DNA from: Candidatus Eremiobacteraceae bacterium
GTDB lineage: Bacteria > Vulcanimicrobiota > Vulcanimicrobiia > Eremiobacterales > Eremiobacteraceae
DNA length: 42,113 nucleotides
Assembly (NCBI GenBank): GCA_035314825.1
Contig: DATFYX010000043.1
Coordinates: 1 to 42,113 of the forward strand
Reading direction: 5' to 3'
The position numbers and the translations under genes are program-made. Below the pieces are notes generated by a model. It saw only the letters and a program-made list of their open reading frames with translations. It was not told where the DNA came from and ran no database searches. Numbering within the stretch: position 1 is the first letter of the stretch; each line of letters opens with the position of its first letter. This document shows positions 1 to 42,113 of the stretch, one piece after another.

Positions 1-287
1 GCATCCCCCGCCGCGATAGGCTCGGTCCCATCCTTATGACGTACTTTGCCGTTGCCCGAGATCACGTGATAGAACTCCCACTGCGCGCTGTGCGCGTGGT
101 AGGGATACGGCGTCTTGCCCGCGGGAATGCGCAGGATCTCGACGTCGAACGGATGGCGCTCCTTGAGGTCGGTCGATTGCGGCTTGCGGCCCAGCGCCTC
201 CGACACCTCGCGGCCGGCACCCTCGAATTTTCCCTTGGGAGACTTCCAGGTCAGCTCGGTCAGATCATCGGTGTTCACTTTGCGCAT
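1..287 (-). CDS. Cupin-domain protein, 5' part only
   Basis: Reading leftwards from an ATG at 287, the frame stays open to the window edge, giving the first 95 residues of a protein whose C-terminus lies outside. The segment PYHAHSAQWEFYHVISGNGKVRHKDG is built like a cupin strand pair: two His near the first motif, a Gly-rich turn, and then a GDA motif at the edge. This suggests a small metal- or sugar-binding cupin. The start codon overlaps the degV stop by one base (TAATG), so it should be translated as the last visible gene of the fakA-plsX-degV run. Substrate is unknown. Confidence 0.7.
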   Translation of the reverse strand, partial: MRKVNTDDLTELTWKSPKGKFEGAGREVSEALGRKPQSTDLKERHPFDVEILRIPAGKTPYPYHAHSAQWEFYHVISGNGKVRHKDGTEPIAAGD

Positions 288-1126
288 TATGGGATGAAGA
301 ACACTCCTACCGCGCCTGGGCCGGCATGGGTGCCAACCGTCGGTCCGGCGCACGTCGTGATGAGCGAAGCAGGCTCGATCGCCTCTTGGATGCGTTTGCG
401 CACTTTCTCGGCCAGCTCCGGCGCGACCGAGTGCATCACCGCGGCACGCGCATGGTTCTTGCGCGGCACCTTCGAGGCGACGATGTCGATGATCTGGTCG
501 ACCGCGCGCGCGAACGTGCGCACTTTGCTGTGTTCGGCGACGAGGCCGTCTTTGAGCGTGATGATGGGGACGATCTGCAAGACGTTGCCCAGCACGCTCT
601 GCAGCGGCCCGATCCGGCCACCGCGCGCCAGATACGTCAAGTTGGGGATCGCGGCGTACAGCTGATCGTTGGGGATGTCCGCGTTGCATTGGTCGACGAT
701 CGCCTGCACCGAATCGCCGCGCGCGGCTTGGTCGCGCGCGCCCAGGACCAGCAACCCCTGGCCGGCGGATGCGTTGCGCGTGTCGATGACCGTGATGCGA
801 TCGGGTGCCACCTGCTGCGCCGCCAGCGATGCGGAGTTGTACGTGCCGGAAAGCGCAGCCGACACGTGCAGCGAGACGACGTGCTCGGCGCCGGCGTCGA
901 GCAAGCGCGTATACTCGGTGGCGAACGACGCGGGCGTCGGCTGTGAGGTCGTCGGCTGGTTCGGATCGCGTTGGAGCTTGTCATAGAACTGCTCGGGCGT
1001 GAGGTCGACGCCATCGAGGAACTGCTGGGCGCCGAAGGTGATGGTGAGGGGTACGACCGTGATGTCGACCGCTAGGGCTCCGAGGTCGCTGATGGAGTCG
1101 GTGACGATCGCGATCTTGGCGCTCAT
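287..1126 (-). CDS. degV: DegV family fatty-acid-binding protein (FakB-type)
   Basis: 279-residue EDD-fold protein. In known systems DegV/FakB proteins bind a fatty acid and present its carboxylate to the kinase FakA. Visible family marks are the N-terminal VTDS motif (residues 8-11), the TTSQPTP segment near residue 60, the SGTYNSA loop, and the Gly/Thr-rich C-terminal segment ending in a G-VGVFF strand. The ATG at 1126 was chosen over an upstream in-frame extension because it overlaps the plsX stop as ATGA, a typical coupled junction, and because the family begins right at this strand. Position directly after fakA and plsX supports the FakB role. Which fatty acid is bound cannot be read from sequence. 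Confidence 0.88.
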   Translation of the reverse strand: MSAKIAIVTDSISDLGALAVDITVVPLTITFGAQQFLDGVDLTPEQFYDKLQRDPNQPTTSQPTPASFATEYTRLLDAGAEHVVSLHVSAALSGTYNSASLAAQQVAPDRITVIDTRNASAGQGLLVLGARDQAARGDSVQAIVDQCNADIPNDQLYAAIPNLTYLARGGRIGPLQSVLGNVLQIVPIITLKDGLVAEHSKVRTFARAVDQIIDIVASKVPRKNHARAAVMHSVAPELAEKVRKRIQEAIEPASLITTCAGPTVGTHAGPGAVGVFFIP

Positions 1127-2139
1127 GCCTGTGCCGCCGCCGGCGCGAGCATGCGCTCGATCGAGCCGACAAGGTCCTGGCGCGCGGCGCGCAACGCCAT
1201 CTTGCACGCGTGGTAGACGGTGAGCGCGTCGGCGCGCCCGTGCCCGATGATGCAGTTGCCGCGCACGCCAAGCAGCGGCGCGCCGCCATGGTAGCGATGG
1301 TCCAAGCGCGAGCGCACGCCGCGGAACACCGGCCGCAGCAACGCAGCACCCGCCTTGACGTGGATCGGCGCCTCCTCGATGGCCTCGCGCAACAGCTTGA
1401 AGATATACTCGCTCGTGCCTTCGGCCGTCTTGAGCGCGACGTTGCCGACGAAGCCATCGGCCACGACGACGTCGGCGTCGCCGAGCAGCAGGTCGCGGCC
1501 TTCGACGTTGCCGATGAAATGGATCGGCGCCGCCGAGAGCAGCGGAAACGCCTCGGCTGTCAGCGCGTTGCCCTTGCTCTCCTCCTCACCGACCGATAGC
1601 AAGCCCACTTTTGGATCCGGGATGCCGAGCACGGCACGCGAGTACGCGCTGCCCATGACCGCGAACTGCACGAGCCACTCGGCTTTGCAGTCGACGTTGG
1701 CGCCTGCGTCCACCAGCAGCATCGGTCCCTTGTGCGCGGGCCACGCAGTCGCAAAGCCCGGACGTGCGATGCCCGGCAAGCGCGAAAGCCGGATGGTCGC
1801 TAGGGCGAGGAATGCACCGCTGTTGCCGGCCGAGAACGCGGCGTGCGCCTCTCCATCGCGCACTAGATCGATCGTCTTGCCCATCGAGGTGGCGCCGCCG
1901 CGACGCACCGCGATCGCCGGCGCTTCGTCCATAGCGACGGTCTCGGAGGTCGCGACGATCGAGACGTTGGCCGGCGCGCCTTCGCGTTTGAGCAGCGGTT
2001 CGAGCGCCGAGCGATCGCCCACCAGCAGGATGCGGCAGCCCCATTCGCGCGCTGCGCGGCAGGCGCCGGCGACGATCGCGTCGGGCGCAAGATCGCCGCC
2101 CATGCCGTCGATCGCGATGATGACGTCGCTATCGTTCAA
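1123..2139 (-). CDS. plsX: Phosphate acyltransferase PlsX
   Basis: 338 residues, normal for PlsX, which makes acyl-phosphate from acyl-ACP (reversibly) for PlsY in phospholipid synthesis. The N-terminus has the hallmark IAIDGMGGDLAPDAIV (residues 8-23), and later segments such as GANVDCK and VGNVALKTAEG are typical of the family. The only plausible start is a TTG at 2139, which overlaps the end of fakA by 11 bases; no strong ribosome-binding site is visible, so translation is probably coupled. The stop overlaps the degV start (ATGA). In exogenous fatty acid use, PlsX exchanges acyl-phosphate made by FakA/FakB with acyl-ACP, so the three genes form one functional unit. Confidence 0.95.
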   Translation of the reverse strand: MNDSDVIIAIDGMGGDLAPDAIVAGACRAAREWGCRILLVGDRSALEPLLKREGAPANVSIVATSETVAMDEAPAIAVRRGGATSMGKTIDLVRDGEAHAAFSAGNSGAFLALATIRLSRLPGIARPGFATAWPAHKGPMLLVDAGANVDCKAEWLVQFAVMGSAYSRAVLGIPDPKVGLLSVGEEESKGNALTAEAFPLLSAAPIHFIGNVEGRDLLLGDADVVVADGFVGNVALKTAEGTSEYIFKLLREAIEEAPIHVKAGAALLRPVFRGVRSRLDHRYHGGAPLLGVRGNCIIGHGRADALTVYHACKMALRAARQDLVGSIERMLAPAAAQA

Positions 2140-3745
2140 TCGAAATCACGTAATCCGATGTCGCCTGGCCGCCGTAGTACGCCTCGACGGCCGATGAGGG
2201 GAACGTCTCTTTGAGCGTATGCGCGATGGCTTCTGCCTCTTTGCGCCGCCGCGCGTGCCCGTAGTAGAGCGTGATCAGCGATGGATCGGAGCTGACCGAG
2301 CCGCGCACCATCGCGACTGCGATGGCTGCCGCATCCGCTCCTTCAACGAGCCGCTCGGCCTGGCCGTCGCGCGCCTCTAGCGCGCCGACCAGCTGATTGC
2401 GTTCGACCGCCACGCCGCCGATCTGCGCCTCGCGACCGGCGCGAAAGATCGAACCAGAACCTGCGACGAGCGAATCCGCCAGCGCCTCGTCCGGCGTGAC
2501 CGCAGGATCGTCAGGCCGGTTGAGCAGGCCGAAGAGCGCAGCGATCCCATCGGCGACCGTGCGGGTGGGGATGACGACGACGCGCTTGTCGCTGAGCGCG
2601 TCGACTTCTTTGGCGGCAAGCATGATGTTCTTGTCATTGGGCATGAGATAGACGACCGGGGCGAGCACTTTGTTGGCCGCCACCAGCAGATCTTTCACCG
2701 ACGGATTCATGGTCGCGCCGCCGATCACCACGACGTCGGCGCCAAGCTCTTTGAAGATCTTCGCGAAGCCCTCGCCCGGCGCCACGGCGACGATGCCGCG
2801 CGGCTTGGATTCGCGATCGACGACCAGCACGTTGTGCTGCTCTTCCATGTTGTCGATCTTGAGGCGCGAGACGTCGCCCAGCTCGCGCGCCATGTCGGCG
2901 ACCTTCTCCGGATAATCGGTGTGGATGTGCACGCGGATCGTGCCGTCGCCGCCGGCGACGATGAGCGAATCGCCGTGCGGCGTGAGCAGTGAGCGCAGCG
3001 AGTCCGCTTCGGTCTGCGTTTTCGAGAGCACGAACTCGGTGCAGAAGCGATGCGTTTCGACTTTCTGCTTGGCGGTGAACGTCGTGCGCCTGACGGGATT
3101 GCGCGGGAATGCGGTGGTATAAGGCGCGCGGCCGGGCAGCATGCGCAAGATGCCTTCCATGAAGTAGACGAATCCTTGACCGCCGGCGTCGACGACTTTG
3201 GCTTCCTTGAGGATGGCGAGCTGTTCGGGCGTCTTCTCGAGCGCTTCGTTTGCCGCAGCGACCGTCGCATGCAGGACGGCATAAAAATCTGGTTCGCCGG
3301 CAGCGGCCTTGAAGCACGCGTTCGCTGCGGCCCCAGCGACCGAAAGGATGGTGCCCTCAACCGGCTTCAGGAGCGCCTTGCGTGCGGCGGACACGCCTTC
3401 GGCGAGCGCGCTGGAAAATTCGAGCGTGTTGATGGAGTCGCGGTGGCGCACCTCGTAGGCGAAACCGCGGAACATCTGGGAGATGATCACCCCCGAGTTG
3501 CCGCGCGCGCCCATCAGCGAACCCTGGGCGGCCGCGGCGGCGACGTCTTTGAGCGCCCTGGAGCGCTCCTTGTGCGCCTCGACCATGGCCGAGCGGACGG
3601 TGAAGAACATGTTCGTGCCGGTGTCGCCGTCGGGCACGGGAAAGACGTTGAGATCGTTGACGACGGAGCGGTACTTGCGCAAGAAATACGTGCCGGCTAC
3701 GAGGAAATCGGCAAATAGCTTTCCGTCGCAACTGGTTATCTGCAC
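2129..3745 (-). CDS. fakA: Fatty acid kinase FakA (DhaL domain plus DegV-like C-terminus)
   Basis: 538 residues, typical of FakA/YloV. The N-terminal DhaL-type ATP-binding domain carries NVFPVPDGDTGTNM (residues 33-46), whose Asp residues bind Mg-ATP in the family. A middle linker and a C-terminal DegV-like domain follow. Known function: phosphorylates a FakB-bound fatty acid to acyl-phosphate. Start is GTG at 3745 with an AGAGGA ribosome-binding site about nine bases upstream. The gene is divergent from rpmB, across an 81-bp intergenic region. In Bacillus-type order an asp23-like gene usually lies between rpmB and fakA; none is present here and rpmB is flipped. Confidence 0.93.
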   Translation of the reverse strand: MQITSCDGKLFADFLVAGTYFLRKYRSVVNDLNVFPVPDGDTGTNMFFTVRSAMVEAHKERSRALKDVAAAAAQGSLMGARGNSGVIISQMFRGFAYEVRHRDSINTLEFSSALAEGVSAARKALLKPVEGTILSVAGAAANACFKAAAGEPDFYAVLHATVAAANEALEKTPEQLAILKEAKVVDAGGQGFVYFMEGILRMLPGRAPYTTAFPRNPVRRTTFTAKQKVETHRFCTEFVLSKTQTEADSLRSLLTPHGDSLIVAGGDGTIRVHIHTDYPEKVADMARELGDVSRLKIDNMEEQHNVLVVDRESKPRGIVAVAPGEGFAKIFKELGADVVVIGGATMNPSVKDLLVAANKVLAPVVYLMPNDKNIMLAAKEVDALSDKRVVVIPTRTVADGIAALFGLLNRPDDPAVTPDEALADSLVAGSGSIFRAGREAQIGGVAVERNQLVGALEARDGQAERLVEGADAAAIAVAMVRGSVSSDPSLITLYYGHARRRKEAEAIAHTLKETFPSSAVEAYYGGQATSDYVISIER

Positions 3746-3759
3746 CCAGGCGTTTCCTC

Positions 3760-3789
3760 TTGAAGCGGCTATCCGTTGTGTGGTACTAT
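3760..3789 (+). promoter_or_regulatory. Putative sigma-70-type promoter of rpmB
   Basis: TTGAAG at 3760-3765 and TACTAT at 3784-3789 are separated by 18 bp, 37 bp upstream of the rpmB start. The -35 element overlaps the upstream sequence of divergent fakA. Based only on consensus similarity and spacing. Confidence 0.5.
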
Positions 3790-3826
3790 ACCGTGGTCAT
3801 TCTTGTTCATCTGAGAGGAACCCCTC

Positions 3827-4018
3827 ATGGCAAAGCGTTGCGACGTCTGCGGCAAAGGCCCCGCATCGGGCAACAATGTCAGTCACTCGATGCGTAAGAC
3901 GCGCCGCCGCTGGCTGCCCAATCTGCAATCGGTGCGAGTCGTCGAGCGCGGCACGGTGAAGACCGCGCGCGTGTGCACCACCTGTCTGAAATCGCGGCGG
4001 GTCGTCCGAGCCGTTTAG
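3827..4018 (+). CDS. rpmB: 50S ribosomal protein L28
   Basis: 63 residues, the usual L28 length. It starts [12 protein letters not shown] and has [19 protein letters not shown], the core L28 signature. Two CxxC pairs (CDVC near residue 5, CTTC near residue 52) form the zinc-ribbon version of the protein (C+ form). An AGAGGA ribosome-binding site precedes the ATG. The gene stands alone on the plus strand, divergent from fakA and convergent with thiL, and is followed by a strong hairpin. Its place between the rpe/thiamine-kinase genes and fakA matches Firmicutes gene order. Confidence 0.97.
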
Positions 4019-4033
4019 CGCATCTGCTACGGG

Positions 4034-4053
4034 CCCGGCCTCAAGAGGCCGGG
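4034..4053. terminator. Perfect 8-bp hairpin between convergent rpmB and thiL
   Basis: CCCGGCCT and AGGCCGGG (4034-4041 and 4046-4053) flank a CAAG loop, 15 bases after the rpmB stop and 18 before the thiL stop. There is no T-tract on either side, so it may be a bidirectional terminator or a transcript-stabilising hairpin. It is followed by GACTACAT, similar to the tail of the palindromic repeats elsewhere in this window. Confidence 0.5.
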
Positions 4054-4071
4054 ACTACATCCGAGCGGGGA

Positions 4072-5070
4072 CTACGCTCGATTTAGGTGGTCGTAGCCGG
4101 CGGGCGCGACCGCCTCGCGTTTTCCTAGGCGATCGATCCAGACTCGCCCGTCGCCCGGTGCGAACCGGCCCAACGCTGCGAGCGGGCGACCGAAGCGTTT
4201 GCGAAACCCGTCCGCGACGTGCTTGAACGCACGCGGTTCGATCGCGGCGAGCAACTCATAATCGTCGCCGCCGTTGAGCATGAGATCCATCGGATCCAAG
4301 TCTAACGCCGACGCAGCCGTGGTCAATGCCCGGTCGGGAACGAGCGCCGCAGCATCCAGCACGACGTCAAGCTTGGATGCTTTGGCCATCCGAGTCGCGT
4401 CGGTGGACAACCCATCCGATATGTCCATCAACGCGCGCACCGAGCGCTGCGATCCCAGGTAGCGGCCTTCGCCCAGGCGCGGCTGCGGCGTGAAGTAGGC
4501 GGCGCGGACGGCCTCGAGCGATCCCGCGTCGATCACGACTGCCGCGCCGGCGCCTAGCGTCTTCAAGCCCGCCGCCGCGAGGCCGAGCGGGCCGGTCACG
4601 GCGGCGACGTCGCCCGCGCGCGCGCCGCTTCGCAGGCGCATGCGCGTCCGGCGGACCTCGCCCGCGACCGTCACGCTGATGATCAGCGCCGGCGCGCGCA
4701 CGATGTCGCCTCCGGCGATCGCGCAGCGCGCGCTTTTAGCCAACGCCGCAACGCCGCGATAGAACTCTCGCACCCACGTCTCGTCAACAGCCGGAGTGAG
4801 CCCGAGCGCGATGACCGCGACGGTGGGCCAGCCACCCATCGCTGCGATGTCCGAGAGATTCTGCGCCAGCGCCTTATGGCCGAGCGCCGACGCGGTCGTC
4901 TCGGCAAGGCGGAAATGCACGCCGTCGAGCAGCATGTCGGTGGTCAACAGGCTTAAATGGTGCGAGTCGACCTTCCACGCCGCGGCGTCGTCGCCGATCC
5001 CGACCCGCAGCTTGCGCGGCGGCGCGCCGAGGGCGTCCACCATCGCGGCGACAAGCTCGTCCTCGGTCAA
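4072..5070 (-). CDS. thiL: Thiamine-monophosphate kinase
   Basis: 332 residues from a TTG at 5070. ThiL phosphorylates thiamine monophosphate to the diphosphate cofactor. The N-terminal GIGDDAA motif (about residues 24-30) is the family's ATP/Mg-binding loop; GDIVRAP, MDISDGLSTDATRMAKAS and NGGDDYELL are further ThiL signatures. A longer reading to TTG 5127 is possible, but it would translate through a palindromic repeat, and the spacing from start to GIGDD then exceeds that of family members. The chosen start sits four bases after the rpe stop, so translation is probably coupled. In the comparable Bacillus locus this place is held by the unrelated thiamine pyrophosphokinase ThiN. Confidence 0.9.
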   Translation of the reverse strand: MTEDELVAAMVDALGAPPRKLRVGIGDDAAAWKVDSHHLSLLTTDMLLDGVHFRLAETTASALGHKALAQNLSDIAAMGGWPTVAVIALGLTPAVDETWVREFYRGVAALAKSARCAIAGGDIVRAPALIISVTVAGEVRRTRMRLRSGARAGDVAAVTGPLGLAAAGLKTLGAGAAVVIDAGSLEAVRAAYFTPQPRLGEGRYLGSQRSVRALMDISDGLSTDATRMAKASKLDVVLDAAALVPDRALTTAASALDLDPMDLMLNGGDDYELLAAIEPRAFKHVADGFRKRFGRPLAALGRFAPGDGRVWIDRLGKREAVAPAGYDHLNRA

Positions 5071-5074
5071 CGGT

Positions 5075-5770
5075 CTAACGGTCGAATGAATTCGACCGCT
5101 CCATCCGCGCGTTCGAAGAATGCGCAACTACATCGCGCACCTGGCGCAGCGTCGCGGCCGGATCGGGCGTGCCGAACAGACCCGCGCCCATCACCACGGT
5201 TTCCGCGCCTGCGCGAAAGACCTCGACGACGTTGTCGAGCGATACTCCGCCATCCACTTCCAGCTCGATCGAAAGGTCGCGTTCGGCGATCAACCTGCGG
5301 GCGGCGGCGATCTTCGCGGTCGAGGTCGGGATGTAGGATTGGCCTCCGAAGCCGGGGTTCACGCTCATGATCAGGAGCAGATCGATATAGGGCAGGATCT
5401 CGTCGAGCACGGAGAGCGACGTCGCAGGATTGACCGCCAGGCCCGCGCGCACGCCTAACTCCTTGATCTGATGGATCAGGCGGTTGGCGTGCACCGTCGC
5501 CTCCCAATGCACGGTGACGATGTCCGCGCCGGCCTTCACGAAATCGGCGACGTAGCGCTCCGGCTCGACGATCATGAGGTGGGTGTCGAACGGGAGCTTC
5601 GAGAGCGGACGCAGATCGTGGATGATCTTCGGGCCCCACGTCAGGTTCGGCACGAAGCGTCCGTCCATGACGTCGAGGTGGAGATAATCCGCACCCGCGC
5701 GCGCGACAAGGTCGATCTGCGCGCGGATGTCGGCGAAATCCGCCGACAACAGCGAAGGCGCGATCTTCAT
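5075..5770 (-). CDS. rpe: Ribulose-phosphate 3-epimerase
   Basis: 231 residues, slightly longer than the usual ~220. It interconverts ribulose-5-phosphate and xylulose-5-phosphate in the pentose phosphate pathway. MKIAPSLLSADF is the standard N-terminus, LHLDVMDGRFVPN holds the metal-binding His and Asp, THLMI and VDGGV complete the active site, and MSVNPGFGGQ is the flexible loop. ATG 5770 is chosen because upstream in-frame sequence does not resemble the family. The last nine residues, MERSNSFDR, are encoded by a palindromic repeat (5079-5104), so the native C-terminus probably ended earlier. It lies 34 bp after the PASTA gene. Confidence 0.95.
   Translation of the reverse strand: MKIAPSLLSADFADIRAQIDLVARAGADYLHLDVMDGRFVPNLTWGPKIIHDLRPLSKLPFDTHLMIVEPERYVADFVKAGADIVTVHWEATVHANRLIHQIKELGVRAGLAVNPATSLSVLDEILPYIDLLLIMSVNPGFGGQSYIPTSTAKIAAARRLIAERDLSIELEVDGGVSLDNVVEVFRAGAETVVMGAGLFGTPDPAATLRQVRDVVAHSSNARMERSNSFDR
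5079..5104. repeat. Dispersed palindromic element, copy 1 (rpe 3' end)
   Basis: Palindrome GGTCGAATGAATTCGACC (5080-5097) followed by GCTCCAT. Seven-bp arms around a four-base loop. The same core and tail recur at 15081, 30365, 33129 and 35240. This copy lies inside the 3' end of rpe and just upstream of the thiL start. Confidence 0.85.
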
Positions 5771-5804
5771 AGGCCTGGCGTTCGCAAGCGGTCCGCCAGT
5801 TCCC

Positions 5805-6938
5805 TCAAAGCCCGTTCGTGGTGGACAGAGCGCCGTCGATGTACGTCTGAACCGTGCCGGCGCCGGTGACCGTGACGTCGAACTGCAGCGTGAAGCCGCC
5901 TCTGGTGGTTTGGTCGTACAGGTCGTGCGATCCAGTGGCGTCGACAAGAGCGACGCGCACTCGTTTGGCGGTCGTCAACGCCGGCAGCGCGACTTGGATG
6001 CGCATCGAGCGCGCCACGGGCTGCGCCGACGGACTGGCCTGCGGGTTGGGCGACGAGCTGGGCGAGGGCGACACCGGCAACGGTGTGGTGATTATAGGCG
6101 CCTCGGTCGGCGCTTCGGTGGGCAGCGGCGTGGGCGTCGGCGGCGGGCCGCCGCTCACGTGCAAGATGACCTTCGAGCCCGCGTCCAAAGGCTGGCCTGG
6201 CAGCGGGTCTTGGGCGACGACGACGCCGCGCGGTTTGGCGTTCTTGGCGATCGGCATCCATAGCGGTGGCCCTAGCGAAACGCCGGCCTGTTTGGCCGCG
6301 ACGGATGAGAACTCGACGCTCAAGCCCACGAAATTCGGCACGTACGCTTCCGGCCTGCCTTGCGCGACCGTGACGTCGACCTTTGTGCCCGCCGGCGCTT
6401 GGGTCAGTGCGACCGGGCTTTGCGACAGGATGCGGCCTGCAGAGACGATGTCGCTCCTCTGCCGCGTGATCGTGCCGAGATCGAGCCGCGCGTTGGTGAG
6501 CGCGATCTGCGCATCGCGCAACGACAGGTTGCCGAGGTCCGGCACGTCGGACAGCGTCGGCCCGTCGGAGACGATCACGTCGATGATCCGTCCCTGGCGC
6601 ACGTGCTCCCCCGCCGCCGGGAACTGGCCGAGCACGTCGCCTTTGGCGACTTTCTCATCGTTATGATGGGCGACGACGCGCAGGGTCACGCCGGCGTGCG
6701 ACGCCGCGCCCTGCGCCGCGTCCATCGGCATGCCCCCGAAATCGGGCAGCACGATCGGGCTGCCGGCGGGCGCGAACAGGCGGTACGCACCGATGGCGAC
6801 GAGCAGGACGAGCAGCGCCAGCAGCCCCAACGCGATACCCAGCGCGGTCGAGCCCGCGCCCGGCGGACGCGGCGGCCGCGGCGGCGGCGACGCGTAGTCG
6901 ACCGTGCGCCGGCGCCTGCGCGGCTGCGGCGCGCTCAC
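5805..6938 (-). CDS. Membrane-anchored PASTA-repeat protein without kinase domain
   Basis: 377 residues. A basic, Pro-rich cytoplasmic N-terminus (residues 1-30) is followed by one transmembrane segment (about 31-53) and three PASTA repeats (about 62-126, 130-195, 198-266). Then come a Pro/Thr/Ser linker (267-307) and a C-terminal beta-rich domain. PASTA repeats bind muropeptides or the penicillin-binding apparatus in PrkC/StkP and some PBPs. No Ser/Thr kinase domain is present: the GTG start overlaps the yebC stop (GTGA), leaving no room for a lost 5' part. It occupies the place PrkC has next to rpe in Firmicutes, so it may be a cell-wall-sensing or scaffolding remnant of that system. The C-terminal domain is unrecognised. 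Confidence 0.85.
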   Translation of the reverse strand: MSAPQPRRRRRTVDYASPPPRPPRPPGAGSTALGIALGLLALLVLLVAIGAYRLFAPAGSPIVLPDFGGMPMDAAQGAASHAGVTLRVVAHHNDEKVAKGDVLGQFPAAGEHVRQGRIIDVIVSDGPTLSDVPDLGNLSLRDAQIALTNARLDLGTITRQRSDIVSAGRILSQSPVALTQAPAGTKVDVTVAQGRPEAYVPNFVGLSVEFSSVAAKQAGVSLGPPLWMPIAKNAKPRGVVVAQDPLPGQPLDAGSKVILHVSGGPPPTPTPLPTEAPTEAPIITTPLPVSPSPSSSPNPQASPSAQPVARSMRIQVALPALTTAKRVRVALVDATGSHDLYDQTTRGGFTLQFDVTVTGAGTVQTYIDGALSTTNGL

Positions 6939-7696
6939 GCCAGCGCTTCGAGCACGTCGACGGGGATGTCGGCGTTGGAGTACACGTTCGTCACGTCATC
7001 ATGATCTTCGAGCGCGTCGAGCAGCTTGAGCACCGCCGGCGCGTTCTCGCGCGAGACGTCCACCTGAGTCTTGGCGACCAGTTCCAATGACGCGGACGTG
7101 ACTGCGCGTCCGCGCGGCGCCAGCAGCGTGCGCTCGACCTCCGCTCGCACGGCGCCGAGAGCGCGCGGCTGCGTGATGATATCGGCGCTATCGCCCTCGG
7201 CCACGACGTCGACGACGCCGTCGACGATCGCGCATTCAAGCAGCTCGTCTTCCGAGATGCCTGCAGCCGGCATCGTGATGACGCCGCGCTCTTCGAAGAG
7301 CCAGCCGACGCTGCCCGTCTCGCCGAGATTGCCGCCGTTGCGTGAGAACAGGTAGCGCATCTCGGACGCCGTGCGGTTGCGGTTGTCGGTCACCACGTCG
7401 ACGATGACCGCGACGCCCGCCGGACCGAACCCTTCGTAGCGGATCTCTTCGTACGCTTCGCCCTTGCCCGCTCCGGCGGCGCGCGCGATGGCGCGCTTGA
7501 TGTTGTCCATCGGCATGTTGTTGTCGCGGGCTTTCGCCACCGCCATCTTGAGCTTGAAGTTCGCCTCGGGGTCCGGCGTCCCAGAGCGGGCGGCGACGAT
7601 GATCTCTTTGCTCAGCTTGGTGAACAGCTGGCCGCGCTGCGCGTCGACCTTGCCCTTCTTGAGCTTGATGTTGTGCCACTTGGAATGTCCGGACAT
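6935..7696 (-). CDS. yebC: YebC/PmpR family protein (probable ribosome/transcription factor)
   Basis: 253 residues, standard for the family. The N-terminus MSGHSKWHNIKLKKGKVDAQRG is diagnostic, and it continues with LFTKLSKEI and RNRTASEMRYLFSRNGGNLGETGSVGWLFEERG. YebC proteins are described as DNA-binding regulators and, for some members, as translation factors relieving proline-stretch stalling; the sequence alone does not decide. ATG 7696 has a strong ribosome-binding site (AGAGGAAG). Downstream is the PASTA protein, rich in Pro runs in its N-terminus and linker, which makes the translation role noteworthy here. Confidence 0.95.
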   Translation of the reverse strand: MSGHSKWHNIKLKKGKVDAQRGQLFTKLSKEIIVAARSGTPDPEANFKLKMAVAKARDNNMPMDNIKRAIARAAGAGKGEAYEEIRYEGFGPAGVAVIVDVVTDNRNRTASEMRYLFSRNGGNLGETGSVGWLFEERGVITMPAAGISEDELLECAIVDGVVDVVAEGDSADIITQPRALGAVRAEVERTLLAPRGRAVTSASLELVAKTQVDVSRENAPAVLKLLDALEDHDDVTNVYSNADIPVDVLEALA

Positions 7697-7710
7697 CGCC
7701 CTTCCTCTTC

Positions 7711-8442
7711 TTACGCGTGCTGCCGCTGGGCGGCCGGCGTCAGCGGCATCCCCAGGCGCAGGCGCACGATGTCGCGGATCGTCTTGAGGATGACCTTGGG
7801 TGTGGCGCCCTTCGAAACGCCGGTCGTGCGGGGATAGTGATGCACGCCGATCTCTTTGATAGGCACGCCTGCGCGCCCCAGCTTGATGAGCAGCTCGGAA
7901 CTGATGAACGCGCCGTTGGACTCGAGCTCGACCGCGCCCAACGTCTCGCGCCGGAAGAGCTTCCACGCGCAGTCGATGTCGCGGATGCGCAGGCCGAACA
8001 TCGTCCAGATGACGAGCCGGTACGTGCGCGCGATGACCAGCCGGTGCCACGGGTCGCTGCGCTTGATGCGGTAGCCGGCGACGACCGGCGCGCCGTGCGC
8101 AAGCTCGAGCGTCGCCGGCAGCTCGTCGAGATGGAACTGCCCGTCCGCGTCCGAGAAGAACACGAAATCCTTGGTCGCGCTCGCAAAACCCGTGCGCAGC
8201 GCTGCTCCGTAGCCGCGATTGACTTCATGGCGCACCAGGCGCACGCGCGGGTCCTTTGCGGCGAGCGCGCTGACGATGTCAGCGGTCGCATCTTTGCTGC
8301 CGTCGTCCACGACGATGACTTCGAAGTCCGAGACGTCGCGCTGCGCCGCCGCGACCGCGTCGCGTACGGTGCGCTCGATGATCCCTTCTTCGTTGAACGC
8401 AGGGAAGAAGATCGACAGCGACCCTGCGGGCTGTTCGCTCAC
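7711..8442 (-). CDS. DPM1-like family 2 glycosyltransferase (polyprenyl-phosphate sugar synthase)
   Basis: 243 residues with a GT-A fold: FFPAFNEEGIIERTV, VIVVDDGSKDAT, NRGYGAALRTGF and FFSDADGQFH (the DxD metal/nucleotide-sugar motif), then DIDCAWKLFRRETL. It lacks C-terminal membrane helices, like the soluble DPM1 type. Such enzymes move mannose or glucose from a nucleotide sugar to a polyprenyl phosphate on the inner membrane face. GTG 8442 lies one base after the stop of the giant GT-C gene, so the two are coupled. The product would be the donor for the PMT domain encoded upstream. Whether the sugar is mannose is not visible in the sequence. Confidence 0.88.
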   Translation of the reverse strand: MSEQPAGSLSIFFPAFNEEGIIERTVRDAVAAAQRDVSDFEVIVVDDGSKDATADIVSALAAKDPRVRLVRHEVNRGYGAALRTGFASATKDFVFFSDADGQFHLDELPATLELAHGAPVVAGYRIKRSDPWHRLVIARTYRLVIWTMFGLRIRDIDCAWKLFRRETLGAVELESNGAFISSELLIKLGRAGVPIKEIGVHHYPRTTGVSKGATPKVILKTIRDIVRLRLGMPLTPAAQRQHA

Positions 8443-8443
8443 G

Positions 8444-11400
8444 TCAGATCCAACCGATGCAGTTTTCTTTCTGCCCAGTCGCACAGCCTGAGGGGAGCCA
8501 CATGTGGCTGTACCAGTTCTGATAGGTGATCGGCACGGCGCCCAAGATCGGGTAGAAGTACACGAAGCCGACCAAGCAGAGCGCCAGATACGCGGCTGCG
8601 GCCAAGCGCACGGCGAAGGGCCGGTTGGGCTCTTCGCCGGCGGTACGATGCGCCCAGCGCCACAGCCGGACGATGACGTACACCGTGCACAGACACAGCA
8701 GCGCCGTGTTGTTGTAGATGTTGTATTGGAAGTCGATGCGCGGCGAGCCGACCCACGGCAACCAGTGCAAGAAGCAGGCCGCGACGACGATCAACATGCC
8801 CTTGTGGCGTTCGCGCCACGCCAGCCAGCCGGCCAGCGGAATCGTGATGAGCCCAGCCACCCACACGAAGGGATTGGGGAGCGACAGCACCTCGGCCACG
8901 ATCTGCACGGGATCGCTCGGCTTGGTGAAGGTGTGATAGTAGTACGACACCGGGCGGATATCGAGCGGCCAATACCACCACGGCGAGGCGTAGACGTGGG
9001 TGGCGATCAGATCGTGGTGGTAGCGGTACATGCCGTACTGCGAGCTGAGGATATCCTGGAACGTCTGACCCAGCGTGAAGTACGGGATGTAACACGCAGC
9101 GTACATCAAGATGCCGATGAGCACCACGCCGGCGAGGAACAGCGGGAAGCGCCAGCTCAAGGGGTTGCCCCAGAGCAATCGCCGCGGCAACTCCAGCTTC
9201 ACGCCGGCGTCGCGCCAGCGCCAATACGCGGGCAGGAAGGCCTGGCCGGAGATGAGCACCGCGGCGAGCATGATCGTCGCGATGTCGAACAGCCCATACC
9301 ACTTGCTCGCGCATACCGCACCGAGCGAGAGACCGGTGAGCACGAGCCACGGCCCCCAGCGCTGCTGATCGAAGAACTCGACGCCGCCGTGCACGCCGCG
9401 GATCGATCCATCCGCCTGCCAGCGCACCGTCGTATCCCCCTCAGTCGCCGTAGCACCATCCGACGCCCACACGACTTTTTGCACGCCGTCATCCCATGTG
9501 GCGTTCTTGAGCGGCCGCTGTTCGCCCGACGGAAACGTCAGCGTGTTGCTTTGGGCCACAGTGCCGTCGGGATACACGACGACCTGCCCCTGTTGCCGTT
9601 CGTGCAACAGCCTGCGCGCCCATAACGCGCAGAACGCAGCCAGCAGCGCGACGAAGATAAGGTATGCATACCAAGGCGGCCCGGCCGGCGATATGCTGAT
9701 GTCGTAATGTTTGACCTCAAACCAGACGAACGCGACGATCGCGATGAAGACGCCGACGAGCGCGAGGTCGGATGCTCGGTCCGGATAGCTGCCGTCGCGA
9801 CGGCGCACGATCTGGCCCGCGGTGAAGAACCGATAGGCGCAATACAGCGAGCACAGCGAGAACAATCCGATGAAGATGTCCGGCAGCGCGGTGCGCGCCT
9901 GCACGAACCAGAATCCGCTGGCCATGAGCAGCAGCACCGCAGCCACCGCCGCGGCGGTCGAGGCGAACATGCGCTTCGCGAACGCGTAGAGCACGGGCAC
10001 GGTTGCGATGCCGGCCAGCGCGCAGGCGATGCGCGAGCTGACCGGATCGCCGATCTGATCGTCGACGAAGAACTTGCCGAAGCCCACCCCGCTGCGCACC
10101 AACCACGCGCCGAACGCCGGCAGCGCGATCTGGAAGAACCATGCCGTGGCCGCCATGATCAGCTTGGTCAGGGGCGGGTGAGTCGATTCGAAGACCACTT
10201 GGTGGTGCAGATATTCCTGCGCCGAGCGCGCGTAGTAGATCTCGTCGAAGATGCGCTCGTTCGGCAGCCCTATGCGATAGAGCAAGAGCAATGCCGCGGC
10301 CGCCGTCAACCCGGCGACGATCAGCCAATCGGTGCGTGTGAACCCGACGAGGCCTTCGAGCAGCTGCGGGCTGCGGCGCGGCGGCGCCCGCTCTCCGGCG
10401 ATCCCGCCGCGGAACCACTCTTTGACTTTGACGTCGAACTCCTCGATCAGATAAATGCTGGCGACCGCGAAGAAGCACAGCACGTTGACGATCGAGAGGG
10501 AGTGCACGAGCACCGGGCTCAGATCCGCGCTCGGCGTCTTCAGATAGTACAGTCCATAGAAAAGGTCGACCAAGAACGTGCACGCGAGCGCGACGGTGAC
10601 GACGCGCTGCACCGCGCCGAGCGGCCGCACGAGCACGATGAGCACGATGGCGGTGAAGAGGTAGCGCTCGTGCATGCGGGTGAGCAGCATGAAGTAGCCG
10701 AGCATCGTGAGGAAGCACGCAGAGATGAAGCTGTTCTCGGCATCGGCGCGCGAGACGTCGGGACCGGTCGTGCGCCATTGGCGCAACGCGAAGGCGATGA
10801 GGAATCCCGTGAAGATGCCGACGCCCCACATCCACAGCGGTCCGAGGTTGGCATGCAGGCCGAAGAGGTTCAACTGGACCGGCTGCATGTCGGACTGCCA
10901 GAAATCGTTCTTCATCGAGTACAGATTGAACGCGTTGACCGAGTTGTACGGGTAGCCGTCGCGGCCGCGCGCGTACGTGCCGTACAGCCATTGGAAGAGC
11001 GCGAGCGGAGAGCGGTCGCTCGTGAACGGCGCGGTGCCGAGGTAGGCGACCAGTCCGGTCACGACCGGGATGGCGGCGAGGCGCCAGGTGAGCCCTTGCC
11101 GGCGTATCTGCCACAGCACGAACAGCGGCACCACCGCGATCGGATGCGGTTTGATGAGGATCGCGAAGGCCAGCGCGGCCCACGCGAACTCGAACCGGCC
11201 GGTGAGCGCGAGATAGATCGCCCACACGAGGAAGAGCGCGGCCACCGAGTCGGCCTGGCCCCAGTACGCTGAAAGAAACGCGATGTCCGGATTCAGCGCT
11301 GCGATGATGGCGGCGCCGACCAGCGCGGTCCGCAGATCCCAGTTGCGCCGCATGATGAGATAGGTCAGATAGACCAACCCGATGTCGGCGAGGATCGCCG

Positions 11401-11812
11401 GCATCTTGACCGAGATCAGCAGCGTGTCGAGGCCGTGCTTGGCGAGGCCCATCCAATCGAGCAGCCAGTGCAGGCCCGCCGCGCCCCACAAGAACAGCAT
11501 GTAGCCCGGCGGATAGTCGATGAACTGGACGTGCGTGTAGAACCCGCTCGGGCCGTATTTCGCAAGCACGAGCAGCCAGTTCTCGAACGTCGCGATGTCG
11601 GTCGCATGGCCGATGAGCCCGATCGGGAGAAGCCGCAAAACGAACGCCGCCACGCAGAGGGCGGCGATGTTCACGATCTCGTGGCGGCTCAGCGGGGTGC
11701 CGGCGGCTCCCGAGTCGCCGTTTCCCCCGGTGCTCACGACCTTTGGACGCCCGTCTTGACCCGACGCGGGCGGCTTGGCCTGCTTCGCGGCTGCGGCCTT
11801 ACGCTGTGACAC
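8444..11812 (-). CDS. Tandem GT-C glycosyltransferase: mannosyltransferase-like half fused to a PMT (GT39) half
   Basis: 1122-residue polytopic membrane protein with two GT-C halves. Residues 45-460 form one: an acidic loop after the first helix (ATDIATFENW, Asp72), YPPGYM (100-105), YWGQAD (183-188), KPHP (221-224) and RMHERYLF (379-386). Residues 495-1115 form a protein O-mannosyltransferase-like half: FDEIYYARSAQEYL with the Asp-Glu pair (523-524), HPPLTK (545-550), ASKWYGLF, and the conserved four-helix C-terminal PMT region from about 880. An insertion at about 738-815 is predicted extramembrane and beta-rich. The first 45 residues are a Lys/Ala/Gly-rich tail. GTG 11812 has AGGAG about 13 bases upstream. 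It probably transfers lipid-linked sugars to secreted proteins. Typical bacterial PMTs have only the second half. Confidence 0.85.
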   Translation of the reverse strand: MSQRKAAAAKQAKPPASGQDGRPKVVSTGGNGDSGAAGTPLSRHEIVNIAALCVAAFVLRLLPIGLIGHATDIATFENWLLVLAKYGPSGFYTHVQFIDYPPGYMLFLWGAAGLHWLLDWMGLAKHGLDTLLISVKMPAILADIGLVYLTYLIMRRNWDLRTALVGAAIIAALNPDIAFLSAYWGQADSVAALFLVWAIYLALTGRFEFAWAALAFAILIKPHPIAVVPLFVLWQIRRQGLTWRLAAIPVVTGLVAYLGTAPFTSDRSPLALFQWLYGTYARGRDGYPYNSVNAFNLYSMKNDFWQSDMQPVQLNLFGLHANLGPLWMWGVGIFTGFLIAFALRQWRTTGPDVSRADAENSFISACFLTMLGYFMLLTRMHERYLFTAIVLIVLVRPLGAVQRVVTVALACTFLVDLFYGLYYLKTPSADLSPVLVHSLSIVNVLCFFAVASIYLIEEFDVKVKEWFRGGIAGERAPPRRSPQLLEGLVGFTRTDWLIVAGLTAAAALLLLYRIGLPNERIFDEIYYARSAQEYLHHQVVFESTHPPLTKLIMAATAWFFQIALPAFGAWLVRSGVGFGKFFVDDQIGDPVSSRIACALAGIATVPVLYAFAKRMFASTAAAVAAVLLLMASGFWFVQARTALPDIFIGLFSLCSLYCAYRFFTAGQIVRRRDGSYPDRASDLALVGVFIAIVAFVWFEVKHYDISISPAGPPWYAYLIFVALLAAFCALWARRLLHERQQGQVVVYPDGTVAQSNTLTFPSGEQRPLKNATWDDGVQKVVWASDGATATEGDTTVRWQADGSIRGVHGGVEFFDQQRWGPWLVLTGLSLGAVCASKWYGLFDIATIMLAAVLISGQAFLPAYWRWRDAGVKLELPRRLLWGNPLSWRFPLFLAGVVLIGILMYAACYIPYFTLGQTFQDILSSQYGMYRYHHDLIATHVYASPWWYWPLDIRPVSYYYHTFTKPSDPVQIVAEVLSLPNPFVWVAGLITIPLAGWLAWRERHKGMLIVVAACFLHWLPWVGSPRIDFQYNIYNNTALLCLCTVYVIVRLWRWAHRTAGEEPNRPFAVRLAAAAYLALCLVGFVYFYPILGAVPITYQNWYSHMWLPSGCATGQKENCIGWI

Positions 11813-11866
11813 GACTCGTTGCGTTCTCCTGATGGGACGTTTGGAACCTGCCGCTCGGGCGTCTGA

Positions 11867-12865
11867 TCAGGCGGCCGGCGCGCTCCAGTCGTCGACGAAG
11901 CGCCGCAGCGGCTCACTGCCGCCGGCGTGCGCCGTGGCGCGCGCGAAGTAATCGGCTGCGGCGCTTTCGGCGGCCTCGCGAGCGCCACCGCGCTCGAGGG
12001 CGCCGCGTATATCTTCTATATCGGCCGGCGCGACGGCATCGCCATCTTTCGCGTAGACGCGCGCGATGATCTTGCCCGCGCCCTCAGCGTCGTGGGAAGC
12101 GGCCCACACGATCGGGTAGGTGTGTTTGCGACGCGCGATGTCGCCGCTACCGCTTTTGCCCGTCGATTCGCGCGGCCCCCAAATCCCCAGTACGTCATCG
12201 CGGATCTGGAAGCCCAGGCCGAAGAGCCGCCCGAACTCGGCGCAGCGCTCGACCTCCGCTTCGTGCGCGCGCGCGAGCGACGCGCAGCGCGCGCCCAGCG
12301 AAGCGGCGCACGCGAACAACGCGGCGGTTTTGCCCTCGATCATCTCCAGATATTCGGTCGGGGTCACCTGTGCGGCGCCCTCCGCCGCCAGATCGAGCGC
12401 TTGGCCTTCGCACATGCGCACGTGCGCGCGCGCCAGGTCCCCGAGCATGGCCTGCGTGACGCTTGCATCGAGGCGAGTCGTCTCCTGGAGGGCTGCGTAC
12501 GCGAGGGCGCCGACCGCATCGCCGGCGTTGATGCCGTGGGCGATGCCGAACTTGGCCCACAGCGTCTCGCGCCCGCGCCGCAGCCGGTCGCCGTCTTCGA
12601 TGTCGTCGTGGATCAGCGAATAGTTATGGAGCAGTTCGATCGCCGCGCAGGCCGGCAATGCGTCCTCGAGCTGCGCCCCGAGGGATGCGGCGGCGGCGAG
12701 CACCAAACGCGGCCGCAGGCGCTTCCCGCGGCGGACCTCCGCGCCGAAGTGATGCGCGATCTGCTGCGCGAGCGGACCGCTGTTCGCGTGGGCGTGCAAA
12801 AAACGCTCGAGATGGCGCTCGAAATCCTCGAGCGCGCGCTCGTCGGCTAAGCCGCCGGAAACCAC
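11867..12865 (-). CDS. Polyprenyl (trans-prenyl) diphosphate synthase
   Basis: About 332 residues. Condenses isopentenyl diphosphate onto an allylic chain. The first Asp-rich motif is LIHDDIED (DDxxD), preceded by GKRLRPRL; the second is FQIRDDVLGIWG, the DDxxG variant seen in some actinobacterial enzymes, followed by TGKSGSGDIARRKHTYPIV. No ATG or strong ribosome-binding site marks the start; GTG 12865, overlapping the ispH end by 19 bases, gives a family-like N-terminus. Product chain length (C15-C50) cannot be decided. Placed between ispH and the glycosyltransferases, it could make the lipid carrier for undecaprenyl-type sugars. Confidence 0.87.
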   Translation of the reverse strand: MVSGGLADERALEDFERHLERFLHAHANSGPLAQQIAHHFGAEVRRGKRLRPRLVLAAAASLGAQLEDALPACAAIELLHNYSLIHDDIEDGDRLRRGRETLWAKFGIAHGINAGDAVGALAYAALQETTRLDASVTQAMLGDLARAHVRMCEGQALDLAAEGAAQVTPTEYLEMIEGKTAALFACAASLGARCASLARAHEAEVERCAEFGRLFGLGFQIRDDVLGIWGPRESTGKSGSGDIARRKHTYPIVWAASHDAEGAGKIIARVYAKDGDAVAPADIEDIRGALERGGAREAAESAAADYFARATAHAGGSEPLRRFVDDWSAPAA

Positions 12866-13689
12866 TCGCGCAGCTTTTGCTCGACTTCGTCCGCCAAGAA
12901 TCCGGGCGTGGATGCGCCCGTCGCGATGCCGACGCGCTCGGCGCCGTTGAACCATTCGCGCTGCACGTCGCCGGCGTTCTCCACCAGATGCGCTTTGGCG
13001 CCTTCGGCCTCGGAGATCTCCGCCAGATGGCGCGTGTTGGCCGACTTCGAACCGCCGACGACGATCATCACGTCGACGTCGCGCGCCAGCTCGCGCGCGG
13101 AGAGCTGCCGGCCTTGCGTGTCCGGGCAGATCGTGTTGTAGATGCGCGTCTCGTAATTGATGGCCGCGATCTTGGCGACCAGCTCTTTGAACTTGTCCTC
13201 GTTGAGCGTGCTCTGCGAGACGATCGCGATGCGGCGCATCTTGCGGATCTGCGATTCGTCCTGCGGCCACTCGTTGAGCACGACCGCGCCGGGCACGTGG
13301 CCGGCGATGCCGCGCACTTCGGGGTGATTCGGATCGCCCAAGATGATGACGCTGCGGCCTTCTTCTTGCAGCTTCTTGGCCAGCTTCTGGGTGCGCGTCA
13401 CCATCGGACAGGTGGCGTCCACGACACGCAAGCCTTTGGCTTCCGCGTGCTCGAGGGTCTGCGGCGGCAACCCGTGCGCGCGCACGAACAACGTTCCCGA
13501 TCCGATGTCGTCGACCGATTCGGCGTTTTTGAGACCGCGTTGCTCGAGCTCTTTGACGATGAGCGGATTGTGGACGATGTTGCCCATGGTATGCACGTCG
13601 CCGCGCTGCGCCGTTTCGGCGAGCGCCTTCTTGTACGTGAGCTCCACTCCGAAGCAGAACCCCTGGGTGCGCGCCTTGAGTATCTCCAT
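12847..13689 (-). CDS. ispH: 4-hydroxy-3-methylbut-2-enyl diphosphate reductase
   Basis: 280 residues. Last enzyme of the MEP pathway, an iron-sulphur protein that makes IPP and DMAPP. The three cluster-binding cysteines are in place: Cys12 in GFCFGV, Cys94 in DATCP and Cys188 in NTICPDT. VRAHG, GDPNHPEV and VVGGSKSANTRHL are the other conserved blocks. ATG 13689 lies five bases after the plsC stop. Its product feeds the prenyl synthase encoded immediately downstream. The cmk-plsC-ispH order is shared with many Firmicutes. Confidence 0.97.
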   Translation of the reverse strand: MEILKARTQGFCFGVELTYKKALAETAQRGDVHTMGNIVHNPLIVKELEQRGLKNAESVDDIGSGTLFVRAHGLPPQTLEHAEAKGLRVVDATCPMVTRTQKLAKKLQEEGRSVIILGDPNHPEVRGIAGHVPGAVVLNEWPQDESQIRKMRRIAIVSQSTLNEDKFKELVAKIAAINYETRIYNTICPDTQGRQLSARELARDVDVMIVVGGSKSANTRHLAEISEAEGAKAHLVENAGDVQREWFNGAERVGIATGASTPGFLADEVEQKLREWFPAA

Positions 13690-13694
13690 CGCTC

Positions 13695-14288
13695 CTACGG
13701 CTTGCTCAGCTCATCGATCGCGGCCGACAATTGCCCGGTCCACGCTTCGATTTCCGCCTTCGTGGCTTTTCGCGCGCTTCCCTGGAGCACGATCGGCTTG
13801 CCTATGCGCACTTCGACATGACTGCCGCGCAAGCGCTTCGTCGCAAGCGTGGTCCGGACCAGACCGACGGGCACGACTGGGCAGTGCGCGGTCGCGGCCA
13901 GCAAGACGGCGCCTCCTTTGGCCTTGGCATCACCAGTGACATTGCGCGTGCCCTCCGGGAAGATGCCGACGACGCCGCCTTCCTTTAGTATGCGCAACGC
14001 GCGCCGGAACGACCCGATGTCGGCGCTGTCGCGCGAGACCGGGAACGCGTGCACCTTGTCGATCAGGTACCCGAGCAGCGGGATCTTGAAGAGCTCTTCT
14101 TTGGCCATGAAATGGATGGTGCGCGGGAACCACGTGCCGAGCAGCGGCGGGTCGAGAAATGAGCGGTGGTTGGCCGCGACGACCAACGGGCCATCCATCG
14201 GCACGTTCTCCTCGCCGCTCACTTTGACGTCGAACGCAAAGCGCGTCGATGGCCGCAGCGCCGTTTTGACCATGCCGTATAGACTCAC
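13695..14288 (-). CDS. plsC: 1-acylglycerol-3-phosphate O-acyltransferase (PlsC-type)
   Basis: 197 residues, a short PlsC. It acylates lysophosphatidate to phosphatidate at the membrane. The catalytic HX4D motif is NHRSFLD (His41, Asp46), and FPEGTRN (110-116) binds the glycerol phosphate. A hydrophobic N-terminal stretch may lie on the membrane. GTG 14288 overlaps the cmk stop (GTGA), so it is translationally coupled. With plsX elsewhere in the window, it completes part of phospholipid synthesis. Confidence 0.93.
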   Translation of the reverse strand: MSLYGMVKTALRPSTRFAFDVKVSGEENVPMDGPLVVAANHRSFLDPPLLGTWFPRTIHFMAKEELFKIPLLGYLIDKVHAFPVSRDSADIGSFRRALRILKEGGVVGIFPEGTRNVTGDAKAKGGAVLLAATAHCPVVPVGLVRTTLATKRLRGSHVEVRIGKPIVLQGSARKATKAEIEAWTGQLSAAIDELSKP

Positions 14289-14977
14289 TGTCTCATGCCT
14301 GGCGCGCGCGCGCCGCGCACGCGGCGTTCGAGCTCATCGACGACCTCGTCGAGCGTCATCGCCGTCGTATCGATCACGATCGCGTCGGGCGCTTTCGCCA
14401 GCGGCGACGCCTCGCGTTCGCTGTCGCGCGCGTCGCGGCGCTCGATCTGCGCGCGCAGCCGCTCGCGGTCCACACTTACACCGCGCGCCTCCAGCTCGCG
14501 CAGACGGCGGTCGACGCGCGCCTCGAGCCCCGCCGTGAGAAAGAACTTGGCCGTCGCGTCGGGCAGGATCACGGTGCCGATGTCGCGCCCCGCCATCACC
14601 ACGCTGCGCTTGTACGCGAACGCGCGTTGCGCGGGCACGAGCCGCTCGCGCACGCCGGCCATCGCCGCCAGCGGCGACACCGCGCGCGAGACCTCGGTCG
14701 TGAACAGCTCCGAGCCGAGTTCGCGGCCGCCGGCGACGATCACCGCGCGCCCGGCGGGTCCTGGTGCGACGATCGACGGCGTCTCGCGATCGAGCAGCGC
14801 GAGAACGCCCGGCTCGTCGTCAGGCACGGCGCCGCGTTCGAGCGCCAGCCACGCGACCGCCCGGTACAACGCGCCCGTGTCCAAGAACGCGCACTGCAGC
14901 CGCTGTGCGAGGCGAGCGGCGACCGTGCTCTTGCCGGACGCGACGGGCCCGTCGATGGCGATCTGGAGCGGCTCCAT
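14285..14977 (-). CDS. cmk: Cytidylate kinase
   Basis: 230 residues from ATG 14977, close to the usual length. It phosphorylates CMP/dCMP. The P-loop is GPVASGKST near residue 10, followed by FLDTGALYRA (nucleotide-binding) and AGRDIGTVILPDA. A longer reading to TTG 15004 is possible but less like the family N-terminus. It is the first gene of the long minus-strand run down to thiL and is divergent from hutH; the 160-bp gap contains a palindromic repeat. Confidence 0.95.
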   Translation of the reverse strand: MEPLQIAIDGPVASGKSTVAARLAQRLQCAFLDTGALYRAVAWLALERGAVPDDEPGVLALLDRETPSIVAPGPAGRAVIVAGGRELGSELFTTEVSRAVSPLAAMAGVRERLVPAQRAFAYKRSVVMAGRDIGTVILPDATAKFFLTAGLEARVDRRLRELEARGVSVDRERLRAQIERRDARDSEREASPLAKAPDAIVIDTTAMTLDEVVDELERRVRGARAPGMRQ

Positions 14978-15066
14978 GTTCTTCACTGGCGTGGGGCGTT
15001 CCAATCCTTTGCGAAGTGCGAGCGGATGCGCGCTTCTCTTGCGCGAACGTCAAGCGGCCGAAAGTA

Positions 15067-15106
15067 GTCGACCGTTCCATCGGTCGAATAAATTCGACCG
15101 CTCCAT
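15067..15106. repeat. Dispersed palindromic element, copy 2 (one and a half units)
   Basis: A half unit GTCGACCGTTCCAT (15067-15080) is followed by a full unit at 15081-15106 with palindrome GGTCGAATAAATTCGACC and tail GCTCCAT. It lies between divergent cmk and hutH, a non-coding position where a simple terminator would not be needed. Confidence 0.85.
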
Positions 15107-15138
15107 TGGCGATTCAGCGTTAGGGTGGGATACGGATT

Positions 15139-16667
15139 GTGCTGACCTCTCCCCTCGTCCACATCGATGGGACCAACTTGACGATTCCGCTTGTCAAGAG
15201 CATCGCAGCAGGCGCCGTCGACGTCAAGCTCGACGACAGCGTGCGTCCGCTCGTGCAAGCAGGGCGCGACCTCGTCGAGCGCACGGTCAAAGCGGGCCAG
15301 CAGATCTACGGCGTCACGACGGGCTTCGGGCGGCTCAAGAGCGTCATGATCGACCCCAAAGACGCGATCGAACTGCAGCGCAATCTCGTGCTCAGCCATT
15401 GCACCGGCGTCGGCGAGCCGCTGCCCGAGGACGCGACCCGCGCATCGGTGCTGCTGCGCGCGCACTCGCTGGCGCGCGGCTACTCGGGCGTGCGCGTCGA
15501 GATCATCGACCTGCTGCTCGAGATGCTCAACCGCCACGTCTCGCCGATCATCCCGTGCAAAGGTTCGGTCGGCGCGTCGGGCGATCTCGCGCCGCTCGCG
15601 CACATGGCGCTGGTGCTCATCGGCGAAGGCGAAGCCCTGTTCGAGGGCGAGCGCCTGAAGGGCGCCGAGGCGCTCAAGGCCGCGGGCCTCAAGCCGATCA
15701 CGCTGTCGTATAAGGAAGGGCTTGCGCTGATCAACGGCACGCAGATCATGACCGGCATCGGCGCGCTGGCCGCGCACCGCGCAGGCCTGGCGTGCAAGGC
15801 GGCGGACATCGCCGGCTCGATGAGCCTGGAGGCGTTTTTCGGAACCGCAGCGGCGTTCGACGAACGCCTCAACGCGTTGCGGCCCCATCCCGGCCAGGCG
15901 CGCGTGGCCGCCAACATGCGCCACATGCTGCGCAATTCAGGCATCCTCGCCTCGCACGTCGATTGCGATCGCGTGCAGGATCCGTATTCTTTCCGCTGCA
16001 TCCCGGTCGTGCATGGAGCGGTGCGCGACGCGATGCACGCGGTCGAGAACACGCTGGTCATCGAGATGAACTCGGTCACGGACAATCCGATCGTCATCCC
16101 TGAAGATGGATCGTTCTTGACGGGCGGCAATTTCCACGGCGAGCCGGTGGCGCTGGTGATGGACTATCTTTCGATGGCGCTCACCGAACTGGGCTCGATC
16201 GCCGAGCGACGCATCTACAAACTGCTCGAAGGGCTCGAAGGCCTGCCGCCGTTCTTGTCCGAGGGCCACGGTTTACACAGCGGTTACATGCTGGCGCAAT
16301 ACACCGCAGCGGCGTTGGTGTCCGAGAACAAGACCCTGTCCTATCCGGCGTCGGTCGATTCGATCCCGACGTCCGCCGGCCAAGAAGACCACGTCAGCAT
16401 GGGCACCATCTCAGCGCGCCAGTGCGAGCAGGTGGTCACGAATCTGGAGAACGTCATCGCCATCGAGCTGCTCGAGGCGGCGCAGGCGCTCGACTTCCGC
16501 GCGCCGCTGCGCTGCGGCCAAGGCACGGCCGTGGCCCACGCGCTGATCCGCGAGCGCGTTCCGCACCTGCGCGAGGACCGCATATTGAGCGAAGACATCG
16601 CCGCGGCACGCGAGCTCTTGACCAGCGGGGACCTCGTCCGCGCGGTCGAGGCCGAGATCGGCGTTCT

Positions 16668-16671
<4 letters not shown>
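15139..16671 (+). CDS. hutH: Histidine ammonia-lyase
   Basis: 510 residues, normal for HutH. It converts L-histidine to urocanate and ammonia. The Ala-Ser-Gly tripeptide that forms the MIO cofactor is at 146-148 within [22 protein letters not shown] holds the catalytic Tyr, and NPI, FHGEP and [13 protein letters not shown] are also conserved. The start is GTG 15139, with GGGTGGGA about ten bases upstream. The stop overlaps the hutU start (GTGA). Confidence 0.96.
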
Positions 16672-18313
<1,642 letters not shown>

Positions 18314-18326
<13 letters not shown>

Positions 18327-18859
18327 ACCCGCCCGACGAACCTGCACCGATCCGCGTGGTCGTCAATCCGGATCCGTCAGAGGCCGCACGCGTCCAGACC
18401 CGCCTGTTCCTGCGCAGCCCGTTGGGTGTCGCTTTCGTCGCGCTCGTGGTCATCGTCTGTCTCCCCATCGCAGCGTTCGGCTTCTGGTTGATCTTCGTCC
18501 GGCAGCAATACGTCGTCGGGACGTTCTTTGCGGTGTTCGCCTGCGCGCTGTTGGTGATGTGGCCGCTTCGCTTTCCCGCGGCGATGGCTAAGCGCATCGA
18601 GAAAACGCTGGCCGCGGAGCCGGGCGAACGGGCGCTCACGTTCTCGACCCAGGGCGTCGACTCCAAGACGCCGCACACCGAGGCGCACGTCGATTGGACG
18701 GCGGTGAAAGGCGCGCGCACGGTTCCGGAGGGGCTTCTCTTGCACATCGGCCGCACAAGATTTTTCGTCTCAAAGCGGAATTTCGCGAGCCCCGCAGAGT
18801 ACGACCGAGCGATCCAGCTTATCGGCAGCATGATCGGCGCGCGCGCATCGTTCGGATAA
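18314..18859 (+). CDS. YcxB-like two-helix membrane protein
   Basis: About 181 residues from TTG 18314 (GTG 18356 would give 167). A short N-terminal strand ([23 protein letters not shown]) precedes two transmembrane helices at about 37-61 and 66-86. A soluble C-terminal domain has the YcxB-like pattern: [20 protein letters not shown], then [24 protein letters not shown]. The family's function is unknown. It directly follows hutU, perhaps overlapping it, but nothing ties it to histidine use. Start is uncertain because neither candidate has a ribosome-binding site. Confidence 0.7.
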
Positions 18860-18936
18860 ACATCGCATCGAGTGCCGATGCTGGGAGCGCTGCCCGAAAG
18901 ATTTTCGGCGATGATTTCGGCAGCGTTTCGTAGGCG

Positions 18937-18956
18937 GGTGTGATGCAGGTCACACC
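18937..18956. promoter_or_regulatory. CRP/FNR-type operator upstream of the TonB receptor
   Basis: GGTGTGA and TCACACC form perfect seven-base half-sites around a six-base spacer (TGCAGG). It contains TGTGA-N6-TCACA, the E. coli CRP consensus. It sits 71 bp upstream of the receptor's ATG. A weak -10-like CATTAT follows at 18989-18994. Confidence 0.6.
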
Positions 18957-19027
18957 GTCCCGCGGGCAGTAAGGCACTCTTAAGGATTCATTATCTCTTG
19001 CACTGCGGCTGTCACCGGAGGCTTCTC

Positions 19028-22000
19028 ATGCTTTTTCGCCGCTCCAGGAGCCTAACGCTCGCCCTGGCATTCGTGCTTGCCATCGCGCCGCTCGCGGCGA
19101 ATGCCGGCACGACCGGCAACATCTCGGGCAGAACGCTTGACGAGCACAGCGCGCCAGTTGCTGCCGTCAAGGTGACGGTGACATCGCCTTCGCAAGCGGT
19201 GACGACGCTTTCCAGCGCGGCCGGCTTCTACTCCATCCTCAACCTTGCGCCCGACACGTACCGCATCACCGCGGTCAAAGATGGCTACGCCACCGCGACG
19301 CAGAGCGGTGTCACGGTGCTCGCCGACCAGACCAGCCGGGTGGACATGGTGATGCAGCCCTCGGTGCGCACGCTCGGCCGCGTCACGACCACCGCTGCAG
19401 CCGGCATCGTGAGCAAGTCGGTCACCGGCGATCTATACGCGGTCAACGCGCAAGCGATCAACTCGTATCAGGGCAGCGCCGGCGGCGCCGAGACGCTGTA
19501 CAGCCAGAACGGCGTCGTCGGATCCTTGCCGGGCGTCACGCGTACGGTCGGCACCGGCGGCGGGTATGCCGGCAACGGCAGCTTGAGCATCCGCGGCGGT
19601 TCGAACGACCAAGTCGGCTTCGAGCTCGAGGGCATTCCGCTCAATCGCTCGTTCGACTCCGCCAACGCGACCGCGTTTCTCACCAACGGCCTCTCGCAGC
19701 TGCAGGTCTACACCGGCGGCGAGCCTGCCGATTCCGGGCGATCGATGGCCGGATACATCAATGAGATCATCCGGCGCGGCTCGTATCCGGGCGGCGGCGA
19801 CCTGACGTATGTGATCGGCACGCCTGATCTGAACAGCACGATACAAGCCGACGTCTACGGAGCCTCGCCGAACCGGCACTTCGACTACTACGCCTCGACG
19901 CTGTGGATCAACTCGGGATACAGCTTCGGCAACCGCAGCAATCTCGACAACACGGTCATCAACGTGCCCGCCAACGACCCGGGCTGCGGCGCGTCAAACG
20001 CGCTCACCGGAGCCGCGCTCGATTGCACCATGCCGCACACGCTCAACATGCCGATCTCGCAAGGCGCATGGTCGAGCCTGCTCAATCCGCAGGCAGCGAT
20101 GGCCGATACCGTCGTGAATCTCAACTGGGGTTTCGACCACCAAGGTCTGACCGACAACCTGCAGCTGCTCTACAACGTCGGCATGACGCGCACGCCGTTC
20201 AACTATTCCGGCCCGACCCTCGATCCGCTGCTCTCAGCCAGCGGCGTGACCGGATCGACCGGACTGCTGCTCTATCCCACCGGCGCGCTCTACACGGGTG
20301 CGCTCGGCGGTGTCTTCGATCCCAACGCGATGTACACGCTGACCTGGCCGTCCGCCGGCGGCAGCGTCGGAGAGATCCCGCCCGCCTATCGCGACAGCCA
20401 GCGCACGCAATCATCCATCGAGAAGGTCAGCTACACGCGCGCGTTGACCAGCTCGTCGTTCCTGCGCCTCTATGGCTACGCCATCTACTCGCTGTGGAAC
20501 TTCGATCAGGCGACCAACGGCTATCTCGGCGATTCGTTCTACGATCTGCATGACAACGCATACGGCTTGACGTTGAACTATCAGAACCAGGTCGACGCGC
20601 ACAACCTCGTGCGGCTCGACGTCGACTATCTGCAAGAGAACAGCCTGCGCTACAACTACGCCAACAATTTTTCGATCGACGGCTTCGTCAATTGCTTCCT
20701 ACCGTACAATCCCATCCTGACGCCAAACCCATATGCTCTTGGGCCGAACGGCATCGACTTCGGCTGCGCGGCCAATGCTGGAGAACAGGTCGCACAGATC
20801 AACGGGCCGTATGCGTACTGGAACAGCATCAGTCCGGTCACGAGCGATTTCGCGGTGGCGGACACGTGGCACCCCAACGATCGCTTGACGTTCGACATCG
20901 GCATACGCTACGACGACTTCTACGTGCCGCTCATGCCGCTGCAGATCACCGGCCCGAACGGCATCGCCGAGCAGGCGCAGGATCAATTCGGAACGTGCTT
21001 GCACGGTTATGCATACGCCGCCAACTCGAATTGCAATCTCTATCTGACTCAGGGAGCGACGGATGGTTCCTTGCCGACGTCGGCCATGCCCGGTGCCGGC
21101 AATTGGACAAATGTCAGCGGCTCTGAGACGTTCACCTACTGGAGCCCGCGTTTCGGCGTGACCTACTCCGCCACGGCGCGCGACGTGTACCGCTTCTCGG
21201 TCGGCCGCTATGTCCAGGCGCCCGCGACCGCCTATGAGGAATACCGCGGCGCGCCCGTGTGGGGTCCAGCCGACACGGTCTCCATCCTCAACAACTTCTA
21301 CGACGGCATCGGCTTCACGGCGCTGCACAACATCCAGCCGCAGGACAGCACGAACTACGACGCGTCGTGGGAGCACGATTTCAACAATGCGATGGCGATG
21401 AAGATCTCACCCTTCTATCGCGACACGCGCAATCAGATCCTCAATATCCCCGTCAACCCGGCCATGCCGACGTTCGAGACCGGCTATAATTTCGGCGCGG
21501 CCCGCATCAGCGGTGCGGAGTTCCTGCTGCGCGACTATCGTACGTCCGACGGCTGGAGCGGCACGCTTGCGGCCACGTACACCAACTCCAAGATCCGCTT
21601 CACCGCGCCCATCGGCGGCACCAACTTCATCGACACGATGAATGCCGGCATCAGCGCGTACAACACGCAGTACAACACGAACTATCCGCTGCTCAACCGC
21701 AATGGATTCTACTCGCCGTCGCTGTTCCAAGGGCCGACGATCACCGGGCCCTCGTACGACGTGGCCTGGGTCGTCAACCTCAACGCGAGTTATCAGACCC
21801 ATGGCTGGCTGCTCTCGCCGACGTTCAACTACCAGTCGGGCAACCCGTACGGCGATCCGCTGCTGTTCCCCGACACGCACTGCCCGGCCACACCGTATCC
21901 AGGCTGCATCCCAAACTCGACGGGCATGGCGCCGCTGACCTATGGCCCTGACCCGTACACCAACACGTTCGACGCGCCAGGCTCGCTCAAAGGCCCGTGG

Positions 22001-22279
22001 TGGCTGACGATGAACTTCGCGATCTCGCACGACCTCATGCCCAATGTGAAGGCGAGCATCCTGTACACCAACGTCTTCACGGTCGTGGGCAATCACGGCT
22101 ATCCGTGGGAGCTGCCGGCGGGCAATCAGGTCGTCTCGTACGAGGACGGCACGTTCTACGCGAACAACCCGATCGGCTCGTTCCGGCCGCAGTACATCGG
22201 CGAGTCTTACTATCCGTATCAGCCGAGCAGTATCAACCCGTACCACCAGCTGATCTTCAGCGTTTCGTCGAAGATCTAA
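19028..22279 (+). CDS. TonB-dependent receptor with carboxypeptidase-regulatory-like N-terminal domain
   Basis: 1083 residues from ATG 19028, which has a GGAGG ribosome-binding site seven bases upstream; an earlier in-frame start lacks one. A signal peptide (LTLALAFVLAIAPLAANA) is followed by a carboxypeptidase-regulatory-like beta-sandwich (about 28-110; GFYSILNLAPDTYRITAVKDGY). A plug domain follows (about 130-260; LSIRGGSNDQVGFELEGIP, then YINEIIRRGS), and the rest is a Tyr/Asn-rich beta-barrel. The C-terminus FSVSSKI does not end in the usual aromatic residue, and no TonB box is obvious. The ligand is unknown; the many Cys pairs in barrel loops are unusual. The CRP-like site upstream suggests control by carbon or redox state. 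Its stop overlaps that of the VPS10-like gene on the other strand. Confidence 0.87.
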   Translation: MLFRRSRSLTLALAFVLAIAPLAANAGTTGNISGRTLDEHSAPVAAVKVTVTSPSQAVTTLSSAAGFYSILNLAPDTYRITAVKDGYATATQSGVTVLADQTSRVDMVMQPSVRTLGRVTTTAAAGIVSKSVTGDLYAVNAQAINSYQGSAGGAETLYSQNGVVGSLPGVTRTVGTGGGYAGNGSLSIRGGSNDQVGFELEGIPLNRSFDSANATAFLTNGLSQLQVYTGGEPADSGRSMAGYINEIIRRGSYPGGGDLTYVIGTPDLNSTIQADVYGASPNRHFDYYASTLWINSGYSFGNRSNLDNTVINVPANDPGCGASNALTGAALDCTMPHTLNMPISQGAWSSLLNPQAAMADTVVNLNWGFDHQGLTDNLQLLYNVGMTRTPFNYSGPTLDPLLSASGVTGSTGLLLYPTGALYTGALGGVFDPNAMYTLTWPSAGGSVGEIPPAYRDSQRTQSSIEKVSYTRALTSSSFLRLYGYAIYSLWNFDQATNGYLGDSFYDLHDNAYGLTLNYQNQVDAHNLVRLDVDYLQENSLRYNYANNFSIDGFVNCFLPYNPILTPNPYALGPNGIDFGCAANAGEQVAQINGPYAYWNSISPVTSDFAVADTWHPNDRLTFDIGIRYDDFYVPLMPLQITGPNGIAEQAQDQFGTCLHGYAYAANSNCNLYLTQGATDGSLPTSAMPGAGNWTNVSGSETFTYWSPRFGVTYSATARDVYRFSVGRYVQAPATAYEEYRGAPVWGPADTVSILNNFYDGIGFTALHNIQPQDSTNYDASWEHDFNNAMAMKISPFYRDTRNQILNIPVNPAMPTFETGYNFGAARISGAEFLLRDYRTSDGWSGTLAATYTNSKIRFTAPIGGTNFIDTMNAGISAYNTQYNTNYPLLNRNGFYSPSLFQGPTITGPSYDVAWVVNLNASYQTHGWLLSPTFNYQSGNPYGDPLLFPDTHCPATPYPGCIPNSTGMAPLTYGPDPYTNTFDAPGSLKGPWWLTMNFAISHDLMPNVKASILYTNVFTVVGNHGYPWELPAGNQVVSYEDGTFYANNPIGSFRPQYIGESYYPYQPSSINPYHQLIFSVSSKI

Positions 22280-25200
22280 GAGCGCGTACAAGCGTCGACG
22301 TTGGTCACCCACACGATTCCGATGTGGTGCGTCCCTATGTATTGCATGACGTCCGGGATAAGCCGGTCGAACTGCGCTTTGACCGCCGCGGCTTCGGCGA
22401 GCTGCGCCTGCGTCGGCGGCCCCTGCGAAAGCGCCAGATCATCCGTTAGGATCTGAATGCGTTCCCGCAGCCGGTCCGGACGATGTTGATCATCTTCGGC
22501 GTTGAGCGGATTTGAGGTCAGCTGATCGTAGAGCGACTGGCCCCTCGCGTCGAGCGGGCTCTTCTTCGCCAAATGATCCAGCGTGTTGAGCACGGTGTCG
22601 ATCCGCGAGAGATCGTCGTTAAGCGCGTGGAGGAAATCATAACGCGCCACGTAGTCCGCTTGCGTCCACGGTGCGCGCGGATCGGGCTGTATCGTGAGCG
22701 GCTGCTCGAACGCCGTGTTGTTCACGCATAGCTGCATTGTGTACTGGCCGGGCGGAACACTTGCCCCGTCGTCCGAGCCTTGGTTCCATTCCTTGACCGA
22801 CTCCCATTTCACCGGCGGTTCTTCGCTGAGATCCCAAGCAAGGCGATTCAGACCAGGATGAGATGGCCCGTCGAGCCGGCGCAACACACGGCGGTCTGAG
22901 GTCAGGAAGGTTATCTGCGGCTTCGTGCTCGGCGTCGCTGCCAACTCGTAGGTGATGATCGCGCCGTCGGGCGGGTTCTCGCCGGCGAACTGGCCCGCGG
23001 GCGCACTGCCCTCGCCTTCCTGAACGCCGTAGATCGAATACCACGCGCGGTGCCACGCGTAGGTCGTGCGCGGCGCGAATAGATAGGTGCCTGCCGCGCG
23101 CGCTTGGGTCAACGCCTGAAGGGCCGTCAGATCGTCGAGCACGTAGAAGCCGCGGCCGTGCGTGGCGACGAGCAGATCGTCGGCGGTCGGCTGAACGCGG
23201 AGGTCGCGCACCGCGGTCACCGGCAGGTCGCCTTGCAGGCTTTGCCAGTGCACACCACGATCGAACGAGATCCAGATGCCTTGCTCGAGGCCGAGGTACA
23301 AGACGTCGGGGTTGCGCGGGTCTTGGCGCACGACGTGCGCGTCCTGATCCGCAGGCAAGCCGTTAGCGATGGAACGCCACGTCGCGCCATAGTCGTCCGT
23401 CGTGAAGACGTAGGGCGTGCGGTCGCCCATGAAGTGGCGGTCCACGGTCGCGAACGCGCTGCCGGGCGCAGACGGTGAAGCTTCGATGTTCTCGATCCGT
23501 CCGTACGGCGGCGCAGGCGGCGCGACCAAGCTCCAGTGCGCTCCGCCATCGCGCGTCACTTGCACGAGACCATCGTCGGTGCCGACCCAGATCACGCCCG
23601 CATCGAGCGGCGACGGCGCGATGCTCAGCAGCGTGTCGTAGAATTCCGCACCTGAGACGTCCAGCGTCACCGCACCGCCAGCGGCTTGCTGATGCGCTGG
23701 TTCGTCGCGCGTGAGATCGGGGCTGATGGTCTTCCAGGTGCGGCCGTAATCGGTCGTCTGGAAGAGCACGTTGCCGCCGAAGTACACGCTCTTGGGATCG
23801 AGGCTCGAGATCGCCAGCGGCGCCTCCCAATTGAAGCGATACGGCAGGCCCGCCAGCGCCATCCCGTTGGTGTCGCGCGCATACGGCGACACATCGTAGC
23901 TTTGGCGCGCGTTGAGCAAGAACGTGTTGAGCTGGCCGTTGAGATCCTTGACGCCGACGTTCCAAACGACGTCGGGATCCAGCACGTCGGGGATCGCCAC
24001 GATGCCGTCGCTGTCGTTGCCGACGTCGCGCCAGTTCGCGGTGAGGATGCCGAGCGGATCGAGACTGTCGGTCGGACCGCAGAACGAGTCGTTATCCTGG
24101 AAGCCGCCGCAGACGTGGTATGGGTTTTGCATATCATAGCCGAGATGGTAGATCTGACCGATGGCGATGTTGTAACGCCACTCCCAGTTCTGGCCACCGT
24201 CGACGCTGATCGGCGCGCCGCCATCATCGGCTTCGATCATCCGCTTGCCATCCGCGGCGAGCCACAGCGCATGGTGGTCTTGGTGCAGCGCGGACTTGAG
24301 CTGGGAGAACGTCTTGCCGCCGTCTTTGGACTCGAAGAGGTCTTCCGACATGAAGTACACGTGGTCGGCGTTGCGCGGATCGACTTCAAGCCGGGTCATG
24401 TAGAATGGACGTTGATTGAGCGCGTCGTCGCGATTCATAAGCCGCCAGTGCGACCCGGCGTCGTCCGAGCGCCACAACACGCCTTCGCGAGATTCGACAA
24501 GCGCGTACACCCGGCGCGGATCGCTTGGCGCGACGGCCAGCCCGATGCGGCCCATCAACCCCGACGGCAGGCCGTGCCCTGTCAGCTTGTTCCAGTGGGT
24601 GCCGCCATCGGTCGAGCGGTAGATGCCGTCGTCGGTTCCGCCGCTGGTGAACGTCCACGGCTGGCGGCGGAACTGCCAGATGCCGGCGAACATCAGATGG
24701 CAATGCGCATCGCAGGCGATGTCGGATACTCCGCTTTGCGGACCGACGTACAACGTGTGACGCCATGTCTCGCCGCCGTCGGTCGTGCGATAGACCCCCC
24801 GATCCTCGCTGTCGCGAAACGGATTCCCGAGCGCGCCCGCGATGACGACGGCCGGATTCTTCGGATCGATGAGCAGTCGCGAGATGATGTACGAGCGCTC
24901 GAGACCGCGATGCGACCAGCTCACGCCGGCATCGGTCGTGCGCCACACGCCGTCGCCGTACGAGGCGTCATTGCGCGGTTTCGACTCGCCGGTACCTACC
25001 CAGACGGTGCGTTTGTCCGACGGCGCGATCGCCAGCGCGCCGATCGCCGCGACCGGCTGACGCGCCCACACGTCATCCCAGGTCACGCCGCCGTTGAATG
25101 TGCGGAAGACCCCGCCATCGGCCGCGCCGATATAATACAGGTAGGGATCGGCGTTCGTGCCCGCCACCGCCGCGACGCGGCCACCCGATTGGCCTGGGCC

Positions 25201-25380
25201 GATCGAGCGCCAGTGCAGGTCACCCAGCACGCTCTGGTCTGCCCCTGCCGCGCGCGAGCATAAGCCGAGCATAATGATGGCACTGGCTGCAACCGCGAGG
25301 CGACCGGACGGGTGCGCGATTTGATGTCCCTCCGAGCGCGCGCGTTCTCCCACCGCAGGGGGCTTTCCGCTGGGTTTCAC
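22276..25380 (-). CDS. Secreted VPS10/sortilin-like BNR-repeat protein
   Basis: 1034 residues. A basic N-terminus leads to a signal-like helix (LAVAASAIIMLGLCSRAAG), then a long region of Asp-box repeats such as GVFRTFNGGVTWDD, GVYRTTDGGETWRH and GIYRSTDGGTHW. These make a ten-bladed beta-propeller of the VPS10/sialidase-like type (about 50-770). The C-terminal 260 residues contain an Ig-like segment (PPGQYTMQLCVN) and a helical tail, as in large bacterial VPS10 proteins often named glycosyl hydrolases; no catalytic residues can be assigned. Start is uncertain: GTG 25380 has no ribosome-binding site, and a GTG about nine codons in is also possible. It may act with the convergent TonB receptor at the surface. 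Confidence 0.8.
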   Translation of the reverse strand: MKPSGKPPAVGERARSEGHQIAHPSGRLAVAASAIIMLGLCSRAAGADQSVLGDLHWRSIGPGQSGGRVAAVAGTNADPYLYYIGAADGGVFRTFNGGVTWDDVWARQPVAAIGALAIAPSDKRTVWVGTGESKPRNDASYGDGVWRTTDAGVSWSHRGLERSYIISRLLIDPKNPAVVIAGALGNPFRDSEDRGVYRTTDGGETWRHTLYVGPQSGVSDIACDAHCHLMFAGIWQFRRQPWTFTSGGTDDGIYRSTDGGTHWNKLTGHGLPSGLMGRIGLAVAPSDPRRVYALVESREGVLWRSDDAGSHWRLMNRDDALNQRPFYMTRLEVDPRNADHVYFMSEDLFESKDGGKTFSQLKSALHQDHHALWLAADGKRMIEADDGGAPISVDGGQNWEWRYNIAIGQIYHLGYDMQNPYHVCGGFQDNDSFCGPTDSLDPLGILTANWRDVGNDSDGIVAIPDVLDPDVVWNVGVKDLNGQLNTFLLNARQSYDVSPYARDTNGMALAGLPYRFNWEAPLAISSLDPKSVYFGGNVLFQTTDYGRTWKTISPDLTRDEPAHQQAAGGAVTLDVSGAEFYDTLLSIAPSPLDAGVIWVGTDDGLVQVTRDGGAHWSLVAPPAPPYGRIENIEASPSAPGSAFATVDRHFMGDRTPYVFTTDDYGATWRSIANGLPADQDAHVVRQDPRNPDVLYLGLEQGIWISFDRGVHWQSLQGDLPVTAVRDLRVQPTADDLLVATHGRGFYVLDDLTALQALTQARAAGTYLFAPRTTYAWHRAWYSIYGVQEGEGSAPAGQFAGENPPDGAIITYELAATPSTKPQITFLTSDRRVLRRLDGPSHPGLNRLAWDLSEEPPVKWESVKEWNQGSDDGASVPPGQYTMQLCVNNTAFEQPLTIQPDPRAPWTQADYVARYDFLHALNDDLSRIDTVLNTLDHLAKKSPLDARGQSLYDQLTSNPLNAEDDQHRPDRLRERIQILTDDLALSQGPPTQAQLAEAAAVKAQFDRLIPDVMQYIGTHHIGIVWVTNVDACTRS

Positions 25381-25427
25381 CTGAGAAAAGAAGGACGATA
25401 CCCCGCGCCCGGCCTAGCAAACGGACG

Positions 25428-25449
25428 ATGGATAATATATGGATAGTAT
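25428..25449 (+). promoter_or_regulatory. Tandem 11-bp repeat and -10-like box at the pirin start
   Basis: ATGGATAATAT (25428-25438) is followed directly by ATGGATAGTAT (25439-25449). The first copy contains GATAAT, one base from the -10 consensus. The pirin ATG is the first base triplet of the second copy. If the -10 reading is right, transcription would begin near 25443 and the real start would be ATG 25457. Confidence 0.35.
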
Positions 25450-26188
25450 AAAGACTATGGCAGGCCAGACAGGCACCTTTGCCATTCAGCGATCCGGCGA
25501 GCGCTTCTGCGCCGATCACGGCTGGCTCAAGTCGTGCTTCTCGTTCAGCTTCGCTGAGTACTACGATCCGCGCAATCTCAATTGGGGTGCTCTGCGCGTG
25601 CTCAACGACGACAATATCGCGCCGGCGTCGGGCTTCCCGACGCACCCGCATAAAGATATGGAGATCCTGACCTTTGTGCTCAGCGGCCAGCTCGAGCACA
25701 AGGACAGCATCGGCAACGAGGGCACCGTGAAGGCGGGCGGCGTGCAGTACATGAGCGCCGGCACGGGCGTGCGGCATTCGGAGACGAATCCGTCCGCCGA
25801 CGAACCGCTGCATCTCGTCCAGATGTGGGTGCTGCCAGGGCGCAAGGGCGTGAAGCCGTCATACGGCCAGTGCGATTTCAAACCGGCCGACCGGCACAAC
25901 AAGTGGCTGCTCGTGGCCAGCGGTATTCCGGGTGAGACCGCGCCAGTGACGCTGACGCAGAACGCGTCGTTCCGGGTCGCGCAGCTCGACAACGGCGTGC
26001 TTGACCACTCGTTCGGAAATTCGCGCCTCGGATTCTTATTCGTGGCCGATGGAAACGTCGCGGCCAACGGCGCGCAGCTCGGCTCCGGCGATGCGGTGCG
26101 CATCGGCGGCGTGCCGTCGCTCTCGTTGAGCGGTTCGGGCGAAGTGCTGCTGTGGGATGTGCCGCCGACCGTCGACGTCCCGGTCTAG
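25439..26188 (+). CDS. Pirin family protein
   Basis: 249 residues (243 if ATG 25457 is used). Bicupin iron protein. The four metal ligands of the family are present: His69 and His71 in THPHKDME, and His113 and Glu115 in VRHSETN. The N-terminal HGWLKSCFSFSFAEYYDPRN and LVQMWVLP are also typical. Pirins act as redox-sensitive co-regulators or as quercetin 2,3-dioxygenases; the sequence does not decide. Divergent from the VPS10 gene across 58 bp, convergent with a small membrane protein whose stop shares the CTAG of its own stop. Confidence 0.92.
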   Translation: MDSIKTMAGQTGTFAIQRSGERFCADHGWLKSCFSFSFAEYYDPRNLNWGALRVLNDDNIAPASGFPTHPHKDMEILTFVLSGQLEHKDSIGNEGTVKAGGVQYMSAGTGVRHSETNPSADEPLHLVQMWVLPGRKGVKPSYGQCDFKPADRHNKWLLVASGIPGETAPVTLTQNASFRVAQLDNGVLDHSFGNSRLGFLFVADGNVAANGAQLGSGDAVRIGGVPSLSLSGSGEVLLWDVPPTVDVPV

Positions 26189-26715
26189 ACTTTCTTCTCG
26201 TCGATCCAAGGATTGATCGCTAGCCTAAGCTCGTTGGCCGCGGTGCGCAGTTTCTGATATCCCTTCGAAGAGCCGGCGTACGCATACAAGCGCTCGAGCA
26301 AAGCATTACGCTTTCGGTCTTTGGGGACGCCTGGATCAGCGGCAAGCCAATCGTCGACGTCACGAGCCATCCATTGAACCGATTCGTCATCCAAATCCGT
26401 GACGGCGGCGAGCGCACGGCGTACCCGCGCCTCATCCGGTTTCCGATCGAAGCCGACGACCTCCGGCGCGACTGCCGATGTCACACCGTTACGCACCGCG
26501 ACCGCCATGAACACGAACATGGACAATCTCATGAGCACATAGGCGGCGAACGGCGCGCAGACCGCATAAACAGCGTATTTCGTGTTTGACCACAGGTGCA
26601 CGCCCAAGACGGCGAATGCAGCGGTGATGTACACGAGGACGACGCAAGCCCAATAGAGCGCCATCGCCACTCGCACCGCTAGCGGCATTGAGCGCACGGC
26701 GCTCGCAGGGAGCAT
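26185..26715 (-). CDS. Unrecognised two-helix membrane protein, coupled to HMG-CoA lyase
   Basis: 176 residues from ATG 26715, with GGGAAG as a likely ribosome-binding site. Two transmembrane helices (about 14-38 and 46-72) precede a soluble, mostly helical charged tail (LDDESVQWMARDVDDWLAADPG, then KRNALLERLYAYAGSSKGYQKLRTA). I do not recognise the family. The start overlaps the HMG-CoA lyase stop by one base (TGATG), so it is expressed as the last gene of the leucine catabolic operon, though nothing in it suggests an enzymatic role. Confidence 0.75.
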   Translation of the reverse strand: MLPASAVRSMPLAVRVAMALYWACVVLVYITAAFAVLGVHLWSNTKYAVYAVCAPFAAYVLMRLSMFVFMAVAVRNGVTSAVAPEVVGFDRKPDEARVRRALAAVTDLDDESVQWMARDVDDWLAADPGVPKDRKRNALLERLYAYAGSSKGYQKLRTAANELRLAINPWIDEKKV

Positions 26716-27617
26716 CAACTTCCCGCCGTCGCGGCTTGATAGTATCTGCTCGTGGGCGGGTGGTCGAGCGCGGCGGCGATCAGGGTTGATGCCGCGACCA
26801 CGCCATCGAGCGACACGCCGGTCACGATTCCCATGCCGTCGAGCATATAGACGAGATCTTCGGTGGCGAGATTGCCGCTCGCACCGGGCGCATACGGACA
26901 GCCGCCCAGGCCGGCCGCGGACGAATCGAAGATCGAGATGCCGGCTTCGAGCGCTGCGAGCACATTGGCCAGCGCGGTACCACGCGTATCGTGGAAATGC
27001 ATCGCAAGGCGAGCGATGTCGATGTGCTTCGTCAGCATCGCGACGATCGCTTCGACTTGGTTCGGCGTCGCGACGCCGATCGTGTCGCCGATGCTGACCT
27101 CGGCGACGCCGAGCGCGTCCAAGCGCTGCGCGATCTCGACCACGCGTTTCGGGTCGATCGTGTCGCCGAACGGCGATCCGAAGCACATCGAGATGTACGC
27201 CCGCACGCGGATCGAGTCGCGCTTGGCACGCGCGAGCACGAGGACAAAGCGGTCGATCGACTCGTCGATCGTCGCATTGATGTTGCGCCGGTTGAACTCT
27301 TCCGATGCGGCCGTGAAAACGGCGACTTCGGTCGCGCCGGCCGCGAGCGCCCGCTCCAGACCGCGTTCGTTGGGGACGAGCACGGGATACCGAACGCCGG
27401 GGCGCCGTTTGATGCGGCGCAGCACTTCATCCGCGTCGGCGAGCTGCGGAATCGCCTTCGCGCTGACGAACGAGGTCGCTTCGATCACCGGCAGGCCGGC
27501 GTCGGAGAGCGCGTCGATGAAGCTGACTTTGACGCCGGTCGGGACCTCGACGCGTTCGTTCTGCAGGCCGTCGCGCGGGCCGACCTCGACGATGGTGACC
27601 CGCTCGGGATAGGTCAT
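26715..27617 (-). CDS. mvaB: Hydroxymethylglutaryl-CoA lyase
   Basis: 300 residues. It cleaves HMG-CoA to acetoacetate and acetyl-CoA, the last step of leucine breakdown. VEVGPRDGLQNE (residues 11-22) is the N-terminal substrate loop; HFHDTRG (208-214) supplies metal-binding His; Cys240 in GLGGCPYAPGASGN is the catalytic cysteine. ATG 27617 overlaps the stop of the biotin carboxylase gene (ATGA). The frame stays open upstream, but only as antisense-quality sequence inside that gene. Equivalent to LiuE in Liu-type operons. Confidence 0.95.
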   Translation of the reverse strand: MTYPERVTIVEVGPRDGLQNERVEVPTGVKVSFIDALSDAGLPVIEATSFVSAKAIPQLADADEVLRRIKRRPGVRYPVLVPNERGLERALAAGATEVAVFTAASEEFNRRNINATIDESIDRFVLVLARAKRDSIRVRAYISMCFGSPFGDTIDPKRVVEIAQRLDALGVAEVSIGDTIGVATPNQVEAIVAMLTKHIDIARLAMHFHDTRGTALANVLAALEAGISIFDSSAAGLGGCPYAPGASGNLATEDLVYMLDGMGIVTGVSLDGVVAASTLIAAALDHPPTSRYYQAATAGS

Positions 27618-29581
27618 GCCGCCGGCTCGACCTCGACGAGCACTGCGCCTGCATCCACTCGGTCGCCTGTCCGGACATGCACCGAGCGCACGCGACCGTC
27701 GAACGGCGCGGTGATCGCATGTTCCATCTTCATCGCCTCGATCACCGCAAGCACTTGGTGCGCGCTGACGACCGCACCTGGCGCGCAGTCGATCTTCACG
27801 ACGGTTCCGCTCATCGGCGCGGTGGCCGAACCGGAACCCCCGCCCGCAGCCGCGTGTGCGCCCGCGTGGGCCACGTCCTCGAGCGCGTCGAGAACGTAGG
27901 CGCGCCTTTGCGCGGGCTCGCCGGCGGCCAGCTCGACACCCGTTTCTGTGCGCCACGCACGCAGGCGATGGTGCTGCGCCGACTCGTGCACGTCGAACTC
28001 CGTGGGCTCGCCGGCGGCCCTCACGAGCGCTTCGCGCTGTGCTTCTCGGCAACGCCATCCGCCGGAGCGCCAGTCGTGCGACACCTCGATCGCATGCGCG
28101 GCGGGCGCGATGAAGCGCACGGTTCGTCCTTGTTGGGCGGGCCGCCACGCGCCGAGCGTCTGCAACGCGCCTGCCGCCGCGAGCGCCCACAACTGCTCCC
28201 TGCTCGGATCCACGTCCGCGCCGGGCCAGCGATGCGCATCCAGAAAGTCCGTTGCGGTCTTGCCTGCTGCGAAGTCCGGTTCGTGGACGAGCCAGCGCAA
28301 GAATCCGACGTTGGTGGATATTCCCGCCACGTGGCACTCGCGCAGGGCCGCCTGCAGCCGGCCGAGCGCTTCTGCGCGCGACTCGCCGTGCGCGATGACT
28401 TTGGCGAGCATCGGGTCGTAGTCGGTCGTCACTATCGACCCGGCGTCGATGCCTGCATCTACGCGGATTCCCGGACCGGATGGCCAGCGGACGTCCAGCA
28501 CGCGGCCGCTCGAGGGCAAGAAGCCGTTGGCCGGGTCCTCGGCGTAGATGCGCGCTTCGATCGCGTGCCCGTGCGGCGCGACGTCATCCTGTGCGATATC
28601 GAGCTTCGCGCCCGCCGCGATCTGTATCTGCTCGCGCACCAGGTCAATGCCGGTGACCATCTCGGTGACCGGATGCTCGACTTGCAGGCGTGCGTTGACT
28701 TCGAGGAAGTAGAACGCGCCATCCGGGGCCAGCATGAATTCGACCGTGCCCGCGTTCTCGTAGCCGACCGCGGCCGCGACGCGCAACGCCGCTTTCCCCA
28801 GTTCCTTGCGCAGCTGCGGGGTCACCGCCGGCGATGGAGTCTCTTCCACGATCTTTTGATGGCGGCGCTGGATGGAGCAATCGCGCTCGTTGAGATGGAC
28901 GTATGCGCCGTGCCGATCGCCGAGAATCTGCACTTCGACGTGGCGCGGCGACTCCAAGTATTTTTCGAGGAAGACCGTGCCGTCGCCGAACGCCGAACGA
29001 GCTTCGCGCTGTGCGCCTTCGATGGCGTCATGCAATTGCGCGAGGTCGCGCACCAGGCGCATCCCCTTGCCGCCGCCGCCGGCCGCAGCTTTGACGATGA
29101 GCGGCGTTCCGATGCGCTTGGCCTCGCGGACGAACACGTCGACGTTTTGTTCCTCGCCCAGATAACCGGGCACGGTCGGCACGCCGACCGTCGCCGCCGT
29201 GCGCTTGGCGGCGATCTTGTCGCCGACCGCCTCCATCGCCGCGGGCGGCGGGCCGACGAAGATCAGCTGCGCATCCAAGCACGCCTGGGCGAAGTCGGCG
29301 TTCTCAGAGAGAAATCCGTAGCCAGGATGGACGGCGTCCGCTCGAGCCGTGCGAGCGGCGGCGACGACCGCGCCGATGTCGAGATACGATTCGCGCGCGG
29401 GCGCAGGCCCGATGCGCAGGGCCTCGTCGCACTCGCGCACGTGCAGCGCCTCGGCATCGGCGTCCGAATAGACGGCGATCGACGTGATGCCCATCGCGCG
29501 GCAGGTGCGCGCGATGCGCACGGCGATCTCACCGCGGTTTGCGATGAGAAGACGTTCGATGCGTCTTATTTTTGGCGCCAC
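27614..29581 (-). CDS. Acyl-CoA carboxylase biotin carboxylase/BCCP subunit (methylcrotonyl-CoA carboxylase alpha type)
   Basis: 655 residues. The biotin carboxylase part runs from LLIANRGEIAVRIARTCR to about residue 450 and includes AVHPGYGFLSENADFA, the ATP-grasp loop AAAGGGGKGMR and EVNARLQVEHPVTEM. A middle linker domain follows, then a C-terminal biotinyl domain with EAMKMEH; the biotinylated Lys is about residue 618. The start is GTG 29581, overlapping the hydratase gene by 16 bases. The neighbouring carboxyltransferase, hydratase and HMG-CoA lyase point to 3-methylcrotonyl-CoA as substrate (LiuD role), although other acyl-CoAs cannot be excluded. Confidence 0.92.
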   Translation of the reverse strand: MAPKIRRIERLLIANRGEIAVRIARTCRAMGITSIAVYSDADAEALHVRECDEALRIGPAPARESYLDIGAVVAAARTARADAVHPGYGFLSENADFAQACLDAQLIFVGPPPAAMEAVGDKIAAKRTAATVGVPTVPGYLGEEQNVDVFVREAKRIGTPLIVKAAAGGGGKGMRLVRDLAQLHDAIEGAQREARSAFGDGTVFLEKYLESPRHVEVQILGDRHGAYVHLNERDCSIQRRHQKIVEETPSPAVTPQLRKELGKAALRVAAAVGYENAGTVEFMLAPDGAFYFLEVNARLQVEHPVTEMVTGIDLVREQIQIAAGAKLDIAQDDVAPHGHAIEARIYAEDPANGFLPSSGRVLDVRWPSGPGIRVDAGIDAGSIVTTDYDPMLAKVIAHGESRAEALGRLQAALRECHVAGISTNVGFLRWLVHEPDFAAGKTATDFLDAHRWPGADVDPSREQLWALAAAGALQTLGAWRPAQQGRTVRFIAPAAHAIEVSHDWRSGGWRCREAQREALVRAAGEPTEFDVHESAQHHRLRAWRTETGVELAAGEPAQRRAYVLDALEDVAHAGAHAAAGGGSGSATAPMSGTVVKIDCAPGAVVSAHQVLAVIEAMKMEHAITAPFDGRVRSVHVRTGDRVDAGAVLVEVEPAA

Positions 29582-30348
29582 GAGGGGTCGCGCTTTTCGA
29601 GGAACGCGCGCAGACCTTCTTGTCCTTCGTCGCTGGTGCGCTGGTTCGCCAGACGGCGCGCCGTCCAGGCCGGCACGTCAGTGGGCGCGAGGCGCCCGAC
29701 GGTGAGCGCGATCTCCTTGGCAACGCGTACGGCCGTGGGACCGGCGCTGAGCACCTCTTCGACGATCGCCTGCACCGCCGCGTCGAGATTCGCGCTGGGC
29801 ACGACGTCGTGGACGAGCCCGATGCGTTGCGCTCGAGCGGCATCGAAGCGCTCGCCGGTGGGGAACAGCGCGCGCGCGTTCGTCTCGCCGATCTTGGCGA
29901 TGACGAAGGGCGAGATGACGGCAGGCACGATGCCCAGCTTCACTTCTGTGAAGCCGAATGCGGCATCGTCGGCCGCGACGACGCGGTCTGACGCGGCGCA
30001 CGCACCGGCGCCGCCGCCGAGAGCCGCTCCTTGAACCCTGGTGATCACGGGGACCGGACAGCTGTTGATCGCGTGCATCATGCCGGCGAGCTTGAGCGAG
30101 TCATCGAGATTCTGTTCGCGCGTCATCTGCAGGCTCGCGGCCATGTAGCTGACGTCCGCGCCGCCGCAGAACACCGGCCCCGCGCCCGCGAGGACGACCA
30201 CACGCAGGGTGTTGTCCCGCGCGAAGCCTTCAAACGTCGCGCGGGCCGCCGCGATCATCTCCGGGTCGAAGGCATTGCGCCGATCCGGCTGGTTGAGGGT
30301 CACGCGCGCCACCGAACCATCGCGCACGAGCGTCACCGAGTCTGGCAT
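29566..30348 (-). CDS. Enoyl-CoA hydratase family protein (probable methylglutaconyl-CoA hydratase)
   Basis: 260-residue crotonase. GAGPVFCGGADVSYM forms the first oxyanion-hole strand and VQGAALGGGAGACAASDRVVAADDAAFGFTEVKLGIVP the second; the Glu in FTEVKLG is at the catalytic position. In Liu operons this gene hydrates 3-methylglutaconyl-CoA to HMG-CoA (LiuC), the substrate of the lyase two genes downstream. ATG 30348 has a clear AGGAG ribosome-binding site, stronger than those of its neighbours. A 61-bp gap with two palindromic repeats separates it from the carboxyltransferase gene. Confidence 0.9.
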   Translation of the reverse strand: MPDSVTLVRDGSVARVTLNQPDRRNAFDPEMIAAARATFEGFARDNTLRVVVLAGAGPVFCGGADVSYMAASLQMTREQNLDDSLKLAGMMHAINSCPVPVITRVQGAALGGGAGACAASDRVVAADDAAFGFTEVKLGIVPAVISPFVIAKIGETNARALFPTGERFDAARAQRIGLVHDVVPSANLDAAVQAIVEEVLSAGPTAVRVAKEIALTVGRLAPTDVPAWTARRLANQRTSDEGQEGLRAFLEKRDPSWRQK

Positions 30349-30364
30349 GAGTCATCTCCTCTGA

Positions 30365-30409
30365 CGGTCGAATAAATTCGACCGCTCCATCCGATCGAGA
30401 ATTCGACCG

Positions 30410-30415
<6 letters not shown>
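30365..30415. repeat. Dispersed palindromic element, copy 3 (two adjacent units)
   Basis: A perfect unit at 30365-30390 (palindrome GGTCGAATAAATTCGACC, tail GCTCCAT) is followed by a decayed unit at about 30393-30415 (arms GATCGA and TTCGACC, tail GCTACAT). The tail of the second unit supplies the Met and TAG stop at the end of the carboxyltransferase gene. Confidence 0.85.
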
Positions 30416-32017
<1,602 letters not shown>

Positions 32018-32086
32018 CGTGGTGTCGGCAACTTACGTCTCGCAAGGGACGGCGCCTGCACGAGGCCAACGAGGAGCGTCAGTCAT

Positions 32087-32962
32087 ATGTCAAGCGTTTT
32101 TGAGTGCGTTCCCAACGTCTCCGAAGGGCGACGCGCCGACGTCATCGCCGCGATCGGCGCCGCGGCGGCCGGTCCGGATGTCGTGCTGCTCGACACGCAA
32201 AGCGACAGCGCGCATAACCGCTCCGTCTACACCTTCGTGGGCAGCGGGGAGGGCGTGCTGGGCGCCGCCGTGCGCCTCGCGGGCGCTGCGATCGAGCGCA
32301 TCGACCTGCGCGCGCATAGCGGCGAGCACCCGCGCATGGGGGCGGTCGACGTCATCCCGTTCATCCCCGTAAGCGGCGCGACGATGGACGATGCCGTAGG
32401 GCTCGCGCATCAGTGCGCCGCGCAGGTGTGGGAACGATACCGGCTGCCTTCCTACTTCTACGAATTCGCGGCGACGCGGCCTGAACGGCGAGACTTGGGC
32501 AATGTGCGCAAAGGCCAGTTCGAAGGGCTGATCGAGGCGGTCAAAGATCCGGCGCGCCATCCGGACACGGGCGAACCGGCGCTGCATCCAAGCGCGGGCA
32601 TCGTGGCCATCGGCGCGCGCAACTTTCTCATCGCCTTCAACGTGAATCTTGCCACCGGCGATCTGGCGCTGGCCGAACGCATCGCGCTTGCCGTGCGCCG
32701 GCGCAGCGGCGGCCTGCTCGGCATCAAGGCGCTCGGCTTCGCGCTGTCCGATTCGATGGTCCAAGTATCGATGAACGTCGTCGACGTCAACGCGATCCCG
32801 CTCTACCGGGTGACCGAGCTGATCCGGCGCGAGGCGGCGGCGGCCGGCGTCGCGGTGGCGAACTGCGAGCTGGTAGGCTTGGCGCCGCTTTCGGCGATCG
32901 CGGAGTCCGCCGCCTACTATCTTCATCTCGAATCAATCGACCCTCGCGCGGTGACGTGGTAG
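32087..32962 (+). CDS. ftcD: Glutamate formiminotransferase
   Basis: 291 residues: the formiminotransferase part only, without a cyclodeaminase domain. It moves the formimino group of N-formiminoglutamate to tetrahydrofolate, releasing glutamate. SSVFECVPNVSEGRR is the usual N-terminus, DSAHNRSVYTFVG holds the catalytic His region, and HPRMGAVDVIPFIP and HPSAGIVAIGAR are further signatures. ATG 32087 has GAGGAG upstream. The stop overlaps hutI by seven bases, so the two are coupled and use the histidine pathway that goes through folate. No cyclodeaminase gene is seen in the window. Confidence 0.93.
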   Translation: MSSVFECVPNVSEGRRADVIAAIGAAAAGPDVVLLDTQSDSAHNRSVYTFVGSGEGVLGAAVRLAGAAIERIDLRAHSGEHPRMGAVDVIPFIPVSGATMDDAVGLAHQCAAQVWERYRLPSYFYEFAATRPERRDLGNVRKGQFEGLIEAVKDPARHPDTGEPALHPSAGIVAIGARNFLIAFNVNLATGDLALAERIALAVRRRSGGLLGIKALGFALSDSMVQVSMNVVDVNAIPLYRVTELIRREAAAAGVAVANCELVGLAPLSAIAESAAYYLHLESIDPRAVTW

Positions 32963-34212
32963 CACCCACGGCGGCATCATCGTATGCGGTCGTCAACGCG
33001 ACGCTGCTCACGATGGCGCCGCTGGCGGCGCGCGTCGACGGCGACGCCCGCGTCGGCGAAGATGACCTCGGCATCATACGGGATGCGACCGTCGTCGTGC
33101 GCGATGGCGTGATCGTTGACGTCGTGCACGGTCGAGTAAACTCCACCGCTCCATTTAGCGATGATCAGACGATCGATGCGCAGGGCTGCGTCGTCATGCC
33201 GGGGTTCGTCGACGCGCACACGCACGCGCTCTTCGCCGGCGATCGAGTCGCCGATCTCGAAGCCCTCGCGCGCGGCGAGCCGCCGGCACTGGGCATCGCG
33301 TACACCGTCGAGCAGACGCGCAAGCTCGACCTCGAGGGATTGATCGATGCCGGACGGCGCCGGTTGGCCGCGATGCTCGAGCACGGCACGACGACGGCCG
33401 AGGTCAAGACGGGGTACGACCTGACCGCGGCCGGCGAGAGCACCGCGCTGCGAGCGCTGGCCGCCCTCGATCGGATGAGCGCCGTGCCGCACGTCATCGC
33501 GACGTTCTGCGGTGCGCATGCGCTCCCGCCGGAGTTCGCGTCGTACGACGCGTTCGTGGACGAGCTGATCGCCGCCATTTTACCCGCGGCGGCCGAGACC
33601 GGCGTCGCGCGCTTCGCCGACGCGTTCTGCGAACGCGGCTACTTCACGCCGCGCCAGAGCGCGCGTTTTCTCGAGGCGTGCGCGGCGCGCGGCATGCAGC
33701 TGCGCATCCACGCCGATGAGCTCGGCGCAAGCGGCGGCGCGGCGCTTGCAGCCCGGCTGCACTGCATCAGCGCAGACCATCTCAACTTCATCGACGATGC
33801 CGACATCGCCGGCCTGCGTGACGCGGGCACGATCGCCGTGCTGTGCCCAGCGACCGCTGCGTATCTCGGCTTAGCGCGGTTCGCACCGGCGCGTGCGCTC
33901 ATCGGCGCGGGTGTTCCGGTCGCGCTGGCCACGGACTTCAATCCAGGAACGTGTCCGTGCTACTCGCTGCAGGAGGTCGCACACGTCGCGCGGCGCCGGC
34001 TGGGCATGAGCGCGCCCGAGGTCATCGCCGGCATCACCGTGCTTGCGGCGCGTTCGCTGGATGCGGCCGGGGTAGCTGGGTGCATCGCACCGGGCCGGCC
34101 GGCGGATCTCGTGCAACTGCAGACCAGGGATTTTCGCGAGCTGGGCTACTATTTCGGCGTCAATCTGGCGGCTTGGTCGTCCGTCGGATCAAAGGGGGAA
34201 CATGTCGCTTGA
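32956..34212 (+). CDS. hutI: Imidazolonepropionase
   Basis: 418 residues. It opens the imidazolone ring to N-formiminoglutamate. Metal-binding amidohydrolase marks: DAHTHALFAGDR (His88, His90), AEVKTGYDL, HADELG, SADHL and ATDFNPGTCP. GTG 32956 overlaps the ftcD end. Residues 59-67 (GRVNSTAPF) in the N-terminal beta-domain loop are encoded by a palindromic repeat unit, yet the frame and the following VMPGFVDAHTH are intact. The stop lies 11 bases inside the next gene. Reaction order in the pathway: hutH, hutU, hutI, ftcD. Confidence 0.95.
   Translation: MVAPTAASSYAVVNATLLTMAPLAARVDGDARVGEDDLGIIRDATVVVRDGVIVDVVHGRVNSTAPFSDDQTIDAQGCVVMPGFVDAHTHALFAGDRVADLEALARGEPPALGIAYTVEQTRKLDLEGLIDAGRRRLAAMLEHGTTTAEVKTGYDLTAAGESTALRALAALDRMSAVPHVIATFCGAHALPPEFASYDAFVDELIAAILPAAAETGVARFADAFCERGYFTPRQSARFLEACAARGMQLRIHADELGASGGAALAARLHCISADHLNFIDDADIAGLRDAGTIAVLCPATAAYLGLARFAPARALIGAGVPVALATDFNPGTCPCYSLQEVAHVARRRLGMSAPEVIAGITVLAARSLDAAGVAGCIAPGRPADLVQLQTRDFRELGYYFGVNLAAWSSVGSKGEHVA
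33129..33154. repeat. Palindromic element inside the hutI coding sequence
   Basis: GGTCGAG, TAAA loop, CTCCACC, tail GCTCCAT. It matches the intergenic units with five changes, two of which keep pairing between the arms; one arm mismatch remains. It is read in frame as GRVNSTAPF. Confidence 0.7.
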
Positions 34213-34786
34213 ACTGATCACCGCCCTCGCGACGATCGTGACGGCGGTCGTCATCGGGGCCTCGGCGGTCGCCGCGCTCGTGCAGCTACGGCATCTGCGT
34301 GCGAGCAACCAGATCACAGGTTTCCTGACGCTGCGCACCATGCTGGACGATGAGGCTCATCAGCGCGCGATCGCGCTGATCCATCGCGAGGGCGATCTTT
34401 CGCAAGACGAAGGCTACCGCAAGTTCGTCATGGACGATGCGGCGCTGCGACCGACGCACGGCCAGGAGCGCTACGAAGAGCTGCGCCTCGCCATCTTGAT
34501 GATCGCCAATGCGATCGAGGTGATGGGCACGCTAGTGCGCAACGGCGTCGTTGATCAGCGCTTGTTCTTCGAGCAGTACTGCGGGCCGATCGACGGCCTC
34601 TGGCGCCGGCTGGAGGGGTATGTACGCCTAGAGCGGCTTGCCCATAGCGACGACGCGATCTGGGAAGATTTCGAGTACCTCGCCGCGCTGTCGCGCCAGT
34701 TCGCGGTCGAGCACGCAAGCGTCTACCCGGCCGGCGTGCCGCACCTCTTGCCGCCGCAGGCAAAGCCCGGGGGAACAGGGGTTTGA
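34202..34786 (+). CDS. Single-pass membrane protein, paralogue family member 1
   Basis: 194 residues, function unrecognised. It starts MSLELITALATIVTAVVIGASAVAALVQLRHLRASNQ: one transmembrane helix at about 7-28, followed by a QLRH-xxxx-NQ motif. A helical soluble domain follows with IEVMGTLVRNGVVD, the FEY motif in WEDFEYLAAL and a C-terminal YPAGVPHLLP. The same pattern occurs in three genes at 36519-38189. A GGGGGAA ribosome-binding site precedes the ATG, and the start overlaps hutI by 11 bases. The short N-terminal tail and single helix suggest a membrane-anchored cytoplasmic domain. Confidence 0.75.
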   Translation: MSLELITALATIVTAVVIGASAVAALVQLRHLRASNQITGFLTLRTMLDDEAHQRAIALIHREGDLSQDEGYRKFVMDDAALRPTHGQERYEELRLAILMIANAIEVMGTLVRNGVVDQRLFFEQYCGPIDGLWRRLEGYVRLERLAHSDDAIWEDFEYLAALSRQFAVEHASVYPAGVPHLLPPQAKPGGTGV

Positions 34787-34819
34787 CGTCCGGGTTGCGC
34801 GGGTAAAGGCGTAACGATC

Positions 34820-35239
34820 GTGCGTGAGTCAAGGGACCGGGACTTCCACGCGCTCTACCCGAGCGCATACACCTCTGTTGCCGAGGCGCGCCATGCGGTC
34901 GCCGACTTCGCCATCGACTGCGGCTTCGATTTCACCGACGTCTGCGATATCGCGCTTGCTGTCGGCGAGGCCTGCAACAACGCCACCGAGCACGGCCACG
35001 TTGCCAGCGGGCATTTCAGCCTCGGCTGCACCTTTGACGGCATCGATCTCGTCATCGAAGTGACGGATAACGGCGCCGGCTTCGACGTGCGAACGGTCGC
35101 CGAGACCTCGAGCCGGCGGATGCCGGACCGCGGGATGGGCATCTTCTTGATGCGCACGCTGATGGATAGCGTGGAGCACAACTGCGAAGGCAAAGGGACG
35201 ATCGTCCGGCTGACAAAGCGCCGGCGCGCCAGGAGCTGA
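34820..35239 (+). CDS. RsbW-like anti-sigma factor / serine-protein kinase
   Basis: 139 residues of GHKL ATPase fold. The N box is ALAVGEACNNATEHG, with G1 box VTDNGAGFD and G2 box RGMGIFLMRTLMD, in the order of SpoIIAB/RsbW-type kinases. These bind a sigma factor or phosphorylate an anti-anti-sigma factor. No sigma factor, STAS-domain protein or phosphatase is encoded in the window, so it is an orphan kinase. GTG 34820 is preceded by AAAGGCG; it starts 33 bp after the paralogue family protein and is probably co-transcribed with it. Partner unknown. Confidence 0.88.
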   Translation: MRESRDRDFHALYPSAYTSVAEARHAVADFAIDCGFDFTDVCDIALAVGEACNNATEHGHVASGHFSLGCTFDGIDLVIEVTDNGAGFDVRTVAETSSRRMPDRGMGIFLMRTLMDSVEHNCEGKGTIVRLTKRRRARS

Positions 35240-35265
35240 CGGTCGAATAAAGTCGACCGCTCCAT
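35240..35265. repeat. Dispersed palindromic element, copy 4
   Basis: GGTCGAATAAAGTCGACC (35241-35258) plus GCTCCAT, filling almost the whole 29-bp gap between the convergent RsbW-like gene and phosphofructokinase. Here it could serve as a bidirectional terminator. Confidence 0.85.
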
Positions 35266-35268
35266 GAG

Positions 35269-36522
35269 TCAGCGTGCGAGAACGGCGGGGGAGAAGCGGG
35301 TTTTGAAATCGGCCGCGGACATGCCCGCGGTCTTGGCCAGTTCTCCTAATCGCGGCTCTTCCAAATCGGCCGCCTCCAGGCGGATCATGTATTTGCGGCC
35401 CACCTCGTAGGCTTCGGTCGCGGTGTCCACCACGCGAATGCGGATGCGCCCGGTCGCAGGATCGAGCATGTCGTCGAGCGTCACCGGCTCGACTTTTCCT
35501 CCGCGCAGCGCGATCATCGCCCCCGAGCCGCCGCGCATGAGGTAGCGCACCGCGCCGTAGCCGAGCGTGCGCGTGTATTCGACGTCGAAGGCCACCGGCT
35601 TCGCGCAACGCAGCTCGTAACCGATCTCCTTTTTGATCACGGTCGCGTCGAAGCGCAGCGCTTCGAGCCGCTGACGCACGAACCCGCGCACCGCGTCGCC
35701 GACGTCCAGATCGCTGATGCGGATGTGTCCGTATTGGTCGCGCGGCACGTTCTTGAGACCCGCCAGTGACTGCTCGTCCAGATGCTCGACCACTCCCTCA
35801 GCGACGATCGCGACGCCATGATCGTGACCCATGAGGCGGCGCTTGATCATGCTGCCGATGATGATGTCAGCGACGAGCTCGAGCGACACGCTCGAACCGG
35901 AGAACTCTTCGGGGATGATGGCCAGCGTGCCGCCGGCGGCCTTGCAAATCGCCAGCGCCAGCGCGCCCGACTTGCGACCCATGCAGACCGCCGCGTACCA
36001 GCGTGTGGTCGTCTTGGCATCTTCCATGAGACTTTCGACGATGCCCGAGCCGACCGCACGCGCGGTCTCGAAACCGAAGCTCGGCATGTTCTCGGGCAGC
36101 GGCAGGTCGTTGTCGATCGTCTTGGGCACGGCCACGACGCGGATCGAGCCGCCGGCAGCCTCGGCGATCTTGGCCGCGCCGAACGTGGTGTCGTCGCCGC
36201 CGATGCACACCAGGTCCGTGATGCCAAGAGTCCGCAACGCGGCCACGCAGCTGGCGAGCGTCGTGTCGTTTCTCGCCGGGTTGGTGCGCGAGGTACGCAG
36301 AATCGAACCCCCGGTCCAATGGATACGACTGACGTCGTCGATGTGCAATGGGGTCACGTGTGCGGTGTCGGCGCCTGCAAGCCACAAAAAGCCGTCGTAG
36401 ATCCCGATCACGCGGCACCCTTCATTGATCGCCTCGATCGTCGCCGCCGCGATCACGCTGTTGATGCCCGGCGCGGGACCTCCGCCGACCAAGATGCCTA
36501 GGGTGCGGCCTGAATCGCTCAT
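35269..36522 (-). CDS. Phosphofructokinase, pyrophosphate-dependent type
   Basis: 417 residues. Phosphorylates fructose 6-phosphate. GGGPAPGINSVI forms the N-terminal phosphate loop. GGDDT (108-112) has Asp where ATP enzymes have Gly (GGDGS/T), and PKTIDND (133-139) has Lys where ATP enzymes have Gly; both changes mark pyrophosphate as phosphoryl donor. MGRKSG (181-186) binds the substrate. ATG 36522 overlaps the previous gene's stop (ATGA). The start further upstream is only open frame inside that gene. The enzyme would make this step of glycolysis reversible. It is the last gene of the paralogue array. Confidence 0.9.
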   Translation of the reverse strand: MSDSGRTLGILVGGGPAPGINSVIAAATIEAINEGCRVIGIYDGFLWLAGADTAHVTPLHIDDVSRIHWTGGSILRTSRTNPARNDTTLASCVAALRTLGITDLVCIGGDDTTFGAAKIAEAAGGSIRVVAVPKTIDNDLPLPENMPSFGFETARAVGSGIVESLMEDAKTTTRWYAAVCMGRKSGALALAICKAAGGTLAIIPEEFSGSSVSLELVADIIIGSMIKRRLMGHDHGVAIVAEGVVEHLDEQSLAGLKNVPRDQYGHIRISDLDVGDAVRGFVRQRLEALRFDATVIKKEIGYELRCAKPVAFDVEYTRTLGYGAVRYLMRGGSGAMIALRGGKVEPVTLDDMLDPATGRIRIRVVDTATEAYEVGRKYMIRLEAADLEEPRLGELAKTAGMSAADFKTRFSPAVLAR

Positions 36523-37082
36523 GTGCGCCCTGGGGGTTGAGGTTGCGCCGCCATGAGCTGCGCCATGCGGGGCAGATTTGCCGGATACACGCCGTCCGGA
36601 TAGCGCGCGAGCCACAGTTTGGCCAGCACGGCGACGTATTCGAAATTCTCAAACGCGGCCGGTCCAAACTTGGCGCGCTGCGCGGCGATCGCAGGCCAAA
36701 GGTCATCCCACGAGCGCAGCACCTGGGGGGCCGAAATGTCGAGCCACGAACGCTTGTCCACCAACGAATATTTCATGAACGTCCCTATCTGCTCCCAATA
36801 GTCCGCGACCAGCAGTTCAGGGTGTTCGGCTCGCGAGATGCCCCCTTCCGCGTACTGGGCGAGGAACTTCGGATCTTTCAACTTCTCCTGGAGCGCGGTG
36901 CGCGAATACTGGATGTGCGTCTGCATGTCGGGCGTATCCCACATCTGCATGAGGGTGAGCAAGGCGTTGAGCTGGTTACTCGTGCGCATGTGGCGCAGCT
37001 GGATAAGGGCCGCAATGGCGGTCGCGGCGATAACGACGAACGTCGCGCCGGCGAAGACGGTGCTCCAGACCTCAAGGGACAT
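36519..37082 (-). CDS. Single-pass membrane protein, paralogue family member 2
   Basis: 187 residues, starting MSLEVWSTVFAGATFVVIAATAIAALIQLRHMRTSNQ. The transmembrane helix is at about 8-28. The shared EHPE, WEQIGTFMKYSLVD and FENFEYVAVL segments follow, then a C-terminal YPDGVYPANLPRM. Function unrecognised. ATG 37082 lies 11 bases inside the preceding gene, and the stop overlaps the phosphofructokinase start (ATGA), so it is translationally coupled on both sides. Confidence 0.75.
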   Translation of the reverse strand: MSLEVWSTVFAGATFVVIAATAIAALIQLRHMRTSNQLNALLTLMQMWDTPDMQTHIQYSRTALQEKLKDPKFLAQYAEGGISRAEHPELLVADYWEQIGTFMKYSLVDKRSWLDISAPQVLRSWDDLWPAIAAQRAKFGPAAFENFEYVAVLAKLWLARYPDGVYPANLPRMAQLMAAQPQPPGRT

Positions 37083-37641
37083 TCGGCGCGGTGTCCTCGG
37101 AATAGATGTCGACCACCGGTAGATGCGGCGCATCTTTCGGATACGTGCCGCCGGCGTGGGCCGCCTCCCACTTCATCGCGCGCGACGCGACGTACTCGAA
37201 GTTATCGTACACCTGCGGTCCGCGCGTCCGTCGGATGATAGCGAGAACCGGGTTGAGCTTGTGCCAGGCCGCGATGCACTGGAATCCGCCAGACTCCATG
37301 AAACCCTCTTCGGCGGTGTATCCAAGCTTGATCAAGGTGCACATCGACTCCCAAAAGTCGAGATACGCGACCTCGGGATGCTCGAGCCGGTCGATCGGGA
37401 TCTTCTGGAGACTATCTCGGTAGGCGCGGTCCTGGAGCTTGCGTTCCATCTCGCCCTGGAAGACATAGTTGGCCAATGCGCGTGCATCCGGGCTCGCCCA
37501 TTTGTCGAGCAGTCCTAGCGATGCGCTGATCTGGTTGCCCGCCCGCATGTGACGCAGTTGGATGACCGCGGCGACCGCCGAGGCCGCGATGACGATGAGC
37601 GTGAAGAACGACGAGACCGCCGAGAGCTCTTCCCAGCTCAT
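37072..37641 (-). CDS. Single-pass membrane protein, paralogue family member 3
   Basis: 189 residues, starting MSWEELSAVSSFFTLIVIAASAVAAVIQLRHMRAGNQ, with the transmembrane helix at about 10-28. Shared segments: LEHPEVAYLDFWESMCTLIKLGY, YDNFEYVASR and GGTYPKDAPHLP. Function unrecognised. The ATG at 37641 overlaps member 4's stop (ATGA). It is the most diverged of the four in its N-terminus (MSWE instead of MSLE). Confidence 0.75.
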   Translation of the reverse strand: MSWEELSAVSSFFTLIVIAASAVAAVIQLRHMRAGNQISASLGLLDKWASPDARALANYVFQGEMERKLQDRAYRDSLQKIPIDRLEHPEVAYLDFWESMCTLIKLGYTAEEGFMESGGFQCIAAWHKLNPVLAIIRRTRGPQVYDNFEYVASRAMKWEAAHAGGTYPKDAPHLPVVDIYSEDTAPNVP

Positions 37642-38189
37642 TCTCTCACGCCGCTCACATCCGGCAGGGGCAGCCGCTCCATGTTCGCGGGAAACGCGCC
37701 GCGCGGATGGCGACGTGTGAATTCCCGGCCACGCACGACGAGGTATTCGAAGTTCTCCCAGACCGCGGGGCCACGATTGCGGCGCATCAGGGCGATCGTC
37801 ACGGCGAGACGATCCCAATCATTGCTCACGGCGAACGAGGCGAGATCGAGAAACGAATCCGCTTGGATAAAACCGTGTTTGACCATCGTGCCGACCTGCT
37901 CCCACCAGGTGATGACACGCACTTCAGGATGGAGCGACCAATCGTTTGCCGCCACCTCCAGCGAGCGTGGATAGCCGGGATCTTTCAGTCGGCCGGCGAG
38001 CTCGGCCCGCACGTAATGGGAAGCCGCGCGCATGGCGTCGTCATCCCACATCTCATTGAGCTTGAGCATGGCCTGTAGTTGATTGCTCGCCTGCAGATGG
38101 CGCAGTTGGATTAGCGCGGCGATCGCGGTAGCCGCGATGACGACAAACGTGCCGACTACGGCCAGGGTGTTGATCACTTCTAGCGACAT
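37638..38189 (-). CDS. Single-pass membrane protein, paralogue family member 4
   Basis: 183 residues, starting MSLEVINTLAVVGTFVVIAATAIAALIQLRHLQASNQ, with the transmembrane helix at about 8-28. Shared segments: LHPEVRVITWWEQVGTMVKHGF, WENFEYLVVR and HPRGAFPANMERLP. Function unrecognised. First gene of the array. The ATG follows a perfect hairpin by only four bases and no ribosome-binding site is visible, so translation may depend on structure or on readthrough from clpC. Confidence 0.75.
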   Translation of the reverse strand: MSLEVINTLAVVGTFVVIAATAIAALIQLRHLQASNQLQAMLKLNEMWDDDAMRAASHYVRAELAGRLKDPGYPRSLEVAANDWSLHPEVRVITWWEQVGTMVKHGFIQADSFLDLASFAVSNDWDRLAVTIALMRRNRGPAVWENFEYLVVRGREFTRRHPRGAFPANMERLPLPDVSGVRE

Positions 38190-38193
38190 CGTA

Positions 38194-38220
38194 AGTAGCG
38201 CGTTCGAAGAACGCGCTACT
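38194..38220. terminator. Perfect 12-bp hairpin after clpC
   Basis: Arms AGTAGCGCGTTC and GAACGCGCTACT around a GAA loop, 25 bases after the clpC stop and four before the next start codon. No T-tract follows on the minus strand. It could be a terminator, a processing site or a block on the downstream start. Confidence 0.55.
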
Positions 38221-38244
38221 ACAGCCTTCGCTCGGGCGCGATGT

Positions 38245-40746
<2,502 letters not shown>

Positions 40747-40773
40747 ATATCTATAATTTCTCCACCGGCCGCG

Positions 40774-40787
40774 GAAGCGGCCGCTTC
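40774..40787. promoter_or_regulatory. 14-bp palindrome upstream of clpC
   Basis: GAAGCGGCCGCTTC is a perfect palindrome 28 bp upstream of the clpC start. It does not match the CtsR or HrcA operator. It could be a repressor site or a hairpin in the clpC leader. Confidence 0.3.
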
Positions 40788-40857
40788 TTGACTAGGTGCA
40801 CAGGTGTTCGACGTTTTGCGCCGATTCCGCTTCTTTTGCGACCTAGACGTTTAGGGG

Positions 40858-40882
40858 AAAAGAAAAAGCCCCAAGGGCTCTC
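40858..40882 (-). terminator. Intrinsic terminator of the 41049-40861 RNA
   Basis: On the minus strand, GAGAGCCC and GGGCTTTTT can pair around a short loop, followed by CTTTT. It ends a transcript before clpC begins, so the RNA is separate unless readthrough occurs. Confidence 0.7.
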
Positions 40883-41049
40883 GGTCTTCGCTGTACTGGA
40901 GCCCGCCGGTGAAGGCGGGAGTCGCATCGGCTTTCGCTTGATCAGGTCATGCCCAATCGCTACGCCCGGGTTACACAATCCGGATGCGGTCGGTGCTCAC
41001 GCCGTCCGCTCGCCGATCGGTACGCTATAGAGCGGGCCCCTTGAGGCTT
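40861..41049 (-). ncRNA. Candidate structured RNA, about 189 nt, possibly 6S-like
   Basis: The predicted transcript begins at about 41049, seven bases after a strong -10 box, and ends at a U-tract near 40861. Its two ends pair: AAGCCUCAAGGG at the 5' end with CCCUUGGGGCUU at the 3' end, twelve base pairs with one G-U. Inside are hairpins: CGCU-CUAU-AGCG; an arm pair GCGG-A-CGG with CCG-A-CCGC; and CCCGCC with GGCGGG (40902-40919). A rod closed by its own ends, about 185-190 nt and with its own promoter and terminator, resembles 6S RNA, which binds RNA polymerase. The SRP RNA signature GGAAGCAGC is absent. Family assignment is a guess. No open frame here looks like a gene. Confidence 0.5.
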
Positions 41050-41055
41050 AAGCGC

Positions 41056-41084
41056 ATGATACGCCGACGTCACTAGAGTGTCAA
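41056..41084 (-). promoter_or_regulatory. Consensus sigma-70 promoter of the structured RNA
   Basis: TTGACA (41084-41079) and TATCAT (41061-41056) on the minus strand with exactly 17 bp between. The best promoter match seen in the window. The first base of the RNA's closing stem lies at the expected start point. Confidence 0.75.
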
Positions 41085-41130
41085 GGCGAATGCCGCCGGA
41101 AATCCGTGAAGTTCTCAAGAAGACTCTCGC

Positions 41131-42113
41131 ATGTCGGAATCTTCGCACTTCGTCGCGATCGGTCTGGGCTCGAATCTAGGAGACCGGCAGGCTAATCTCT
41201 CGCGCGCCCTCGCATTGCTGAGAGAAGTTATCCACATCGAGCGGATCTCGCCTGTGTATGAAACTGCGCCCGTCGGATTTGCGCAGCAGCCGGATTTTCT
41301 GAACTGCGCGTGCACGGGACACACCGCGCTCGCCCCACGCGAGCTGCGGGCTGCGCTCGCGTCGATCGAGCGCCGCGTCGGGCGCGCCGCGTCGTTCCCG
41401 ATGGGTCCGCGCGCCATCGACCTCGACATCCTGCTCTATGACGATCTCGTCATGCGCGATGAGGAGTTGACCATACCCCATGCGCGCATGGCCGAGCGCG
41501 CCTTCGTCCTCGCGCCGTTGCGCGATGTCGCGCCCGATGCGACTGAGCCGGTGTCGGGGCGGACCGTGCGCGCACTTGCCGCCGCTGCGGACATGTCGGG
41601 CGTGCGCCGCTTGGATGGAGACCTCGTCGCGCGCATCCGGCGCGACGTGCAAGAGATGCGTCCGCAGGTGCCACTGTCGCTCAACCGCGCAGGCATCACC
41701 GGCGTGAAAACCACGATCTCGTTGGCGCTGCCCGCCGGGCGTCAGAGTGCGATCGCGACGCTGGACATCTTCGCGGACCTCGACGCTGCGCACAGCGGCG
41801 TGCACATGTCGCGCTTTTCCCAGGATCTCGAGGACGCGCTCTCTGATCTCGCCGGCCAGCCCGGCGCGCGGGTGGAGTCGCTCGCGCTCGCCGTCGCGCA
41901 ACGGGTGGTCGCAAGCCAGCGCGCGGAGATCGCACACGTGGATCTGCGCGCGGAGTTCGCGCTGCCGCGGCACACGCCGGCGAGCGGCATACCGACCAAC
42001 GAGTATTACACGGTGCTCGCCAAGGCCGTTGCGGCCGTAGATTTTTCGCGCAGCTTGCTCGGCGTCGAGGCCGAGGGGATCACCGCGTGTCCGTGTGCGC
42101 AGGCGATGGTCGC
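41131..42113 (+). CDS. folK: FolK fused to a GTP cyclohydrolase IB (FolE2/MptA-like) domain, open at the right edge
   Basis: The frame from ATG 41131 has no stop to the end of the window (327 codons). Residues 6-160 are FolK (HPPK): GLGSNLGDR, SPVYETAPVGF, GPRAIDLDILLYDD (92-105) and IPHARMAERAFVLAPL. It pyrophosphorylates 6-hydroxymethyl-dihydropterin. From about residue 171 comes a COG1469-type GTP cyclohydrolase: RDVQEMRPQVPLSLNRAGITGVK, GVHMSRFSQDLEDAL (223-237), and GITACPCAQ (316-324) with the metal-binding Cys region. The GITACPCAQ form is closest to archaeal MptA. Both are folate/pterin enzymes, the first and third steps of the branch. The remainder of the second domain is beyond the window. 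Confidence 0.85.
   Translation, partial: MSESSHFVAIGLGSNLGDRQANLSRALALLREVIHIERISPVYETAPVGFAQQPDFLNCACTGHTALAPRELRAALASIERRVGRAASFPMGPRAIDLDILLYDDLVMRDEELTIPHARMAERAFVLAPLRDVAPDATEPVSGRTVRALAAAADMSGVRRLDGDLVARIRRDVQEMRPQVPLSLNRAGITGVKTTISLALPAGRQSAIATLDIFADLDAAHSGVHMSRFSQDLEDALSDLAGQPGARVESLALAVAQRVVASQRAEIAHVDLRAEFALPRHTPASGIPTNEYYTVLAKAVAAVDFSRSLLGVEAEGITACPCAQAMV

Follow-up and report, generated by a model that had tools for sequence, protein, structure and literature searches.

What is encoded in the short interval between two divergent genes, clpC and a folK-folE2 fusion, in the genome of an Eremiobacteraceae bacterium? The window, by which is meant the whole stretch of 42,113 nucleotides that was analyzed, harbors in this interval, on the minus strand at 40858-41084, an element that the original prediction described as a structured RNA with its own promoter and terminator. 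Its length and an apparently closed rod shape had been taken to fit 6S RNA, and a new RNA or a terminating leader for clpC had been named as other readings. Here we describe the locus and its occurrence, the predicted ends and fold of the RNA, and how well each of these readings accounts for them.

The locus and its conservation

The element lies 5' of clpC (38245-40746, minus strand) and on the same strand. Its upstream neighbor is the divergent folK-folE2 gene (41131-42111, plus strand), which runs past the end of the window. This gene encodes a single protein in which HPPK (folK) is fused to the type I GTP cyclohydrolase folE2, and it is retained in all 14 genomes of the family. Downstream of clpC, three consecutive genes (36519-38189, minus strand), each encoding a DUF4760 protein (Pfam PF15956), form a tandem array of paralogs.

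The comparison set comprised the family of the window's genome (f1), with 14 genomes from nine genera, the window's own included, within the phylum Eremiobacterota, now named Vulcanimicrobiota. Placement in this phylum agrees with the clpC protein, whose nearest named relative among GTDB contigs, at 73% identity, is from a Candidatus Eremiobacterota genome, all other hits reaching 64% at most. The element was detected in every one of these genomes, at one clear place in each, and the arrangement of folK-folE2, RNA, and clpC is identical throughout. At the DNA level, the RNA of the other 13 genomes is 70-90% identical to that of the window. The conserved structured core, delimited by similarity and covariation, occupies 40868-41047 on the minus strand; in the window's genome it is present as a single copy and scores 159.9 bits with the model. 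It is 180 nt long in the window and 172-180 nt among the relatives, and about half of the RNA is made up of positions that are invariant or nearly so in the 14-genome alignment. The conservation of the RNA is similar to that of the 6S RNA in the same genomes. A protein-coding reading was ruled out, as stops are found in all frames in several genomes and the lengths vary out of frame.

Promoter and predicted ends

The minus-strand promoter sequence that had been proposed was confirmed at 41056-41084, and is a near-consensus one of the sigma-70 type, with a -35 hexamer TTGACA (41084-41079), a 17-bp spacer, and a -10 hexamer TATCAT (41061-41056). It is the sole sigma-70-like match within 501 bp, where 0.2 would be expected from shuffled sequences. 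The promoter-like sequence is kept at a fixed distance from the RNA in all 14 genomes of the family: the -35 element reads TTGACA in 13 of them and TTGACG in one, the spacer is 17-18 bp, the -10 element is invariably TATNAT, and 7-8 nt separate it from the invariant GCCUCAAG.

The predicted start, at about 41049, is the seventh base past the -10 element and coincides with the opening A of AAGCCUCAAGGG. This segment pairs with CCCUUGGGGCUU to give a 12-bp end-to-end stem that is present in the minimum-energy fold. The earlier placement of the predicted start at the first base of this stem agrees with this, and so does that of a hairpin and U-tract at the other end of the RNA. The latter, an intrinsic-terminator-like hairpin of the form GAGAGCCC-UUG-GGGCUUUU followed by the U-tract, lies at 40858-40882 (minus strand), and the 3' end of the RNA is predicted to fall within the U-tract. 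Together, the start and this hairpin fit a predicted transcript of 189-192 nt. The RNA was assigned to the minus strand because of the promoter and terminators; the types of base pair favor this strand only slightly, with 24 G-U cells and 17 A-C cells on the RNA strand.

A branched secondary structure

RNA position p corresponds to window position 41048-p, and all of the following features lie on the minus strand. The RNA is predicted to fold into a closing stem, P1, with P2 and P3 stacked on it, leading into a four-way junction composed of P4 to P7, and a further hairpin, P8, branches between P4 and P3. This fold, which is backed by covariation, is at odds with the closed rod that had been envisaged.

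P1 (RNA positions 1-10/171-180; window 41038-41047 paired with 40877-40868) is near-invariant in sequence, its 5' arm carrying GCCUCAAG in 14 of 14 genomes and its 3' arm ending in CUUGRGGC, and position 9 is mismatched in seven of the 14. P2 (14-19/161-166; 41029-41034 with 40887-40882) holds a C.C mismatch that is mostly conserved. P3 (23-30/150-158; 41018-41025 with 40898-40890), whose 5' arm reads GCGUACYG, shows covariation, with four compensatory pairs. P4 (31-36/117-122; 41012-41017 with 40931-40926) pairs AUCGGC with GCCGAU, closes the four-way junction, and is nearly invariant.

Within the junction, P5 (39-62; 40986-41009) is a hairpin closed by GCGG and CCGC, P6 (65-82; 40966-40983) has the form CCGGAUU-N4-AAYCCGG, and P7 (90-108; 40940-40958), GAUUGGG paired with CCUGAUC, contains four compensatory pairs. 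The joining segments of the junction (GA, AU, GCGUAGC, and CGAAA) are nearly invariant; of these, GCGUAGC (40959-40965), between P6 and P7, is invariant and single-stranded, and the invariant CGAAA lies in the segment that leads from P7 to P4 (40932-40939). P8 (about 129-147; 40902-40918) has a loop that is variable in both length and sequence, and its register shifts among genera. The invariance of P1, the mismatch in P2, and the invariant joining segments suggest sequence-specific recognition, such that P1 may be more than a mere closing stem.

Statistical support for the fold

In alignment A4, 94.4% of the cells in paired columns are standard pairs and 14 pairs have changed on both sides. 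These values were matched by none of 500 column shuffles, and slid controls on the same alignment gave 25-45% pairing with at most six pairs changed on both sides. Because shuffles ignore relatedness, a per-column simulation along the tree was also run. For the 15 pairs that are variable on both sides, 85% pairing and 31 compensatory cells were observed, against an expectation of 64% and 11.7 from this tree-preserving simulation, and none of 5,000 simulations was as high; these figures are to be read in the light of the structure having been picked on the same sequences and A4 having been fitted to it. No single pair reached significance in an R-scape-like test of the 14 sequences, since these are too few, and significance is reached only in aggregate.

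Independent support comes from folding the sequences singly, where the same branched architecture is recovered in most of the 14, and each of the 14 surpasses in folding the average of its own shuffles (z from -1.5 to -5.7). For the window by itself the signal is weak, with z near -2 over the 193-nt stretch and at -1.5 over the 180-nt core. These values leave room for a chance fold, and it is the relatives that settle the matter. Covariation among relatives, the absence of which would have counted against the original prediction, was thus found. Judged by comparative sequence analysis, the element is a genuine structured RNA family, in which compensatory changes exceed in aggregate what phylogeny would produce.

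Search outside the family

A full model (R1) and a core model (R2), applied within the phylum to 149 genomes, gave clear matches only in the 14 genomes of the family. Searches of more than 40 genomes ran with stricter filters, and distant relatives could therefore be missed by them. Weak extra matches of about 19-23 bits were returned in G014, G016, and G050, which were rejected as a residue-by-residue reading shows the invariant core to be broken, and two further ones were in G110 and at a second place in G004. In families f2 and f3 (23 genomes), the regions preceding clpC yielded no credible RNA match even with the filters off, and folK-folE2 was not found near clpC there within the stretch examined. 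A DNA search of 388 relatives gave outside the family just 24-34 base matches, and viral contigs, phages, and plasmids gave no match to the element. There are no credible homologs outside the family among the genomes searched. The literature searched held nothing relevant on small RNAs of Eremiobacterota, nor did it describe an RNA that precedes clpC.

A separate RNA gene or a clpC leader

The explanation towards which we lean is that the element is a new stand-alone structured non-coding RNA gene, with its own sigma-70 promoter and an end before clpC, the RNA probably being trans-acting and protein-bound. The sequences themselves show conservation, the promoter, the fold, the single copy in the window's genome, the lack of an Rfam match, and, in two genera, separate terminators with which the fold is compatible; that the RNA is transcribed, acts in trans, and binds protein is what we infer. 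The RNA would be transcribed from its own promoter and terminated ahead of clpC. Its ends would pair as P1, the rod running on through P2 and P3 to the four-way junction of P4-P7 as the core. This core, along with the sequence-invariant P1, may be bound by one or more proteins, and the resulting RNP-type RNA would then have a regulatory or housekeeping role in trans. That the RNA adjoins clpC is probably because gene order has been retained in the family.

The main rival, which is possible but doubtful, is the leader of the original prediction, now in the form of a cis-acting, aptamer-like or protein-responsive domain, made up of P1 and the four-way junction, that would control read-through into clpC, for instance by a choice between P1 and the terminator hairpin. 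In its favor, the element is always 5' of and co-directional with clpC, and the constancy of this neighborhood in all 14 genomes, which a cis-regulator would also predict, weighs against a stand-alone gene. The highly conserved junction segments also resemble a binding pocket. In the window's genus (g1), moreover, the 5' arm of the terminator is the 3' arm of P1, and the two would therefore be mutually exclusive, as in an ON switch.

This mutually exclusive arrangement is, however, not conserved, the overlap being confined to g1. In genera g3 and g4 (five genomes), the terminator is found 24-26 nt further downstream, is separate from P1, and, according to the predicted fold, coexists with the RNA in its closed form. 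A strict scan for intrinsic terminators ahead of clpC gave a match in eight of the 14 genomes and none in the other six, and these six count against the stand-alone reading, as does the aggregate nature of the covariation support.

Across the 14 genomes, 121-258 nt separate the RNA from clpC, a variable distance that also argues against a leader. This gap is otherwise diverged, and its only clearly conserved motif is GTCGAA (40807-40812, minus strand), kept in 12 of 14 genomes; in some there is an inverted repeat, such as AGTGTCGAACACT. The motif could serve as an operator or belong to a promoter of clpC itself, and a separate clpC promoter would again speak against a leader. In other families of Eremiobacterota (L136, L139-L143, and L145), the sequence CGAAAC or GGAAAC is found upstream of clpC about 18 bp before GTTA, in several f2 genomes as CGAAAC-18-GTTA; this arrangement resembles promoters of stress-type extracytoplasmic (ECF) sigma factors.

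Two further points bear on the leader. The folK-folE2 neighbor is as well conserved as clpC, and synteny therefore does not single out clpC; and other Eremiobacterota families carry clpC without the element. The separate terminators of g3 and g4, the variable gap, and the GTCGAA motif, all read from sequence, favor a separate RNA gene over a leader.

Relation to known RNA families

Leaving 6S aside, it is improbable that the element belongs to a known RNA family and has strongly diverged within it. Very diverged members can escape covariance models, but a scan of the window and 10 relatives (11 loci of the family) with Rfam 15, in permissive mode to an E-value of 10, placed no family in the element, and none at the gathering threshold. 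The Rfam search that had been proposed thus matched the element to no family, and the only weak match, at an E-value of up to 5 on a short stretch, was to ctRNA_p42d (15.3 bits against a gathering score of 50), covering the terminator hairpin alone. RNase P, SRP, and tmRNA were rejected as identities, all three being located elsewhere in each of the four genomes tested (G000, the window's own, G001, G005, and G010), and ARAGORN found no tRNA or tmRNA at the element. Elsewhere in the window, ARAGORN called a 90-nt tRNA-Asn(GTT) at 20582-20671 (minus strand), for which Rfam gave no match at the gathering threshold and which is probably false. No Ro/TROVE protein was found in the 14 genomes of the family, which is evidence against a Y RNA. 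A TROVE/Ro-domain protein is present in one genus only, g10 of family f2 (G020, G042, and G049).

The 6S identity that was first favored does not hold. The 6S covariance model (RF00013) gives no match to the element at E-values up to 5, the true 6S RNA of the window's genome is found at G000:C1:35924-36105 with 83.9 bits, and in 12 of the 13 relatives, too, the 6S RNA is located away from the element; the four-way junction and the P8 branch also set the element apart from 6S RNA, whose rod is unbranched and opens into a large bubble at its center. A second, divergent 6S RNA that binds RNA polymerase (6S-2-like) is very improbable on the same grounds, the element having a covariation-backed junction rather than a rod with one central bubble and the true 6S being present besides, even though the length and paired ends would fit and two 6S RNAs do occur in some bacteria. 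Least credible of all is a conserved stretch of DNA with a chance fold, such as regulatory DNA between folK-folE2 and clpC, as the largely invariant core, although no proof of structure in itself, shows compensatory changes that cluster in the proposed helices beyond any of the tree-aware simulations and is flanked by a promoter and terminators.

The reading of the element as a new RNA is thus supported by its conservation, its covariation, and its lack of an Rfam match.

Significance and comparison with known systems

Bacterial RNAs of this size that are conserved and covarying are often central regulators, ribozymes, or riboswitches. We consider the chances evenly balanced that the element represents a new class of RNA whose core is a four-way junction, acting either as a lineage-wide RNP or housekeeping regulator or as a new ligand-sensing aptamer, found in every sampled member of the family and in no other organism searched. 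The host phylum is poorly studied and mostly uncultured, and the literature search showed no work on its non-coding RNAs. The alignment and consensus structure make the candidate RNA directly testable and suit a new Rfam entry. Its interest is that of a clean and novel class of RNA from a little-studied phylum rather than of a demonstrated mechanism.

The element shares features with several known systems. The element resembles bacterial Y RNA, which associates with Ro, in having paired ends whose stem contains conserved mismatches; it differs in that the family encodes no Ro/TROVE protein and the element has no Rfam match. Like the element, 6S RNA (RF00013) is about 180-190 nt long, has its own promoter, and has its ends paired in a long closing stem, whereas the element is branched, with invariant segments joining the helices of its four-way junction, and a separate 6S RNA is present in the same genome. 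Riboswitch-type 5' leaders have in common with the element a P1 closing stem, a multi-helix junction with invariant single-stranded segments, and a downstream terminator, but the element has no conserved expression platform, has P1-compatible, separate terminators in two genera, and lies at a variable distance from clpC. Finally, although it is absent from Rfam 15 and was found only within a single family of a single phylum, the element is similar to the orphan structured bacterial non-coding RNAs brought to light by comparative genomics (such as the 104 candidates in PMC2864571), which are likewise covarying, conserved, and intergenic, with no function assigned.
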